The notes beneath the pieces were generated by a model that worked only from the letters and a program-made list of their open reading frames with translations, was not told the origin of the DNA and searched no databases. DNA of 64,000 nucleotides from the NCBI RefSeq assembly GCF_004214895.1, contig NZ_CP035952.1:4908501-4972500 (forward strand), read 5' to 3'. A program made the translations under genes and the position numbers. Below, piece after piece: positions 1 through 64,000 of the stretch. The number at the start of each line of letters is the position of its first letter. Positions within the stretch are counted from its first letter, which is position 1. This DNA comes from Pseudomonas tructae. GTDB taxonomy: Bacteria > Pseudomonadota > Gammaproteobacteria > Pseudomonadales > Pseudomonadaceae.

Positions 1-27
1 CTATATCGATTATCCGCGGCTGTAAAA

Positions 28-93
28 GCATCGCGGGGCAAGCCCACACAGAGATGGGTGAAATCCTGTGGGAGCGGGCTTGCCCCGCGATGA
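28..93. repeat. REP pair (inverted copies)
   Basis: A REP core (GTGGGAGCGGGCTTGCCCC, followed by GCGATGA) reads on the plus strand at 68-93. A partial copy in the opposite orientation (ATCGCGGGGCAAGCCC) lies at about 30-45. The same core recurs at 9155, 32275, 32417, 37581 and 39237. It is a dispersed extragenic palindrome of the type common in the P. putida/fluorescens lineage. Confidence 0.85.
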
Positions 94-97
94 GCAT

Positions 98-815
98 AGG
101 TATCGACACATCTCTAGCGAGTCAGCCTATTGGCTCTTGATAGGCGTGCTTAACCCGTTGATGTGGCGAGGCTGCCGGCCCCTTCCGCCCTTACGGCGGC
201 TCACTTTTTTCTTGGAAAAAGTGAGCAAAACCGCTCGCTCAACCATCCGGCCCTGCGCTGCGCTCCGGGTTCCCTCCTTACGCACCGACTCCGGGGGCCG
301 CGCCGAAGGGACATCCATGTCCCTCGGCGCTTTGCGGCCCATCCATGGGCCTGCACCCCCTCCATCAGTGCTCCACTCGGCCTCCTGAAATCGCGAAAAA
401 ATCAAAAGCCAGATCAACAGCACAATTCGCTTCGCTCTTGCTGGCTGAGGTCGCACACCACATTTGTGTTCACACCGCGCTGTTGATCTTGATCTTGATC
501 TGCAGCGACTTCAGTAGGCCGAGTGGAGCACCGATGGAGGGGGTGGAGGGCCATGGATGGCCCGCAAAGCGCCAACGGGCAGGAAGCCCGTGTGGCGCGG
601 CCGCCGGAGTCGGTGCGTAAGGAGGGAACCCGAAGCGCAGCGTAGGGCCGGATGCAGGAGCAGGCGGTTTTGGTTCCTTTTTGCCAAGACAAAAGGGACC
701 CGCCGTAAAGGCGGAAGGGGCCGGCAGCCTCGCCACATCAACTGGATAAGCACACGCAGACCAACCCTGAGCCATCTTCATAGATCGGGATTAGAGATGT
801 GTAGATACCTATGCC
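98..815. repeat. Large imperfect palindrome with covarying hairpins
   Basis: No gene is supported here. The left arm (98 to about 424) is repeated in inverted orientation at about 478-815. The ends match over about 22 bases (98-118 starts GCATAGGTATCGACAC; its complement occupies 793-815 with one difference). Long stretches are nearly identical between arms, for example GATGTGGCGAGGCTGCCGG. Each arm also contains local hairpins (200-225, 301-329 and 336-351 on the left; 672-700, 570-597 and 548-563 on the right). Where the arms differ inside these hairpins, both sides of the stem have changed together. The short reading frames in it mirror each other between the arms and are by-products of the repeat. 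I know no name for the element. Confidence 0.8.
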
Positions 816-827
816 GCGATGAGGCCC

Positions 828-1670
828 TCAAGGCCGGGTGTTGATCTGCTGTTGCAGGTTCTGCACCTGGCTTTGCAGAGTGTTGATGTTGCGGGTCACC
901 TGCCCCCGAAACGCATCGAACTCCGCCGTCGATGCACCGCTTGCGGCCGCAGGTGCCGGACGGTTTTCCTGTTCGCTCTTGAGCACGATCAAGTCCTGCT
1001 CCAGGCGCTGAATCGCTGCCGCGGGATTGCCCTGTTTCTTCAACGCCGCGACATCGCCACCGAGGCTCTTGAGCTCACCCTCGAGCTTGCCACCATCCAC
1101 CTGCGCCGCCTTCAACGCTGCCAGCTCAGTGCCCACCGCTTTCAACTGCTCCTGCAACTGCGTTTGCAGCTTGGCGTTGGCCGCCTGTTGCTCGCTGGCC
1201 TGGGCCAGGACCTGCTCCAGGCGTTTGCCCAGATCGCCCGTCTGCCCGGCCACGCCCTGCTGTTGCTTGCCCTGCTCGCTAAGGCTCGTCTGCAACTGCC
1301 TGATCTGCAGCTTCAGCGCCTCGCTGTCGGTGCTGACACTGCTCTCGCTGGCGGCAACCTTGCCACTGATCGCCTGCAGGCGCCCCGCCGCGTCTTCACT
1401 GATGCGGGCAAAGCTCTCCTGGGTGGCAACCAGTTGCTGCTCCATCAGGGAAATCTGCTGAAAACTCCACCAGCCAAGGCCTGCCAGGGCAATGAACGAG
1501 GCGCCGAGCAATGCCCACAGCGGGCCGGTGCTGGCCGACTTGGGTTGAGCATGCGCAGCTGCCGGACCGCCACGTCGCACCCCCGCTACCGGGACGAAAT
1601 CGTCGTCATCACGGCTGCCGGCACTCAAGGTCGGCACGTTATCGAAATCATCTGGAGCATCGTTACGCAT
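828..1670 (-). CDS. Membrane-anchored coiled-coil protein of unknown function
   Basis: A 280-residue protein with an acidic, disordered N-terminus (DDDDF near 21-25). One hydrophobic segment covers about residues 50-70, and a long Gln/Ala/Leu-rich heptad region runs from about 75 to the C-terminus. This predicts a bitopic inner-membrane protein with a periplasmic coiled coil. The start is supported by GAAGGGA upstream of ATG. I do not recognise a catalytic domain; pseudomonad homologues are sometimes labelled ATPase, but no Walker motif is visible. It lies downstream of the SDR gene on the same strand with an 87-bp gap. Confidence 0.75.
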   Translation of the reverse strand: MRNDAPDDFDNVPTLSAGSRDDDDFVPVAGVRRGGPAAAHAQPKSASTGPLWALLGASFIALAGLGWWSFQQISLMEQQLVATQESFARISEDAAGRLQAISGKVAASESSVSTDSEALKLQIRQLQTSLSEQGKQQQGVAGQTGDLGKRLEQVLAQASEQQAANAKLQTQLQEQLKAVGTELAALKAAQVDGGKLEGELKSLGGDVAALKKQGNPAAAIQRLEQDLIVLKSEQENRPAPAAASGASTAEFDAFRGQVTRNINTLQSQVQNLQQQINTRP

Positions 1671-1757
1671 GGGATCCCTTCAACCACGGTGATAGCAAAT
1701 GGTCAGTAGTATAAAGCCTGATCAGCGTACTGATCGACCGCAAAGCCGTGATCCGGT

Positions 1758-2762
1758 TCAGTGCTTGCCGGACGCAAGGTCCTGGGCTTTCCACCAGCCG
1801 CAGAACTCATCCAGCGCCGACCACAGGCTCACGCCAGGACGGTAATCAAGAAACTGCCGGGCGCGGCTGATGTCGAGGGTGAAGTCCTTGCTCATCACCT
1901 GCATCCCCAGGCGCGACAGGGTCGGTTGCGGGCGCCCCGGCCAGAGCAGGCAGGCGCCTTCGTTCAAGGCAGCAAGGCTGTAGGCCAAGCCGTAGGAACG
2001 ATAGCGGGTGACCTGAGGCAGTTGCATCTGCCGCATCACGTAATTGACCACATCCCACAACGGTAACGGCTGACCATTGCTGATGTTGTAGGCCTGGCCC
2101 AACGCGGCATTGTCAGCGAGCAAAGCGCTGATCAGTGCTTCGTTGAGGTTCTGTACGCTAGTGAAGTCGACCTTGTTCAGGCCATTGCCGATAATCGCCA
2201 GGCGTCGCTTGCGCTGCATCTGCAGCAAGCGCGGGAAGATGCTGACGTCGCCGGCACCGGTGACGAAACGCGGGCGCAGGGCCAGGACTTCAAGGCCGAA
2301 CTCCTGGGCGCCGAAAACTTTTTGCTCGGCCAGGTACTTGGTGGCCCCGTAATGGTCATGAAAGCGCCGCGGCACCTGGTCCTCGGTGATGCCCAACTGC
2401 GAACGGCCATTGAAGTAGATCGACGGTGACGACAGGTGCACCAGGCGCCGTACATGCTCCTTCAAGCAGGCCTCGACCACGTTTTCAGTGACCACCACGT
2501 TGCCTTGATAGAAGTCCTGGTAGCGCCCCCAGTTGCCCACCGCCCCCGCACAATGCACCACCGCCTCGACGCCCTGGCACAGGCGCCGGGCCAGGTCCGG
2601 CTCGTTCAGGTCACCGGGGATGAACTGCGCGCCGCGCCGCACCAGGTGCTCGACACCTTCGGCGCGGCGACCGTTGACCCGGACGTCAAAGCCCTGCTCC
2701 AAGGCAAAGCGCGCAAAGCGCCCGCCAATGAAGCCGCTCGCGCCGGTGACCAGAATTCGCAT
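1758..2762 (-). CDS. NAD(P)-dependent epimerase/dehydratase (extended SDR)
   Basis: A 334-residue Rossmann protein. The nucleotide-binding motif TGASGFIG lies at residues 6-13, and the catalytic YGATK (YxxxK) follows a serine-rich strand (HLSSPSIYF). This is the extended short-chain dehydrogenase family, which acts on sugar-nucleotide, sterol or related substrates; the substrate cannot be read from the sequence. I chose the internal ATG at 2762 because GGTGGAG sits about 8 bases upstream; an in-frame GTG 12 bases earlier overlaps that ribosome site. It follows argP on the same strand with a gap of about 50 bp, so co-transcription is possible. Confidence 0.88.
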   Translation of the reverse strand: MRILVTGASGFIGGRFARFALEQGFDVRVNGRRAEGVEHLVRRGAQFIPGDLNEPDLARRLCQGVEAVVHCAGAVGNWGRYQDFYQGNVVVTENVVEACLKEHVRRLVHLSSPSIYFNGRSQLGITEDQVPRRFHDHYGATKYLAEQKVFGAQEFGLEVLALRPRFVTGAGDVSIFPRLLQMQRKRRLAIIGNGLNKVDFTSVQNLNEALISALLADNAALGQAYNISNGQPLPLWDVVNYVMRQMQLPQVTRYRSYGLAYSLAALNEGACLLWPGRPQPTLSRLGMQVMSKDFTLDISRARQFLDYRPGVSLWSALDEFCGWWKAQDLASGKH

Positions 2763-2814
2763 GTAACACTCCACCTAAACCAGGTTTTTCAGATACTGCT
2801 GACGCCGCCAGTGC

Positions 2815-3705
2815 CTACAACGGCACCAGCCATTGCCCTGCCGTCAGGCGCAGGTGTTCCGTCAGTTGGCCGAGCAACTGCCCGCCGTTGCGCCAATGAT
2901 GCCAGTACAAGGGCACATCGATGGGTTTATCCGCGGATATTTCTACCAGCCGTCCGCTGGCCAACTGGTCGCGCACCTGCAGCTCCGGCACCAGGCCCCA
3001 GCCCAGGCCCGCCTCGGTCATGCGCAAGAAACCCTCGGACGAGGGGCACAAGTGATGCAGAAAGCCGTCCTCAATCCCCAGCGACGCCAAATACCGGTGC
3101 TGGAGAAAATCATCCGGCCCGTACACCAGCGCCGGTGTACGCGACACGCGGGCGGCGTCGAAACCTGCGGGAAAGTAGCGGGCCATGAACGCCGGGCTGG
3201 CCAGGGCGCGGTAGCGCATGGCCCCGAGCAGCAGGCTGCGCGCACCGGCCACCGGCCGTTCACTGCCACACAGGCACGCTGCCACTTCACCCGCACGCAT
3301 GCGCTTGAGGCCAACCTCCTGGTCTTCGACCACCAAGTCCAGCAGCACCTGCTGGTCGGCGCAGAACTCACCAACCGCCCCTGCCCACCAGGTCGCCAGG
3401 CTGTCGGCATTCAGAGCGATGCGCAGGCGCTCGGGCATGCCTTCTTCGTCCAGCGCCGGCACCTGGCTCTGCAGGTCACGCTCAAGCAGGCGCACCTGCT
3501 GTACATGGTTGAGCAAGCGCCGGCCGACATCGGTGGGGCTCGGCGGGTTGGCACGCACCAGCACTGGCTGGCCGACCCGCGCTTCGAGCAGTTTGATGCG
3601 CTGGGAAATTGCCGACTGCGACAAGCCAAGTACCTGGGCGGCGCGCTCGAAACCGGCCTGTTCGACAACCGCAGCGAGGGCAGAAAGCAGTTTGTAATCG
3701 AACAT
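2815..3705 (-). CDS. argP: LysR-type regulator ArgP
   Basis: A 296-residue LysR-type regulator. It has an N-terminal winged helix-turn-helix (FERAAQVLGLSQSAISQRIK, about residues 18-37) and a periplasmic-binding-protein-like effector domain. The sequence MFDYKLLSALAAVVEQAGFE is characteristic of ArgP/IciA, which in E. coli senses arginine/lysine and activates the exporter argO. It is divergent from an ArgO/LysE-type exporter across a 122-bp AT-rich gap (3706-3827), the arrangement expected for a regulator and its target. The old name IciA (replication-initiation inhibitor) refers to the same family. Confidence 0.92.
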   Translation of the reverse strand: MFDYKLLSALAAVVEQAGFERAAQVLGLSQSAISQRIKLLEARVGQPVLVRANPPSPTDVGRRLLNHVQQVRLLERDLQSQVPALDEEGMPERLRIALNADSLATWWAGAVGEFCADQQVLLDLVVEDQEVGLKRMRAGEVAACLCGSERPVAGARSLLLGAMRYRALASPAFMARYFPAGFDAARVSRTPALVYGPDDFLQHRYLASLGIEDGFLHHLCPSSEGFLRMTEAGLGWGLVPELQVRDQLASGRLVEISADKPIDVPLYWHHWRNGGQLLGQLTEHLRLTAGQWLVPL

Positions 3706-3827
3706 TATTTTTCCTAATGCCTGATCAGCTTTATTTGTTTTTCTTATACAGATGATATCCCCACAATGGCCAGCATCTTCTTTTGCATTTGCGCCCGCGC
3801 CTCGCGAGCGTCCGTGGAGTCTTCCCT

Positions 3828-4427
3828 ATGTGGCAAAGCTACCTTAACGGCCTGCTGGTCGCCTTCGGCCTGATCATGGCGATCGGCACGCAAAACGCCT
3901 TCGTCCTGGCGCAAAGCCTGCGTCGTGAACATCACCTGCCGGTGGCGGTTTTGTGCGTGGTCTGTGATGCGCTGCTGGTTGCCGCGGGCGTGTTCGGCCT
4001 GGCCACCGTGCTGGCACAAAACCCGACGCTGCTTGCGGTAGCGCGTTGGGGCGGTGCGGTATTCCTGCTCTGGTACGGCGCCAAGGCCCTGATGCGCGCC
4101 TGTTCCAAGCAAAGCCTGCAACAAGGCGAAGGCCAAGGCCTGCGCTCACGCCGGGCAGTGTTGCTCAGCGCCCTGGCGGTGACCCTGCTCAACCCGCATG
4201 TGTACCTCGATACCGTGCTGCTGATTGGCTCGCTGGGTGCCCAGCAGGCGGTGCCTGGCGCCTATGTGGCCGGCGCCGCCAGCGCCTCGTTGCTGTGGTT
4301 CTTCACCCTGGCCCTGGGCGCGGCGTGGCTGGCCCCGTGGCTGGCGCGGCCGGGCACCTGGCGGCTGCTCGACTTGATGGTGGCGGTCATGATGTTTGCC
4401 GTGGCGGCGCAACTGATCATGACCTGA
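3828..4427 (+). CDS. argO: LysE/ArgO-family amino-acid exporter
   Basis: A 199-residue polytopic inner-membrane protein with about six hydrophobic segments. Family signatures visible are GTQNAFVLAQSLRREH near the N-terminus and NPHVYLDTVLLIGSLG in the middle. The family exports basic amino acids (L-arginine, L-lysine) in proton-coupled fashion. The start at 3828 (MWQSYLNGLL) fits the family and has GTGGAG upstream; an in-frame ATG at 3783 would add 15 untypical residues. ArgP is encoded divergently and is the likely activator. Pseudomonas annotations often call this gene lysE. Confidence 0.9.
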   Translation: MWQSYLNGLLVAFGLIMAIGTQNAFVLAQSLRREHHLPVAVLCVVCDALLVAAGVFGLATVLAQNPTLLAVARWGGAVFLLWYGAKALMRACSKQSLQQGEGQGLRSRRAVLLSALAVTLLNPHVYLDTVLLIGSLGAQQAVPGAYVAGAASASLLWFFTLALGAAWLAPWLARPGTWRLLDLMVAVMMFAVAAQLIMT

Positions 4428-4487
4428 GACGCCGCTGGTCTGCCACCGGCAAAGGCTCTGGAACCTCTTTCCCATACACTTGTTGCG

Positions 4488-4516
4488 TGGTTAAGCACTG
4501 GCCCCGGTGCTATGAT
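4488..4516 (+). promoter_or_regulatory. Possible sigma-70 promoter of sodB
   Basis: TATGAT at 4511-4516 is a good -10 box. TGGTTA at 4488-4493 is a weak -35 with 17-base spacing. This would leave a leader of about 95 bases before sodB. Confidence 0.4.
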
Positions 4517-4616
4517 CCAGCCCTTGCGTCGCAAAGAGTACAGACTCGCCGACGCACACCGGCCGCCCGTGATCGGCCTTGCGCTCACCGCAACAGACCT
4601 GATTAGGAGAATCACC

Positions 4617-5213
4617 ATGGCTTTTGAATTGCCGCCGCTGCCTTACGCCCACGACGCCCTGCAGCCGCACATTTCCAAGGAAACCCTGGAATACCACCAC
4701 GACAAGCACCACAACACCTATGTCGTGAACCTGAACAACCTGGTGCCAGGCACCGAGTTCGAAGGCAAGACCCTGGAAGAAATCGTCAAGACTTCCTCGG
4801 GCGGTATCTTCAACAACGCCGCTCAGGTCTGGAACCACACTTTCTACTGGAACTGCCTGGCGCCAAACGCCGGCGGCCAACCAACCGGCGCCCTGGCTGA
4901 AGCCATCAACGCTGCGTTCGGTTCCTTCGACAAGTTCAAGGAAGAGTTCACCAAGACGTCGGTCGGCACCTTCGGTTCCGGCTGGGGCTGGCTGGTGAAG
5001 AAAGCTGACGGTTCCCTGGCCCTGGCCAGCACCATCGGCGCCGGCAACCCGCTGACCAATGGCGACACCCCGCTGCTGACCTGCGACGTCTGGGAACACG
5101 CCTACTACATCGACTACCGCAACGTCCGTCCGAAATACGTCGAGGCGTTCTGGAACCTGGTCAACTGGAAGTTCGTCGCCGAGCAGTTCGAAGGCAAGAC
5201 TTTCACTGCCTGA
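4617..5213 (+). CDS. sodB: Iron superoxide dismutase SodB
   Basis: A 198-residue cytoplasmic Fe-superoxide dismutase, which dismutates superoxide to H2O2 and O2. The four metal ligands fall at the canonical positions His27, His74, Asp157 (DVWEH) and His161. Gln70, in the NNAAQVWNH segment, is the outer-sphere residue typical of the iron rather than the manganese enzyme. The length equals the family norm. ATG at 4617 is preceded by TAGGAGA. A strong terminator follows at 5257-5286. Iron-dependent control is typical of sodB, but I did not identify a binding site. Confidence 0.97.
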
Positions 5214-5256
5214 GGCCGCTGCTGATCGATACTTTTCACCACGTATCGAGCGCCCG

Positions 5257-5286
5257 AAAAGCCCACCCTTGCGGTGGGCTTTTTTG
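5257..5286 (+). terminator. Rho-independent terminator of sodB
   Basis: AAAAGCCCACC and GGTGGGCTTTTTT flank a short CTTGC loop 45 bases after the sodB stop. It has A-tract and T-tract symmetry. Confidence 0.92.
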
Positions 5287-5393
5287 TTGGCGACTGCGCT
5301 GCAACATTTTTCATCCTATTTCCCGCATCAGGTATCTTGCCGCGAACGCAGGGCGCGCTAACATCAAACGTTGGGAAACTCGTTCCTACCGAT

Positions 5394-5421
5394 TAAAGTC
5401 GCAAGGCCGGGCAACCGATAC
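5394..5421 (+). promoter_or_regulatory. Candidate FliA (sigma-28) promoter upstream of bifA
   Basis: The 349-base gap 5214-5562 holds the sodB terminator and this motif. TAAAGTCG (5394-5401) and ACCGATAC (5414-5421) resemble the sigma-28 consensus TAAAGTTT-N11-GCCGATAA, with one base of extra spacing. It lies about 140 bases before the bifA start. A flagellar-sigma input would fit the role of BifA in motility and biofilm switching. This is inference from motif matching only. Confidence 0.45.
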
Positions 5422-5562
5422 AGTGATCGCGGGGATGCATCCTGCGCCTGTTGCTGGAACACAGCACCCTGATGGCGCTGGAGAAGTCCTGTTGACGGCC
5501 GATAGTGGATTGCCAAGTTTGATGGCAAAATGATGCCATGCGCATGGATTAAGGAAACCCCA

Positions 5563-7614
5563 TTGAAGCTGGAACTCAAGAACAGCTTATCGGTCAAGTT
5601 GCTCAGGGTAGTACTGCTCTCGGCGTTGGTCGTCGGTGTAGTTCTCAGTTGTGCGCAGATCGTCTTCGATGCTTACAAGACCCGCCAAGCCGTCGCCAGT
5701 GACGCCCAGCGGATCCTCGACATGTTCCGTGATCCTTCGACCCAGGCGGTGTACAGCCTGGACAAGGAAATGGGCATGCAGGTCATGGAGGGTCTGTTCC
5801 AGGACGAGTCCGTGCGCATGGCCTCCATCGGCCATCCCAACGAAACCATGCTCGCAGAGAAATCCCGCCCGCTGCAGGAAGTGTCCAGTCGCTGGCTGAC
5901 CGACCTCATTCTGGGCCAGGAGCGCAGCTTCACCACCCAACTGGTCGGCCGCGGCCCCTACAGTGAATATTACGGCGACCTGAGCATCACCCTCGACACC
6001 GCCTCCTACGGCGAAGGTTTTCTGGTCAGCTCGGTGATCATCTTCATTTCCGGGGTATTGCGCGCCCTGGCCATGGGCCTGGTGCTGTACCTGGTCTATC
6101 ACTGGATGCTGACCAAACCGCTGTCCAAGATCATCGAGCACCTTACCCAGATCAACCCCGACCGCCCCAGCCAGCATCAGTTGCCGCTGATCAAGGGCCA
6201 CGAAAAGAACGAACTGGGCGTGTGGGTGAACACTGCCAACCAGTTGCTGGCGTCGATCGAGCGCAACACCCACCTGCGTCACGAGGCCGAGAACAGCCTG
6301 TTGCGCATGGCCCAATATGACTTCCTCACCGGCCTGCCGAACCGTCAGCAGTTGCAACAGCAACTGGACAAGATCCTCGTCGACGCCGGCCGCCTGCAAC
6401 GTCGGGTGGCGGTATTGTGCGTCGGCCTGGACGACTTCAAGGGCATCAACGAGCAGTTCAGCTACCAGGCCGGCGACCAGTTGCTGCTGGCCCTGGCTGA
6501 CCGCCTGCGCGCCCACAGTGGCCGGCTCGGCGCCCTGGCGCGCCTGGGTGGCGACCAGTTCGCCCTGGTCCAGGCCGATATCGAGCAACCCTACGAAGCG
6601 GCCGAACTGGCCCAGAGCATTCTCGATGACCTCGAGGCGCCGTTTGCCCTCGACCATCAGGAAATCCGCCTGCGCGCCACCATCGGCATCACCCTGTTCC
6701 CCGAAGACGGCGACAGCACCGAGAAGCTGCTGCAAAAGGCCGAGCAGACCATGACCCTGGCCAAGGCCCGCTCGCGCAACCGCTACCAGTTCTATATCGC
6801 CAGCGTCGACAGCGAGATGCGCCGACGTCGCGAGCTGGAAAAGGACCTGCGCGAAGCCTTGCCACGCAACCAGCTGTTCCTGGTCTATCAACCGCAGATC
6901 AGCTACCGCGACCACCGCGTGGTCGGTGTCGAGGCGCTGCTGCGCTGGCAGCATCCGGAACTGGGCATGGTGCCGCCGGACCAGTTCATCCCCCTGGCCG
7001 AGCAGAACGGCAACATCATCACCATCGGCGAATGGGTGCTCGACCAGGCTTGCCGGCAGTTGCGCGACTGGCACGACCAGGGCTTCAGCGAACTGCGCAT
7101 GGCGGTCAACCTGTCCACCGTGCAGTTGCACCACAACGAACTGCCGCGGGTGGTCAACAACCTGCTGCAAATCTACCGCCTGCCACCCCGCAGCCTTGAG
7201 CTGGAAGTCACCGAGACCGGCCTGATGGAAGACATCAGCACCGCGGCCCAGCACCTGTTGAGCCTGCGCCGCTCCGGGGCACTGATTGCCATTGACGACT
7301 TCGGCACTGGCTACTCCTCGCTCAGCTACCTGAAGTCACTCCCGCTGGACAAGATCAAGATCGACAAGAGTTTCGTTCAAGACCTGCTCGATGATGACGA
7401 CGATGCCACCATCGTTCGCGCCATCATCCAGTTGGGCAAGAGCCTGGGCATGCAGGTCATCGCCGAAGGTGTGGAGACCGCCGAGCAGGAGGCCTACATC
7501 ATTGCCCAGGGTTGCCACGAAGGTCAGGGCTACCACTACAGCAAACCACTGCCGGCACGGGAGCTGACCGCATTCCTCAAACAGGCGCAGCGCAACCAGG
7601 TTTCGATCCTGTAA
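5563..7614 (+). CDS. bifA: c-di-GMP phosphodiesterase BifA (degenerate GGDEF + EAL)
   Basis: A 683-residue inner-membrane protein that hydrolyses cyclic di-GMP. It has TM1 at about residues 12-35, a periplasmic segment, TM2 at about 155-180, a linker, a GGDEF-type domain and an EAL domain. The cyclase signature reads GGDQF (residues 329-333) instead of GGDEF, as in BifA of P. aeruginosa. The EAL motif is intact (EALLRW from 457), and DDFGTGYSSLSYLK and KIDKSFV are present. The start is taken as TTG at 5563, preceded by AAGGAA; the upstream in-frame ATGs have no ribosome site. The sodB-bifA adjacency matches what I recall for PAO1 (PA4366-PA4367). Confidence 0.93.
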   Translation: MKLELKNSLSVKLLRVVLLSALVVGVVLSCAQIVFDAYKTRQAVASDAQRILDMFRDPSTQAVYSLDKEMGMQVMEGLFQDESVRMASIGHPNETMLAEKSRPLQEVSSRWLTDLILGQERSFTTQLVGRGPYSEYYGDLSITLDTASYGEGFLVSSVIIFISGVLRALAMGLVLYLVYHWMLTKPLSKIIEHLTQINPDRPSQHQLPLIKGHEKNELGVWVNTANQLLASIERNTHLRHEAENSLLRMAQYDFLTGLPNRQQLQQQLDKILVDAGRLQRRVAVLCVGLDDFKGINEQFSYQAGDQLLLALADRLRAHSGRLGALARLGGDQFALVQADIEQPYEAAELAQSILDDLEAPFALDHQEIRLRATIGITLFPEDGDSTEKLLQKAEQTMTLAKARSRNRYQFYIASVDSEMRRRRELEKDLREALPRNQLFLVYQPQISYRDHRVVGVEALLRWQHPELGMVPPDQFIPLAEQNGNIITIGEWVLDQACRQLRDWHDQGFSELRMAVNLSTVQLHHNELPRVVNNLLQIYRLPPRSLELEVTETGLMEDISTAAQHLLSLRRSGALIAIDDFGTGYSSLSYLKSLPLDKIKIDKSFVQDLLDDDDDATIVRAIIQLGKSLGMQVIAEGVETAEQEAYIIAQGCHEGQGYHYSKPLPARELTAFLKQAQRNQVSIL

Positions 7615-7686
7615 CCCTTGTCTGCATGGCCCGGAGAGGCAGAAACACGCATTTGAATATTTACGTGACTGCCTCTTTACAGAAAA

Positions 7687-7701
7687 TGCAAATCTTTCGC
7701 A
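7687..7701. promoter_or_regulatory. Putative Fur box before the imelysin cluster
   Basis: TGCAAATCTTTCGCA lies inside a wider dyad (AATGC with GCATT) and matches the 7-1-7 Fur consensus TGATAATNATTATCA at 10 of 14 positions, keeping the TG and CA ends. It is 62 bases upstream of the imelysin start. Confidence 0.55.
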
Positions 7702-7762
7702 TTATGTTGCAGTTTTGCGTGCCCCGGTACGCTTGTCCAACCTCTCGACGCAGGAATTCGCC

Positions 7763-9088
7763 ATGATTCGTATGCCTCTGGCCACCGCCAGTCTGTTGGC
7801 CATCGCCATCTCTCTCGCCGGTTGCGGCGACAGCAAGGACAAAGCCGCCGCACCACAAACGCCGGCCGCCAGCACCTCCGCTGCCGCTCCAGCCGCCGTC
7901 GACGAGGCAGCGGCCAAGGCCGTGGTCAAGCATTACGCCGATATCGTCCATGCGGTCTACAGCGATTCGCTGAGCACCGCCAAGACCCTGCAAACCGCTG
8001 TCGACGCCTTCCTCGCCAAGCCCAACGCCGAGACCCTGAACGCCGCCAAGGCCGCCTGGATCGCCTCCCGCGTGCCATACCTGCAGAGCGAAGTGTTCCG
8101 TTTCGGCAACACCATCATCGACGACTGGGAAGGTCAGGTGAACGCCTGGCCGCTGGACGAAGGCCTGATCGACTATGTCGACAAGAGCTACGAGCATGCC
8201 CTGGGCAACCCTGGCGCTACTGCCAATATCATCGCCAACACGCAAATCCAGGTCGGCGAAGACAAGATAGACGTCAACGACATCACCCCGGAGAAACTGG
8301 CCAGCCTGAACGAGCTGGGCGGCTCCGAAGCCAACGTCGCCACCGGCTACCACGCGATCGAATTCCTGCTCTGGGGCCAGGACCTCAATGGCACCGGCCC
8401 AGGCGCCGGTGCCCGTCCGGCATCCGATTACCTCGAAGGCCAGGGCGCTACCGGCGGCCACAACGAGCGCCGTCGTGCCTATCTGAAAGCCGTGACTCAA
8501 CTGCTGGTCAGCGACCTTGAAGAAATGGTCGGCAACTGGGCGCCGAACGTTGCAACCAACTACCGCGCTACCCTTGAAGCCGAGCCTGTCGCCGACGGCC
8601 TGCGCAAAATGCTGTTCGGCATGGGCAGCCTGTCGCTGGGCGAACTGGCTGGCGAGCGCATGAAGGTTTCCCTGGAAGCCAACTCGCCTGAAGACGAGCA
8701 TGACTGCTTCAGCGACAACACCCACAACTCGCACTTCTACGACGCCAAGGGCATCCGTAACGTCTACCTGGGCGAATACACCCGCACCGACGGCACCAAG
8801 CTGAGCGGCCCGAGCCTGTCCTCGCTGGTCGCCAAGGTCGACGCCGCTACCGACAGCACCCTCAAGGCTGACCTGGAAGCCACCGAAGCCAAGATCCAAG
8901 TGATCGTTGACCACGCCGCCAAAGGTGAGCACTACGACCAACTGATCGCCGCCGACAACACCGCCGGCAACCAGATCGTGCGTGACGCCATCGCTTCCCT
9001 GGTCAAGCAGACCGGTGCGATCGAGCAGGCCGCAAGCAAACTGGGCATCACCAACCTGGCACCAGACACCGCTGATCACGAGTTCTGA
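7763..9088 (+). CDS. Imelysin-family (M75) lipoprotein
   Basis: A 441-residue envelope protein. A lipoprotein signal ends in the lipobox LAGC with Cys21. The imelysin signature GxHxxE is present as GYHAIE (residues 195-200), followed by FLLWGQDLNG. The family includes insulin-cleaving IcmP of P. aeruginosa, IrpA proteins and the C-terminal part of EfeO; members are tied to iron uptake, and peptidase activity is doubtful for many. It heads a cluster of related envelope genes, with a Fur-like box upstream and a hairpin terminator just after it. ATG at 7763 begins the signal peptide; the in-frame start at 7715 would bury it. Confidence 0.9.
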   Translation: MIRMPLATASLLAIAISLAGCGDSKDKAAAPQTPAASTSAAAPAAVDEAAAKAVVKHYADIVHAVYSDSLSTAKTLQTAVDAFLAKPNAETLNAAKAAWIASRVPYLQSEVFRFGNTIIDDWEGQVNAWPLDEGLIDYVDKSYEHALGNPGATANIIANTQIQVGEDKIDVNDITPEKLASLNELGGSEANVATGYHAIEFLLWGQDLNGTGPGAGARPASDYLEGQGATGGHNERRRAYLKAVTQLLVSDLEEMVGNWAPNVATNYRATLEAEPVADGLRKMLFGMGSLSLGELAGERMKVSLEANSPEDEHDCFSDNTHNSHFYDAKGIRNVYLGEYTRTDGTKLSGPSLSSLVAKVDAATDSTLKADLEATEAKIQVIVDHAAKGEHYDQLIAADNTAGNQIVRDAIASLVKQTGAIEQAASKLGITNLAPDTADHEF

Positions 9089-9106
9089 TTCGGCGACAGT
9101 TTGAAG

Positions 9107-9130
9107 AGGCGGCCTTCGGGTCGCCTTTTT
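9107..9130 (+). terminator. Hairpin terminator with UUCG loop
   Basis: AGGCGGCC and GGTCGCCT pair around a TTCG tetraloop and run into TTTTT, 18 bases after the imelysin stop. It may separate this gene from the next three or act as a partial attenuator. Confidence 0.75.
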
Positions 9131-9154
9131 CATTTACATCATCGCGGATCTACT

Positions 9155-9180
9155 GTGGGAGCGGGCTTGCCCCGCGATAG
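9155..9180 (+). repeat. REP element
   Basis: A single copy of the GTGGGAGCGGGCTTGCCCC core lies between the imelysin terminator and the next gene. Confidence 0.85.
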
Positions 9181-9271
9181 ATTTCATCAAGCAAACGCAA
9201 ATCCCTCTTATTCAATTACCCTGAGCCTGATAAGCTTGCACGCCGGTTTTGCCCAAGCCCCAGGATCATTG

Positions 9272-10699
9272 ATGTCCTCGTTGCTTCCCCGCCTCAGTCC
9301 CCTGCTTCTGGCCCTGTTCCTGGCCGGTTGCGACGACGCCCCGCGATTTACCCAGGCCGAGCCCGGTGAAGCACTCGCCGGTGGCAAGGCGACGGTGAAC
9401 AAGCACGACCAGAATGCCTACTCCATGCCCTCGGCCAATCTGGCACCGAGCCGGCGCCTGGACTTCAGCGTCGGCAACAGTTTCTTTCGCAATCCCTGGG
9501 TGATCGCCCCGTCGACCACCACCGCCCGCGACGGCCTCGGTCCGTTGTTCAATACCAACGCCTGCCAGAACTGCCACATCAAGGACGGCCGTGGCCACCC
9601 GCCCGGCCCCAACGCGACGAACGCGGTGTCCATGCTGGTACGCCTGTCGATCCCCAACCAGCCGCAATACGCCAAGGTCATCGAACAACTGGGCATCGTC
9701 CCGGAGCCGGTCTACGGCGGTCAGCTACAAGACATGGCGGTGCCCGGTGTCGCCCCGGAAGGCAAGGTCCGGGTCGAGTACGAGCCCCAGCAGGTCACCT
9801 TCAAGGACGGTACCGCAGTCGAGCTGCGCAAGCCCCGGCTGCGGATCACACAGCTGGGCTATGGCGCCATGCACCCGGACACCCGCTTCTCGGCCCGCAT
9901 CGCCCCGCCGATGATTGGCCTGGGCCTGCTCGAGGCGATACCCGAGGCGGCGATCCTGGCCAATGCCGATCCGCAAGATCGCAACGGCGATGGCATTCGT
10001 GGCCGAGCCAACCAGGTGTGGGACGATGCCCAGGGCAAGACTGTGCTCGGGCGTTTTGGCTGGAAGGCCGGGCAGCCGAACCTCAACCAGCAGAATGTCC
10101 ACGCTTTTTCCGGCGACATGGGCCTGACCACGGGCCTGCGCCCCATGGACGATTGCACCCAGGCGCAAACCGACTGCCTGAACGCGCCCAATGGCAACGG
10201 TGCCAATGGCGAGCAGGAAGTCAGTGACAACATCCTGCGCCTGGTGCTGTTCTACACCCGCAATCTTGCCGTGCCGATGCGCAAGGATGTGGACTCGACT
10301 CAGGTGCTGGCGGGCAAGAACCTGTTTCACCAGGCCGGCTGCCAAAGCTGCCACACCCCACAATTCACCACGGCCAGCGACGCCGCCGAGCCGGAGCTGG
10401 CCAACCAGCTGATTCGCCCCTACAGCGACCTGCTGCTGCATGACATGGGCCCGGGCCTGGCAGATAACCGCAGCGAGTTCGCCGCCAGCGGCCAGGACTG
10501 GCGCACGCCGCCGCTGTGGGGCATCGGCTTGAACGAGACTGTCAGCGGTCACACCCAATTCCTTCACGATGGCCGCGCCCGCAACCTGCTCGAAGCCGTG
10601 CTCTGGCACGGTGGCGAGGCCGAGGCGGCCAAGCAGCATGTACTGACCTTCAATGCCGAGCAGCGCGCCGCGTTGCTGGCCTTTCTGAATTCACTTTAA
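9272..10699 (+). CDS. Di-haem oxidoreductase-family (DUF1111) lipoprotein
   Basis: A 475-residue periplasmic, lipid-anchored c-type cytochrome. The lipobox LAGC places the lipidated Cys at 20. Two haem-binding CxxCH motifs are visible: CQNCH (98-102) and CQSCH (357-361). The overall sequence fits the DUF1111/di-haem oxidoreductase family, distantly related to MauG-type peroxidases; its substrate is unknown. The start at 9272 has AGGA six bases upstream and begins the signal peptide. It sits between two imelysin genes, which suggests redox handling of iron or another metal at the envelope (inference). Confidence 0.88.
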   Translation: MSSLLPRLSPLLLALFLAGCDDAPRFTQAEPGEALAGGKATVNKHDQNAYSMPSANLAPSRRLDFSVGNSFFRNPWVIAPSTTTARDGLGPLFNTNACQNCHIKDGRGHPPGPNATNAVSMLVRLSIPNQPQYAKVIEQLGIVPEPVYGGQLQDMAVPGVAPEGKVRVEYEPQQVTFKDGTAVELRKPRLRITQLGYGAMHPDTRFSARIAPPMIGLGLLEAIPEAAILANADPQDRNGDGIRGRANQVWDDAQGKTVLGRFGWKAGQPNLNQQNVHAFSGDMGLTTGLRPMDDCTQAQTDCLNAPNGNGANGEQEVSDNILRLVLFYTRNLAVPMRKDVDSTQVLAGKNLFHQAGCQSCHTPQFTTASDAAEPELANQLIRPYSDLLLHDMGPGLADNRSEFAASGQDWRTPPLWGIGLNETVSGHTQFLHDGRARNLLEAVLWHGGEAEAAKQHVLTFNAEQRAALLAFLNSL

Positions 10700-10714
10700 G
10701 CAAAGGAGCCGGGC

Positions 10715-11779
10715 ATGTTCCGTCCCAAACTGTTGTTCACCAGCCTTGCCGCCCTCGCCCTTGGCGCCTGCTCGCCGCAAGACCCGCAAGCCGTGACTTC
10801 GGCGGCGATCGCCAAACAGGTGATCCTGCCGACCTACAGCCGCTGGGTGGAAGCCGACCGGCAACTGGCGGTCAGCGCCCTGGCCTTTTGTGAAGGCAAG
10901 GCCGACCTGGCCACAGCCCGCGCCGACTTCCTCCACGCGCAAAAAGCCTGGGCCGAGTTGCAGCCGCTGCTGATCGGCCCGCTGGCCGAAGGCAATCGCG
11001 CCTGGCAGGTACAGTTCTGGCCCGACAAGAAGAACCTGGTCGGCCGCCAGGTCGAGCAACTGGTCAACGCTGACACGCCAGTCGATGCCCAGACTCTGGG
11101 CAAATCCAGCGTCGTCGTGCGCGGCCTGTCGGCTTACGAATACATTCTCTTCGACAGCAAGCCAGACACTGCCAACGCCGAACACAAAGCCCGCTACTGC
11201 CCACTGCTGGTAGCCATCGGCGAACACCAGAAGACTCTGGCCGAAGAGATCCTCAAGGGCTGGAACAGCACCGACGGCATGCTCGCGCAGATGACCAAGT
11301 TCCCCAACCAGCGCTATGCCGATTCCCACGAGGCCATCGCCGACCTGCTGCGTGCCCAGGTCACCGCCCTGGACACCCTGAAGAAGAAGCTCGGCGCACC
11401 CATGGGCCGCCTGAGCAAGGGCATCCCACAGCCGCTGCAGGCTGAAGCCTGGCGCAGCCATGCCTCGCTCAAGAGCCTGGAGGCCAGCCTGAACGCCGCC
11501 CAGACCGTCTGGGTCGGGGTCGACAACAAAGGCCTGCGCGGCCTGTTGGGCAAAGACCAGCAAGCCCTGGCCGAGAAGATCGACGCCGCCTACGCCAACT
11601 CGATCAAGCTGCTGGCCAGCAACCAGAAGACCCTGGGCGAATTGCTCGACGACGAAGCCGGTCGCCAGCAGCTCAACACCCTTTACGACAGCCTCAACGT
11701 CGTCCACCGCCTGCACGAAGGCGAACTGGCCAAGGCGCTGGGCATTCAGCTGGGCTTCAATGCCAACGACGGTGACTGA
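10715..11779 (+). CDS. Second imelysin-family lipoprotein
   Basis: A 354-residue lipoprotein (lipobox LGAC, Cys19) with the helical imelysin fold suggested by SRWVEADRQLAVSALAF near the start. The position of the GxHxxE motif reads GLSAYE, so the histidine is replaced by serine while Glu is kept. It starts 15 bases after the di-haem gene with AAGGAG as ribosome site. It is therefore probably co-transcribed and acts with the cytochrome in the periplasm. The loss of His suggests altered metal binding compared with the first imelysin protein. Confidence 0.87.
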   Translation: MFRPKLLFTSLAALALGACSPQDPQAVTSAAIAKQVILPTYSRWVEADRQLAVSALAFCEGKADLATARADFLHAQKAWAELQPLLIGPLAEGNRAWQVQFWPDKKNLVGRQVEQLVNADTPVDAQTLGKSSVVVRGLSAYEYILFDSKPDTANAEHKARYCPLLVAIGEHQKTLAEEILKGWNSTDGMLAQMTKFPNQRYADSHEAIADLLRAQVTALDTLKKKLGAPMGRLSKGIPQPLQAEAWRSHASLKSLEASLNAAQTVWVGVDNKGLRGLLGKDQQALAEKIDAAYANSIKLLASNQKTLGELLDDEAGRQQLNTLYDSLNVVHRLHEGELAKALGIQLGFNANDGD

Positions 11780-11781
11780 TC

Positions 11782-12879
11782 ATGTTGCGACGCCAGGCTC
11801 TCAAACTCGGTAGCGTTGTGCTCAGCGCCCTCACCCTCGGCGGCTGGACCCTGTTTCGCAACAAGAGCAGCGCACCACTGCTGCTCTCGGCGCGCGACGA
11901 TAGCGAGGGCAGGCACTACGCCGTCGGCTACCGCCTGGACGGTACCCAGGTGTTCGCCACCCAGGTGGGCCAGCGTTGCCACGACATCATCAACCATCCC
12001 GAGCAGCCGATTGCCCTGTTCGTCGCCCGCCGCCCCGGCACCGAGAGTTACCTGATCGACCTGCGCGACGGTCGCTTGCTGCAGACCATCGCCTCGCAGC
12101 CAAACCGGCATTTCTACGGCCATGCGGTGATCCACAAGAGCGGTGAATGGCTGTACGCCACCGAGAACGACACCACCGACCCTGGTCGCGGCGTGCTCGG
12201 TGTCTACCGTTTCGACGGCGAGCGCCTGAGCCACACCGGCGAGATATCGACCCATGGGATCGGCCCGCACCAGGTGTCGTGGATGCCCGACGGTGAAACC
12301 CTGGTGGTGGCCAACGGCGGCATTCGTACCGAGGCCGAAAGCCGGGTGGAGATGAACCTCGACGCCATGCAGCCGAGCCTGGTGTTGATGCAGCGCGATG
12401 GCACCCTGCTGAGCAAAGACGTTCTCAGCCAGCAGATGAACAGCGTGCGCCACCTGGCAATTGCCGCCGATGGCACCATCGTCGCCGGCCAACAGTTCAT
12501 GGGTGCCAGCCATGAAACCGCCGAGCTGCTGGCGATCAAGCGGCCGGGCCAGGCCTTCACAGCCTTCCCGGTGCCCGAGCAGCAATTGCAGTCAATGGCC
12601 CACTACACTGCCAGCGTCGCCATTCATAACGAGTTGCGCCTGGTCGCCCTCACCGCGCCCCGGGCCAACCGCCTGTTTATCTGGGACCTGGACAGCGGCG
12701 CAGTGCGGCTGGACGCACCGATGCCCGATTGCGCCGGGGTCGGCGCCGTTGCCGACGGTTTTGTCGTGACGTCGGGCCAAGGCCGCTGCCGCCTGTACGA
12801 TTGCCGCAAAAGCGAGCTGATCGGCCAGCCGCTGCAACTGCCTTCGGGGCTCTGGGACAACCACTTGCACCTGGCCTGA
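11782..12879 (+). CDS. DUF1513 protein, probable beta-propeller
   Basis: A 365-residue protein starting two bases after the previous stop, so translationally linked. The N-terminus MLRRQALKLGSVVLSA resembles a twin-arginine signal. The body has repeated strand-turn units with Asp/Gly (YRFDGERLSHTGEISTHGIG, WMPDGETLVVANGG), as in seven-bladed propellers of the DUF1513 family. No catalytic motif is known to me. Its constant company with imelysin and di-haem genes in pseudomonads suggests a periplasmic partner in the same iron-linked process; that role is inferred. Confidence 0.85.
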   Translation: MLRRQALKLGSVVLSALTLGGWTLFRNKSSAPLLLSARDDSEGRHYAVGYRLDGTQVFATQVGQRCHDIINHPEQPIALFVARRPGTESYLIDLRDGRLLQTIASQPNRHFYGHAVIHKSGEWLYATENDTTDPGRGVLGVYRFDGERLSHTGEISTHGIGPHQVSWMPDGETLVVANGGIRTEAESRVEMNLDAMQPSLVLMQRDGTLLSKDVLSQQMNSVRHLAIAADGTIVAGQQFMGASHETAELLAIKRPGQAFTAFPVPEQQLQSMAHYTASVAIHNELRLVALTAPRANRLFIWDLDSGAVRLDAPMPDCAGVGAVADGFVVTSGQGRCRLYDCRKSELIGQPLQLPSGLWDNHLHLA

Positions 12880-13004
12880 AAATAGCCTGGAACACAGGCT
12901 TCCCAGGCCCGGTCAACAGAGTACTATTCGGCTACAGCGCACGTGGGCAGGAACGCCCGTTGTCGTGCCAAACGAACAATAACGAGTATCCAAGGAACTG
13001 GACT

Positions 13005-14147
13005 ATGCTGCGCCGCCGCATGCTGATCATGTTGGGTGTTGTCCTGTTGCTCGTGCTGATTCTGGGGGGCTACAAGGCCTTTACCCTCTATCAGCAAATC
13101 CAGTTGTTCTCGGTCCCCAAGCCTGCGATCAGCGTGGCGGCGACCGAGGCCCGCGAGCGCGTCTGGCAGAACCGCCTGCCTGCGGTCGGCAGCCTCAAGG
13201 CCCTGCAAGGGGTCGACCTGAGCCTGGAAATCGCCGGCACGGTCAAGGCCCTGCTGTTCGAGTCCGGGCAGAAGGTCAGCAAGGGCCAGCAGTTGCTGCA
13301 ACTGGACAGCGATGTCGAAACCGCGCTGCTGGGTACCGCCCTGGCCGATCTGGGGCTGGCCCAGGTCGACTACAACCGCGGCAGCCAACTGGTCGGCAGC
13401 CAGGCCATTTCCAAGGGCGAGTTCGATCGCTTGAGCGCACAGTTCAAGCGCAACAAGGCGGTGGTCGAGCAACTCAAGGCGGCACTGGCGAAAAAGAGCA
13501 TCGACGCGCCCTTCAACGGCACCATCGGCATCCGCCAGGTGGACGTCGGCGATTACCTGGCCAGCGGCACGGTGATCGCCACCCTGCAGGACCTGAGTAG
13601 CCTCTACGTCGACTTTTTCGTCCCGGAACAATCAATCCCCAAGCTGAGCATCGGCCAGCAGGTGCTGGTCAATGTTGCCGCCTACCCACAGGAACAATTC
13701 CCCGGCAGCATCAGCGCCATCAACCCCAAAGTCGAAGACAGCACTCGCAACGTGCAGGTCCGCGCCACCCTGGCCAACCCCGACGGCAAGTTGCTTCCGG
13801 GCATGTTCACCAGCCTGCAGGTGCTGCTGCCCGACCCGCAGCCGCAGGTGGTGGTGCCGGAAAGCGCGGTGACCTACACCCTGTATGGCAACTCGGTGTA
13901 TGTCGCGGTGCCGAAGGAGGCTGAAAAGACCGAAGGCAACACCCAGGCCCGGCCGCCACTGATAGCCGAACGCCGCTTCGTTGAAACCGGCGAACGCCGT
14001 GATGGCCTGGTGGTCATCCACAAGGGCCTCAAGGCCGGCGAAACCGTGGTCACTGCCGGCCAGTTGAAACTCACCCAGGGCGCCTCGATCAGCATCAGCC
14101 CGGACAAGGCCCTGCAAGCGCCAACCAGCCCGCCGCGCGGCAACTGA
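13005..14147 (+). CDS. mexV: RND efflux membrane-fusion protein (MexV-type)
   Basis: A 380-residue periplasmic adaptor with an N-terminal anchor (about residues 5-25). It has a lipoyl/hairpin region (LSLEIAGTVKALLFESGQKV, then a coiled-coil hairpin and IDAPFNGTIGIRQVDVGDYL) and beta-barrel domains. It links the inner-membrane RND pump to an outer-membrane channel. The next gene is the pump, 13 bases away. Position after the imelysin cluster matches my recollection of P. aeruginosa PA4374-PA4375 (mexVW). ATG at 13005 follows AAGGAA. No outer-membrane factor gene is adjacent, so a shared OprM-type channel is likely. Confidence 0.85.
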   Translation: MLRRRMLIMLGVVLLLVLILGGYKAFTLYQQIQLFSVPKPAISVAATEARERVWQNRLPAVGSLKALQGVDLSLEIAGTVKALLFESGQKVSKGQQLLQLDSDVETALLGTALADLGLAQVDYNRGSQLVGSQAISKGEFDRLSAQFKRNKAVVEQLKAALAKKSIDAPFNGTIGIRQVDVGDYLASGTVIATLQDLSSLYVDFFVPEQSIPKLSIGQQVLVNVAAYPQEQFPGSISAINPKVEDSTRNVQVRATLANPDGKLLPGMFTSLQVLLPDPQPQVVVPESAVTYTLYGNSVYVAVPKEAEKTEGNTQARPPLIAERRFVETGERRDGLVVIHKGLKAGETVVTAGQLKLTQGASISISPDKALQAPTSPPRGN

Positions 14148-14160
14148 TCAAGGAACCGTC

Positions 14161-17100
14161 ATGGCCTTTACCGATCCGTTCATCCGCCGTCCGGTGCTGG
14201 CCAGTGTGGTCAGCCTGCTGATCGTCCTGCTGGGCTTGCAGGCCTGGAGCAAGCTGCCGATCCGTCAATACCCGCAAATGGAAAACGCCCTGATCACGGT
14301 GACCACCGCCTACCCCGGGGCCAACGCCGAGACCATCCAGGGCTATATCACCCAGCCACTGCAGCAAAGCCTGGCCAGCGCCGAAGGCATCGACTACATG
14401 ACCTCGGTGAGCCGGCAGAACTTCTCGGTGATTTCGATCTACGCGCGTATCGGCTCGGACAGCGACCGGTTGTTCACCGAACTGCTGGCCAAGGCCAACG
14501 AGGTCAAGAACAAGCTGCCCCAGGATGCCGAAGACCCGGTGCTCAGCAAGGAAGCCGCCGATGCCTCGGCGCTGATGTACGTAAGCTTCTACAGCAGTGA
14601 ACTGAGCAACCCGCAAATCACCGACTACCTGTCACGGGTGATCCAGCCCAAACTTGCGACCCTGCCAGGCATGGCCGAGGCAGAAATCCTTGGCAACCAG
14701 CTGTTCGCCATGCGCCTGTGGATCGACCCGGTGAAGCTGGCCGGCTATGGCCTGAGCGCCAATGACGTGACCCAGGCGGTGCGCGGCTACAACTTCCTCT
14801 CCGCCGCCGGTGAGCTCAAGGGTGAATACATCGTCACCAGCATCAATGCCACCACCGAGCTGAAAACCGCCGAAGCCTTCGCCAATATCCCGCTCAAGAC
14901 CAGCGGTGACAGCCGGGTGCTGCTCGGCGATGTGGCACGGGTCGAAATGGGCGCAGAAAACTACGACACAGTCAGCTCCTTCGATGGCACGCCATCGGTG
15001 TACATCGGCATCAAAGCCACCCCGGCAGCCAACCCACTGGAAGTGATCAAGGAAGTGCGCAAGCTCATGCCCGAGCTTGAAAGCCAGCTGCCATCGAACC
15101 TCAAAGCCTCGATCGCCTACGACGCCACCCTGTTCATCCAGGCCTCGATCGACGAGGTGGTGAAAACCCTGGTCGAAGCGGTGCTGATCGTCATTGTCGT
15201 GGTCTTCCTGTTCCTGGGTGCCTTGCGTTCGGTGCTGATCCCGGTGATCACCATTCCGCTGTCGATGATCGGCGTACTGTTCTTCATGCAGTTGATGGGC
15301 TACTCGCTCAACCTGCTGACGTTGCTGGCCATGGTTCTGGCTATCGGCCTTGTGGTCGACGACGCCATCGTCGTGGTGGAAAACATCCACCGGCATATCG
15401 AAGAAGGCAAATCTCCCCACCAGGCGGCCCTGGAAGGCGCACGCGAAATCGCCATGCCGGTGGTGTCGATGACCATTACCCTGGCCGCGGTCTATGCGCC
15501 GATCGGCTTTCTCGAAGGCCTCACCGGCGCGCTGTTCAAGGAGTTCGCCCTGACCCTGGCCGGCGCCGTGGTGATCTCCGGCATCGTCGCCCTGACCCTA
15601 TCGCCGATGATGTGCGCCCTGCTCCTGCGTCACGAAGAGAACCCCACGGGCCTGGCCCACCGCCTGGATGTGTTGTTCGAGCGGCTCAAGCAACGCTACC
15701 AGACCATCCTCCATGCCACCCTCAACACCCGGCCGGTGGTGCTGGTGTTCGCGCTGATCATGCTGTGCCTGATTCCGGTGTTTTTGATGTTCACCAAGAA
15801 CGAGTTGGCGCCGGACGAGGACCAGGGCGTCATCTTCATGATGGCCACCGCCCCGCAGCCAACCAACCTCGACTACCTGAACAGCTATACCGACGAGTTC
15901 GTCAAGATCTTCAAGGCGTTCCCCGAGTACTACTCGTCGTTCCAGATCAACGGTTTCAATGGCGTACAGTCAGGCATCGGCGGCTTTCTGCTCAAGCCCT
16001 GGAACGAACGCGAGCGCACCCAGATGGAACTGCTACCGCTGGTACAGGCCAAGCTTGAGAGCATCAGTGGCCTGCAGATATTCGGCTTCAACCTGCCGTC
16101 ACTGCCCGGTACCGGCGAAGGCTTGCCGTTCATCTTCGTGATCAATACCGCCAACGACTACGCCTCACTGCTGGAGGTGGCCGAACGGGTCAAGGCTCGC
16201 GCGCAGGCGTCGGGCAAGTTCGCCTTCCTCGATATCGACCTGGCCTTCGACAAACCCGAGGTGGTAGTCGATATCGACCGGGCCAAGGCTGCGCAAATGG
16301 GGGTGTCCATGGATGCTCTGGGCGGCACCCTGGCAACGCTGCTGGGTGAAGCGGAGATCAACCGCTTTACCATCGATGGGCGCAGCTACAAGGTCATTGC
16401 CCAGGTTGAGCGCCCCTACCGCGACAACCCCGACTGGCTGAACAATTACTACGTGAAGAACCAGCAGGGGCAGATGCTGCCGCTATCGACCCTGATCAGC
16501 ATCAGCGACCGTGCCCGCCCGCGCCAGCTCAACCAGTTCCAGCAGTTGAACTCGGCGATCATCCAGGGTTTTCCGATGGTCAGCATGGGCGAGGCGCTGG
16601 ATACCGTACGTACCATCGCCCGTGAAGAAGCGCCAGAAGGCTATGGCTTTGACTATGGCGGCGCGGCGCGTCAGTTTGTCCAGGAGGGCAGTGCCTTGTG
16701 GGTAACCTTCGGCCTGGCCCTGGCGATCATCTTTTTGGTGCTGGCCGCTCAGTTCGAGAGCTTTCGCGACCCGCTGGTGATCCTGGTGACTGTACCGTTG
16801 TCGATCTGCGGGGCATTGATCCCGCTGTTCCTGGGTATCTCGAGCATGAACATCTATACCCAGGTGGGCTTGGTGACCCTGATCGGGCTGATCAGCAAGC
16901 ACGGTATTCTGATCGTCGAATTTGCCAACCAGTTACGTGTGCAGAAGGGTCTGAGCGCCCGCGAGGCGGTGGAGGAAGCCGCTTCCATCCGCTTGCGCCC
17001 GGTGTTGATGACCACCGCGGCAATGGTCTTTGGCATGGTGCCGCTGATCCTGGCCACTGGCGCCGGAGCGGTCAGCCGTTTTGATATCGGTACGGTAATC

Positions 17101-17193
17101 GCGACCGGAATGTCGGTGGGCACGCTGTTCACCCTGTTCGTGCTGCCGTGCATCTACACCTTGCTGGCCGCTCCTGCAGCGCTCAACCGCTAG
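14161..17193 (+). CDS. mexW: RND multidrug efflux permease (MexW-type)
   Basis: A 1010-residue, twelve-helix inner-membrane proton/drug antiporter of the HAE-1 group. The proton-relay pair Asp400-Asp401 lies in GLVVDDAIVVVENIHRH, and the TM10 lysine is Lys913 in SKHGILIVEFAN. Two large periplasmic loops follow TM1 and TM7, as expected. The length is slightly under AcrB/MexB. The start has AAGGAA upstream. Its last 11 bases overlap the end of the convergent small gene at 17183. Confidence 0.92.
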   Translation: MAFTDPFIRRPVLASVVSLLIVLLGLQAWSKLPIRQYPQMENALITVTTAYPGANAETIQGYITQPLQQSLASAEGIDYMTSVSRQNFSVISIYARIGSDSDRLFTELLAKANEVKNKLPQDAEDPVLSKEAADASALMYVSFYSSELSNPQITDYLSRVIQPKLATLPGMAEAEILGNQLFAMRLWIDPVKLAGYGLSANDVTQAVRGYNFLSAAGELKGEYIVTSINATTELKTAEAFANIPLKTSGDSRVLLGDVARVEMGAENYDTVSSFDGTPSVYIGIKATPAANPLEVIKEVRKLMPELESQLPSNLKASIAYDATLFIQASIDEVVKTLVEAVLIVIVVVFLFLGALRSVLIPVITIPLSMIGVLFFMQLMGYSLNLLTLLAMVLAIGLVVDDAIVVVENIHRHIEEGKSPHQAALEGAREIAMPVVSMTITLAAVYAPIGFLEGLTGALFKEFALTLAGAVVISGIVALTLSPMMCALLLRHEENPTGLAHRLDVLFERLKQRYQTILHATLNTRPVVLVFALIMLCLIPVFLMFTKNELAPDEDQGVIFMMATAPQPTNLDYLNSYTDEFVKIFKAFPEYYSSFQINGFNGVQSGIGGFLLKPWNERERTQMELLPLVQAKLESISGLQIFGFNLPSLPGTGEGLPFIFVINTANDYASLLEVAERVKARAQASGKFAFLDIDLAFDKPEVVVDIDRAKAAQMGVSMDALGGTLATLLGEAEINRFTIDGRSYKVIAQVERPYRDNPDWLNNYYVKNQQGQMLPLSTLISISDRARPRQLNQFQQLNSAIIQGFPMVSMGEALDTVRTIAREEAPEGYGFDYGGAARQFVQEGSALWVTFGLALAIIFLVLAAQFESFRDPLVILVTVPLSICGALIPLFLGISSMNIYTQVGLVTLIGLISKHGILIVEFANQLRVQKGLSAREAVEEAASIRLRPVLMTTAAMVFGMVPLILATGAGAVSRFDIGTVIATGMSVGTLFTLFVLPCIYTLLAAPAALNR

Positions 17194-17410
17194 CGCGTAC
17201 GCCCTGGCTGAGGCCGAACAGCAACAACAGCAGATCGTGATCGGGCTTGGCATCGACCTGGGGCTTTAACACCCGTGGCAACGGGCATTGCGCGCCGGCG
17301 TCGATCTTGCTGAAGATCTGCGGGCGCGGCTCTTCCCACGCCGCCACCGCAGCGGTTGCCACGCCCAGGGCGACGAGCAGAAACAGACCTCTAGCTATTT
17401 CTAGTTTCAT
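17183..17410 (-). CDS. Small secreted protein of unknown function
   Basis: A 75-residue protein with a clear signal peptide (MKLEIARGLFLLVALGVATA, cleavage near AVAA-WEE). The mature part is short, with one cysteine. The ATG overlaps the stop of inaA by one base (TAATG), indicating translational coupling, so this is the third gene of the methyltransferase-inaA operon. The C-terminal codons overlap the end of mexW on the other strand. I recognise no family; a counterpart exists at the same place in PAO1 as far as I recall. Confidence 0.7.
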   Translation of the reverse strand: MKLEIARGLFLLVALGVATAAVAAWEEPRPQIFSKIDAGAQCPLPRVLKPQVDAKPDHDLLLLLFGLSQGVRASG

Positions 17411-18120
17411 TACTCTAAACCTTTGACAGGGCTGCCAAACGCCATTTGGTAAAAATAGAGCAGTTTTTGCCACTCTGCGTCGTTGAAAGACGAGTGGCGG
17501 CGCAATTGTTTAAGGTCATTGGCGGCAGCGCGCTGGCAACTGATACGCCGACGGCACTTTTCCAGGTCCAGTAGCGCCACTTCAGCCCGGGCTTGAGCGC
17601 CTTCGCCAATGACTTTGACGAATACATGCTTGCCATACAGGCAACCGTGCTGCCAGTGGCCACGGTGCATGCGCGCCAGGTTGCCGGCCAGGTCCTGCAG
17701 GACTCGCTCAAGCAGTGCTGGGTGATAGCGTTCACGGGCGCCATCGGCGAACCAGCTGTCGATATCCTCGAACCCTTCCAGCGCCTCGCTGACCAGCAAT
17801 GCCCGCCACTGGTGCTCGGCGTCGCGCTCGACACCGCAATAGACAATATGCGGCACCCGCACCCCAAGTTGCTCGAAGCTGTTCAGGGCATCGTACTCGC
17901 GTAGCACGGTAGGGCGGCCAAAGGGGTGCAACAAACTGCGATAGATGTGGCCAATCTGGCGCTTGGCATAAAACGTATGGCCAGTGTCGTCGCTCAGCCG
18001 CTGTACACCACTCTCGCCGCCGCGGCGCTGGTTGGGCTCTTCCACCCATTCGCCCTGCTGCTGCCAGAAATGATCGAACTGATCCTTGTTCGTCGTTGCT
18101 GCTGTGCGCTCGAACCCCAT
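17410..18120 (-). CDS. inaA: InaA/WapQ-type LPS kinase-like protein
   Basis: A 236-residue protein of the lipopolysaccharide-kinase/InaA family, with a protein-kinase-like fold. Visible are the lysine-bearing region (TFYAKRQIGHIYRSLLHPFG), the catalytic-loop-like HRGHWQHGCLYGKHVFV and the metal-binding-like VALLDLEKCRRR. Family members phosphorylate LPS core heptose or respond to weak acid. The methyltransferase gene lies 7 bases upstream; the pair corresponds to the orf222/wapQ operon reported next to colRS in P. fluorescens. ATG at 18120 is chosen as the start of the conserved region. Confidence 0.85.
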   Translation of the reverse strand: MGFERTAATTNKDQFDHFWQQQGEWVEEPNQRRGGESGVQRLSDDTGHTFYAKRQIGHIYRSLLHPFGRPTVLREYDALNSFEQLGVRVPHIVYCGVERDAEHQWRALLVSEALEGFEDIDSWFADGARERYHPALLERVLQDLAGNLARMHRGHWQHGCLYGKHVFVKVIGEGAQARAEVALLDLEKCRRRISCQRAAANDLKQLRRHSSFNDAEWQKLLYFYQMAFGSPVKGLE

Positions 18121-18127
18121 GCCCCGC

Positions 18128-18808
18128 TTACCCCTTACGCAATAGATAGACTCGCCACATGGCATAGAACGGCAGGAAATCCAATCGTTCCTGAATGCGG
18201 AAACCTGCGGCCTCAAATTCTTCTTCAACCGTAGCAGCTGGTAACACAAAGCGATTCTGGTAACTGCCCTGCCCGCTTTGCGCGTAACGCCGTTGCTCGA
18301 GTTTCTTGCGTCGCCAGGCTTTGAAATTGCCGTCCACCCACAGCGAAACAATCACGCTGTCGCGGGTAACCCTTTGAAATTCCGAAAGTAATGTCTTGCG
18401 GTGGGCCGCTTCGCCGATGTGATGCATCAGCCGCATGCAGAAAATACTGTCGACCGAGTTATCCGGTAAATCGATGGCGAACGCAGAAGTCTGCAAAGTA
18501 CGTACCCGTTCCACCACATGTGCCGGTTGCGAGGCCCGTGCGGTCTCGAGCATGGCTTCGGAGTTGTCGGCACCGATGATCACCCGGTTGGGTTTTTCCG
18601 CCAGCAATGGCCAGAAGCGCCCGGCGCCACACGGCAGATCCAGTACCAACCCGGGTTCACCCGCCAGGGCCAGGGCGCGACGGGCCAGTTGCTCGTCACG
18701 CTGATGGGACATCCTGCGCGCCATGCCGTCATGGTGCTTGAGGAAATACTCCTGGGCATGCTGCTGGTCGTACTTGTCCGAAAACTCGAGTTTGATGGGG
18801 CTACGCAT
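18128..18808 (-). CDS. Class I SAM-dependent methyltransferase
   Basis: A 226-residue Rossmann methyltransferase. SAM motif I reads VLDLPCGAGRFWPLLAE, followed by an acidic motif II (IIGADNSEAML) and the post-I region SIFCMRLMHHIGE. It corresponds in place and size to orf222 of the colRS region. The target molecule is unknown. A ColR-like box lies 67 bases upstream of the start (18875-18890), so it is likely controlled by ColR together with inaA. Confidence 0.88.
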   Translation of the reverse strand: MRSPIKLEFSDKYDQQHAQEYFLKHHDGMARRMSHQRDEQLARRALALAGEPGLVLDLPCGAGRFWPLLAEKPNRVIIGADNSEAMLETARASQPAHVVERVRTLQTSAFAIDLPDNSVDSIFCMRLMHHIGEAAHRKTLLSEFQRVTRDSVIVSLWVDGNFKAWRRKKLEQRRYAQSGQGSYQNRFVLPAATVEEEFEAAGFRIQERLDFLPFYAMWRVYLLRKG

Positions 18809-18874
18809 GGTGCATCTCCTGACTCCAATGCGCCCACCTTAGGCAAGCAAGCGTTGGCGTCAGGTCATGCTGGT

Positions 18875-18890
18875 GTGAAAAATTTGTTAG
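18875..18890 (-). promoter_or_regulatory. Candidate ColR-binding site
   Basis: Read on the minus strand the site is CTAACAAATTTTTCAC. It shares the TTTTTCAC end and an A four bases from the start with the site before the PAP2 gene. It agrees with the ColR consensus I recall from P. putida (an A/pyrimidine-rich half followed by TTTTTCAC). It lies 67 bases before the methyltransferase start. Confidence 0.65.
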
Positions 18891-18944
18891 TTGCCGTAAC
18901 AAAGGTTTCAATTAATTACAGAAACTTACAGCTGGCCAATCGCC

Positions 18945-20243
18945 CTATTGCCCCTCTTGCCCGCACTCGGGGGCCAGGCTCAGGTCCACATGAAAGCGGC
19001 ATCCGTGGGGCACCATGGCCGTGAGGCCGACGGTCCAACCCTGGTCATCGCAAATCCGCTGAACCAATGACAAGCCCAGGCCCAAGCCTTCGCCGCGTCG
19101 CTCATCACCGCGTACGAACGGTCTGAACATGGCTTCGCGCTGCTCTTCAGGAATCCCGACGCCACTGTCTTCGACCAGAAAGCCTGCCGGTTCCAGGGTC
19201 AGGCGTATAAAGCCCCGATCGGTGTAATGCGCGGCGTTACGCAACAGGTTGCCCATGACCGCCTGGAGAAAAGTGGCGTTGTACAGCGTCGAGGGAGCGG
19301 CCTTGGCGTCGTACAGCAAGGTCAGGCCTTTCTGCTCGATGGTGTCGCGCCAGACGCCAATCAGGTCGTCCGCCACCTCCTTCATGCTCGCTTGCGAAGC
19401 AACCGCGCCTTCATCGCGCTGGGCGCGGGCAAGCATCAGGAAGGTTTTCACCAGCTCCTGCATCTCTTCGGTGGCCCGGGCAATGCGCTCGACCTGCGAG
19501 CGCGCTCGCGGGTCGATGTTGGGGTTGACCAGCAACAGTTCACAGGAGCTGGCCAGGACCATCAGCGGAGTACGCAACTCATGGCTGACATCACTGGTAA
19601 ACAGCCGCTCACGGGTCAGGGCATCACGCAGACGCCCCAGGGTGTCGTCGAAGGCTACCGCCAGCTGACCGACTTCGTCCGCCGCGTAATCCGGCGCCAG
19701 TGGCGGCGCCAGGCCAAGCAGTTGATCACGATGACGAACCTGGCGGGCCAGGCGAATGACCGGCGCCATTACCCGTCGAGCCAGGACCCAACCCAGAAAC
19801 ACTGCCAGCGCCAGGCTCAGCACGAAGCCGACCACCACGACCGCGAACAGCACCCGCTCACGCTCTTCGAAATCACTCTGGTCCTGAAGCAGCACATAAC
19901 GCCGTCCATCAACGATCTCGACCATCGCGTGATAGGACAGGTCGTCGCGAAACACTTCATGAAAGCCGCGATCAAGATGGCGCAAGTCTTTGGGCAGTTC
20001 GAATTCGTCGCGCCCGCCGCTGAAATAGAACAACTGATCCGGCCGCGGGCGGTGGCTCCAGTCGCCAACGCTGTCCATGCGCAGCAAACGCTGCAGGTCA
20101 CCGCCCAATACGGCGGAAATCAGCCGCTCTTCAACCAGGTGTACCGTGGCGACGATGCCGAAGGCAAAAGCCCCCGCCACCAGCGCACTCATCAAGGCAA
20201 AGGCAATGATGATCCGCTGGGCAAGGCTCTGCTTAAACTCCAT
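18945..20243 (-). CDS. colS: Sensor histidine kinase ColS
   Basis: A 432-residue inner-membrane sensor kinase. TM1 is at about residues 10-35, the periplasmic domain at about 36-130, TM2 at about 131-153, then HAMP, a HisKA domain with phospho-acceptor His221 (SHELRTP), and an ATPase domain with the G box GEGLGLGLSLV. The periplasmic domain holds an ExxE motif (Glu126-Glu129) plus His35, Glu38, Glu96 and His105, which coincide with the metal-sensing residues reported for P. putida ColS (Zn2+, Fe3+). The start at 20243 overlaps the colR stop by 11 bases. Confidence 0.92.
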   Translation of the reverse strand: MEFKQSLAQRIIIAFALMSALVAGAFAFGIVATVHLVEERLISAVLGGDLQRLLRMDSVGDWSHRPRPDQLFYFSGGRDEFELPKDLRHLDRGFHEVFRDDLSYHAMVEIVDGRRYVLLQDQSDFEERERVLFAVVVVGFVLSLALAVFLGWVLARRVMAPVIRLARQVRHRDQLLGLAPPLAPDYAADEVGQLAVAFDDTLGRLRDALTRERLFTSDVSHELRTPLMVLASSCELLLVNPNIDPRARSQVERIARATEEMQELVKTFLMLARAQRDEGAVASQASMKEVADDLIGVWRDTIEQKGLTLLYDAKAAPSTLYNATFLQAVMGNLLRNAAHYTDRGFIRLTLEPAGFLVEDSGVGIPEEQREAMFRPFVRGDERRGEGLGLGLSLVQRICDDQGWTVGLTAMVPHGCRFHVDLSLAPECGQEGQ

Positions 20244-20916
20244 CACGGCCCTCGGCCAGGCGATAGCCGACGCCATGGACGGTGTGCAGCAGGGGCTTTT
20301 CAAACGGTTTGTCGATCACCTGGCGCAATTGATGAACATGACTGCGCAGGCTGTCGCTGTCGGGACAATCATCTCCCCACAGGGCCTCTTCAAGCACTTC
20401 GCGGCGCAGCACATGGGGACTCTTCTGCATCAGCACCGCCAGCAGTTTGAGGCCAACCGGGTTGAGCTTGAGCAACTTGCCCTCGCGGGTCACCTCCAGG
20501 GTGTCCAGGTCGTAGATCAGGTCGCTGATCTGCAGAGTACGCCGGCCCCCGCCTTGGGCTCTGCGCAGTACCGCCTCGATACGCGCAGCCAGCTCCGACA
20601 ATGCGAATGGCTTGAGCAGGTAGTCATCAGCCCCGGAGCGAAAGCCCTGCAGGCGGTCATCCAGTTGGTCCCGGGCAGTGAGCATGATCACCGGGGTATC
20701 GCGCCGGGCATCTTCGCGCAGGCGCTTGCACAGGGTGTAACCGTCAATGCCCGGAAGCATGATATCGAGCACGATCAGGTCATAGTGCTCGGTGGCGGCC
20801 AAGTGCAGGCCAGACAAGCCATCCTGTGCACAGTCGACGGTGTAACCCTTGAGGCCCAGGTAGTCAGCCAGGTTGGCAAGGATATCGCGGTTGTCTTCAA
20901 CCAAAAGAATGCGCAT
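20233..20916 (-). CDS. colR: Response regulator ColR
   Basis: A 227-residue OmpR-type regulator. The receiver domain has Asp51 as phosphorylation site (VLDIMLPG), Glu7/Asp8 for metal, and Lys in LLKPF. The winged-helix DNA-binding domain follows from about residue 125. It is transcribed with colS. ColRS maintains outer-membrane integrity, root colonisation and metal tolerance in fluorescent pseudomonads. Matching candidate operators stand before the divergent PAP2 gene and before the downstream methyltransferase operon. Confidence 0.94.
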   Translation of the reverse strand: MRILLVEDNRDILANLADYLGLKGYTVDCAQDGLSGLHLAATEHYDLIVLDIMLPGIDGYTLCKRLREDARRDTPVIMLTARDQLDDRLQGFRSGADDYLLKPFALSELAARIEAVLRRAQGGGRRTLQISDLIYDLDTLEVTREGKLLKLNPVGLKLLAVLMQKSPHVLRREVLEEALWGDDCPDSDSLRSHVHQLRQVIDKPFEKPLLHTVHGVGYRLAEGRDGV

Positions 20917-21010
20917 GGAGTATCTCCTGTCTGACGCTTTTGCCCGCTTGGCAGGCGCAGCTTAAGGCCATCAGCCACGCTCGGCTAGGGCACCGCGACT
21001 TTATTGAAGG

Positions 21011-21026
21011 TTAATGTTTTTTTCAC
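21011..21026 (+). promoter_or_regulatory. Candidate ColR-binding site
   Basis: TTAATGTTTTTTTCAC is at 71 bases before the PAP2 start, almost the same distance as the site before the methyltransferase gene. Both end in TTTTTCAC. Confidence 0.65.
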
Positions 21027-21096
21027 TCAGACTTCACGCACAAGCGATGGCGATGCCCAGAGAATTACCGGTCGAACTGACCTGCCTGGACCTGAC

Positions 21097-21834
21097 ATGC
21101 TCCTACGTGCCCCTTCCCGCCCGCTCAACGTGTGGATTGCCCTTGGCATCCCGACCATCACTGCGCTGATCTTGATTCTGCTGGAGCTGACCTCACTGGA
21201 CATGGACCTGGCCAAGCTGGCGTTCGACCCAGTGGCCGGAGAGTTCATTGGTCGGCACAGCTACTTTCTAGAAGATATCCTGCATGATCGAGCCAAACAG
21301 GTAGTGATCGCCATGGGTGTGGCGGCTATCGTCGCCTTTGTCGCCAGTTTTTTCTGGCCACGGCTGTTCAGCTGGCGCCGCGAGCTGGGGTGCCTGGTCC
21401 TGGCCATGGGCTTGTCGACCAGCTTTGTCACACCGCTCAAGGCAGTGACGGCAGTGCAATGCCCATGGAGCTTGAGCGAGTTCGGTGGCAAGCAAACCTA
21501 CAGCGAGCTGCTCAGCCCGCGTCCGCCAACCGACAAGCCCGGTCGCTGCTGGCCGGGTGGCCACGCTGCCACGGGGTTCACCCTGTTTGCGCTGTTCTTT
21601 GCCCTGCGTGACCGCCGTCCACGGCTGGCACGAGCGGCATTGCTGTTCGCATTTGGCCTGGGCACGCTGTTTTCGATCGGGCGCATGCTGCAGGGCGCTC
21701 ACTTCTTTTCGCACAACGTCTGGACCGCAGTGTTTTGCTGGCTGATCAGCCTTGGGTGTTACTACTGGGTGCTGTACCACCGGCCAGCACTGGTTCCAGT
21801 GGGAGCGGGGATGCGGCGCTCCTACAGGGTGTAA
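21097..21834 (+). CDS. PAP2-family membrane phosphatase
   Basis: A 245-residue polytopic protein with about five to six hydrophobic segments. The acid-phosphatase signature is spread over KAVTAVQCPW, PGGHAATGF and GRMLQGAHFFSHNVW, with the two catalytic histidines. The form resembles lipid A or undecaprenyl-pyrophosphate phosphatases such as LpxE/LpxT relatives; the lipid substrate is not determined. It is divergent from colR and carries a ColR-like box, as for the PAP2 gene beside colRS in P. putida. The ATG at 21097 fits the family start, but an earlier in-frame ATG at 21004 is possible. Confidence 0.82.
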   Translation: MLLRAPSRPLNVWIALGIPTITALILILLELTSLDMDLAKLAFDPVAGEFIGRHSYFLEDILHDRAKQVVIAMGVAAIVAFVASFFWPRLFSWRRELGCLVLAMGLSTSFVTPLKAVTAVQCPWSLSEFGGKQTYSELLSPRPPTDKPGRCWPGGHAATGFTLFALFFALRDRRPRLARAALLFAFGLGTLFSIGRMLQGAHFFSHNVWTAVFCWLISLGCYYWVLYHRPALVPVGAGMRRSYRV

Positions 21835-21843
21835 AAAGCAGGT

Positions 21844-21875
21844 AAAAAAAAGCCCCGCACAAGGCGGGGCTTTTT
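21844..21875. terminator. Bidirectional terminator between PAP2 gene and groEL
   Basis: GCCCCGC and GCGGGGC pair around a short loop with an A-tract before and a T-tract after. It serves the convergent PAP2 (plus) and groEL (minus) transcripts. Confidence 0.92.
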
Positions 21876-21895
21876 AGCGAACGGGTAAGGCTGGC

Positions 21896-23554
<1,659 letters not shown>

Positions 23555-23595
23555 TTAATCCTTGAATACTTTGGAGTAACGGGAAACCAGTGGAA

Positions 23596-23889
23596 TCAGC
23601 CTTCGATGACAGCGAGAATCTCGTTCTCAGCCATCACCAGCAGGTCTTCGCCGTCAACTTTCACAGTGTTGCTGCCCGAGTAAGGACCGAAAACCACCTT
23701 GTCACCCACTTTCACGGCCAGCGCACGCACTTCACCGTTGTCCAGGACGCGGCCGGTACCTACAGCAAGGACTTCACCGCTGTTGGCTTTTTCGGCAGCC
23801 GAACCTGGCAGAACGATACCGCCAGCGGTTTTCTTCTCTTCTTCGCTGCGACGGATAACGACGCGGTCATGCAGAGGACGAAGCTTCAT
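23596..23889 (-). CDS. groES: Co-chaperonin GroES
   Basis: A 97-residue 10-kDa co-chaperonin, the heptameric lid of GroEL. The mobile loop [16 protein letters not shown] is at about residues 16-31. It is the first gene of the groESL operon, behind a sigma-32 type promoter; AGGAGAG precedes the ATG. Confidence 0.98.
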
Positions 23890-24032
23890 TGTCGATCTCT
23901 CCTAATTGTGGTTTTCATCGACCGGTATCGACACCGGCGGGTTGATGCATGCGGCGTAGCCGCTCGTAGCCCGCAGGGCGGACCACGCATGTAATGTCTG
24001 GTGCAAATCACCAGAAACCTTGCGGTGACCCA

Positions 24033-24061
24033 TACATGAGGTCGCTAAGGGCAATTACAAG
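24033..24061 (-). promoter_or_regulatory. Sigma-32 heat-shock promoter of groESL
   Basis: On the minus strand CTTGTA, 14 bases, then CCTCATGTA, close to the RpoH consensus CTTGAA-N(11-16)-CCCCATNT. It lies about 145 bases upstream of groES. No CIRCE repeat was seen. Confidence 0.7.
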
Positions 24062-24102
24062 GCTTGCTGACGAAAATTTTTAGCGATCGGCTCCGTGTAA
24101 TG

Positions 24103-24125
24103 CAAAACGGCCCCACAAGGGGCCG
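24103..24125 (-). terminator. Terminator after fxsA
   Basis: CGGCCCC and GGGGCCG pair around a four-base loop, followed on the minus strand by TTTT, 22 bases after the fxsA stop. Confidence 0.7.
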
Positions 24126-24146
24126 CCGGCAAACCACAGGTATCTG

Positions 24147-24650
24147 TTACAGATCCCGCGGGCCCCGCAGGTTAGGCTGATCGGGGTCGTCACGGCCCAC
24201 CACTTCACCTTCGATCACCGTCGGCTGGTGAGCTCGGCCAGACTGGCCTGGACGGGCCATGAACGGCTCATCACCAAAAGCGCGCTGGCGCATGGCCTGG
24301 GCTTCGGCGCGCTCGCGCATCTTGCGCCCGAGCAAGCGACGGGTGAATGGCAGCAGGCACACCAGGCCGATCACGTCGCTGATAAAGCCCGGCAACAGCA
24401 ACAAGCCGCCACCCAACGCCAGCATCAGGCCGTGGAACATGTCTTCGGCAGGCAGCTCGCCCCGCTGCAGGCTCTCGCGGGCACGCAGGGCAGTGGCAAG
24501 ACCTGCCACCCGCACCACCAGCACACCCAGGGCGGAGCCGGCAATGATCAGCAGCAGCGCCGGGAAAAAGCCGATCGCGGTGCTGACCTTGAAAAACACA
24601 TACAGCTCCAGCACCGGAAAAATCAGAAACAGCAATAGAAAAGCACGCAT
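24147..24650 (-). CDS. fxsA: FxsA-family membrane protein
   Basis: A 167-residue inner-membrane protein with several hydrophobic segments in the first 100 residues. Typical FxsA features are LFLIFPVLELYVFFKVSTAIG, GLMLALGGGLLLLPGFISDV and a polar C-terminal tail. In E. coli FxsA relieves phage T7 exclusion by the F plasmid; the chromosomal role is unclear. It stands upstream of groES as in many gammaproteobacteria. ATG at 24650 was preferred to the TTG immediately before it. Confidence 0.88.
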   Translation of the reverse strand: MRAFLLLFLIFPVLELYVFFKVSTAIGFFPALLLIIAGSALGVLVVRVAGLATALRARESLQRGELPAEDMFHGLMLALGGGLLLLPGFISDVIGLVCLLPFTRRLLGRKMRERAEAQAMRQRAFGDEPFMARPGQSGRAHQPTVIEGEVVGRDDPDQPNLRGPRDL

Positions 24651-24714
24651 CAACGGTTCCTCTGCGCAAGATGTTCTTGCAGTACACCTTTAATGGATGC
24701 GCGCCATCGCCATT

Positions 24715-25446
24715 TCAAGCCTCGGCGGTTTCACGCACCGGCCATTGATCGGCGCGAGCCAGAAAAACCAGGGCTTCGCGCACTTGTATCGGCGTATTGC
24801 AAGACGCCGCGAATGGCAACCAGTACAGCCCCTGGCCAATACGCAGGTGCATGCCCTCGCTGTCGATACCGACCATCTGCGCCGCCGCCCCCTGTGGCAG
24901 TCCACTGAGCTGGACGTAGTGTTCAATGGCGTTGGCATGATCGCTGTTCATGTGCTCGATCATGCTCAGCTCGGCCTTGCCGGCAAAGGGGTTGGCCAGG
25001 TTCAGATGATCGATCCAGTGAATTGCGCCGAAACCGCCAATATAGCGATGGCGCACCGGCTGGAGTACCCAGAAGTCAAAATCGTGGGCATTGTGATAGT
25101 TGGCCGAATCGGGAAAGTAGCGATAGTAACGTTCTGCCGCAGCTTCGACCGCTTCAGGATCGACAAGTTTGTGCGCCTCGGCCAATACCGTCAGGCGGCC
25201 CACGGCCTGGACATCTTCAGCGTCACGCTCACCTACCAGCAACGAGCATTTGGGGTCTTTTTGCAAGTTGTGGGTGTGCTGTGCAATGCGGCTGATAAGG
25301 ATCAGCGGGTTACCCTCGGCATCCAGGCAGTAAGGCACCACCGAGCCGAAGGGAAAGCCCGGCATCGACTTGGAATGGGTCGACAGCACCCCGCGGTATT
25401 CCTTGAGCAGCAGCTCCCGTGCCTGTGTTGCGGCTTTAGCGCTCAC
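24715..25446 (-). CDS. HugZ-like pyridoxamine-oxidase-fold protein
   Basis: A 243-residue protein. The split-barrel flavin-binding domain of the PNPOx-like/HugZ type (residues about 10-145; FGSVVPYCLDAEGNPLILIS, THNLQKDPKCSLLVGERD) is followed by a DUF2470 domain with IEHMNSDHANAI. HugZ relatives bind or degrade haem; others are flavin reductases. The start is GTG with GGGGAG upstream. A strong Fur box 74 bases upstream argues for iron repression and supports a haem/iron role (inference). It lies directly downstream of the low-GC islet but looks native in base composition. Confidence 0.85.
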   Translation of the reverse strand: MSAKAATQARELLLKEYRGVLSTHSKSMPGFPFGSVVPYCLDAEGNPLILISRIAQHTHNLQKDPKCSLLVGERDAEDVQAVGRLTVLAEAHKLVDPEAVEAAAERYYRYFPDSANYHNAHDFDFWVLQPVRHRYIGGFGAIHWIDHLNLANPFAGKAELSMIEHMNSDHANAIEHYVQLSGLPQGAAAQMVGIDSEGMHLRIGQGLYWLPFAASCNTPIQVREALVFLARADQWPVRETAEA

Positions 25447-25519
25447 TGTATGACTCCCCGCTCGATAATCGTCGTAGTAGCTGGTCGTGCGAATCCTCGA
25501 CCCGCCTGGTTATCCAACA

Positions 25520-25534
25520 AAATAATCATTATCA
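25520..25534. promoter_or_regulatory. Fur box before the HugZ-like gene
   Basis: AAATAATCATTATCA matches the 7-1-7 Fur consensus TGATAATNATTATCA at 12 of 14 positions. It sits between the permease gene stop and the HugZ-like start. Confidence 0.75.
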
Positions 25535-25572
25535 GCTACGCGTGCCAGTGCAAGCCTCATAAAGTTTCTGTT

Positions 25573-26907
25573 TCATTGCTGCGCCCCCATCCCAAGCAGT
25601 AATGGATAGCCAACGAGCAATACAAAAAGAACCAGCCCCCCCAACGTCATCACATAGGGAAGCTGAAGGCCAAAGCTGACACGGTAGGGGGGGATATTCA
25701 AACAACCTGCCGCCAGTACCGCACTGATCGATACTGGGGACAACAACTGCGCTGAAATAAAAAAAGTTATCCATACTACGTAGGCGTCCTCTTTGAGCCC
25801 CAGCCACGGTAGCAATAATGGAAAGCCAAGACTGAATACGATCATCGGATGAGCACCGATCACGCACCCTAGGGGCAAAACAAAAATGACCATTGCATAG
25901 GCCACCCAGGTCGGCACATCCTCTGCAGTTGCGAGTAGGGTCGGTGAAATCGGATAAACGGCCTGCAGCGTCTCGATCAGCCCCATCAAGACGCCGCAAG
26001 CCATTAGCAACCACAGCTCTGGTGTTGTTCGCCGGAAGGCGACACTTAGTACCGTCCACCGTGCTTCTGCAGTTTCGTTGAACAACACCCAACCGCTGAC
26101 AATGAACATAGACAGAACCGTCGATTGCACAGTATTCAGGCCCATCGCCCAGTGACCAATAAGGTATACACTGGCCAAGCTTAGAAGCACTGGCATCGTC
26201 GACTGGATAGTAGCTGTACACTCTTGGGGGGGCTCGATTGTACGTATCGCGACGGCCCCAGCCAAAAGCGCCGAAACGATAAACAATCCAGTCCCTAAGA
26301 CGAACAGTACAAAGGAGTCCATTGCGGGGAATTGTGACACCACTGCGGCGGCACCAATGGTTGTTGGTAAAATGAACATTGTTGCGCACAGCGCTCGCAT
26401 AACAACTGCGGCCAAGCGTAAAGGTGATACCACGGCGTCTTTTAACGCATCGATGAGCAAGGGGACCACACCGACACTCAAGGGCAATGCTAGAAAGCAA
26501 GCTAACGTCGTCAGTCGCCCCTCTATGCGTTTATGCGGGCGGCCGGAAAAAAACTGTACCCATGGCGAGAAAAAGCCTCGCCGTAAAATAGTTTCTCTGA
26601 ACAACGATATCGCGAGTATCAGCAAGATCGCATCATCCAACCGCACCACGGCGTTGCTGGCCAATTCCAGCCCCCCCGCCAATGCCAACCACGGCAACAC
26701 GATCACAGTAATCAACAGCGCCATTCTGGCAACCCTGTTGCTCTGCCAGGCACCCGCGACGAACAGTAGAGATGCCAGCAACGCAAAAGCAGCTATGAGA
26801 GAGAAGCCTACCATTATTGCGACGATCGCTAAACACATCAGAGCCGTAACGTACGGGGAAGTATGACCAGCGTAAAGGGTATGTCTAGCCTCTGGGCGGT
26901 CACTCAC
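25573..26907 (-). CDS. Polytopic permease of uncertain family
   Basis: A 444-residue protein with about eleven or twelve hydrophobic segments. Re-entrant-like motifs rich in Pro/Gly/Ser (LPLSVGVVPLLIDALKD, ILPTTIGAAAVVSQFPAMDS, QLLSPVSISAVLAAGCLNIP) occur twice. This recalls the ion-transporter (ArsB/DASS/DUF401) group, but I cannot name the family with confidence. It starts with GTG overlapping the TGA of the upstream FAD gene (GTGA), so the two are coupled. Base composition is low for this genome (42% G+C counted in 26581-26640). It is likely the export or import partner of whatever the FAD protein acts on. Confidence 0.75.
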   Translation of the reverse strand: MSDRPEARHTLYAGHTSPYVTALMCLAIVAIMVGFSLIAAFALLASLLFVAGAWQSNRVARMALLITVIVLPWLALAGGLELASNAVVRLDDAILLILAISLFRETILRRGFFSPWVQFFSGRPHKRIEGRLTTLACFLALPLSVGVVPLLIDALKDAVVSPLRLAAVVMRALCATMFILPTTIGAAAVVSQFPAMDSFVLFVLGTGLFIVSALLAGAVAIRTIEPPQECTATIQSTMPVLLSLASVYLIGHWAMGLNTVQSTVLSMFIVSGWVLFNETAEARWTVLSVAFRRTTPELWLLMACGVLMGLIETLQAVYPISPTLLATAEDVPTWVAYAMVIFVLPLGCVIGAHPMIVFSLGFPLLLPWLGLKEDAYVVWITFFISAQLLSPVSISAVLAAGCLNIPPYRVSFGLQLPYVMTLGGLVLFVLLVGYPLLLGMGAQQ

Positions 26908-28760
26908 GCAAACGTGTTCCGCTTTTCGACTTCCTGCTTGCGAACCTTGGCTATTTTGTTAAACATTTGCAGAACACAACAACCGGCATCCTTGAGGGAG
27001 CGTGAGTTGACACCTGGCCTAGGCAATACATAAGTATAGAAATTTGGCCCTTCCACCAAGTTGCCCAACGCCCATATATTTTCCTGCACCTCTCCCTGTT
27101 GATTTATCGGGTGTTGGTTCTTATCCACGTCAATCCCCCCAGGATGATAGTTTCCATTGAAGTACGCCCGAATAACGCCTCGTTCATACAGGTTCCTGAT
27201 CAATGGTGAGGTATCGGTTAAAGGCGAGAAACTGTCGAGTCGGGCCTGAACCAAGACATCAGCCTTCACGACTGATTTATCCGCAGTGAACGAGGAGACG
27301 ACTTCAAAACACCCTTCAACTTCGTTGATCTGCAAAGTGGGGCGTGGTCCGCAGGCCATGTTCACAATCCCTTGCTCCAGCAGCGCCAGTAGCTCGCGAT
27401 TACGTTGCAAGGGCGGGCCCACTGCAACTCGATTGAACACAGGACAATATTCTTCAATCAAAGCCTGGTGCGAGCTGGAAGTCAAACCGCAATGATCTAT
27501 GGCGTATCGCAAGTTATCGCGGATGTCCCTGATCACATCCATCGCAGCCTTGATTGGGCTATTGACGTTACCCCGCTGAGCCTGTTCAAGATCCTCTCTG
27601 ATATAGGATTTCACCCACCCAGAGAAATGCGTCAACGACTCGAACGCTCGTCCTTGCAAGGGCCAGAGTGCATTGTTGATGGCCCAATAGCTTTGCGCTG
27701 GGGATACGTCAATGCCTTCATACTGTCGTTTTGTAGCGGCGTACACACTAGCCATATCCTCGAGCAATAACGGGTAGACGTCTTCAGTGAAAGACAGCTG
27801 TGACGATCCCGTCAATGCCAACGCCTTGGCTCTAAGCTTGTCGATCGCCTCCAGCGTCAAAAACTGCGCGCGATATTGGCCGCAGGTGCCCTTTTGGTTC
27901 TTCGCTCTCGCCGAGAACGGCAACGAATTTCGCGAAAATAAAACGATCTCAGGCTCCAATCCACTGGCGATATACTCCAGCCGCCCCTCTCGCTCCACAA
28001 ACTGTCCTTTGCGTCCGACGGTCAGTTCGGATATCACATCATATGCTGTTAAGCCTGTACCTTGAATTGCAACACAGCTTTGTGAACTGATGCGCTGCAA
28101 TTGATCTAACGGATAGCTATTGCGTATGTAATCAAGGCGATGATTGACCTGAGCGCAGCGCTGTTTGAAAGCCATCATCTTCCGTTCTTGTTCGGAAGGA
28201 CGACATTTACCATGCCCTGTAGTGATAAAAACAAAATCAGCGGCAATACGGTAGCCGTCGCTAGTCAACACATCCACTCCCTGCGAATGCGGAATAAAAT
28301 CGACAGCGTCCTGCCTGACCTGATGCAACTTTAAGCCCTCTTGAAGCTCAACGAACAGATCACGATAGCAGTCTGTCAGGTATTCGCCCAACACCGCTCG
28401 AGGCAAGTAATCGTCAGGATCAATTTCGCGACCACTGTTACCGGAGCGCAAGACATCACCATTCAAGTTCCGATAGCCGACCTGGCGCGCCCACTGCCAA
28501 AAACAGGGTCCTTCGCGCACTGGCCCAGCACCGGTTACCGACGTGTCGTTGAACATGGTAATTTGTGAAGCCACGGTATTGGTTAATAAATTCCTGGCCT
28601 GGCCCTCACTGTGCACGCCTTGCCCCGTCCCCAGAGAATCTACTAAGAACAACGTGAGCTTTGAAGAACTGCCAAGCGTCGAATGGATGGCCGATATTCT
28701 TTCCAGGACTCCAAGCCCGCGAGCCCCCATCCCAACAATAGCAACAACCCAGTGCCTCAT
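26904..28760 (-). CDS. FAD/NAD(P)-binding protein of unknown pathway
   Basis: A 618-residue protein. The N-terminal dinucleotide-binding motif reads VAIVGMGARGLGVLERI. A second Rossmann-like motif is AIQGTGLTAYDVISELT (about residue 220), and TTGHGKCRPSE precedes it. The layout matches the NAD_binding_9 type of FAD/NAD(P)-binding proteins, which are found in natural-product and amino-acid-modifying clusters. The substrate is unknown. AGGAG precedes the ATG. The upstream region is strongly AT-rich, and the gene forms a two-gene operon with the permease; both look horizontally acquired. Confidence 0.8.
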   Translation of the reverse strand: MRHWVVAIVGMGARGLGVLERISAIHSTLGSSSKLTLFLVDSLGTGQGVHSEGQARNLLTNTVASQITMFNDTSVTGAGPVREGPCFWQWARQVGYRNLNGDVLRSGNSGREIDPDDYLPRAVLGEYLTDCYRDLFVELQEGLKLHQVRQDAVDFIPHSQGVDVLTSDGYRIAADFVFITTGHGKCRPSEQERKMMAFKQRCAQVNHRLDYIRNSYPLDQLQRISSQSCVAIQGTGLTAYDVISELTVGRKGQFVEREGRLEYIASGLEPEIVLFSRNSLPFSARAKNQKGTCGQYRAQFLTLEAIDKLRAKALALTGSSQLSFTEDVYPLLLEDMASVYAATKRQYEGIDVSPAQSYWAINNALWPLQGRAFESLTHFSGWVKSYIREDLEQAQRGNVNSPIKAAMDVIRDIRDNLRYAIDHCGLTSSSHQALIEEYCPVFNRVAVGPPLQRNRELLALLEQGIVNMACGPRPTLQINEVEGCFEVVSSFTADKSVVKADVLVQARLDSFSPLTDTSPLIRNLYERGVIRAYFNGNYHPGGIDVDKNQHPINQQGEVQENIWALGNLVEGPNFYTYVLPRPGVNSRSLKDAGCCVLQMFNKIAKVRKQEVEKRNTFA

Positions 28761-28998
28761 GCCCTCTCCTAACCAGCGACTCTACTGAAAAAAGAGCACA
28801 CTAACAGAGGATAAATTGCACGCACTAAAAATAATGTTTCATATTAAAACTACAACATAACGCACACAACACATCAAAAATTAAAACAGGATTTTCCAAT
28901 ACTGTCCGTAGGAACGTTCACCCCATACAATTTGAATATTATCTTTAACTAACGCCAGCGTGTTCCCTGACTACATACCTGCCTCAACTCTCAACTTG
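28761..28998. other. AT-rich intergenic region upstream of the islet
   Basis: No gene is visible. The G+C content is 27% in 28801-28860 and 38% in 28861-28920 by hand count, far below the flanks. It presumably holds the islet promoter and marks the edge of acquired DNA; I found no direct repeats, tRNA fragment or transposase. Confidence 0.6.
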
Positions 28999-30006
28999 TT
29001 ACCAGGCAACACCGAAACCTGCGGTATAGCGAGTCTTGTCCAGATCGCTCTCACGGGTGCCACTGATGATGTCCTTCTCGGCCTTGAGGTTGAGTGAGGC
29101 CCATTCGGTGACCTTGTAGCGCAGGCCCACCTCGGCATCCAGGGCATACTCGGCAACGCCGCCAAGCGGCTTGCCAACTTCCCCGTTGGTGAAGAACTCG
29201 ACGCGCTTGCCAATCAAATAGCGGTTGTAGTCCCACTTCATGGCCAGTGAGTAGAAGTTGTCCTTGCCACCGTCGGCGTATTCATAGTCAGTGCGGTTGA
29301 CCAGGGAGCCAAGCGAGAACGCGCCCAGCTCGTCATCCCAAAACTGGTAACCCGGACCGGTACCCACGGTACGCTGGCGGGCCAGGTCCTCGATATGGTC
29401 ACGCTTGTACTCCAAACGGCCCTGCCAGAACCATTTCTCGGTAATGAAGCGGTCCAGTGCGTACTCGGCGCTCCAGTTGTTGGTGGTGGTGACCTCGTCC
29501 TTGCTCTCGCGGTTGTATTCGCCTTCGGCCTGGTGCCGCCAGCGGCCATGGCGCGCAATGGTCTTGAAATCGATGTCGTAGTCGTCGCTGTCGGTCTCGG
29601 CGCGCTTGTAGTCCAGCGCCAGGTCGACGTTGCCCTTCCACGACAGGTCTTCAACCACAGGCTTGGGCTTCATGATCTGCTGGATGCTGGCCAGTTCGAC
29701 GGTCTTGGGCGCCTCACCATTGGCCAGGATTACCTTGCCATTGTCCGACGCCTGCAACGACTTGGCCTTCTCGCCGGTATAGGCGTCCTGCTTGACCAGC
29801 AGTTCCTGGTCGCTCTCCAGGGTTTTGACCTGTTTCCAGTCCAGGGCAATGGAGCCACCGTAGGCTGTTTCGAGCAACAGTTTGCCGCCATCGAAAACCT
29901 TGATCTTGCCACTGAGCTTGTCACCGTTCTTCATCCATACGGTGTCGGCAAGGGCTGGGGAACAGGTAGCAGCGAGGGCAACGCACAACAGGGCTCTAGA
30001 AAACAT
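28999..30006 (-). CDS. DUF481 outer-membrane protein
   Basis: A 335-residue exported protein. A signal peptide ends at about CSPALA-DTVWMKNGDKLSG. A small beta-rich N-terminal domain follows (WMKNGDKLSGKIKVFDGGKL), then a series of amphipathic strands ending in aromatic residues and a C-terminal Trp (GFGVAW), as in an outer-membrane beta-barrel. DUF481 proteins resemble YdiY of E. coli; their function is unclear. ATG at 30006 starts the signal; no strong ribosome site is seen. Confidence 0.85.
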   Translation of the reverse strand: MFSRALLCVALAATCSPALADTVWMKNGDKLSGKIKVFDGGKLLLETAYGGSIALDWKQVKTLESDQELLVKQDAYTGEKAKSLQASDNGKVILANGEAPKTVELASIQQIMKPKPVVEDLSWKGNVDLALDYKRAETDSDDYDIDFKTIARHGRWRHQAEGEYNRESKDEVTTTNNWSAEYALDRFITEKWFWQGRLEYKRDHIEDLARQRTVGTGPGYQFWDDELGAFSLGSLVNRTDYEYADGGKDNFYSLAMKWDYNRYLIGKRVEFFTNGEVGKPLGGVAEYALDAEVGLRYKVTEWASLNLKAEKDIISGTRESDLDKTRYTAGFGVAW

Positions 30007-30159
30007 AAGCAGCAACAGACTCGGGTTGGCGAAAAAAGTCGGGCATTATCCAGATACCCGCCATCAGAGCAAGGACTGACCAGCAACCATGTCGATGAGT
30101 TCAATTCTTATTTGCCGGCCTGACCCGGTGCTCCCCGCACGACACGGGCGCATCCGGCG

Positions 30160-30513
30160 TTGAACGGCCCTCCGGGCGATCCGACCGCCAGCAGCGAAGC
30201 CCGACGAATGGCACTGTATCTGGTGCTCGCTCAGGTCCCTGCGGGCAAGGTCATCAGCTATGGCGAGCTGGCCCAGTTGGCCGGCCTTGGCCGCGCAGCG
30301 CGCTGGGTCGGGCGTACCCTGAGCCAGTTACCCGGCGACACCCAACTGCCCTGGCACCGGGTGCTGGGTGCGGGGGGCCGCCTGAGCCTGGCCCTGGGAA
30401 CCCCCTCCGGCGACGAACAGCGCGCGCGGTTACGGGCAGAAGGCGTCACCTTGCACAATAATCGTGTGGATATGTCGCGCCATGGCTGGCGCCCAATGGA
30501 GCACAGCGGTTAG
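30160..30513 (+). CDS. Alkyltransferase-like (ATL) DNA-binding protein
   Basis: A 117-residue protein of the MGMT C-terminal fold (GKVISYGELAQLAGLGRAARWVGRTL). The active-site PCHRV of O6-alkylguanine methyltransferases reads PWHRV here, with Trp in place of the acceptor Cys. This is the ATL group, which binds O6-alkylguanine without repairing it and passes it to nucleotide excision repair. The given start is TTG; an ATG at 30208 (MALYLVLAQVPAG) is the alternative. Confidence 0.85.
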   Translation: MNGPPGDPTASSEARRMALYLVLAQVPAGKVISYGELAQLAGLGRAARWVGRTLSQLPGDTQLPWHRVLGAGGRLSLALGTPSGDEQRARLRAEGVTLHNNRVDMSRHGWRPMEHSG

Positions 30514-30556
30514 AGTGCGCGCTTTGTTTTCGTAAACTTGAGGCAGATGTTGGCCC

Positions 30557-32098
30557 ATGCCCCGTAAAACCTGGCGCGCTGCGCTCGCTGCCTATGCCAG
30601 CCCGTCGACACTGGTGCTGTTGTTGCTTGGCTTTGCCGCCGGCTTGCCTTACATGCTGGTGTTTTCGACCCTGTCGGTATGGTTGCGCGAAGCGGGCGTG
30701 GCCCGTGAAACCATCGGTTACGCCAGCCTGATCGGCCTGGCCTATGCCTTCAAGTGGGTGTGGTCGCCCCTGCTCGACCAATGGCGCCTGCCAGTGCTCG
30801 GCAAACTCGGGCGCCGCCGCTCCTGGCTGGTACTGTCACAGATTCTGGTGGTCATCGGCCTGGTCGGCATGGGCTTCTGCGACCCGCAAAAACACCTGTC
30901 GTGGCTGATTGCCCTGGCGGTGTTGGTGGCCTTTGCTTCGGCGACCCAGGACATCGCGGTTGACGCCTACCGCCTGGAAATCGCCGACGACCAGCGCCAG
31001 GCAGCCCTCGCCGCCAGCTACATGGCCGGCTACCGGGTCGCCGCACTGCTGGCCACCGCAGGTGCGCTGTTCTTCGCCGAAGGCTTCGGCTCCACCGGTT
31101 TCAGCTACCTGCACAAGGCCTGGACCGGTACCTACGTGCTGTTCGGCGTGCTGATGCTGCCCGCAGTCATTACCACCCTGCTGATGCGTGAACCCCCGGT
31201 GCCGCTGCGCACCCAGCTGTCGGCGGCGCGCTATGGCCTGGCCCACCAACTGGCGTCGGTGTTCGTGCTGATCATCCTGCTGGTGTCGGTGCCGGCGACC
31301 TTCACCCAGTTGTACAACACCGATTTCGCCAGCGTGCTGTTCGAAGGCGTCAGCCTGCTCGACCTGTTGCTTGAAGACCGCGCCTTCCTGCGTGCGATCC
31401 TCTACATCACCCTCACCGCCCTGTGCCTGTCGTCCATGGGCCGCCGGGGCCTTGCGCCGGTGCTGACACCGGTCAACGATTTCATCACCCGCTATCGCTG
31501 GCAGGCACTGCTGCTGCTCGGGCTGATCGCCACTTACCGGATGTCCGATACGGTCATGGGTGTGATGGCTAACGTGTTCTATATCGACCAGGGTTTTACC
31601 AAGGACCAGATCGCCAGCGTCAGCAAGATCTTCGGCCTGATCATGACCCTGGTAGGCGCCGGTTTCGGTGGCCTGCTGATCGTGCGTTTCGGCATCCTGC
31701 CCATCCTGTTCATTGGCGGCGTAGCGTCAGCGGCGACCAACATCCTGTTCCTGATGCTCGCCGACATGGGCGCCAACCTGCAGATGCTGGTGGTGACCAT
31801 TTCCCTCGACAACTTCAGTTCGGGGCTGGCCACCTCGGCATTTGTCGCCTACCTGTCGAGCCTGACCAACCTCAAGTTCTCGGCCACCCAATACGCCCTG
31901 CTGAGTTCGATCATGCTGCTGTTGCCACGCTTGATCGGTGGCTACTCGGGGGTCATGGTCGAGAAGTTCGGCTACCACGACTTCTTCCTGATCACCGCCC
32001 TGCTCGGCGTGCCGACCCTGATCCTGATCGCCTTGCAATGGCGTCAGGAGCGGGGCAAGCAGGAGCCGATCGAGCACTCGGCTGCAGAGCGCCCCTGA
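30557..32098 (+). CDS. ampG: AmpG-type muropeptide permease
   Basis: A 513-residue major-facilitator protein with about fourteen hydrophobic segments. AmpG imports GlcNAc-anhydro-muropeptides from the periplasm for cell-wall recycling and, through AmpR, links to beta-lactamase induction. Typical sequences are LLGFAAGLPYMLVFSTLSVWLREAG, FKWVWSPLLDQWRLP and TQDIAVDAYRLE. Its order before the MscS and yajQ genes agrees with PA4393-PA4395 as I recall it. Confidence 0.92.
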   Translation: MPRKTWRAALAAYASPSTLVLLLLGFAAGLPYMLVFSTLSVWLREAGVARETIGYASLIGLAYAFKWVWSPLLDQWRLPVLGKLGRRRSWLVLSQILVVIGLVGMGFCDPQKHLSWLIALAVLVAFASATQDIAVDAYRLEIADDQRQAALAASYMAGYRVAALLATAGALFFAEGFGSTGFSYLHKAWTGTYVLFGVLMLPAVITTLLMREPPVPLRTQLSAARYGLAHQLASVFVLIILLVSVPATFTQLYNTDFASVLFEGVSLLDLLLEDRAFLRAILYITLTALCLSSMGRRGLAPVLTPVNDFITRYRWQALLLLGLIATYRMSDTVMGVMANVFYIDQGFTKDQIASVSKIFGLIMTLVGAGFGGLLIVRFGILPILFIGGVASAATNILFLMLADMGANLQMLVVTISLDNFSSGLATSAFVAYLSSLTNLKFSATQYALLSSIMLLLPRLIGGYSGVMVEKFGYHDFFLITALLGVPTLILIALQWRQERGKQEPIEHSAAERP

Positions 32099-32122
32099 AG
32101 CGCGCTGAGGCTATTGAAGGTG

Positions 32123-32257
32123 TTACTCCTGGATAACCTCAGGCAAGGCGGCAGAAGCGCCCAGAGCGACCTTCAGCCGCCACAGCGCCAGCACTCCCGC
32201 CATGCCCACCGCCAGGGCGAAGTGCAACAGGCTGGCAACGCCGCCCTCACAGGCCAT
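32123..32257 (-). CDS. Possible small membrane protein
   Basis: A 44-residue frame, MACEGGVASLLHFALAVGMA followed by GVLALWRLKVALG, looks like a single membrane helix. No convincing ribosome site precedes the ATG, and a REP element begins 18 bases further on. It occupies part of the 372-base gap 32099-32470 that otherwise holds REP elements. It is reported only as a candidate. Confidence 0.25.
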   Translation of the reverse strand: MACEGGVASLLHFALAVGMAGVLALWRLKVALGASAALPEVIQE

Positions 32258-32274
32258 GGCACGTTGCAACAAAT

Positions 32275-32466
32275 GTGGGAGCGGGTCTTGCCCGCGATGC
32301 GCCGCGCGGGCGGCGCTCGATCTCAAGAGCACTACAAGCCTTGCGGCGTACACCTGGCAGGCTGTACCCCATCTCAAGGCCTGCGCCTTGCCCTCATCAC
32401 AGAGTCTACAGATGTGATCGCGGGGCAAGCCCGCTCCTACCGATAGGAGCAGGCTTGCCCCGCGAG
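32275..32466. repeat. REP elements in the ampG-MscS gap
   Basis: A single REP (GTGGGAGCGGGTCTTGCCC) starts at about 32275. An inverted REP pair occupies 32417-32466, arms starting ATCGCGGGGCAAGCC and ending GGCTTGCCCCGCGA. The pair lies 5 bases after the convergent MscS stop and could act as its terminator or mRNA 3-prime stabiliser. Confidence 0.85.
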
Positions 32467-32470
32467 GAAC

Positions 32471-33313
32471 TTACTGCACCGCCGCTTCCTGCACCACGCG
32501 AATCACTCGCTGCGGAAAGGGAATGTCGATGCCCTCGGCCTTCAGGCGGTCACGGGCATGCTCGTTGAGCATGAACAGCACGTCCCAGTAGTCGGCAGTG
32601 TTGACCCAGATGCGCAGCGATACGGTGATCGAGCTGTCGCCCAGTGTCGAAATTACCGCCTGTGGCGCCGGGTCCTGGTGCACCCGTGGGTCCTGAGCCA
32701 GCTCCAGCAGCACGTTGCGGGCCTTTTGCAGGTCAGCGTCATAGTCAACACCCACATCGAACACCACCTTGCGCGTCGGCTGGCGGTTGGTGTTGGTGAT
32801 GATGCCGTTGGACAGGCTGCCGTTGGGCAGGATCACCGTCTTGTTGTCACCGGTACGCAGCACGGTGTGGAAGATCTGGATGCTGTCGACGGTACCCGCC
32901 ACACCCTGGGCTTCGATCCAGTCGCCGATGCGAAACGGACGGAACAGCAGGATCAACACACCGCCGGCGAAGTTGGCCAGGCTGCCCTGCAGGGCCAGGC
33001 CAATGGCCAGGCCCGCGGCACCGATGGCGGCGACGAACGAGGTGGTCTCGATACCGATCATCGAGGCCACGCTGACAATCAGCAGGATCTTCAGAATGAT
33101 GTTGGCCAGGCTGCTGATGAAACCTTGAAGGGCCAGGTCGGCATTGCGCAGGGCGAGCAGTTTGCCCAGGCGGTAGGTGACCTTGTTGATCACCCACCAG
33201 CCGATGGCCAGGGTCAGCAGCGCCAGCAACAGGCGGCTGCCGTATTCCATGATCAGCGGAAGCCAGGTTTGCGAAGCCTTGACCAGCTGGTCAACCTCAG
33301 CGTTTAAATCCAT
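32471..33313 (-). CDS. MscS-family small-conductance mechanosensitive channel
   Basis: A 280-residue inner-membrane channel that opens on hypo-osmotic shock. It has three N-terminal transmembrane helices. The pore-lining TM3 with Gly/Ala packing and beta domain is in AIGAAGLAIGLALQGSLANF and GGVLILLFRPFRIGDWIE. The length equals E. coli MscS (286). AGGAG precedes the ATG. Confidence 0.95.
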   Translation of the reverse strand: MDLNAEVDQLVKASQTWLPLIMEYGSRLLLALLTLAIGWWVINKVTYRLGKLLALRNADLALQGFISSLANIILKILLIVSVASMIGIETTSFVAAIGAAGLAIGLALQGSLANFAGGVLILLFRPFRIGDWIEAQGVAGTVDSIQIFHTVLRTGDNKTVILPNGSLSNGIITNTNRQPTRKVVFDVGVDYDADLQKARNVLLELAQDPRVHQDPAPQAVISTLGDSSITVSLRIWVNTADYWDVLFMLNEHARDRLKAEGIDIPFPQRVIRVVQEAAVQ

Positions 33314-33429
33314 CGTATGTTCTCCTGATGCCGAGCGGCAAAGAGCTGAAAAAGACCTGCCGCAAACGTTTCAGCGGCACCTGGGCCCTCGGACGCCAAA
33401 GAGGCGCCAAGGTTCCGGGCTCCGTGAAG

Positions 33430-33915
33430 TCAGTCGCGGAAATTGTTGAACTGCAGGGGCATGCCGAACTCTTTGGCGCGCAAGGCAGCGATCGCTTCTT
33501 GCAGGTCGTCACGCTTCTTGCCGGTGACACGCACCTGCTCGCCCTGGATGGCAGCCTGGACCTTGAGTTTGGCGTCCTTGATGTGAGCGACGATCTTCTT
33601 CGCCAGTTCTTTATCGATACCCTCTTTGAGCACCGCTTCCTGCTTCATGACCTTGCCCGAAGCGAAGGCGTCCTTCACTTCCAGGCACTGCACGTCGATC
33701 TTGCGCTTGACCAGGGCCAGCTTGAGGATCTCGATCATCGCCTCGAGCTGGAATTCGGCTTCGGCGGTCAGGTTGACGGCCAGTTCCTTTTCCTTGAACT
33801 CGAAGCTACCCTTGCCCTTGAGGTCATAGCGGCGGTCCAGTTCCTTGACCGCGTTTTCCACGGCGTTGGTGACTTCGTGCTTGTCCAGTTCCGATACCAC
33901 GTCGAACGACGGCAT
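33430..33915 (-). CDS. yajQ: YajQ-family nucleotide-binding protein
   Basis: A 161-residue cytoplasmic protein with the family start [20 protein letters not shown] and end [14 protein letters not shown]. Members bind nucleotides; some (in Xanthomonas and P. aeruginosa) bind cyclic di-GMP and affect virulence and biofilm. GGAGAAAAGG precedes the ATG. It is divergent from panE. Confidence 0.95.
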
Positions 33916-33959
33916 ACCTTTTCTCCAAAAAATAAAGGCACCCTCGCGGCTCTGCTTGA

Positions 33960-34946
<987 letters not shown>

Positions 34947-34997
34947 GCACGACGCTACCCTGCCCTTTCACCTTCAGACCGGGACTACGCCTTTCAC

Positions 34998-37010
34998 ATG
35001 ACCTTGCGCGAACGCCTGGAAAACCTGCCGGTCGGCCAGAAACTGCTGGCCGCCCTGCTGGTGTTGCTGATCACCATCCTGCTGGTGGCGAACCTGACCT
35101 TCATCAGCGCCGCCTACTGGATTTCCCAGGAGAGCATGGCCCCGCAGGCCCTGCAGACCATTGGTCGGCTGGTGTCCAACCCGCAGCTGGCGCAACAGGC
35201 CAGCGACTCGCCCGAAGCCGCCAAGGCCCTGCTCAAGGAACTCGACAGCTACACCCCGCTGCGCGCCGCCGCCCTGTACGGCAGCGACGGCAAGATGCTC
35301 GCGCAGGTGCAACATGGCGAGGTCCTGCCACTGCCCAAGCGCTACCGCAACATCGACAACTGGCGCCTGACCGAGTTTCGCAGCACGCAACTGGTGAGCC
35401 TGCCGCGCGCTGGCGGCCCACCCGGCCACCTGTTGCTGGTGGCCAGCAGCGAACTGCCGATGGCCTTCTACACCGGCACCCTGACCGCCAGCCTGGGCAT
35501 CCTGGTGTTCAGTATTTTGCTGTGGATGATCATCGCCCGGCAGATCAAGCGCCTGATTACCCAGCCAATCCACCAGCTCGAAGAGCTCTCGCGCCAGGTC
35601 ACCCGCGAAGAAAACTACGCCCTGCGCGCCAAACGCGGCAACGATGACGAGATCGGTAGCCTGGCCGACGCCTTCAATACCATGCTCTCGCGCATCGAAG
35701 CCCGCGAGCAGCAGCTCAAGCGCACCCGCGACGAATTCCAGGAGGCCTACGACCAGGCCCAGGGTCTGGCCGAGGAAACCCGTCACACCAACCGCAAGCT
35801 GGAGCTGGAAGTCCAGGTACGCAGCAAGATCGAGAAAAAACTCACCGGCTTTCAGAATTACCTCAACAGCATCATCGACTCCATGCCCTCGGCCCTGATC
35901 GCCCTCGACGAGCAGCTCTACGTCACCCAGTGGAACCAGGAAGCCAGCGCGCTCTCCGGGACGCCCCTGGACGAAGCCCTGAACCAGCCGATCTTCCTCG
36001 CCTTCGAACCGCTCAAGCCGTTCCTGCCGCAGCTCAAGGAGAGCGTCGAGAAGCACCGGGTGGCGAAGATCGAGCGGGTGACCTGGACCAAGGAAGACGA
36101 TGCTCGTCACTACGCCCTGACCTTCTACCCGTTGATGGGCGGCGGCGGCCGCGGTGTGGTGATTCGTATCGACGACATCACCCAGCGCCTGTCACTGGAA
36201 GAAATGATGGTGCAATCGGAGAAGATGCTCTCGGTCGGAGGCCTCGCGGCAGGTATGGCGCATGAGATCAACAACCCCCTCGGCGCCATCTTGCACAACG
36301 TCCAGAACATTCGCCGACGGCTGTCGCCGGACCTGGCCAGAAACCTCGAACAAGCCGATGAGACCGGTATTGATCTGGCCGCCGTCAACCGCTACCTGCA
36401 AAACCGCGAAGTGCCGCAGTTGCTCGATGGTATCCAGCAGGCCGGCGCCCGCGCCGCCAAGATCGTTACCCACATGCTCAGTTTCAGCCGCCGCAGCAAC
36501 CGCCAGTTGGCGCCCTGCGACCTCCCGGCGCTGATCGACCAGGCGGTGGAAATTGCCGGTAACGACTTCGACCTGACCATCGGTTTCGACTTCAAGGGCC
36601 AGGCCATCGTCCGCCAGTTCGACCCCAGCCTCGGACCAGTGCCCTGCACCGCCAACGAGCTTGAGCAGGTGCTGCTCAACCTGTTGAAAAACGCTGCCCA
36701 GGCCATTCACCTGCGCCAGGACGAAAGCGAACCTGGGCGCATCACCCTGCGCACCCGGCTCAACCCGCCATGGGCGGAGATCCAGGTAGAGGACAACGGC
36801 ATCGGCATGCCCGAGGCGGTGCGCAAACGTACCTTCGAGCCGTTCTTCACCACCAAGGAGATCGGCCAGGGCACTGGCCTTGGCCTGTCAGTGTCGTATT
36901 TCATCATCACCAACAATCACAAAGGGCAGATGGAGGTGCAATCGGCACCGGGCCAGGGCACTTGCTTCACCTTGCGCCTGCCACTTGCCCCCCTGAAAAC
37001 GGAGTCTTGA
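34998..37010 (+). CDS. Sensor histidine kinase (HAMP-PAS-HisKA), orphan
   Basis: A 670-residue membrane sensor. TM1 is at about residues 15-40, the periplasmic domain at about 41-155, TM2 at about 156-180, HAMP to about 235, a coiled coil ([20 protein letters not shown]), then a PAS domain at about 285-405. The H box [16 protein letters not shown] has His422; the ATPase domain has DNGIGMP and [12 protein letters not shown]. The HEINNP type with a PAS domain resembles NtrB/DctB-like kinases. No response-regulator gene is adjacent, so the partner is encoded elsewhere. It starts 51 bases after panE and is followed by a cobalamin adenosyltransferase after 2 bases. Confidence 0.9.
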
Positions 37011-37012
37011 GC

Positions 37013-37573
37013 ATGGGTTTTCGATTGTCGAAGATCTACACCCGCACTGGCGACAAAGGTGAGACCGGCCTGGGCGATGGCCGCCGCGTGCCCAAGGACC
37101 ACCCACGGATCGAAGCGATTGGCGAGGTCGACAGCCTCAACAGCCAGCTGGGCGTGTTGCTGGCCGGGCTGGCCGAACAGCGGCTGGATGAGCTCAGCGA
37201 GGTCCTGGCGCCTTGTCAGCACCGCTTGTTCGATCTGGGCGGGGAACTGGCGATGCCCGCTTACCAGGCGCTGAACAACGCCGAAGTAGAACGCCTGGAG
37301 ACGGCCATCGATCGCTGGAATGAAGAACTGGGGCCGCTGGAGAACTTCATCCTGCCCAGTGGTTCGCTGCTGATTGCCCAGGCCCATGTGTGCCGTAGCC
37401 TGGCGCGCAGTGCCGAGCGGCGTTGCCAGCAGTTGAACAGTGTCGAGCCATTGGCCGGGGTGGGCCTGGCGTATATCAATCGGTTGTCGGATTTGCTGTT
37501 TGTCGCGGCGCGCTTGATTGCCCGGCGCCAGGGGGTGGCCGAGGTGTTATGGCAGGCTGCAGCCAAACCCTGA
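37013..37573 (+). CDS. Cob(I)alamin adenosyltransferase, PduO type
   Basis: A 186-residue helical-bundle enzyme that transfers the adenosyl group of ATP to cob(I)alamin. The N-terminal KIYTRTGDKGETGLGDGRRV is the ATP-binding signature. FILPSGSLLIAQAHVCRSLA and RSAERR form the active-site helix. It starts two bases after the kinase stop. The REP hairpin at 37581 follows immediately. Confidence 0.92.
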   Translation: MGFRLSKIYTRTGDKGETGLGDGRRVPKDHPRIEAIGEVDSLNSQLGVLLAGLAEQRLDELSEVLAPCQHRLFDLGGELAMPAYQALNNAEVERLETAIDRWNEELGPLENFILPSGSLLIAQAHVCRSLARSAERRCQQLNSVEPLAGVGLAYINRLSDLLFVAARLIARRQGVAEVLWQAAAKP

Positions 37574-37580
37574 GGGCCTC

Positions 37581-37636
37581 ATCGCGGGGCAAGCCCGCTC
37601 CCACAAGTTTTTGTGGGAGCGGGCTTGCCCCGCGAT
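37581..37636. repeat. Perfect REP-pair hairpin
   Basis: Two 26-base arms are exactly complementary around a 4-base GTTT loop (arms 37581-37606 and 37611-37636; core GGGGCAAGCCCGCTCCCACA). It lies between two convergent genes and can act as a shared 3-prime end. Confidence 0.92.
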
Positions 37637-37640
37637 TGAC

Positions 37641-38585
37641 TCAGGCTTCAGGCCAGAACGCGCGGATCCCCGCCACACCCTGGGCGCCGTGCTGCCAGGC
37701 AAGCTCACGCTCTGCCGGGCCGACGCCACCGAGCACATAGACCGGTTTGTTGAAACCTTCGATCAGTTGCTGCACCTGCGCCCAACCCAACGGCACGGCG
37801 TCCGGATGAGTCTGGGTCGCCAGCACTGGCGACAGGGTGACGAAATCCACGCCCATCTGCTCGGCCAGCGCCAGCTCTTCAGCGTTGTGGCAGGACGCTG
37901 CCAGCCAGCGCTCCTTGGGGAACGGCCTCCCCTTGCTGGCGTACTTGCGCAACTGCTCGCTGGTCAAGTGCCAGCCCGCCGCCGGAAAGTCGCCCAGCCA
38001 TTCCAGCGGGCCCTTGAGCATCAACTGCGCCTTGCCGGCACACAGCCCGACCGCATCCACCGCCACATCGCGGTACTTGGGGTCGTACATGTTCGGCGCA
38101 CGCAGTTGCACCAGCTTGATCCCGCCGGCGATAGCTTTCTGGATACCACGCAGCATTTGCGGGACCTCCAGGCCTTCGGGCGTGATCAAGTACTCGGCCG
38201 GCAAACGCGCGGCGGCAACGATCGGCTGGTTGGCTGCAGGAAACTCATACTGTGGCAGTTCCCGCGCGCTGACCCAGGCCAGCGGCTGGCCTTCGGCGCC
38301 ATGGGGCTCGCCGGTAAAGCCGTTGACCTCCCAGACATCCAGCAGGACTTGCTTGTCGGGGTAATCGTGCTTGACCTTGATCAGCGGTCGCGCCGCCGTG
38401 ACGACAATGCCCAGCTCTTCCTGCAACTCACGGCCAAGGGCTGCTTCGATCGCTTCGCCGTCTTCGACCTTGCCGCCAGGGAACTCCCACAGGCCGCCCT
38501 GATGTTGTTTATCGGCGCGGCGAGCAATCAGCACTCGTCCGTCGCTGCCGCGAATGACTGCAGCGGCTACATGTACACGTTTCAC
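37641..38585 (-). CDS. Nudix hydrolase fused to a ThiE-like domain
   Basis: A 314-residue fusion. The N-terminal MutT-type Nudix box is GGKVEDGEAIEAALGRELQE with EELG, at about residues 38-60, for hydrolysis of oxidised nucleotides such as 8-oxo-dGTP. The C-terminal part (from about residue 140) resembles thiamine-phosphate synthase ThiE (IKLVQLRAPN, LAASCHNAEELALAEQMGVD, FVTLSPVLATQTHPDA, VYVLGGV). The fusion is usual in pseudomonads. The GTG start overlaps the stop of the GST gene (GTGA), so the two are coupled. Confidence 0.9.
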   Translation of the reverse strand: MKRVHVAAAVIRGSDGRVLIARRADKQHQGGLWEFPGGKVEDGEAIEAALGRELQEELGIVVTAARPLIKVKHDYPDKQVLLDVWEVNGFTGEPHGAEGQPLAWVSARELPQYEFPAANQPIVAAARLPAEYLITPEGLEVPQMLRGIQKAIAGGIKLVQLRAPNMYDPKYRDVAVDAVGLCAGKAQLMLKGPLEWLGDFPAAGWHLTSEQLRKYASKGRPFPKERWLAASCHNAEELALAEQMGVDFVTLSPVLATQTHPDAVPLGWAQVQQLIEGFNKPVYVLGGVGPAERELAWQHGAQGVAGIRAFWPEA

Positions 38586-39214
38586 CCTTCACACTCCGCC
38601 AGGCCAGCTTTTTGCCAGGCCTGGAAGGCTGGCCACTGGTAGATGGTTTCAATATAGGCCGCAGCGTCTGCCGGGACTTCGACCCGGTAGGTACGCAGGC
38701 GCACGGCAATCGGGGCAAAGAAGGCGTCGGCCAGGCTCAGGCTGCCGAACAAGTACGGGCCTGTCTCTTTGGCTGCCAGACGGCATTCGGACCACAGCGC
38801 GACGATGCGGTCGATGTCGACCTGCACGTCCAGCGGCACGGTTTCCAGCGCTTCATTGCGGGACAGGTCGAACGGCATGTTGCCGCGCAGGGCGAAGAAG
38901 CCACTGTGCATCTGCGCGCAGGCCGAACGGGCCAGGGCACGGGCGGCGACGTCGGTGGGCCAGAGGTTGGCGTGCGGATGGCGCTCGGCCAGGTACTCGG
39001 CGATGGCCAGGGAGTCGGCGATCACTCCGTGCTCGCTCTTGAGCAGCGGCACCTTGCCGGTTGGCGAGTGCTCCAGCAGACGCTGACGGGTATCGGCCTG
39101 GTTGAGTTTGATCAGGGTTTCGTCATAGTCGACGCCGGCCAGCTCAAGGGCCAGGGCGCCGCGCAGCGACCAGGAGGAATACAGCTTGTCGCCGATGATC
39201 AGTTGGTAGCGCAT
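38582..39214 (-). CDS. Glutathione S-transferase family protein
   Basis: A 210-residue protein. The thioredoxin-like N-terminal domain begins MRYQLIIGDKLYSSWSLRGA, with SSWS at the glutathione-activating position. The glutathione-contacting GKVPLLKSEHGVIADSLAIA follows, then an all-helical C-terminal domain. The substrate is unknown; it resembles zeta/maleylacetoacetate-isomerase-like GSTs in the N-terminal motif. It is translationally coupled to the Nudix gene. Confidence 0.88.
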   Translation of the reverse strand: MRYQLIIGDKLYSSWSLRGALALELAGVDYDETLIKLNQADTRQRLLEHSPTGKVPLLKSEHGVIADSLAIAEYLAERHPHANLWPTDVAARALARSACAQMHSGFFALRGNMPFDLSRNEALETVPLDVQVDIDRIVALWSECRLAAKETGPYLFGSLSLADAFFAPIAVRLRTYRVEVPADAAAYIETIYQWPAFQAWQKAGLAECEG

Positions 39215-39236
39215 GGTGCGGCTCCATCAGAGGCTT

Positions 39237-39293
39237 ATCGCGGGTCAAGCCCGCTCCCACAAAGTCACTGTGGGAGCGGGCTTGACCCGCGAT
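39237..39293. repeat. Variant REP-pair hairpin
   Basis: Two 25-base arms are exactly complementary (39237-39261 and 39269-39293) around a 7-base loop. Both arms carry the same substitution against the usual REP core (GGGTCAAGCCC instead of GGGGCAAGCCC), so pairing is kept. It lies between argJ and the GST gene. Confidence 0.9.
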
Positions 39294-39297
39294 GAAG

Positions 39298-40515
39298 TCA
39301 GGTACGGTATTCGGCGTTGATTTTCACGTACTCGTGGGACAGGTCGGTGGTCCAGATGGTTTCGCTGCACTGGCCACGGCCCAATTCGATACGAATGGTG
39401 ATCTCCTGCTCGGCCATCACCGCCGAGCCCTGGGCTTCGGTGTAGCTGGCGCTGCGCCCGCCCTTGCTGGCGATGCACACATCACCCAGGAAGACGTCGA
39501 TCAGGCTGACGTCCAGGTCCGGCACACCAGCACGCCCAACGGCGGCAAGGATTCGGCCCCAGTTCGGGTCGGAGGCGAACAGCGCGGTCTTGATCAAAGG
39601 TGAATGGGCCACGGCATAGCCGACGTCCAGGCACTCCTGGTGGTTGCCACCGCCATTGACTGCAACGGTGACGAACTTGGTCGCACCTTCGCCGTCACGC
39701 ACGATGGCCTGGGCCACGTCCATGCACACTTCGAACACGGCCTTTTTCAGCGCTTCGAACAACGGGCCACGAGCCTCGGTGACTTCCTCGACATCAGCCT
39801 TGCCGGTGGCAATCAGCATGCAGCAGTCGTTGGTCGAGGTGTCGCCGTCGATGGTGATGCGGTTGAACGACTTGTTGGCAGCATCGAGGATCAAGTCCTT
39901 GAGCACGGCCGGGGCCACCTTGGCGTCAGTGGCAATGTAGCCAAGCATGGTCGCCATGTTCGGGCGAATCATGCCCGCGCCCTTGCTGATGCCAGTGACG
40001 GTGATGGTCACGCCATCATGCTGGAACTGACGGCTGGCACCCTTTGGCAGGGTATCGGTGGTCATGATGCCGGTGGCCGCAGCGGCCCAGTTGCTTTCCG
40101 ACAGGTCGTCCAGGGCGGCCTGCAGCGCGCCTTCGATCTTCTCGACCGGCAGCGGCTCACCGATCACGCCGGTGGAGAATGGCAATACGGCGCTGGCTTC
40201 AACACCGGTCAGCTCGGCCAGCTTGGCGCAGGTGCGCTCGGCCGCAGCCAGGCCCGGCGCGCCGGTGCCGGCGTTGGCGTTGCCGGTGTTGGTCAGCAGG
40301 TAGCGCACGGAGCCCTGCACGCGCTGCTTGGCGAGGATCACCGGAGCGGCGCAGAAGGCGTTCAGGGTGAACACGCCGGCGACGCTTGCGCCTTCGGCGC
40401 AGCGCATCACCACCACGTCCTTGCGCCCAGGGCGCTTGATGCCCGCAGAGGCGATGCCGAGTTCAAAACCTGGAACCGGGTGCAACGTTGGCAAAGGACC
40501 AAGACCAACAGCCAT
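39298..40515 (-). CDS. argJ: Bifunctional ornithine acetyltransferase / N-acetylglutamate synthase
   Basis: A 405-residue arginine-biosynthesis enzyme that recycles the acetyl group from N-acetylornithine to glutamate. Self-cleavage occurs before the nucleophile Thr189 in the ATML motif ([16 protein letters not shown]), giving alpha and beta chains. Other conserved parts are [16 protein letters not shown] and [19 protein letters not shown] at 40515 is preceded by AGGAGCG. It lies downstream of secA on the same strand, with a hairpin between. Confidence 0.96.
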
Positions 40516-40574
40516 GAAAGCGCTCCTAGAAAAAATGCACCGGGTCGAGATTACCGGCACTTGAGATGGAACAA

Positions 40575-40603
40575 CGCCGCGACGGTGGGGACCAGTCGCG
40601 GCG
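40575..40603 (-). terminator. Hairpin between secA and argJ
   Basis: CGCCGCGAC and GTCGCGGCG form a 9-base stem around an 11-base loop, 39 bases after the secA stop. The following tract on the minus strand (TTGTTCC) is not a clean T-run, so termination may be partial. Confidence 0.6.
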
Positions 40604-40641
40604 CGGTGTTCAGATGTCAGCGAGGTACAACGGCAGTATGA

Positions 40642-43374
40642 TCAGTCGATCTTGCCATGGCACTGCTTGAACTTCTTGCCCGAACCGCACCAGCATGGCT
40701 CGTTGCGGCCCAGCTTCTGCTCGTTGCGCACGGGCGCGGCGGCCACGGCAACGTCAGCGCCTTCATCCTGCAGCTCAGCTTCCAGCCCTGGGGCCTCGGC
40801 GTGCTGGAACTGCATGCGTGCCGCCAGCTCTTCGGCTTCGCGGCGCAGACGGGCTTCTTCCTCGACCGGATCTTCGCGGCGTACCTGAACGTGCGAAAGC
40901 ACGCGGATGGTGTCGCGCTTGATCGAATCGAGCAGTTCCTGGAACAGGTTGAACGACTCGCGCTTGTACTCCTGCTTCGGGTTCTTCTGCGCATAGCCGC
41001 GCAGGTGGATACCGTGACGCAGGTGGTCCATGGTCGACAGGTGGTCTTTCCACAGGTCGTCGAGTACGCGCAGCAGGATCTGCTTCTCGAAGGTACGCAG
41101 GGCTTCGGCGCTGGCCTGCTCTTCCTTCTCGTTGTAGGCCGCCAACAGCTCGGTCAGCAGCTTGGCGCGCAGAGTTTCCTCGTAGAGGTGATCGTCTTCG
41201 TCGAGCCATTGCTGGATCGGCAGCTTGACCCCGAAATCGCTGGCCAGGGCCGCTTCCAGGCCAGCCACGTCCCACTGCTCGGGCAGCGACTGTGGCGGAA
41301 TGTGCTGGGCGACGGTGACGTCGAGCACTTCCTGGCGGAAGTCGGCGATGGTGTCGCCAATGTTGTCGGCTGCCAGCAGGCTGTTACGCATGTGGTAGAT
41401 GACTTTACGTTGTTCGTTGGCGACGTCGTCGAATTCGAGCAGTTGCTTACGAATATCGAAGTTGCGGCCTTCGACCTTGCGCTGGGCTTTCTCGATGGCG
41501 TTGGTCACCATGCGGTGCTCGATGGCCTCACCGGACTGCATGCCCAGTGCCTTCATGAAGTTCTTCACCCGGTCCGAGGCGAAGATACGCATCAGGCTGT
41601 CTTCGAGCGACAGGTAGAAACGGCTCGAACCCGGGTCGCCCTGGCGGCCGGAACGGCCACGCAGCTGGTTGTCGATACGACGCGACTCGTGACGCTCGGA
41701 GGCGATCACGTGCAGGCCACCGGACTCGATCACCTGCTGGTGACGCTTCTGCCAGTCGGCCTTGATCTGCGCGACCTGCTCAGGGGTCGGGTTGTCCATG
41801 GCGGCGACTTCAACTTCCCAGTTACCGCCCAGGAGGATGTCGGTACCGCGACCGGCCATGTTGGTGGCGATGGTCAACGCACCCGGGCGACCGGCCTGGG
41901 CAATGATCTCGGCTTCCTTTTCGTGGTACTTGGCGTTGAGGACCTTGTGATCGATGCCTTCCTGCTTGAGCAGGTTGGACATGTGCTCGGAGGTCTCGAT
42001 CGTCGCCGTACCGACCAGGACCGGACGACCCACGGTCATGCTTTCCTTGATGTCGGCGATGATCGCCTGGTACTTCTCTTCGGCAGTCAGGTACACCAGG
42101 TCGTTGAAGTCCTTACGGGCCAACGGCTTGTTCGGCGGGATCACCATCACGTTGAGCGCGTAGATCGACTGGAACTCGAACGCTTCGGTGTCGGCAGTAC
42201 CGGTCATCCCGGACAGCTTGCTGTACAGGCGGAAGTAGTTCTGGAAGGTGGTCGAAGCCAGGGTCTGGCTTTCGGCCTGGATGTTCAGGTTCTCTTTCGC
42301 CTCGATCGCCTGGTGCAGGCCCTCGGACAGACGACGGCCCGGCATGGTACGCCCGGTATGCTCGTCGATCAGCAGGATCTGGCCGTCCTGAACGATGTAC
42401 TCGATGTTGCGATGGAACAGCTTGTGCGCACGCAGGCCGGCGTAGACGTGGGTCAACAGGCCCAGGTTGTGCGCCGAGTACAGGCTCTCGCCCTCGGCCA
42501 GCAGGCCAACCTGGGTGAGCATCTCTTCGATGAACTGGTGACCGGCTTCGTTGAGCTCAACCTGACGGCTCTTCTCGTCGATGCTGTAGTGACCCTCTTG
42601 GGTAACCTGGCCTTCGACTTCCTCGATGTGTTGCTTGAGGCGCGGGATCAGTTTGTTGATCTCGATGTACAGCTTGGAGCTGTCCTCGGCCTGGCCGGAG
42701 ATGATCAGCGGGGTACGCGCTTCGTCGATCAGGATGGAGTCGACTTCGTCGATCACGGCGAAATTCAGCTCGCGCTGGAATTTCTCTTCCATGCTGAAGG
42801 CCATGTTGTCGCGCAGGTAGTCGAAACCGAATTCGTTGTTGGTGCCGTAGGTGATGTCGGCGGCGTAGGCGATGCGCTTCTCTTCCGGCGGCTGGAACGG
42901 CGTAACCACGCCGACCGTCAGGCCGAGGAATTCGTACAGCGGACGCATCCAGTTGGCGTCGCGGCGGGCCAGATAGTCGTTCACCGTGACCACATGCACG
43001 CCTTTGCCCGACAAGGCATTGAGGTACACGCCCAGGGTTGCGACCAAGGTCTTGCCTTCACCGGTACGCATTTCTGCGATCATGCCTTCGTGCAAGGTCA
43101 TGCCGCCGATCAGCTGGACATCGAAGTGACGCATGCCCATGACCCGCTTGCCCGCTTCACGGGCGACCGCGAAGGCTTCAGGCAGCAGTTGGTCGAGGGT
43201 CTCGCCTTTGGCCAGGCGCTCTTTGAACTCTGCGGTCTTGGCGCGCAGCTGCTCATCCGAGAGGGCCAACATCTGCTCTTCGAAGGCATTGACGATCTGT
43301 ACCGTCTTGAGCATGCGTTTGACTTCGCGCTCGTTCTTGCTTCCAAAAAGTTTTTTTAACAAAGGCGCAAACAT
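40642..43374 (-). CDS. secA: Preprotein translocase ATPase SecA
   Basis: A 910-residue ATPase that drives secretory proteins through SecYEG. Walker A is [13 protein letters not shown] and the DEAD-type box is [17 protein letters not shown]. The second nucleotide-binding fold has [10 protein letters not shown] and [16 protein letters not shown], and the C-terminal SEC-C zinc motif is [19 protein letters not shown] at 43374 ([11 protein letters not shown]) is the family start; a GTG 18 bases before it is possible. It is divergent from dciA over a 282-base gap (43375-43656) in which I see nothing else. Confidence 0.98.
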
Positions 43375-43656
43375 ATCGACAGGATCTTCCACACGTAGGG
43401 ATGGAGGGCGGCCCCGTGAGTCGCCCGTGCAGCCCTTATGGCCGCATGCGAACGAGCATTCTACCCGGAAACGATGGTGAGGAAAGTGGCGGATTCCACG
43501 ATGCTGGCACAGCGCTTTTACGGGGCCTGGTTAAAATAAGGCCTTTTTCGCCAACTTCAAGCCATTGCAACATGAAGTTTTACCCTTGAAGCCCACACAA
43601 GGCGGGGTGCGGGCGATCTGCTAAGATGGCTTCTCTGTAACTTCAGGTGTCCCTTC

Positions 43657-44124
43657 ATGGCTTTTCGCCCTTCGCCGGCCCGCGCCCCCGCCGTTCTGTT
43701 ACGCGAGGCCCGGCCGCTCAAAGCCCTGTTCAGCCACGCCCAGCGCCTGGCGCAACTGCAAAAGCTGCTCGACAGCCAGTTGCAGCCGGCGGCACGCGAG
43801 CACTGCCATATTGCCTCCTGGCGTGAAGGCACGCTGCTGCTGATCGTCACCGATGGCCACTGGGCCACCCGCCTGCGTTACCAGCAAAAACGCCTGCAAC
43901 GCCAGTTGCAGACTCTGGAGGTGTTTGCCAGCCTGACCCGGATCCAGTTCAAGGTGCAGCCGCCGACCACCCAGAGCCAGGCCGTCGGGCATACCGCAGA
44001 CCTGTCGAGCCGAGCCGCCGAGAGCATTCAGGCAACGGCTGAGGGGATCAGCGATCCGAAGTTGCGTGCGGCATTGGAGCGGCTGGCCAGTCATGCGCGG
44101 GACAAGGACAATTCAACTGATTGA
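43657..44124 (+). CDS. dciA: DciA-type helicase loader (DUF721)
   Basis: A 155-residue protein. The N-terminal DUF721 domain (LKALFSHAQRLAQLQKLLDS, ASWREGTLLLIVTDGHWATR) is followed by a flexible C-terminal tail. DciA is the ancestral partner that loads the replicative helicase DnaB in bacteria without DnaC/DnaI, including Pseudomonas. Its place beside secA and lpxC agrees with PAO1 as I recall it. Confidence 0.85.
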   Translation: MAFRPSPARAPAVLLREARPLKALFSHAQRLAQLQKLLDSQLQPAAREHCHIASWREGTLLLIVTDGHWATRLRYQQKRLQRQLQTLEVFASLTRIQFKVQPPTTQSQAVGHTADLSSRAAESIQATAEGISDPKLRAALERLASHARDKDNSTD

Positions 44125-44222
44125 ATAGCGACCTCCCCTTCACCTGATATTTTTGTCAGTTGTCGCCCCCGCCTCCAGTCGATCTAATCCTTCTGCCACT
44201 TACCCTAAAGGCGGGACTGGAG

Positions 44223-45116
44223 ATGGAAAACTACGTGTTTGACTACACCTCGTTCGAACAACCCGGCGAGGCTGCATGGAACGGTTGGAACAAAGGCGCC
44301 AACGGCAACATGCTTAAAGTAATGAGTGAAGCGGGTAATCACCACCTCGCATTCGAGAATTTTGACGGCAACTTGCTAGGCATTATCTTGCAAAAGACGC
44401 TGATGGGATTCACACCAGGTACCGCATATAGCCTGTCTCTGCGGGTTAAACGCTTGGGCCAAAGCCCGAGGACGACCACGTTGAGCTGGCACATTGGCAA
44501 AGAACCATTGCCAACAAACTACAAGGTCGAAGATACGAACTGGCACACATTGACCTGGCGTTTCGACGCGACTGATTCAAAGCACTCGTTTGAGCTGATT
44601 GGAAGAGACGAATCGGGCCATGGGAACGCTCCCGGCGCGGACTTTATCTTCGATGACATTCGTATCCAACCGATCGAGGTGAAAGAAGACTTCGACGGGC
44701 GCGAATGTAAGCTCCAGGATCCCGGAGCACGCATTGAATTAAATACCATGAGCATATACTTCCTGCCCGATTCCATGGGCAAGGCAGGTATCTATAACGA
44801 TCCCTCATGGTCAGCGCTTCACGAAAAAGAAGGCTTGGTAATGTGCCACGGCCAGGACGACGGCAGCTATACACAACGGCTGCACATCGACTTACCAGGC
44901 GCGTACAATTCCATATCGTTTGGTTGGTCCTACAAGCACACTAGCGGCGAGGTCAAACTCTACAATACAGCCAACGAGCTGCTGTGGAGCTATACACTCC
45001 AACAGCTGCACGAAACGATCAGCTATACGGCAAACGATAACTGTATTGCCAGAATCGAGTTAATTTGCAGAGACTGGTCTTACTTTGACTTCTTTGTCTT
45101 CAAAAACATCCCATAA
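44223..45116 (+). CDS. Orphan protein, probably two beta-sandwich domains
   Basis: A 297-residue protein without signal peptide or membrane segment. It appears to be built from two halves. Residues about 1-150 contain FEQPGEAAWNGWNKG, LSLRVKRLG and a C-terminal strand FIFDDIRIQPI, like carbohydrate-binding or galactose-binding jelly-roll domains. Residues about 155-297 begin again with DFDGRECKLQDPGARIEL, and contain MSIYFLPDSMGKAGIYNDPS and FDFFVFKNI. I do not recognise a named family. G+C is about 48% in 44281-44340, below the flanking genes. It is inserted between dciA and lpxC, and its stop abuts the lpxC terminator. The start at 44223 fits AAAGG upstream; an earlier in-frame start at 44160 is less likely. 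Confidence 0.75.
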   Translation: MENYVFDYTSFEQPGEAAWNGWNKGANGNMLKVMSEAGNHHLAFENFDGNLLGIILQKTLMGFTPGTAYSLSLRVKRLGQSPRTTTLSWHIGKEPLPTNYKVEDTNWHTLTWRFDATDSKHSFELIGRDESGHGNAPGADFIFDDIRIQPIEVKEDFDGRECKLQDPGARIELNTMSIYFLPDSMGKAGIYNDPSWSALHEKEGLVMCHGQDDGSYTQRLHIDLPGAYNSISFGWSYKHTSGEVKLYNTANELLWSYTLQQLHETISYTANDNCIARIELICRDWSYFDFFVFKNIP

Positions 45117-45141
45117 AAAAAGGGCCACCCGAAGGTGGCCC
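45115..45141 (-). terminator. Terminator of lpxC and the dcw cluster
   Basis: GGGCCACC and GGTGGCCC pair around a four-base loop and, on the minus strand, run into seven T. It stands 30 bases after the lpxC stop and touches the stop codon of the convergent orphan gene. Confidence 0.93.
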
Positions 45142-45170
45142 AAAGAAACTAAAGAAGAGAGTGTTCGTAC

Positions 45171-46118
<948 letters not shown>

Positions 46119-46194
46119 TCAACAAAGGCTGAGGATAATACCAGACCCGGCCTTTGCTGAACACCAATCACCCTTATACCCCTGATAAATTTCA

Positions 46195-47385
46195 TTAATC
46201 GGCCTGACGACGTAGGAATGCCGGGATGTCCAGGTAGTCCAGATCGTCTTGCGGATTGAGTTTTGCAGCAGCGGCAGCACCGGCGTGAGCCTGGTTGCGC
46301 ATCACGGTCGGACGCTCCAGATCACGGTAGTTCACCGAGGACTGCTCGTTGCGTACCGGGGCCGGAGCCGGGGTTTGCGCCGACGCGGTCTGCATGGTGT
46401 TGTCGATAACCTTGACCGGCTTCTCGATTTTCGCACCCAGGCCAGTGGCAACCACGGTAACGTGCAGCTCGTCGCGCATGTCCGGATCGATAACGGTACC
46501 GACCTTGACCATGGCGTGATCGGAAGCGAAGGCTTCGATGATGCTACCGACGTCCGAGTACTCACCCAGCGACAGGTCAGGACCTGCGGTGATGTTGACC
46601 AGGATGCCGCGAGCGCCCTGCAGGTTGACGTCTTCGAGCAGCGGGTTGCGGATGGCTGCTTCAGTCGCTTCACGTGCACGGTTAGGACCGCTGGCGCAAC
46701 CGGTGCCCATCATGGCCATGCCCATCTCGCTCATCACGGTACGCACGTCGGCGAAGTCGACGTTGATCATGCCCGGACGCTTGATGATGTCGGAGATACC
46801 GCGAACGGCACCGGCCAGCACGTCATCAGCCTTGGCGAACGCCGACAGCAGGCTTGCGTCCTTGCCCAGGATGGTCAGCAGCTTCTCGTTGGGGATGGTG
46901 ATCAGCGAGTCGACGCTGTCAGCCAGTGCACGGATGCCCTCATCGGCGATCTGCATGCGCTTGCGGCCTTCGAACGGGAATGGCCGGGTGACGACTGCAA
47001 CGGTGAGGATGCCCATCTCCTTCGCCACTTCGGCGATGATCGGCGCCGCACCGGTACCGGTACCGCCGCCCATGCCGGTGGTGATGAACACCATGTTGGT
47101 GCCTTGCAGCACTTCGGCGATGCGCTCACGGTCTTCCAGCGCGGCCTGACGGCCGACTTCCGGATTGGCACCGGCACCCAGGCCCTTGGTCACGCCGGTA
47201 CCCAGTTGCAGAATGGTGCGCGCGCCGATGTTTTTCAGCGCCTGAGCATCGGTGTTGGCGCAGATGAACTCGACGCCTTCGATGTTGCTCTTGACCATGT
47301 GATTAACGGCGTTGCCACCGCCGCCACCGACACCAATCACCTTGATGACCGGACTTTGCGGGACGTTGTCTACGAGCTCGAACAT
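46195..47385 (-). CDS. ftsZ: Cell-division GTPase FtsZ
   Basis: A 396-residue tubulin homologue that forms the Z ring. The tubulin signature is FITTGMGGGTGTGAAPIIAE. The GTPase T7 loop NVDFADVRTVM, a variable linker and the conserved C-terminal peptide DYLDIPAFLRRQAD (FtsA/ZipA/MinC docking) are present. AGGAGAGGG precedes the ATG. It follows ftsA by 56 bases. Confidence 0.98.
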   Translation of the reverse strand: MFELVDNVPQSPVIKVIGVGGGGGNAVNHMVKSNIEGVEFICANTDAQALKNIGARTILQLGTGVTKGLGAGANPEVGRQAALEDRERIAEVLQGTNMVFITTGMGGGTGTGAAPIIAEVAKEMGILTVAVVTRPFPFEGRKRMQIADEGIRALADSVDSLITIPNEKLLTILGKDASLLSAFAKADDVLAGAVRGISDIIKRPGMINVDFADVRTVMSEMGMAMMGTGCASGPNRAREATEAAIRNPLLEDVNLQGARGILVNITAGPDLSLGEYSDVGSIIEAFASDHAMVKVGTVIDPDMRDELHVTVVATGLGAKIEKPVKVIDNTMQTASAQTPAPAPVRNEQSSVNYRDLERPTVMRNQAHAGAAAAAKLNPQDDLDYLDIPAFLRRQAD

Positions 47386-47441
47386 TTTCCCTCTCCTTAC
47401 AGTTCTCTAGTTTTTGCGCCTACTACTACTGCTTTGAAACT

Positions 47442-48698
47442 TTAAAAGTTGCCCTGGACCCAACGTTTGAAGCGTTCGAACGCTGGAGCCTTCGGTTCAT
47501 CGCCATAGCTGTTGCTGCTGCTGATACCGGTCAGGGTCAAGCCGTCGGACTGCTTTTGCAGGCCGTAGGTCAAAAGGCCCACACCGGTGGAATAGATCGG
47601 GTTGCGCACCACATCGCTAAGGCCGCGAACACTGTGCGGCACGCCCAGGCGTACCGGCATGTGGAAGATTTCCTCGGCAAGTTCCACCGCACCTTCCATT
47701 TTCGAGGTACCGCCGGTCAGGACGATGCCCGCCGGTACCAGGTCTTCGTAGCCGCTGCGACGCAGTTCGGCCTGAATCAGGGTAAAGAGCTCGTCGTAAC
47801 GCGGCTCGACCACCTCGGCCAGGGCCTGGCGCGACAGTTCGCGCGGCGGACGGTCGCCGACGCTCGGCACCTTGATGGTTTCACCGGCGCCGGCCAGCTT
47901 GGCCAGGGCGCAGGCGTAACGGATCTTGATCTCTTCGGCGTACTGGGTCGGCGTGCGCAAGGCCATGGCGATGTCGTTAGTCACCTGGTCGCCGGCAATC
48001 GGGATCACTGCGGTGTGACGGATCGCGCCTTCGGTGAAGATGGCGATGTCGGTGGTACCGCCACCGATATCGACCAGGCACACGCCCAGCTCTTTCTCGT
48101 CATCGGTCAATACCGAGTAGGCCGAGGCCAGTTGCTCGAGAATGATGTCATCGATTTCCAGACCACAGCGACGCACGCACTTCTCGATGTTCTGCGCGGC
48201 ATTGACCGCGCAGGTGACCACATGGACCTTGGCTTCCAGACGCACGCCGGACATGCCCAGGGGCTCGCGTACACCCTCCTGGTTGTCGATCACATAGTCC
48301 TGCGGCAGGGTGTGCAGGACCCGCTGATCGGCAGGAATAGCCACGGCCTGGGCGGCGTCGAGCACGCGCTCAAGGTCGGCCGCACTGACTTCACGGTCGC
48401 GAATCGCGACGATGCCGTGGGAGTTCAGGCTGCGAATGTGATTGCCGGCAACACCGACGAACGCCGAGTGAATCCGGCAGCCGGCCATCAGTTGCGCTTC
48501 TTCGACCGCGCGCTGGATCGACTGCACGGTGGACTCGATGTTGACCACGACGCCCTTCTTCAACCCGCGCGAGGGGTGAGTGCCGATACCGACGATCTCC
48601 AGAGTGCCGTCGGCGGCGACTTCACCCACCAGAGCCACAACCTTGGAGGTGCCGATATCCAGCCCGACGATCATTTTGCCGCTATGCGCATTTGCCAT
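47442..48698 (-). CDS. ftsA: Cell-division actin-like protein FtsA
   Basis: A 418-residue actin-like ATPase that tethers FtsZ to the membrane. The N-terminal phosphate loop is MIVGLDIGTSKVVALVGEV. Phosphate 2 is CLVDIGGGTTDIAIFTEG and the adenosine motif is VPAGIVLTGGTSKMEGAVEL. The C-terminal amphipathic membrane-targeting helix is FERFKRWVQGNF. It starts 15 bases after ftsQ. Confidence 0.98.
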   Translation of the reverse strand: MANAHSGKMIVGLDIGTSKVVALVGEVAADGTLEIVGIGTHPSRGLKKGVVVNIESTVQSIQRAVEEAQLMAGCRIHSAFVGVAGNHIRSLNSHGIVAIRDREVSAADLERVLDAAQAVAIPADQRVLHTLPQDYVIDNQEGVREPLGMSGVRLEAKVHVVTCAVNAAQNIEKCVRRCGLEIDDIILEQLASAYSVLTDDEKELGVCLVDIGGGTTDIAIFTEGAIRHTAVIPIAGDQVTNDIAMALRTPTQYAEEIKIRYACALAKLAGAGETIKVPSVGDRPPRELSRQALAEVVEPRYDELFTLIQAELRRSGYEDLVPAGIVLTGGTSKMEGAVELAEEIFHMPVRLGVPHSVRGLSDVVRNPIYSTGVGLLTYGLQKQSDGLTLTGISSSNSYGDEPKAPAFERFKRWVQGNF

Positions 48699-48713
48699 GG
48701 GTCCTGCCTCTCT

Positions 48714-49583
48714 CTAATTCTTCGCAACGGCGGGTTGGGCCGTCGTCGGTGCAATCGGTTCCCGCCAGCCAACGGCCAGGCCATTGGCATAACGCAGATC
48801 GATGCGGGCGATGTTCGTGATCTGTTCTTTGAGTGTCTTGTCGTAAATGGCAATGAAGCGGCGCATCTTTTCCACCAGATGATCGCGTCCCAGCAGCAGT
48901 TCGATACCTGGCCCAGCGCTTCCGGCACCGGTGGTCAGGAACCAGCTGCCGCGCTCGCGCAACTCCAGCCGGGCAATCGAAAAGCCCATCGGCCGCAACA
49001 TCTGGCTCAGGACCTGATATTGCTGCATTACTTTTTGCTGCGCCCGCTGCGGCCCGAACAGCTGCGGCAGGTGCTCGTAATTGGCCAGCTCGCGCGGGGT
49101 GAAGGCCTGGCCCTGGTTATTGAGCAAGGCTTCGTCACCCCAGCGCGCGACGGGCAACTGTTCTTCCAGGCGGATCACTACTTCATCCGGCCAGACCCTG
49201 CGCACTTCGGCGTGGGCGATCCAGGGCATCTGCTCCAGTTCCGCACGCATGCTTGCCAGGTCGACGGTGAAGAAGCTTGCCGCCACGTACGGGGCGATCC
49301 GCTGCTGCACCGCCTGCTGGCTGATGTAACTGAGGTCACCTTGCACGGCGATCTTGGTGATCGGCCGGTCGGCGTACGGCATCAGGCGCTGGGCGCCTTC
49401 ATAGGCGCCAAAGCCGGCGACGACCAGCAACACCGGCCACAGCAGGCGCTTGAACACACTGAAGTTGGCCTTGGGCAGGCGCGCCGACAGTGGCTCCTTG
49501 GCCACCATCCGGCTGGCACCACGCGGCACCGGCTTGTTACGGCCGGGGGCGGGTTGCTGATGACGTAACATCGCGCCTTGCAT
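48714..49583 (-). CDS. ftsQ: Cell-division protein FtsQ
   Basis: A 289-residue bitopic divisome protein. The cytoplasmic Pro/Arg-rich N-terminus is followed by one membrane segment ([18 protein letters not shown]), a POTRA domain ([20 protein letters not shown]) and a beta domain ([20 protein letters not shown]). It recruits FtsL/FtsB. Four bases separate it from ddlB. Confidence 0.95.
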
Positions 49584-49587
49584 GGGC

Positions 49588-51990
<2,403 letters not shown>

Positions 51991-51998
<8 letters not shown>

Positions 51999-53070
51999 GG
52001 GCCACCTCCAGACAGATATCGACCACGGTGCGGGTAGCCGCGGGCTTGGCCAGGCGCCGGGCAGTGGCGGCCATGGTGGTGAGTTTTTCCGGTTGCATCA
52101 GCACCTCGTTCAGGCGTTCAGCGAGTTGCGCTGCGCCAGTTGTCGCTTGTGGCATCAGGAAGGCAGCGCCTTCACGGGCCAGATAATGGGCGTTGTGGGT
52201 CTGGTGGTCGTCGATGGCATGGGGCAAAGGCACCAACATCGACGGCAAGCCGGCCGCAGCCAGCTCGCTGACCGTCAGCGCACCTGCGCGGCAGACCACC
52301 AGGTCAGCCCAGCCATAGGCTTGGGCCATGTCCTTGATGAACGGCTCTACCTGAGCCTCGACACCGGCCTGGCGATAACGCTCGGCGGTAATCTGGTCAT
52401 GCTGCTTGCCGGCCTGGTGGAAAACCTCGGGACGAATGTCCTCAGCCACCTGGGCCAGGGCCAGAGGCAGCAATTTGTTCAAAGGCTCGGCGCCCAGGCT
52501 TCCGCCGAGCACCAGCAAACGGGGTTTGCGCACGCCCAGAGGCTCACGCGGAGTGTCCATGAACAGCTCGCTGCGCACCGGGTTACCGGTGGTGCGCAGT
52601 TTGTCCGACGCCGTGAAGGTGTCGGGGAAAGCTTCGCAGACTCGGCCAGCCAAGGGCACCAGTAGCCGATTGGCGGTACCGGCGCGGGCGTTCTGCTCGT
52701 GAATCACTACCGGCACGCCGCACAGCCGCGCAGCGACGCCACCGGGGCCGGTCACGTAACCACCAAAGCCGACCACGCACACCGGCTTGAGCTGACCAAT
52801 GATCCGCCGCGCCTGCAACACCGCCTTGACCAGGGTGAATGGCGCCTTGAGCAGCGACAGCTTGCCCTTGCCACGCAGGCCGGTGACCTGGATCAAGTGC
52901 AACGACAGGCCAGCCTGGGGCACCAGTTCATTCTCGATACCGCGCGGGGTGCCCAGCCAGTGCACGCTGTAACCACGCGCCTGGAACTCACGGGCGCAGG
53001 CCAGTGCCGGGAACACGTGGCCCCCGGTGCCGCCCGCCATGATCAGTACGTTCTTGCCGTTAACGGCCAT
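51991..53070 (-). CDS. murG: Lipid II synthase MurG
   Basis: A 359-residue peripheral-membrane GT-B glycosyltransferase adding GlcNAc to lipid I. The G loops are [17 protein letters not shown] and [11 protein letters not shown]; the donor site is [23 protein letters not shown] at 53070 is preceded by AGGAG and begins at the first G-loop strand. It overlaps ftsW by 11 bases. Confidence 0.97.
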
Positions 53071-54274
53071 GATTCGGCTCCTCGGCAAAATCGCTTTCAT
53101 CGAATTCGTGTTCTTCACTGCCCAAGTGCGTACGGCTCTCCCATTCGATGCGCAGTAGCAAACCGACACAGGCACAGCAGATCACCAGGGAGCTGCCGCC
53201 GTAGCTGAGGAACGGCAGGGTCAGGCCCTTGGTCGGCAGTAGACCGACGTTCACACCGATATTGATCAAAAACTGACCGATCCACAGGAACGCCAAGCCG
53301 AAGGCCATGTAGGCGGCAAAGAACTGTTTGGCTTTTTCTGCCCAAAGGCCGATGTACAGCGCGCGCACGGTGACGAACACGAACAGCGCCACGGTGACCA
53401 GCGAACCGACTACGCCGAGCTCTTCCGCCAGCACCGAGAAAACGAAGTCGGTGTGCGCTTCAGGCAGGTAGAACTGCTTCTGCACGCTGTTGCCCAGGCC
53501 AACGCCGAGCCACTCGCCGCGACCGAAGGCGATCAGCGCCTGGGTCAACTGGTAACCGGAGCCGAACTGATCCGACCAGGGGTCGGTAAAGGTGATCAGT
53601 CGCGCCATCCGGTAAGGCTGGGCCTGAACCAGGACGAACACCGCCGCCACCGCCAGCACCACCATCAGACTGAAGCGGAACAAGCCGACGCCGCCGAGGA
53701 ACAGCATCGCCGCCGCCGCGCCCATCATCACTACCGTGGCACCGAAGTCCGGCTCCATCAGCAGCAGGCCGGCCATCGGCAGCAGGACGATGAACGGCTT
53801 GAAGAAGCCCATCCAGCTTTCACGCACTTCGCGCTGGCGACGCACCAGGTAACCGGCCAGATAGATGACCACGAAGACCTTGGCGATTTCCGAGGGCTGG
53901 ACGTTGAAGAAACTGAAGCCGATCCAGCGCATCGAACCGTTCACCTCGCGGCCGATGCCCGGTACCAGCACCAGCACCAGCAGCGCGAAGGCGCCAACCA
54001 GCATGGTGAAGCCCATCTTCTGCCAAGTGGCGATCGGCACCATCATGGTGACGATGCAGGCAAAGATGCCGATGGCCACGTACACCAGGTGGCGGAACAT
54101 GTGATACAGCGGGTTGCCCGACTGCGCCGCGGCCACTTCCGAGGACGCCGAGGTGATCATCACCAGGCCAATGCCCAACAGCGCCAGGCAACCGGCGAGC
54201 ATGGCGAAATCCAGGTCGATGCCGCGACCGCTGATCAGCGGCGATGGATAAGGCTTGATGATGCCGAAGATCAT
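53060..54274 (-). CDS. ftsW: SEDS peptidoglycan polymerase FtsW
   Basis: A 404-residue, ten-helix inner-membrane glycosyltransferase that polymerises lipid II at the septum with FtsI. SEDS signatures are GREVNGSMRWIGFSFFNVQP with SEIAK, EAHTDFVFSVLAEELGVVG and TKGLTLPFLSYGGSS. The C-terminus is acidic and cytoplasmic. The ATG at 54274 overlaps the murD stop (ATGA). Confidence 0.96.
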   Translation of the reverse strand: MIFGIIKPYPSPLISGRGIDLDFAMLAGCLALLGIGLVMITSASSEVAAAQSGNPLYHMFRHLVYVAIGIFACIVTMMVPIATWQKMGFTMLVGAFALLVLVLVPGIGREVNGSMRWIGFSFFNVQPSEIAKVFVVIYLAGYLVRRQREVRESWMGFFKPFIVLLPMAGLLLMEPDFGATVVMMGAAAAMLFLGGVGLFRFSLMVVLAVAAVFVLVQAQPYRMARLITFTDPWSDQFGSGYQLTQALIAFGRGEWLGVGLGNSVQKQFYLPEAHTDFVFSVLAEELGVVGSLVTVALFVFVTVRALYIGLWAEKAKQFFAAYMAFGLAFLWIGQFLINIGVNVGLLPTKGLTLPFLSYGGSSLVICCACVGLLLRIEWESRTHLGSEEHEFDESDFAEEPNHGR

Positions 54275-55617
54275 GCCAGCCCTCCTACGGCTTGGGCGAA
54301 CAGGCGCCCACGCTCTTCGAAGTTCTTGAACATGTCCAGGCTCGCGCACGCCGGCGACAGCAACACGGCGTCGCCAGGCTGGGCCTGTTCGGCGCAGGCC
54401 AGAACAGCCTCCTCAAGGGTTTTGACGCGGATCAGCGGCACGCTGTCGCCGAAGGTCTCGGCCAGGCGCTCGGCATCACGGCCAAGCAGCACCACAGCAC
54501 GGCAATTGGCCGCAACCGGAGCCTTGAGCGCGGCGAAATCGGCACCTTTGCCATCGCCACCGGCGACCAATACCAGCTTGCCGTCGATGTCTGCGCCAAG
54601 GCCTTCAATGGCCGCTAGGGCGGCGCCGACGTTGGTCGCTTTGGAGTCGTCGTACCAATTCACCCCGTTGCGTTCACGAAGCCACTGGCAACGGTGTGCC
54701 AGGCCCGAGAAGGTGCGCAGGCTGGACAGCATGGCATCCATCGGCAGGCCGACAGCGTGGCCCAGGGCCAGGGCCGCCAGCGCGTTGGACTGGTTATGGG
54801 CACCGCGAATCTTCAGCTCGCGCACCGGCATCAGTTGCTGAAATTCGAAGGCCAGGTACTTCTCGCCATCCTCTTCACGCAGACCGAAGGCCTTGAAGTC
54901 GGGAGCGTTCAGCCCGAAGGTCCAGACCGGCTGGCCCTCGGACAGCAACGGCCGGCTCAGGGCGTCCTGGCGGTTGACCACCACCTGGCGAGCACCCCGG
55001 AAGATCCGGTGTTTGGCCAGGTGATAGGCCGGCAGGCCGCTGTAACGGTCCATGTGGTCTTCGCTGACATTGAGCACAGTGGCCACTTCGGCATTGAGCT
55101 GGTCAGTGGTTTCCAGCTGAAAACTCGACAGCTCCATCACGTACAACTCGATGTCGTCACTGAGCAGGTCCAGCGCCGGAGTACCGAGGTTGCCGCCGAC
55201 CGCCACACGCTTGCCTGCCGCCGCAGCCATTTCACCGACCAGGGTGGTGACCGTGCTTTTTGCGTTGGAACCGCTGATGGCAATGATCGGCGCCCGGGCG
55301 TTGCGGGCGAATAGCTCGATGTCGCCCGACAGCTTCACGCCACGGGCCGCGGCCTGCTGCAGGGCCGGGGTAGCCAGGGCCAGGCCGGGGCTGACATACA
55401 GCTCGTCGGCACGGCAGAGGAACTCCACGTCCAGCTCGCCACAGCGCACTTCCACCTGCGGGAAATCACGACGCAGGGTGTCCAGTTCCGGCGGGTTCTC
55501 ACGGGTGTCGGCGACCGCAAAGGCAACGCCCCGGTTCGCCAGGAAGCGAACCAGGGACATGCCGCTCTTGCCGAGGCCGACAACGATGCGGAAGTGGTCA
55601 GAAGCGATCAAGGACAC
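54271..55617 (-). CDS. murD: UDP-MurNAc-L-alanine-D-glutamate ligase MurD
   Basis: A 448-residue Mur ligase adding D-Glu. The ATP P-loop has the MurD form AISGSNAKSTVTTLVGEM; NVSEDHMDRY and WYDDSKATNVGAALAAIEGL follow. GTG is the start. It lies six bases downstream of mraY. Confidence 0.97.
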   Translation of the reverse strand: MSLIASDHFRIVVGLGKSGMSLVRFLANRGVAFAVADTRENPPELDTLRRDFPQVEVRCGELDVEFLCRADELYVSPGLALATPALQQAAARGVKLSGDIELFARNARAPIIAISGSNAKSTVTTLVGEMAAAAGKRVAVGGNLGTPALDLLSDDIELYVMELSSFQLETTDQLNAEVATVLNVSEDHMDRYSGLPAYHLAKHRIFRGARQVVVNRQDALSRPLLSEGQPVWTFGLNAPDFKAFGLREEDGEKYLAFEFQQLMPVRELKIRGAHNQSNALAALALGHAVGLPMDAMLSSLRTFSGLAHRCQWLRERNGVNWYDDSKATNVGAALAAIEGLGADIDGKLVLVAGGDGKGADFAALKAPVAANCRAVVLLGRDAERLAETFGDSVPLIRVKTLEEAVLACAEQAQPGDAVLLSPACASLDMFKNFEERGRLFAQAVGGLA

Positions 55618-55623
55618 GCGTTT

Positions 55624-56706
55624 CTACCTCAGTTTCAGGGTGGCAAGGCCGATCAGCACCAAAATCACGGTGATGATCCAGAAGCGGACGATCACCCGAG
55701 GCTCGGGCCAACCCTTGAGTTCAAAGTGGTGGTGGATCGGCGCCATGCGAAATACGCGCTTGCCGGTCAGCTTGAACGAAGCCACCTGGATCACCACCGA
55801 CAAGGTCTCCATGACGAACACACCGCCCATGATGAACAGGACGATTTCCTGGCGCACGATCACGGCGATGGTGCCCAGTGCAGCGCCCAGTGCCAGGGCA
55901 CCGACGTCGCCCATGAACACCTGGGCCGGGTAGGTGTTGAACCACAAGAAGCCCAGGCCGGCACCGATCAGCGCGCCGCAGAACACGATCAGCTCACCCG
56001 CGCCCGGGACGTAAGGGATCAGCAGGTATTCGGCGAATTTCACGTTACCCGACAGGTAGCAGAAGATGCCCAGGGCGCCGCCGACCATGACAGTCGGCAT
56101 GATCGCCAGGCCATCGAGGCCGTCGGTGAGGTTCACCGCGTTACTGGAACCGACGATGACGAAATAGGTCAGGACCACGAAACCGATGCCCAAAGGAATG
56201 GTGACATCCTTGAGCATCGGCACGATCAGGGTGGTTTCGACGCTGGTCGGGGCGGTCATGTACAGGAAGATTGCAGCGCCCAGACCAAACACCGATTGCC
56301 AGAAATACTTCCAGCGGCTAGGCAGGCCGCGCGAGTTCTTCTCGATTACCTTGCGGTAGTCATCGACCCAGCCGATGGCGCCGAACAGCAGGGTGACGAT
56401 CAGCACCACCCAGACATAACGGTTGCTCAGGTCGGCCCACAGCAAGGTGCTGATGCCGATGGCAGAAAGAATCAGCGCACCACCCATGGTCGGGGTGCCG
56501 GACTTGGACAGGTGCGATTGCGGGCCATCATTGCGGACCGCTTGGCCGATCTGGCGAATCTGCAGGGTACGGATCATCCATGGGCCCAGCCACAGGGCCA
56601 GCGACAACGCGGTCAGTACACCCAGAATCCCGCGCAGGGACAGGTACTGAAAGACCGCGAAGCCTTTGTAGAACTGTTGCAGATACTCAGCCAGCAGCAG
56701 CAGCAT
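55624..56706 (-). CDS. mraY: Phospho-MurNAc-pentapeptide transferase MraY
   Basis: A 360-residue, ten-helix membrane enzyme that makes lipid I on undecaprenyl phosphate. Signatures are [14 protein letters not shown], the Mg-binding [13 protein letters not shown] and [18 protein letters not shown]. The ATG at 56706 overlaps the murF stop by one base (TAATG). Confidence 0.98.
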
Positions 56707-58073
56707 TAATGTTTCTCCCCGCTGGAACCGCACAAAGCCACCACGACGTTCTCCATCGCAGCGCTGCGCGAACCCTTGATCAAAATAGTGGTATTGATGG
56801 CCTGCTCGGCGCGAACGGCGTCGATCAGGTCAGCTTGATTAGCGAAATGTCGGGCATTGGTGCCGAACGCTGCTACCGCATGGGCCATGTTGCTGCCCAC
56901 TGCATAGAGCGCCGAAACCTTGTCTTTGGCGTACTCGCCTACCTGCCGATGCCCTTCCTCAGCCCACTGGCCCAATTCGCCGATATCCCCGAGCACCAGG
57001 ACGGTGCGGCCGGAAAAGCCGGCGAGTATATCAACGGCGGCGCACATGGAGGTGGGGTTTGCATTGTAAGTGTCATCAATTACCCGCACGCCGCTGGGCG
57101 CCATCTGCACCACCGTGCGGCCCTTGACCGGTTGCACGGCATCGAGGCCCTGGACGATGCCGTCCAGCGTCAGACCAAAGGCATGGGCGGCAGCGGCGGC
57201 GGCCAATGCATTGGCAACGTTGTGGGTGCCGAGCAGGTTGAGCTGGACACGGCCTGTACCCAACGGGCTGTGCAGGTCGAACGCTGGGCAACCGCGCTCG
57301 TCCTGGGCGATGTTGCCGGCGTAAAAGTCCGCAGCGGCGTTGCTCAGGGCGAACGTCAGCACCCGGTGACTGCCAGCGCGCTGTTTCCAGATGCCGAAGG
57401 CCTTGTCATCAAGGTTCAATACGGCCACGCCATCCTGCCCCAGACCTTCGAGGATCTCGCCCTTGGCTTCGACAATCTTCTGCGGCCCGCCGAACTCGCC
57501 GACATGAGCGGTGCCGGCATTGTTGATCAGCGCTACCTGTGGCGTGGTCAAGCCGACGGTGTAGGCGATTTCGCCGACATGGTTGGCGCCCAGCTCGATG
57601 ACTGCTGCGGTGTGTTGCGGTGCCAGTTCGAGCAGGGTCAGAGGCGCGCCGAGATCATTGTTCAGATTGCCGCGCGTCATCAGTACCGGGCCACGAGTGG
57701 CGAGGATGCTGGCGAGCATTTCCTTGACCGTGGTCTTGCCGCTGGAGCCGGTGATGGCTGCGACCGGCTTGTCGAACGCGGCGCGGTTCAGGGCGCCCAA
57801 CTGGCCCAGGGCCAGGCGGGTATCGGCGACCACCAGCTGCGGCAGGTTGCTGCCCGGCACTTCGCGTTGCACCAGGGCAGCGACGGCGCCCTTGGCAGCA
57901 ACGTCGTCCAGGTAATCGTGACCGTCAAAACGCGGCCCGGCCAGGGCAACGAACAACTGCCCGGCAGTGATTGCACGGCTGTCGATGCTGACGCCATTGA
58001 AGGTTGCGTCCTGGCCAGGCAGGCGGCCCTGCAGGGGGGCAATCAGCTGACTGAGTGACAATGGCTTAAGCAT
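56706..58073 (-). CDS. murF: UDP-MurNAc-tripeptide-D-Ala-D-Ala ligase MurF
   Basis: A 455-residue Mur ligase that adds the D-Ala-D-Ala dipeptide. The P-loop is [32 protein letters not shown] and [20 protein letters not shown] are typical. ATG at 58073 was chosen because it begins the conserved [10 protein letters not shown]; it overlaps the murE end by 8 bases. Confidence 0.97.
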
Positions 58074-59528
58074 GCGGGGCCTCCCACGCGGCGAGAGCTT
58101 TCTCGGCTTCGACCAGGTCGGAAAAGTCATGGCGCTCGCCGTTGATTTCCTGATAGTCCTCATGCCCTTTGCCGGCCAGAACGATGACATCATCCACGCC
58201 AGCACCGGCAATCAGCTGCGCAATGGCAGCGCCGCGACCGGCAACGAACTCGACGGCATCAACCCTGGCAAAGCCCGGACGAATATCGGCGAAGATTTGC
58301 TGTGGATCTTCAGTACGCGGGTTGTCGTCGGTGACCAGTACACGGTCAGCCAGGCGCTCGGCCACTTCGGCCATCAATGGACGCTTGCCGCGATCGCGGT
58401 CGCCGCCGCAGCCAAACAGGCACAATAACTGGCCTTTGGCATGCGGGCGCAGCGCCTGCAACACTTGCTCCAGGGCATCGGGCGTGTGGGCGTAATCGAC
58501 CACTACCAATGGTTTGCTGCCACCACCCAGGCGCTGCATACGGCCAATCGGGCCTTCCAGCGCAGGAGTGACGGCAAGAATTTCATCCAGCGCGTAGTCC
58601 AGCGCCATCAGGGTACCGACTGCGGCCAGCATGTTGCTCAAGTTGAAGCGACCAAGCAGGCGGCTGCGCAGGGTACGCTCGCCCTGAGCGGTGACGATCA
58701 CCGCGCGCACGCCATCGTCGTCAAAATGCGCTTCACGGCAGTACAACGAAGCGCTGCTGTCTTTGAGGCTGTAGCTGATCAGACGCGACTCGGCATGCTC
58801 ACCCGCCAGGCGGCGGCCGAAGTCATCATCCAGGTTGACCACCCGGCAGCGCAGGTTCGGCCAGGCGAACAGGCGCGCCTTGGCGCCTTCGTAGGCCTGC
58901 ATGCTGCCGTGGTAATCCAGGTGATCGCGGGACAGGTTGGTCATCACCGCGATATCGAATTCCAACGCCGCAACCCGGCCCTGATCCAGGGCATGGGAAG
59001 AGACCTCCATGGCGACGGCTTTCGCTCCGCCCTTCTTCAGGTCATTGAGGGTCGCCTGCACGGCAATCGGATCTGGCGTGGTCAAGCGGCCGCTTTGCAA
59101 CTCACCATAGAAACCGGTGCCCAGGGTGCCGATCAGGCCGCAGCGCTGACCGAGTTTGTCCAGGGCCTGGGCCACCAGTTGAGTCACACTGGTCTTGCCG
59201 TTGGTGCCGGTGACTCCCACCAGATCCAGCTGACGGCTCGGCTCGCCATAAAAGCGCCCGGCAATATCCGACAACTGCGCAATCAGGCCTTTGACCGGAA
59301 TCAACGGCACACTGGTAATCGGCAGCACGGTCGCGCCCTGCACTTCATAGGCCACAGCGGCCGCGCCGCGCTTGAGCGCATCGGCAATGTGTTCGCGACC
59401 GTCAACCTGTGCACCAGGGACCGCCAGAAACAGGTCGCCCGGACGTACATTACGGCTGTCCAGGGTCAACTCGCGAATCGACGGATCGCTGCTGGCCTGG
59501 GTAAAAAGCTTGCTCAATGGCATTGTCA

Positions 59529-59529
<1 letters not shown>
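58066..59529 (-). CDS. murE: UDP-MurNAc-tripeptide synthetase MurE
   Basis: A 487-residue Mur ligase that adds meso-diaminopimelate. The P-loop is VTGTNGKTSVTQLVAQ, and the substrate motif DNPR occurs in VTDDNPRTEDPQQIF, typical of the meso-DAP-specific enzyme. ATG at 59529 overlaps the ftsI TGA and has AGGAGG about 10 bases upstream; a second ATG six bases later is less well spaced. Confidence 0.97.
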
Positions 59530-61551
<2,022 letters not shown>

Positions 61552-61555
<4 letters not shown>

Positions 61556-62499
61556 CGCAGCTTCTCGGCGACGCGCATGACCGCGCTACGCGAACGTGGG
61601 TTGGCCTTGAGCTCGGCCTCGGAGGCGAACTGGGCCTTGCCGTGGACCTTGATCTTCGGCTCGAAATGCTTGTGCTGGACCGGCAGATTGCGCGGTAGAT
61701 TGTCAGCCTCGCCCTTGACCAGCTTGCGCATGAACAGCTTGACGATGCGATCTTCCAGGGAGTGGAAGCTGATCACCACCAGGCGCCCGCCGACTTCCAG
61801 CGCTTCGAGCGCAGCCTCAAGGCCGGCCTCAAGATCACCCAGTTCGTTGTTGACGTGAATACGCAGGCCCTGGAACGCACGGGTAGCCGGGTTCTTGCCC
61901 TTCTCCCAGGCCGGATTGGCGACCTTGAGCACTTCGGCAAGGTCGGCGGTGCGTTCGAACGGCTGGATTTCTCGACGTGCAACCACGGCGTTGGCCATCC
62001 GTTTGGCAAAACGCTCTTCGCCATATTCCTTGAATACCCGCGCAATCTCTTCGGCTGACGCGGTGGCGATGAACTGCGCGGCACTGACACCCCGGCTTGG
62101 GTCCATGCGCATGTCCAGCGGGCCATCGTTCATGAAACTGAAGCCGCGCTCCGGGTCATCGAGTTGGGGCGAAGAGACGCCAAGATCGAGCAGAATGCCG
62201 TTGACCTTGCCGTTGATACCGCGCTCGAGCGCTTCGGCGCCCAGCTCGGCAAAACTGCGCTGCACAATGACAAAGCGGCCGTCTTCGGCCGCCAGCGCTT
62301 GCCCGGTGGCAATCGCTTGAGGATCTTTGTCAAAACCCAGCAACCTGCCCTGCGGCCCGAGCTTGCTGAGGATCAAGCGGCTATGCCCGCCGCGACCGAA
62401 GGTGCCATCCAGATAGCAGCCATCGGCGCGTACGGCGAGAGCCTCGACGGCTTCGTCAAGCAGTACGGTGATGTGGTTAAAGCCGCTATCTATAGTCAC
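61552..62499 (-). CDS. rsmH: 16S rRNA m4C1402 methyltransferase RsmH
   Basis: A 315-residue SAM-dependent methyltransferase (formerly MraW) acting on N4 of C1402 in 16S rRNA. Signatures are [51 protein letters not shown] and [14 protein letters not shown]. It starts with GTG overlapping the mraZ stop (GTGA). Confidence 0.97.
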
Positions 62500-62951
62500 A
62501 GGATCAAATCACGCAGTTCATCAGGCATGGCGCCCGGTTGTTGGATAGCTGCAAGGTCGGCTGCCGAAACCGCGTTCCAGGCATCCTCGTCCCACAGCTG
62601 AAATTTGTTCAGTTGCCCCACCAGCATTGCCTTCTTGTCGAGCTTGGCGTACTCGCGCAAACGCGGCGGCACCAGGAAACGCCCACTGCCATCAAGCTCC
62701 AGATCCACCGCATTGCCGATCAGCAAACGCTGCAGGCGACGGTTCTCTTCACGCAATGACGGCAACGCGCGCAACTTGGCTTCAATCAGCTCCCACTCAT
62801 CGAGGGGATATACACATAAACAGGGATCAACCGCATCGATGGTCACGATCAACTGCCCGGAACTACGCGAATCGAGCTCGTCACGGTACCGGCTCGGCAT
62901 GGCGAGACGACCCTTGGCGTCGAGGTTGATGGCGTTGGCTCCGCGGAACAC
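62496..62951 (-). CDS. mraZ: Transcriptional regulator MraZ
   Basis: A 151-residue AbrB-like protein with two swapped-hairpin DNA-binding motifs ([19 protein letters not shown] and the second [17 protein letters not shown]). It represses its own operon. The start is GTG at 62951 (reading VFRGANAIN), preceded by GGGGAA; upstream in-frame codons would cross the MraZ boxes and promoter. It is the first gene of the dcw operon. Confidence 0.95.
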
Positions 62952-62992
62952 GGCTGCGATTCCCCACAATGTTAGCGTTTTTGTGTCAGAAA

Positions 62993-63017
62993 ACCCACTT
63001 CGTGCCACTTTCTGCCA
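62993..63017 (-). promoter_or_regulatory. MraZ operator: three direct repeats
   Basis: On the minus strand TGGCA, TGGCA and TGGGT recur with exactly 10-base periodicity, each preceded by AAG. This matches the TGGGN-N5 direct repeats bound by MraZ in E. coli. The repeats lie just downstream of the predicted transcription start. Confidence 0.8.
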
Positions 63018-63026
63018 CTTGCGCAC

Positions 63027-63056
63027 ACTATAGGAATCCGCCTACCACACCGTCAA
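63027..63056 (-). promoter_or_regulatory. Sigma-70 promoter of the dcw cluster
   Basis: On the minus strand TTGACG (63051-63056) and TATAGT (63027-63032) are separated by 18 bases, about 75 bases before the mraZ start. Confidence 0.78.
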
Positions 63057-63264
63057 GGCACGCTTATAAGGAAATCCCTTACAGATCGGAGATTTAGCGC
63101 ACACAGAGAGGATACAAGGACAATCCGGAAGGGATTTTGACGAAAAAACTCAAACCCACTCATACGGATAGCGAGCGAAGTTAAAGTAATTTATTAAGAG
63201 TAAGAATTTTTCGGTATTACGAAGGCTCATCTGCTATCGATTCAAGCAGAAGGAGGGAAAAGGT

Positions 63265-63622
63265 GGAGAGTCGATCTGTAAGCCGGGTTCTGTCGAGGAC
63301 AGTCATTCCTCTACGACGGCCATCACTGGACGCCTTTAGCAACCTACCCGGTTCCAACGCGGGCCGCGCCATATGGAACCCTATTTGGTCTTGCTCCGAG
63401 TGGGGTTTACCTAGCCACGAACTGTTACCAGTCGTGCGGTGCGCTCTTACCGCACCTTTTCACCCTTACCGGCACCGAAGTGCTTAGGCGGTTATTTTCT
63501 GTGGCACTTTCCGTAGGCTCACGCCCCCCAGGCATTACCTGGCACTCCGCCCTATGGAGCCCGGACTTTCCTCCCCCCTCTATTGCGGAACAATAGAAGG
63601 CAGCGACTGTCCAATCGACTCT
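63265..63622 (-). ncRNA. rnpB: RNase P RNA (M1)
   Basis: About 358 bases of bacterial type A RNase P RNA, the ribozyme that matures tRNA 5-prime ends. The 5-prime end reads AGAGTCGATTGGACAGTCGC. GGAGGAAAGTCCGGGCTCC (CR-I) and GTGCCAGGTAATGCCTGG follow, and the 3-prime end reads ACCCGGCTTACAGATCGACT. The terminal segments are complementary (helix P1). Coordinates of the ends are accurate to a few bases. It lies between rsmI and mraZ, as in other pseudomonads. The stretch 63057-63264 shows no gene. Confidence 0.96.
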
Positions 63623-63689
63623 CCGCTGCAAAGGTTAACGGTAGCGGGCTCCAAGAACAAGCGCTAAAACAGATAATAGCACTATAGCA

Positions 63690-64000
63690 TCAGTGGTCTT
63701 TCTGTTTTTCCAGTGCCGCCTGGTACAGCAGGTTCTTGCGCACCCCAGTGATTTCCGCAGCCAAGGCAGCGGCTCGCTTGAGCGGCATCTCCGCCAGCAG
63801 CAGATCAAGGATACGCATGGCCTCGCTGCTCACCGCCTGCTCGTCCTCTGGCGCGCTGTAGCCCGCCACCAGCACCACACACTCACCACGCTGCTGGTTA
63901 CTATCAGCCTCGACGAAGGCCCGCAACTGCGCCAACGGCAACCCCTTGAGGGTTTCGAAAGTCTTGGTCAGCTCACGAGCCAGCAGCGCCGGCCGCTCGC
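63690..64000 (-). CDS. rsmI: 16S rRNA C1402 2-prime-O-methyltransferase RsmI, C-terminal part
   Basis: The reading frame is open to the window edge, so only the last 103 residues are seen; the start lies beyond 64000. The visible RPALLARELTKTFETLKGLP and the C-terminal helical domain ending AEITGVRKNLLYQAALEKQK are typical of RsmI (YraL). It methylates the ribose of C1402, the same nucleotide modified by RsmH about 1.2 kb away. Confidence 0.93.
   Translation of the reverse strand, partial: ERPALLARELTKTFETLKGLPLAQLRAFVEADSNQQRGECVVLVAGYSAPEDEQAVSSEAMRILDLLLAEMPLKRAAALAAEITGVRKNLLYQAALEKQKDH

Follow-up and report, generated by a model that had tools for sequence, protein, structure and literature searches.

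A transposable palindromic repeat of Pseudomonas that probably carries RsmA/CsrA-binding TwoAYGGAY RNAs

CsrB, RsmX, RsmY, and RsmZ are dedicated sRNA genes. CsrA/RsmA proteins bind short hairpins that show ANGGA in the loop, and one protein dimer can take two such motifs (available text of PMC7366521). The TwoAYGGAY RNA family is known from the human gut, gammaproteobacteria, and Clostridiales (available text of PMC2864571), and a link between it and CsrA was proposed earlier from motif searches (available text of PMC4333381). The family has been listed since 2010, and in the accessible parts of this literature its function appears only as that motif-based proposal. The accessible text of PMC2864571, PMC4333381, PMC11701678, and PMC4383904 mentions neither mobility nor Pseudomonas repeats for this family. 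Titles and abstract openings, subscription papers and supplements aside, gave nothing matching RsmA decoys on mobile elements, miniature inverted-repeat transposable elements (MITEs), or Pseudomonas repeats. Already published, then, are the TwoAYGGAY family and its CsrA link; the mobile palindromic setting and the sister core described below were not found in print.

The window, by which we mean the whole 64-kb stretch of DNA analyzed (G000:C1:4908501-4972500), comes from a single-contig genome of 5.69 Mb. An earlier note on this DNA had described a palindromic element of ~720 bp at positions 98 to 815. When the window was compared with itself by BLAST, no listed minus-strand match in the 64 kb was stronger than that of the segment from 146 to 753 to itself (E 1e-137, 81% over 615 columns). 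The palindrome was thus present, but the ends of the element, as given by its target duplication, are 95 and 813. In the related genome G007 the site is empty: the left flank (88% identical) reaches window position 94, the right flank (87%) starts at 814, and the two are contiguous with a 10-bp overlap. Because the 10-bp sequence CCGCGATGAG is single in G007 and double here, the element is 719 bp long. The segments 94-116 and 792-814 are 96% complementary. The outer features are as follows.

29 to 92, no strand: REP pair, arms 29-45 and 76-92 (17 bp, 100% complementary); its tail is the insertion target
85 to 94, no strand: target-site duplication, left copy, CCGCGATGAG; one copy at the G007 empty site
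95 to 813, no strand: non-autonomous transposable element, 719 bp, with terminal repeats and target duplication
95 to 116, plus strand: left terminal inverted repeat CATAGGTATCGACACATCTCTA, 22 bp
792 to 813, minus strand: right terminal inverted repeat, 22 bp
814 to 823, no strand: target-site duplication, right copy, the second copy of CCGCGATGAG
146 to 178, plus strand: left inverted end of the inner, palindromic repeat, resembling by eye the GTACATATCCGTTGCTGCGGTAACGGC ends of the G017 repeat
721 to 753, minus strand: right inverted end of the inner, palindromic repeat, partner of 146-178
395 to 504, no strand: palindrome centre with a short TTGATC repeat

We take the 29-92 pair to be REP, in line with its likeness to the other insertion sites of the element. 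The inverted repeats of about 22 bases that the earlier note had seen beside REP sequences are the terminal repeats listed here, and its suggestion of a non-autonomous mobile element was borne out by those repeats, the 10-bp duplication, and the empty site. The comparison of empty and filled sites that it had proposed gave the single 10-bp copy in G007, and hence a target-site duplication. The element sits between converging frames, a 349-amino-acid (aa) frame on the plus strand ending at window position 25 and a 280-aa frame on the minus strand ending at 828. A coding role was set aside, as all eight overlapping open reading frames (80 to 109 aa) lacked a Pfam match at E 0.01. With terminal inverted repeats, a target duplication, and no transposase gene inside, the element has the makeup of a MITE.

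Matches to the element, fragments included, lie at 13 places in its own genome. Five of these copies, the window copy among them, were tested with both ends, a copy split by an IS-like insertion (L020/L024) being left out; four have identical 10-bp flanking repeats (CCGCGATGAG, CTCATCGCGG, CCCATCGCGG, and CCGCGATTGC), and in the fifth the repeats agree at 2/10 positions. For 31 end pairs from named genomes the agreement was 10/10 in 11, 9/10 in 8, and ≤8 in 12. Because the duplicated 10-bp repeats are REP tails in either orientation, REP is the insertion target. That REP is part of the element was ruled out: its tail is the duplicated target and varies among copies, and the ends barely vary. 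Nor is the element a REPIN, defined as two inverted REPs moved by a RAYT, since it ends in CATAGG... and the REP tail is the duplicated target. Carriage by a plasmid or phage was also rejected, there being no blastn match in the plasmid or phage collection. The element has moved, and its mobility is firm.

Outside Pseudomonas, L142 in Bradyrhizobium and L176 and L179 in a Caenispirillum bin hold short elements (87 to 341 bp) whose ends are related (CTAGGG...) and whose 10-bp direct repeats are perfect.

Among 298 Pseudomonas genomes, 12 contain the end GGTATCKACACATCTCTA with ≤1 mismatch. The 22-bp end in the window is 88 to 91% identical over 22 to 25 bp to ends beside IS4-like transposase genes at L139, L210, and L211. 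At L211, in a planctomycete bin, such an end adjoins a 432-aa transposase (Pfam DDE_Tnp_1) whose top NCBIfam match, under the model's cut-off, is the IS4 family; on the opposite side of this IS only the first 13 bases are in common, and the direct repeat is 9 bp. C-terminal transposase pieces abut the 22-bp end at L139, L206, and L210; the L139 piece has matches to IS4 models under the cut-off, and the L133 genome has 8 places that match it. At the Pseudomonas locus L216 a 371-aa frame shows 40% identity to the L211 transposase, but the locus was rejected as a full-length Pseudomonas partner, as no good end lies next to this frame; no complete Pseudomonas IS was obtained.

Searches of the element's own genome with the L211 transposase, the L139 fragment, or NF033590 found no autonomous partner; the L139 search included a genome known to match, and the L211 search had no such positive genome. 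We infer from the shared ends that an IS4-like transposase is the mobiliser, and since no such transposase was found in this genome, the element looks stranded there. Blastn against L211, L139, L210, and L216 gave, beyond the ends, only two weak matches of 13 to 24 bp to the element. With no convincing likeness beyond the 22-bp ends, its interior does not appear to derive from the compared IS sequences.

The arms of the palindrome match Rfam family RF01731 (TwoAYGGAY), the left on the minus strand at 294-359 (43.4 bits, just above the cut-off of 43) and the right on the plus strand at 542-602 (32.1 bits, under the gathering score of 43). Other Rfam matches in the window, Pseudomon-groES at 23921-24035 and bacterial RNase P class A at 63263-63622, both on the minus strand, are ordinary. 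The features of the arms are as follows.

281 to 373, minus strand: left-arm TwoAYGGAY core, Rfam match 294-359
336 to 351, minus strand: left hairpin 1, loop AUGGAU
301 to 329, minus strand: left hairpin 2, loop AUGGAU
200 to 229, minus strand: left hairpin 3, of the GCTCAC..GTGAGC type met in homologues
185 to 199, plus strand: left hairpin 4 CCGCCCTTACGGCGG, a terminator-like site facing transcripts that come from the left
526 to 617, plus strand: right-arm TwoAYGGAY core, scoring 93.1 bits against model R1, which has it among its seeds
548 to 563, plus strand: right hairpin 1, loop AUGGAU
570 to 597, plus strand: right hairpin 2, loop AGGAA
672 to 700, plus strand: right hairpin 3, GGTTCC..GGGACC type
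699 to 715, minus strand: right hairpin 4, a terminator-like site facing transcripts that come from the right

Tandem AYGGAY loops are thus found in the left arm only, the right having AUGGAU and AGGAA. Each arm alone folds into the family shape (z of -4.46 left and -2.84 right). The window genome gave at least 11 RF01731 matches (150 of 210 first-look candidates were scored); the 11 listed are all inside copies of the repeat, and 6 of them are over the cut-off.

The hairpin stems lie where the earlier note had placed them. Its claim that the arms diverge inside three hairpins, by paired changes, held for hairpins 2 and 3, but hairpin 1 differs by a single compensatory pair. In one alignment of 95-394 with 505-813, mismatches occupy 9/29 columns of hairpin 2 (570-597), 7/29 of hairpin 3 (672-700), 2/16 of hairpin 1 (548-563), and 17/176 of the remainder up to 753; they are most frequent outside the palindrome, in the outer ends beyond 753 (23/65). 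Within the palindrome, then, it is mainly in hairpins 2 and 3 that the arms have drifted apart. A perfect palindrome would fold with its two arms paired; such pairing is also predicted for the full-length RNA (-537 and -554 kcal/mol), with hairpin 2 alone extruded, because the arms differ there. We infer that the difference between the arms may preserve local hairpins or guard the DNA from loss.

Model R1 was built from ten cores of the window genome (set A2, with L005 omitted). In A2, 5/35 pairs have double changes, and the 13 double-change cells (shuffle mean, 3.8) were reached in 0/500 shuffles. An R1 search gave 78 matches (68 distinct, 4 R1 seeds included) in 55 of 72 sources, the other 17 being without a match. 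In these matches 93.6% of cells pair, versus 66.6% when shuffled; double changes occur in 33/35 pairs and in 587 cells, versus 185; and the covariation score is 0.642, versus 0.164, with 0/500 shuffles as high. Since R1 alignments are fitted to structure, 51 of the 78 matches, thinned by hand, were also aligned with MAFFT, which is blind to structure (set A5); RNAalifold predicted 24 pairs, of which 19 have double changes. A broader model, R2, made from set A3, gave 37 matches over 28 sources outside the genus, with double changes in 35/35 pairs. Hairpin 3, found by a loose pattern in 63 of the 78 R1 matches (39 distinct instances), keeps all six tested pairs in 38 of the 39, and several positions vary. 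The earlier note had reported that this third hairpin keeps its pairing with different bases, had read the paired changes as selection on the fold and possibly as a structured RNA family, and had proposed a covariance model of homologues as a check. All of this agrees with the wider homologue set, which excludes chance, and with the structure-blind alignment. These sequence comparisons firmly indicate that the RNA fold is selected.

GGA is present in both loops of all 68 distinct genus sequences, a figure that is partly built in because all R1 seeds carry GGA and bias the matches; the stems of the seeds were nearly as uniform as their loops, yet the stems varied among the matches. Outside the genus GGA is in loop 1 of 37/37 sequences and in loop 2 of 33/37, the remaining 4 having CGA. 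Several ANGGA loops are typical of sponge RNAs, and each arm here has two GGA loops, though right hairpin 2 is AGGAA. The window genome has four CsrA-family matches. The arms are therefore good candidates for RsmA/CsrA-binding RNAs.

RF01731 was found at E 0.001 in at least 211 of 298 Pseudomonas genomes, in at least 185 over the cut-off, with at most nine candidates scored per genome, a number often reached. Of 321 genomes sampled across the class, 20 had it, the window genome among them, and 14 control genomes had none. That cores are usually paired was refuted, for 32 of the 55 sources with an R1 match have a single core. Neighboring cores mostly face outward and are of different subtype. 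The close pairs in the R1 set comprise 20 divergent loci (21 rows, L087 and L278 being one locus), 2 tandem, and 0 convergent; a second set has 9 divergent (L236 being locus L084 of the R1 set) and 3 convergent with weak scores; and a third has 6 divergent, 2 convergent, and 2 tandem. These counts are not prevalences, as some loci were fetched for showing paired matches. The idea that cores are never convergent was refuted by convergent GGA-core pairs at L256-L258 (G023), L302, and L308, and also by L328. In 0/21 R1-set rows did either arm have its partner as closest relative, a result that near-identical copies of whole elements make easier to reach; arm-arm identity in these rows ranged from 0.51 to 0.91.

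The palindromic repeat has ends of its own. Seven aligned copies in G017 have a TACATATCCGTT...CGGTAACGGC end on one side and its inverse on the other, and 146-178 and 721-753 look like a relative of these ends; no target duplication was seen by eye at the G017 ends. Because the inner repeat has its own ends, two mobile layers are likely. Core-less versions are 117 bp in the window genome (L026) and 153 bp at two P. rubra loci.

IS-like insertions were seen in copies of the repeat. One kind, with the end TGAACTGCCCCCCGAATGTTGGAC, lies inside the CCGCCCTTACGGCGG hairpin at L020/L024 (G000:C1:2993201-2994859) and L054, in two genomes, and copies L003, L004, L005, and L009 of the window genome have an apparent scar of this type of end. 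A second kind (CACATAGGTAACA or a close relative) interrupts copies L011, L067, L073, and L255, in three genomes.

We propose, with a probability of about 0.6, a two-layer mobile element, that is, an IS4-like-mobilised MITE carrying a palindromic repeat of RsmA/CsrA-binding TwoAYGGAY RNAs. The outer layer would be a MITE that an IS4-like transposase moves in trans, recognizing CATNGGTATCTACACATCTCT ends and duplicating about 10 bp of target, mostly within REP tails. The inner layer would be the Pseudomonas palindromic repeat, each arm of which, read outward, would encode a TwoAYGGAY RNA with two GGA hairpins that would jointly suit a single RsmA/CsrA dimer. Since the arms point away from the centre, a transcript crossing the element would contain one sense copy whichever side it came from and whichever way the element was inserted. 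The arm RNA would be made by read-through or from an internal start, would most likely bind RsmA-type proteins, either in cis at 3' ends or as a minor decoy in trans, and may benefit the host or the element. The predicted arm-to-arm pairing of the full-length RNA and the AGGAA of right hairpin 2, which departs from ANGGA, weigh against this proposal, as do the four CGA loops outside the genus. A generic sigma-70 consensus scan of window positions 1 to 1000 gave 0 promoter-like sites (0.3 expected), and an internal promoter was set aside as a candidate. The same 1,000 positions have 6 terminator-like sites versus 1.0 expected, one of them at each entry to the palindrome, ahead of the arms (185-199 on the plus strand and 715-699 on the minus strand). 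Because such sites guard both entries, read-through from neighbors may halt before the arms, and if the terminators are functional, the arm RNA would require a start inside the element.

It is possible, if doubtful, that such elements are widespread mobile decoys: palindromic repeats that would give RsmA/CsrA-catching RNA from either side, with arms of different subtype that avoid perfect mutual pairing and with an exchangeable GGA or GNA core, the GNA class being absent from Rfam. The GNA core was seen in 12 of 19 folded segments (from G007, G015, G024, and G025), in which three hairpins, their loops mostly GNA, lie between the same arms and GGA is missing from the core; the other 7, from G023, are GGA type. 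R3, a model from ten sister cores (A6), found this core in 100 of the 298 Pseudomonas genomes, 53 of which also have RF01731 and 47 the sister only, so that at least one of the two cores is present in 258/298. G015 holds both kinds, and the window genome has a sister core at L333 (G000:C1:2833401-2833518). The 51 sister matches (48 distinct) have double changes in 29/38 pairs, a score of 0.450 versus 0.168, and 64 G-U versus 26 A-C cells. None of 16 scanned loci gave an Rfam match to the sister core; a seventeenth, L256 (G023), is GGA type and had no Rfam match at E 0.1 either. The sister core is probably a new structured sister of the TwoAYGGAY core on the same platform and is a candidate for an RNA class new to Rfam. 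The Pseudomonas sRNA P24 (RF00629) lies at L331:2125-2379, ~200 bp from a sister-repeat pair.

As the sister repeat, with the same arms, has a core free of GGA loops, the platform is not sustained by RsmA binding, which should not be read as the purpose of the whole repeat. The rival explanation that survives best, although we consider it unlikely, draws on this point: the repeat would be selfish only, its hairpins aiding its own movement or its tolerance in 3' regions through termination or transcript protection, and GGA would serve the element, not RsmA. A GGA-less core that is multicopy in the same arms fits such a repeat, as do a hairpin 3 that keeps its pairs through base changes, the excess of terminator-like sites, and a site between converging frames, given the tail-to-tail bias reported for Pseudomonas fluorescens repeats (available text of PMC2718517). 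However, the loops keep ANGGA or AGGA while the stems vary freely across Gammaproteobacteria, and termination requires no loop sequence.

The next rival, that the hairpins act as single-stranded DNA read by a transposase in REP/RAYT or IS200/IS605 fashion, is consistent with the palindrome and the REP at its border, and with the GCGNAGC loops of the sister core, which resemble very stable DNA mini-hairpins. Yet on the GGA strand G-U cells are in excess over A-C cells, with 117 versus 19 in A3 (75 versus 19 without the commonest G-U column), 60 versus 7 in A5, and 30 versus 1 in A2, and a small excess outside the genus (54 versus 37); the counts are of cells, which are not independent of one another, and the tolerance of G-U by both RNAalifold and Infernal is a bias in the same direction. 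DNA hairpins or RNA from the opposite strand predict parity or reversal, so the asymmetry favors a fold that acts as RNA from the GGA strand, and the ends with 9- to 10-bp duplications fit a DDE transposase. We regard the DNA explanation as very improbable; of the earlier note's choice between RNA and single-stranded DNA, the selected folded form stands, narrowed toward RNA. That the arms are merely a duplicated ordinary repeat with compensations by chance is scarcely credible: in the ten A2 cores shuffles reached two of five measures (the number of double-change pairs in 30/500 and further pair types in 342/500), but this reading is refuted by the covariation among homologues, by the structure-blind alignment, and by the fall in paired cells of the R1 matches from 93.6% to 37 to 43% when the partner was slid 1 to 3 columns.

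If the two-layer element is as we propose, transposable elements possibly supply binding sites to the Rsm network, which acts as a switch for secondary metabolism. A multicopy mobile repeat in most sampled Pseudomonas genomes makes the function of TwoAYGGAY testable in ordinary laboratory strains, and the GGA and sister cores on one platform are comparable natural swaps.

Several known systems resemble parts of this element. In TwoAYGGAY (RF01731) two adjacent hairpins with AYGGAY loops lie beneath a common stem, as in the left arm; the available descriptions do not present the family as a dispersed repeat, often in outward-facing pairs, inside a transposable element. The sponge RNAs CsrB, RsmX, RsmY, and RsmZ have hairpins exposing ANGGA (available text of PMC7366521), like both arms, whereas here the hairpins belong to a multicopy mobile repeat with no known promoter. 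With candidate IS4-family IS and their MITEs the element has in common a 22-bp end and a 9- to 10-bp target duplication; it differs in that its cargo is a palindromic RNA repeat, in having no further likeness to the IS sequences compared, and in that no such transposase was found in its genome. REP/REPIN and the R-family repeats of SBW25 are intergenic, high-copy inverted repeats (available text of PMC2718517), like this repeat, and R200 (320 bp) or R178 of SBW25 could be part of it. In contrast to REP/REPIN, REP serves here as the target.
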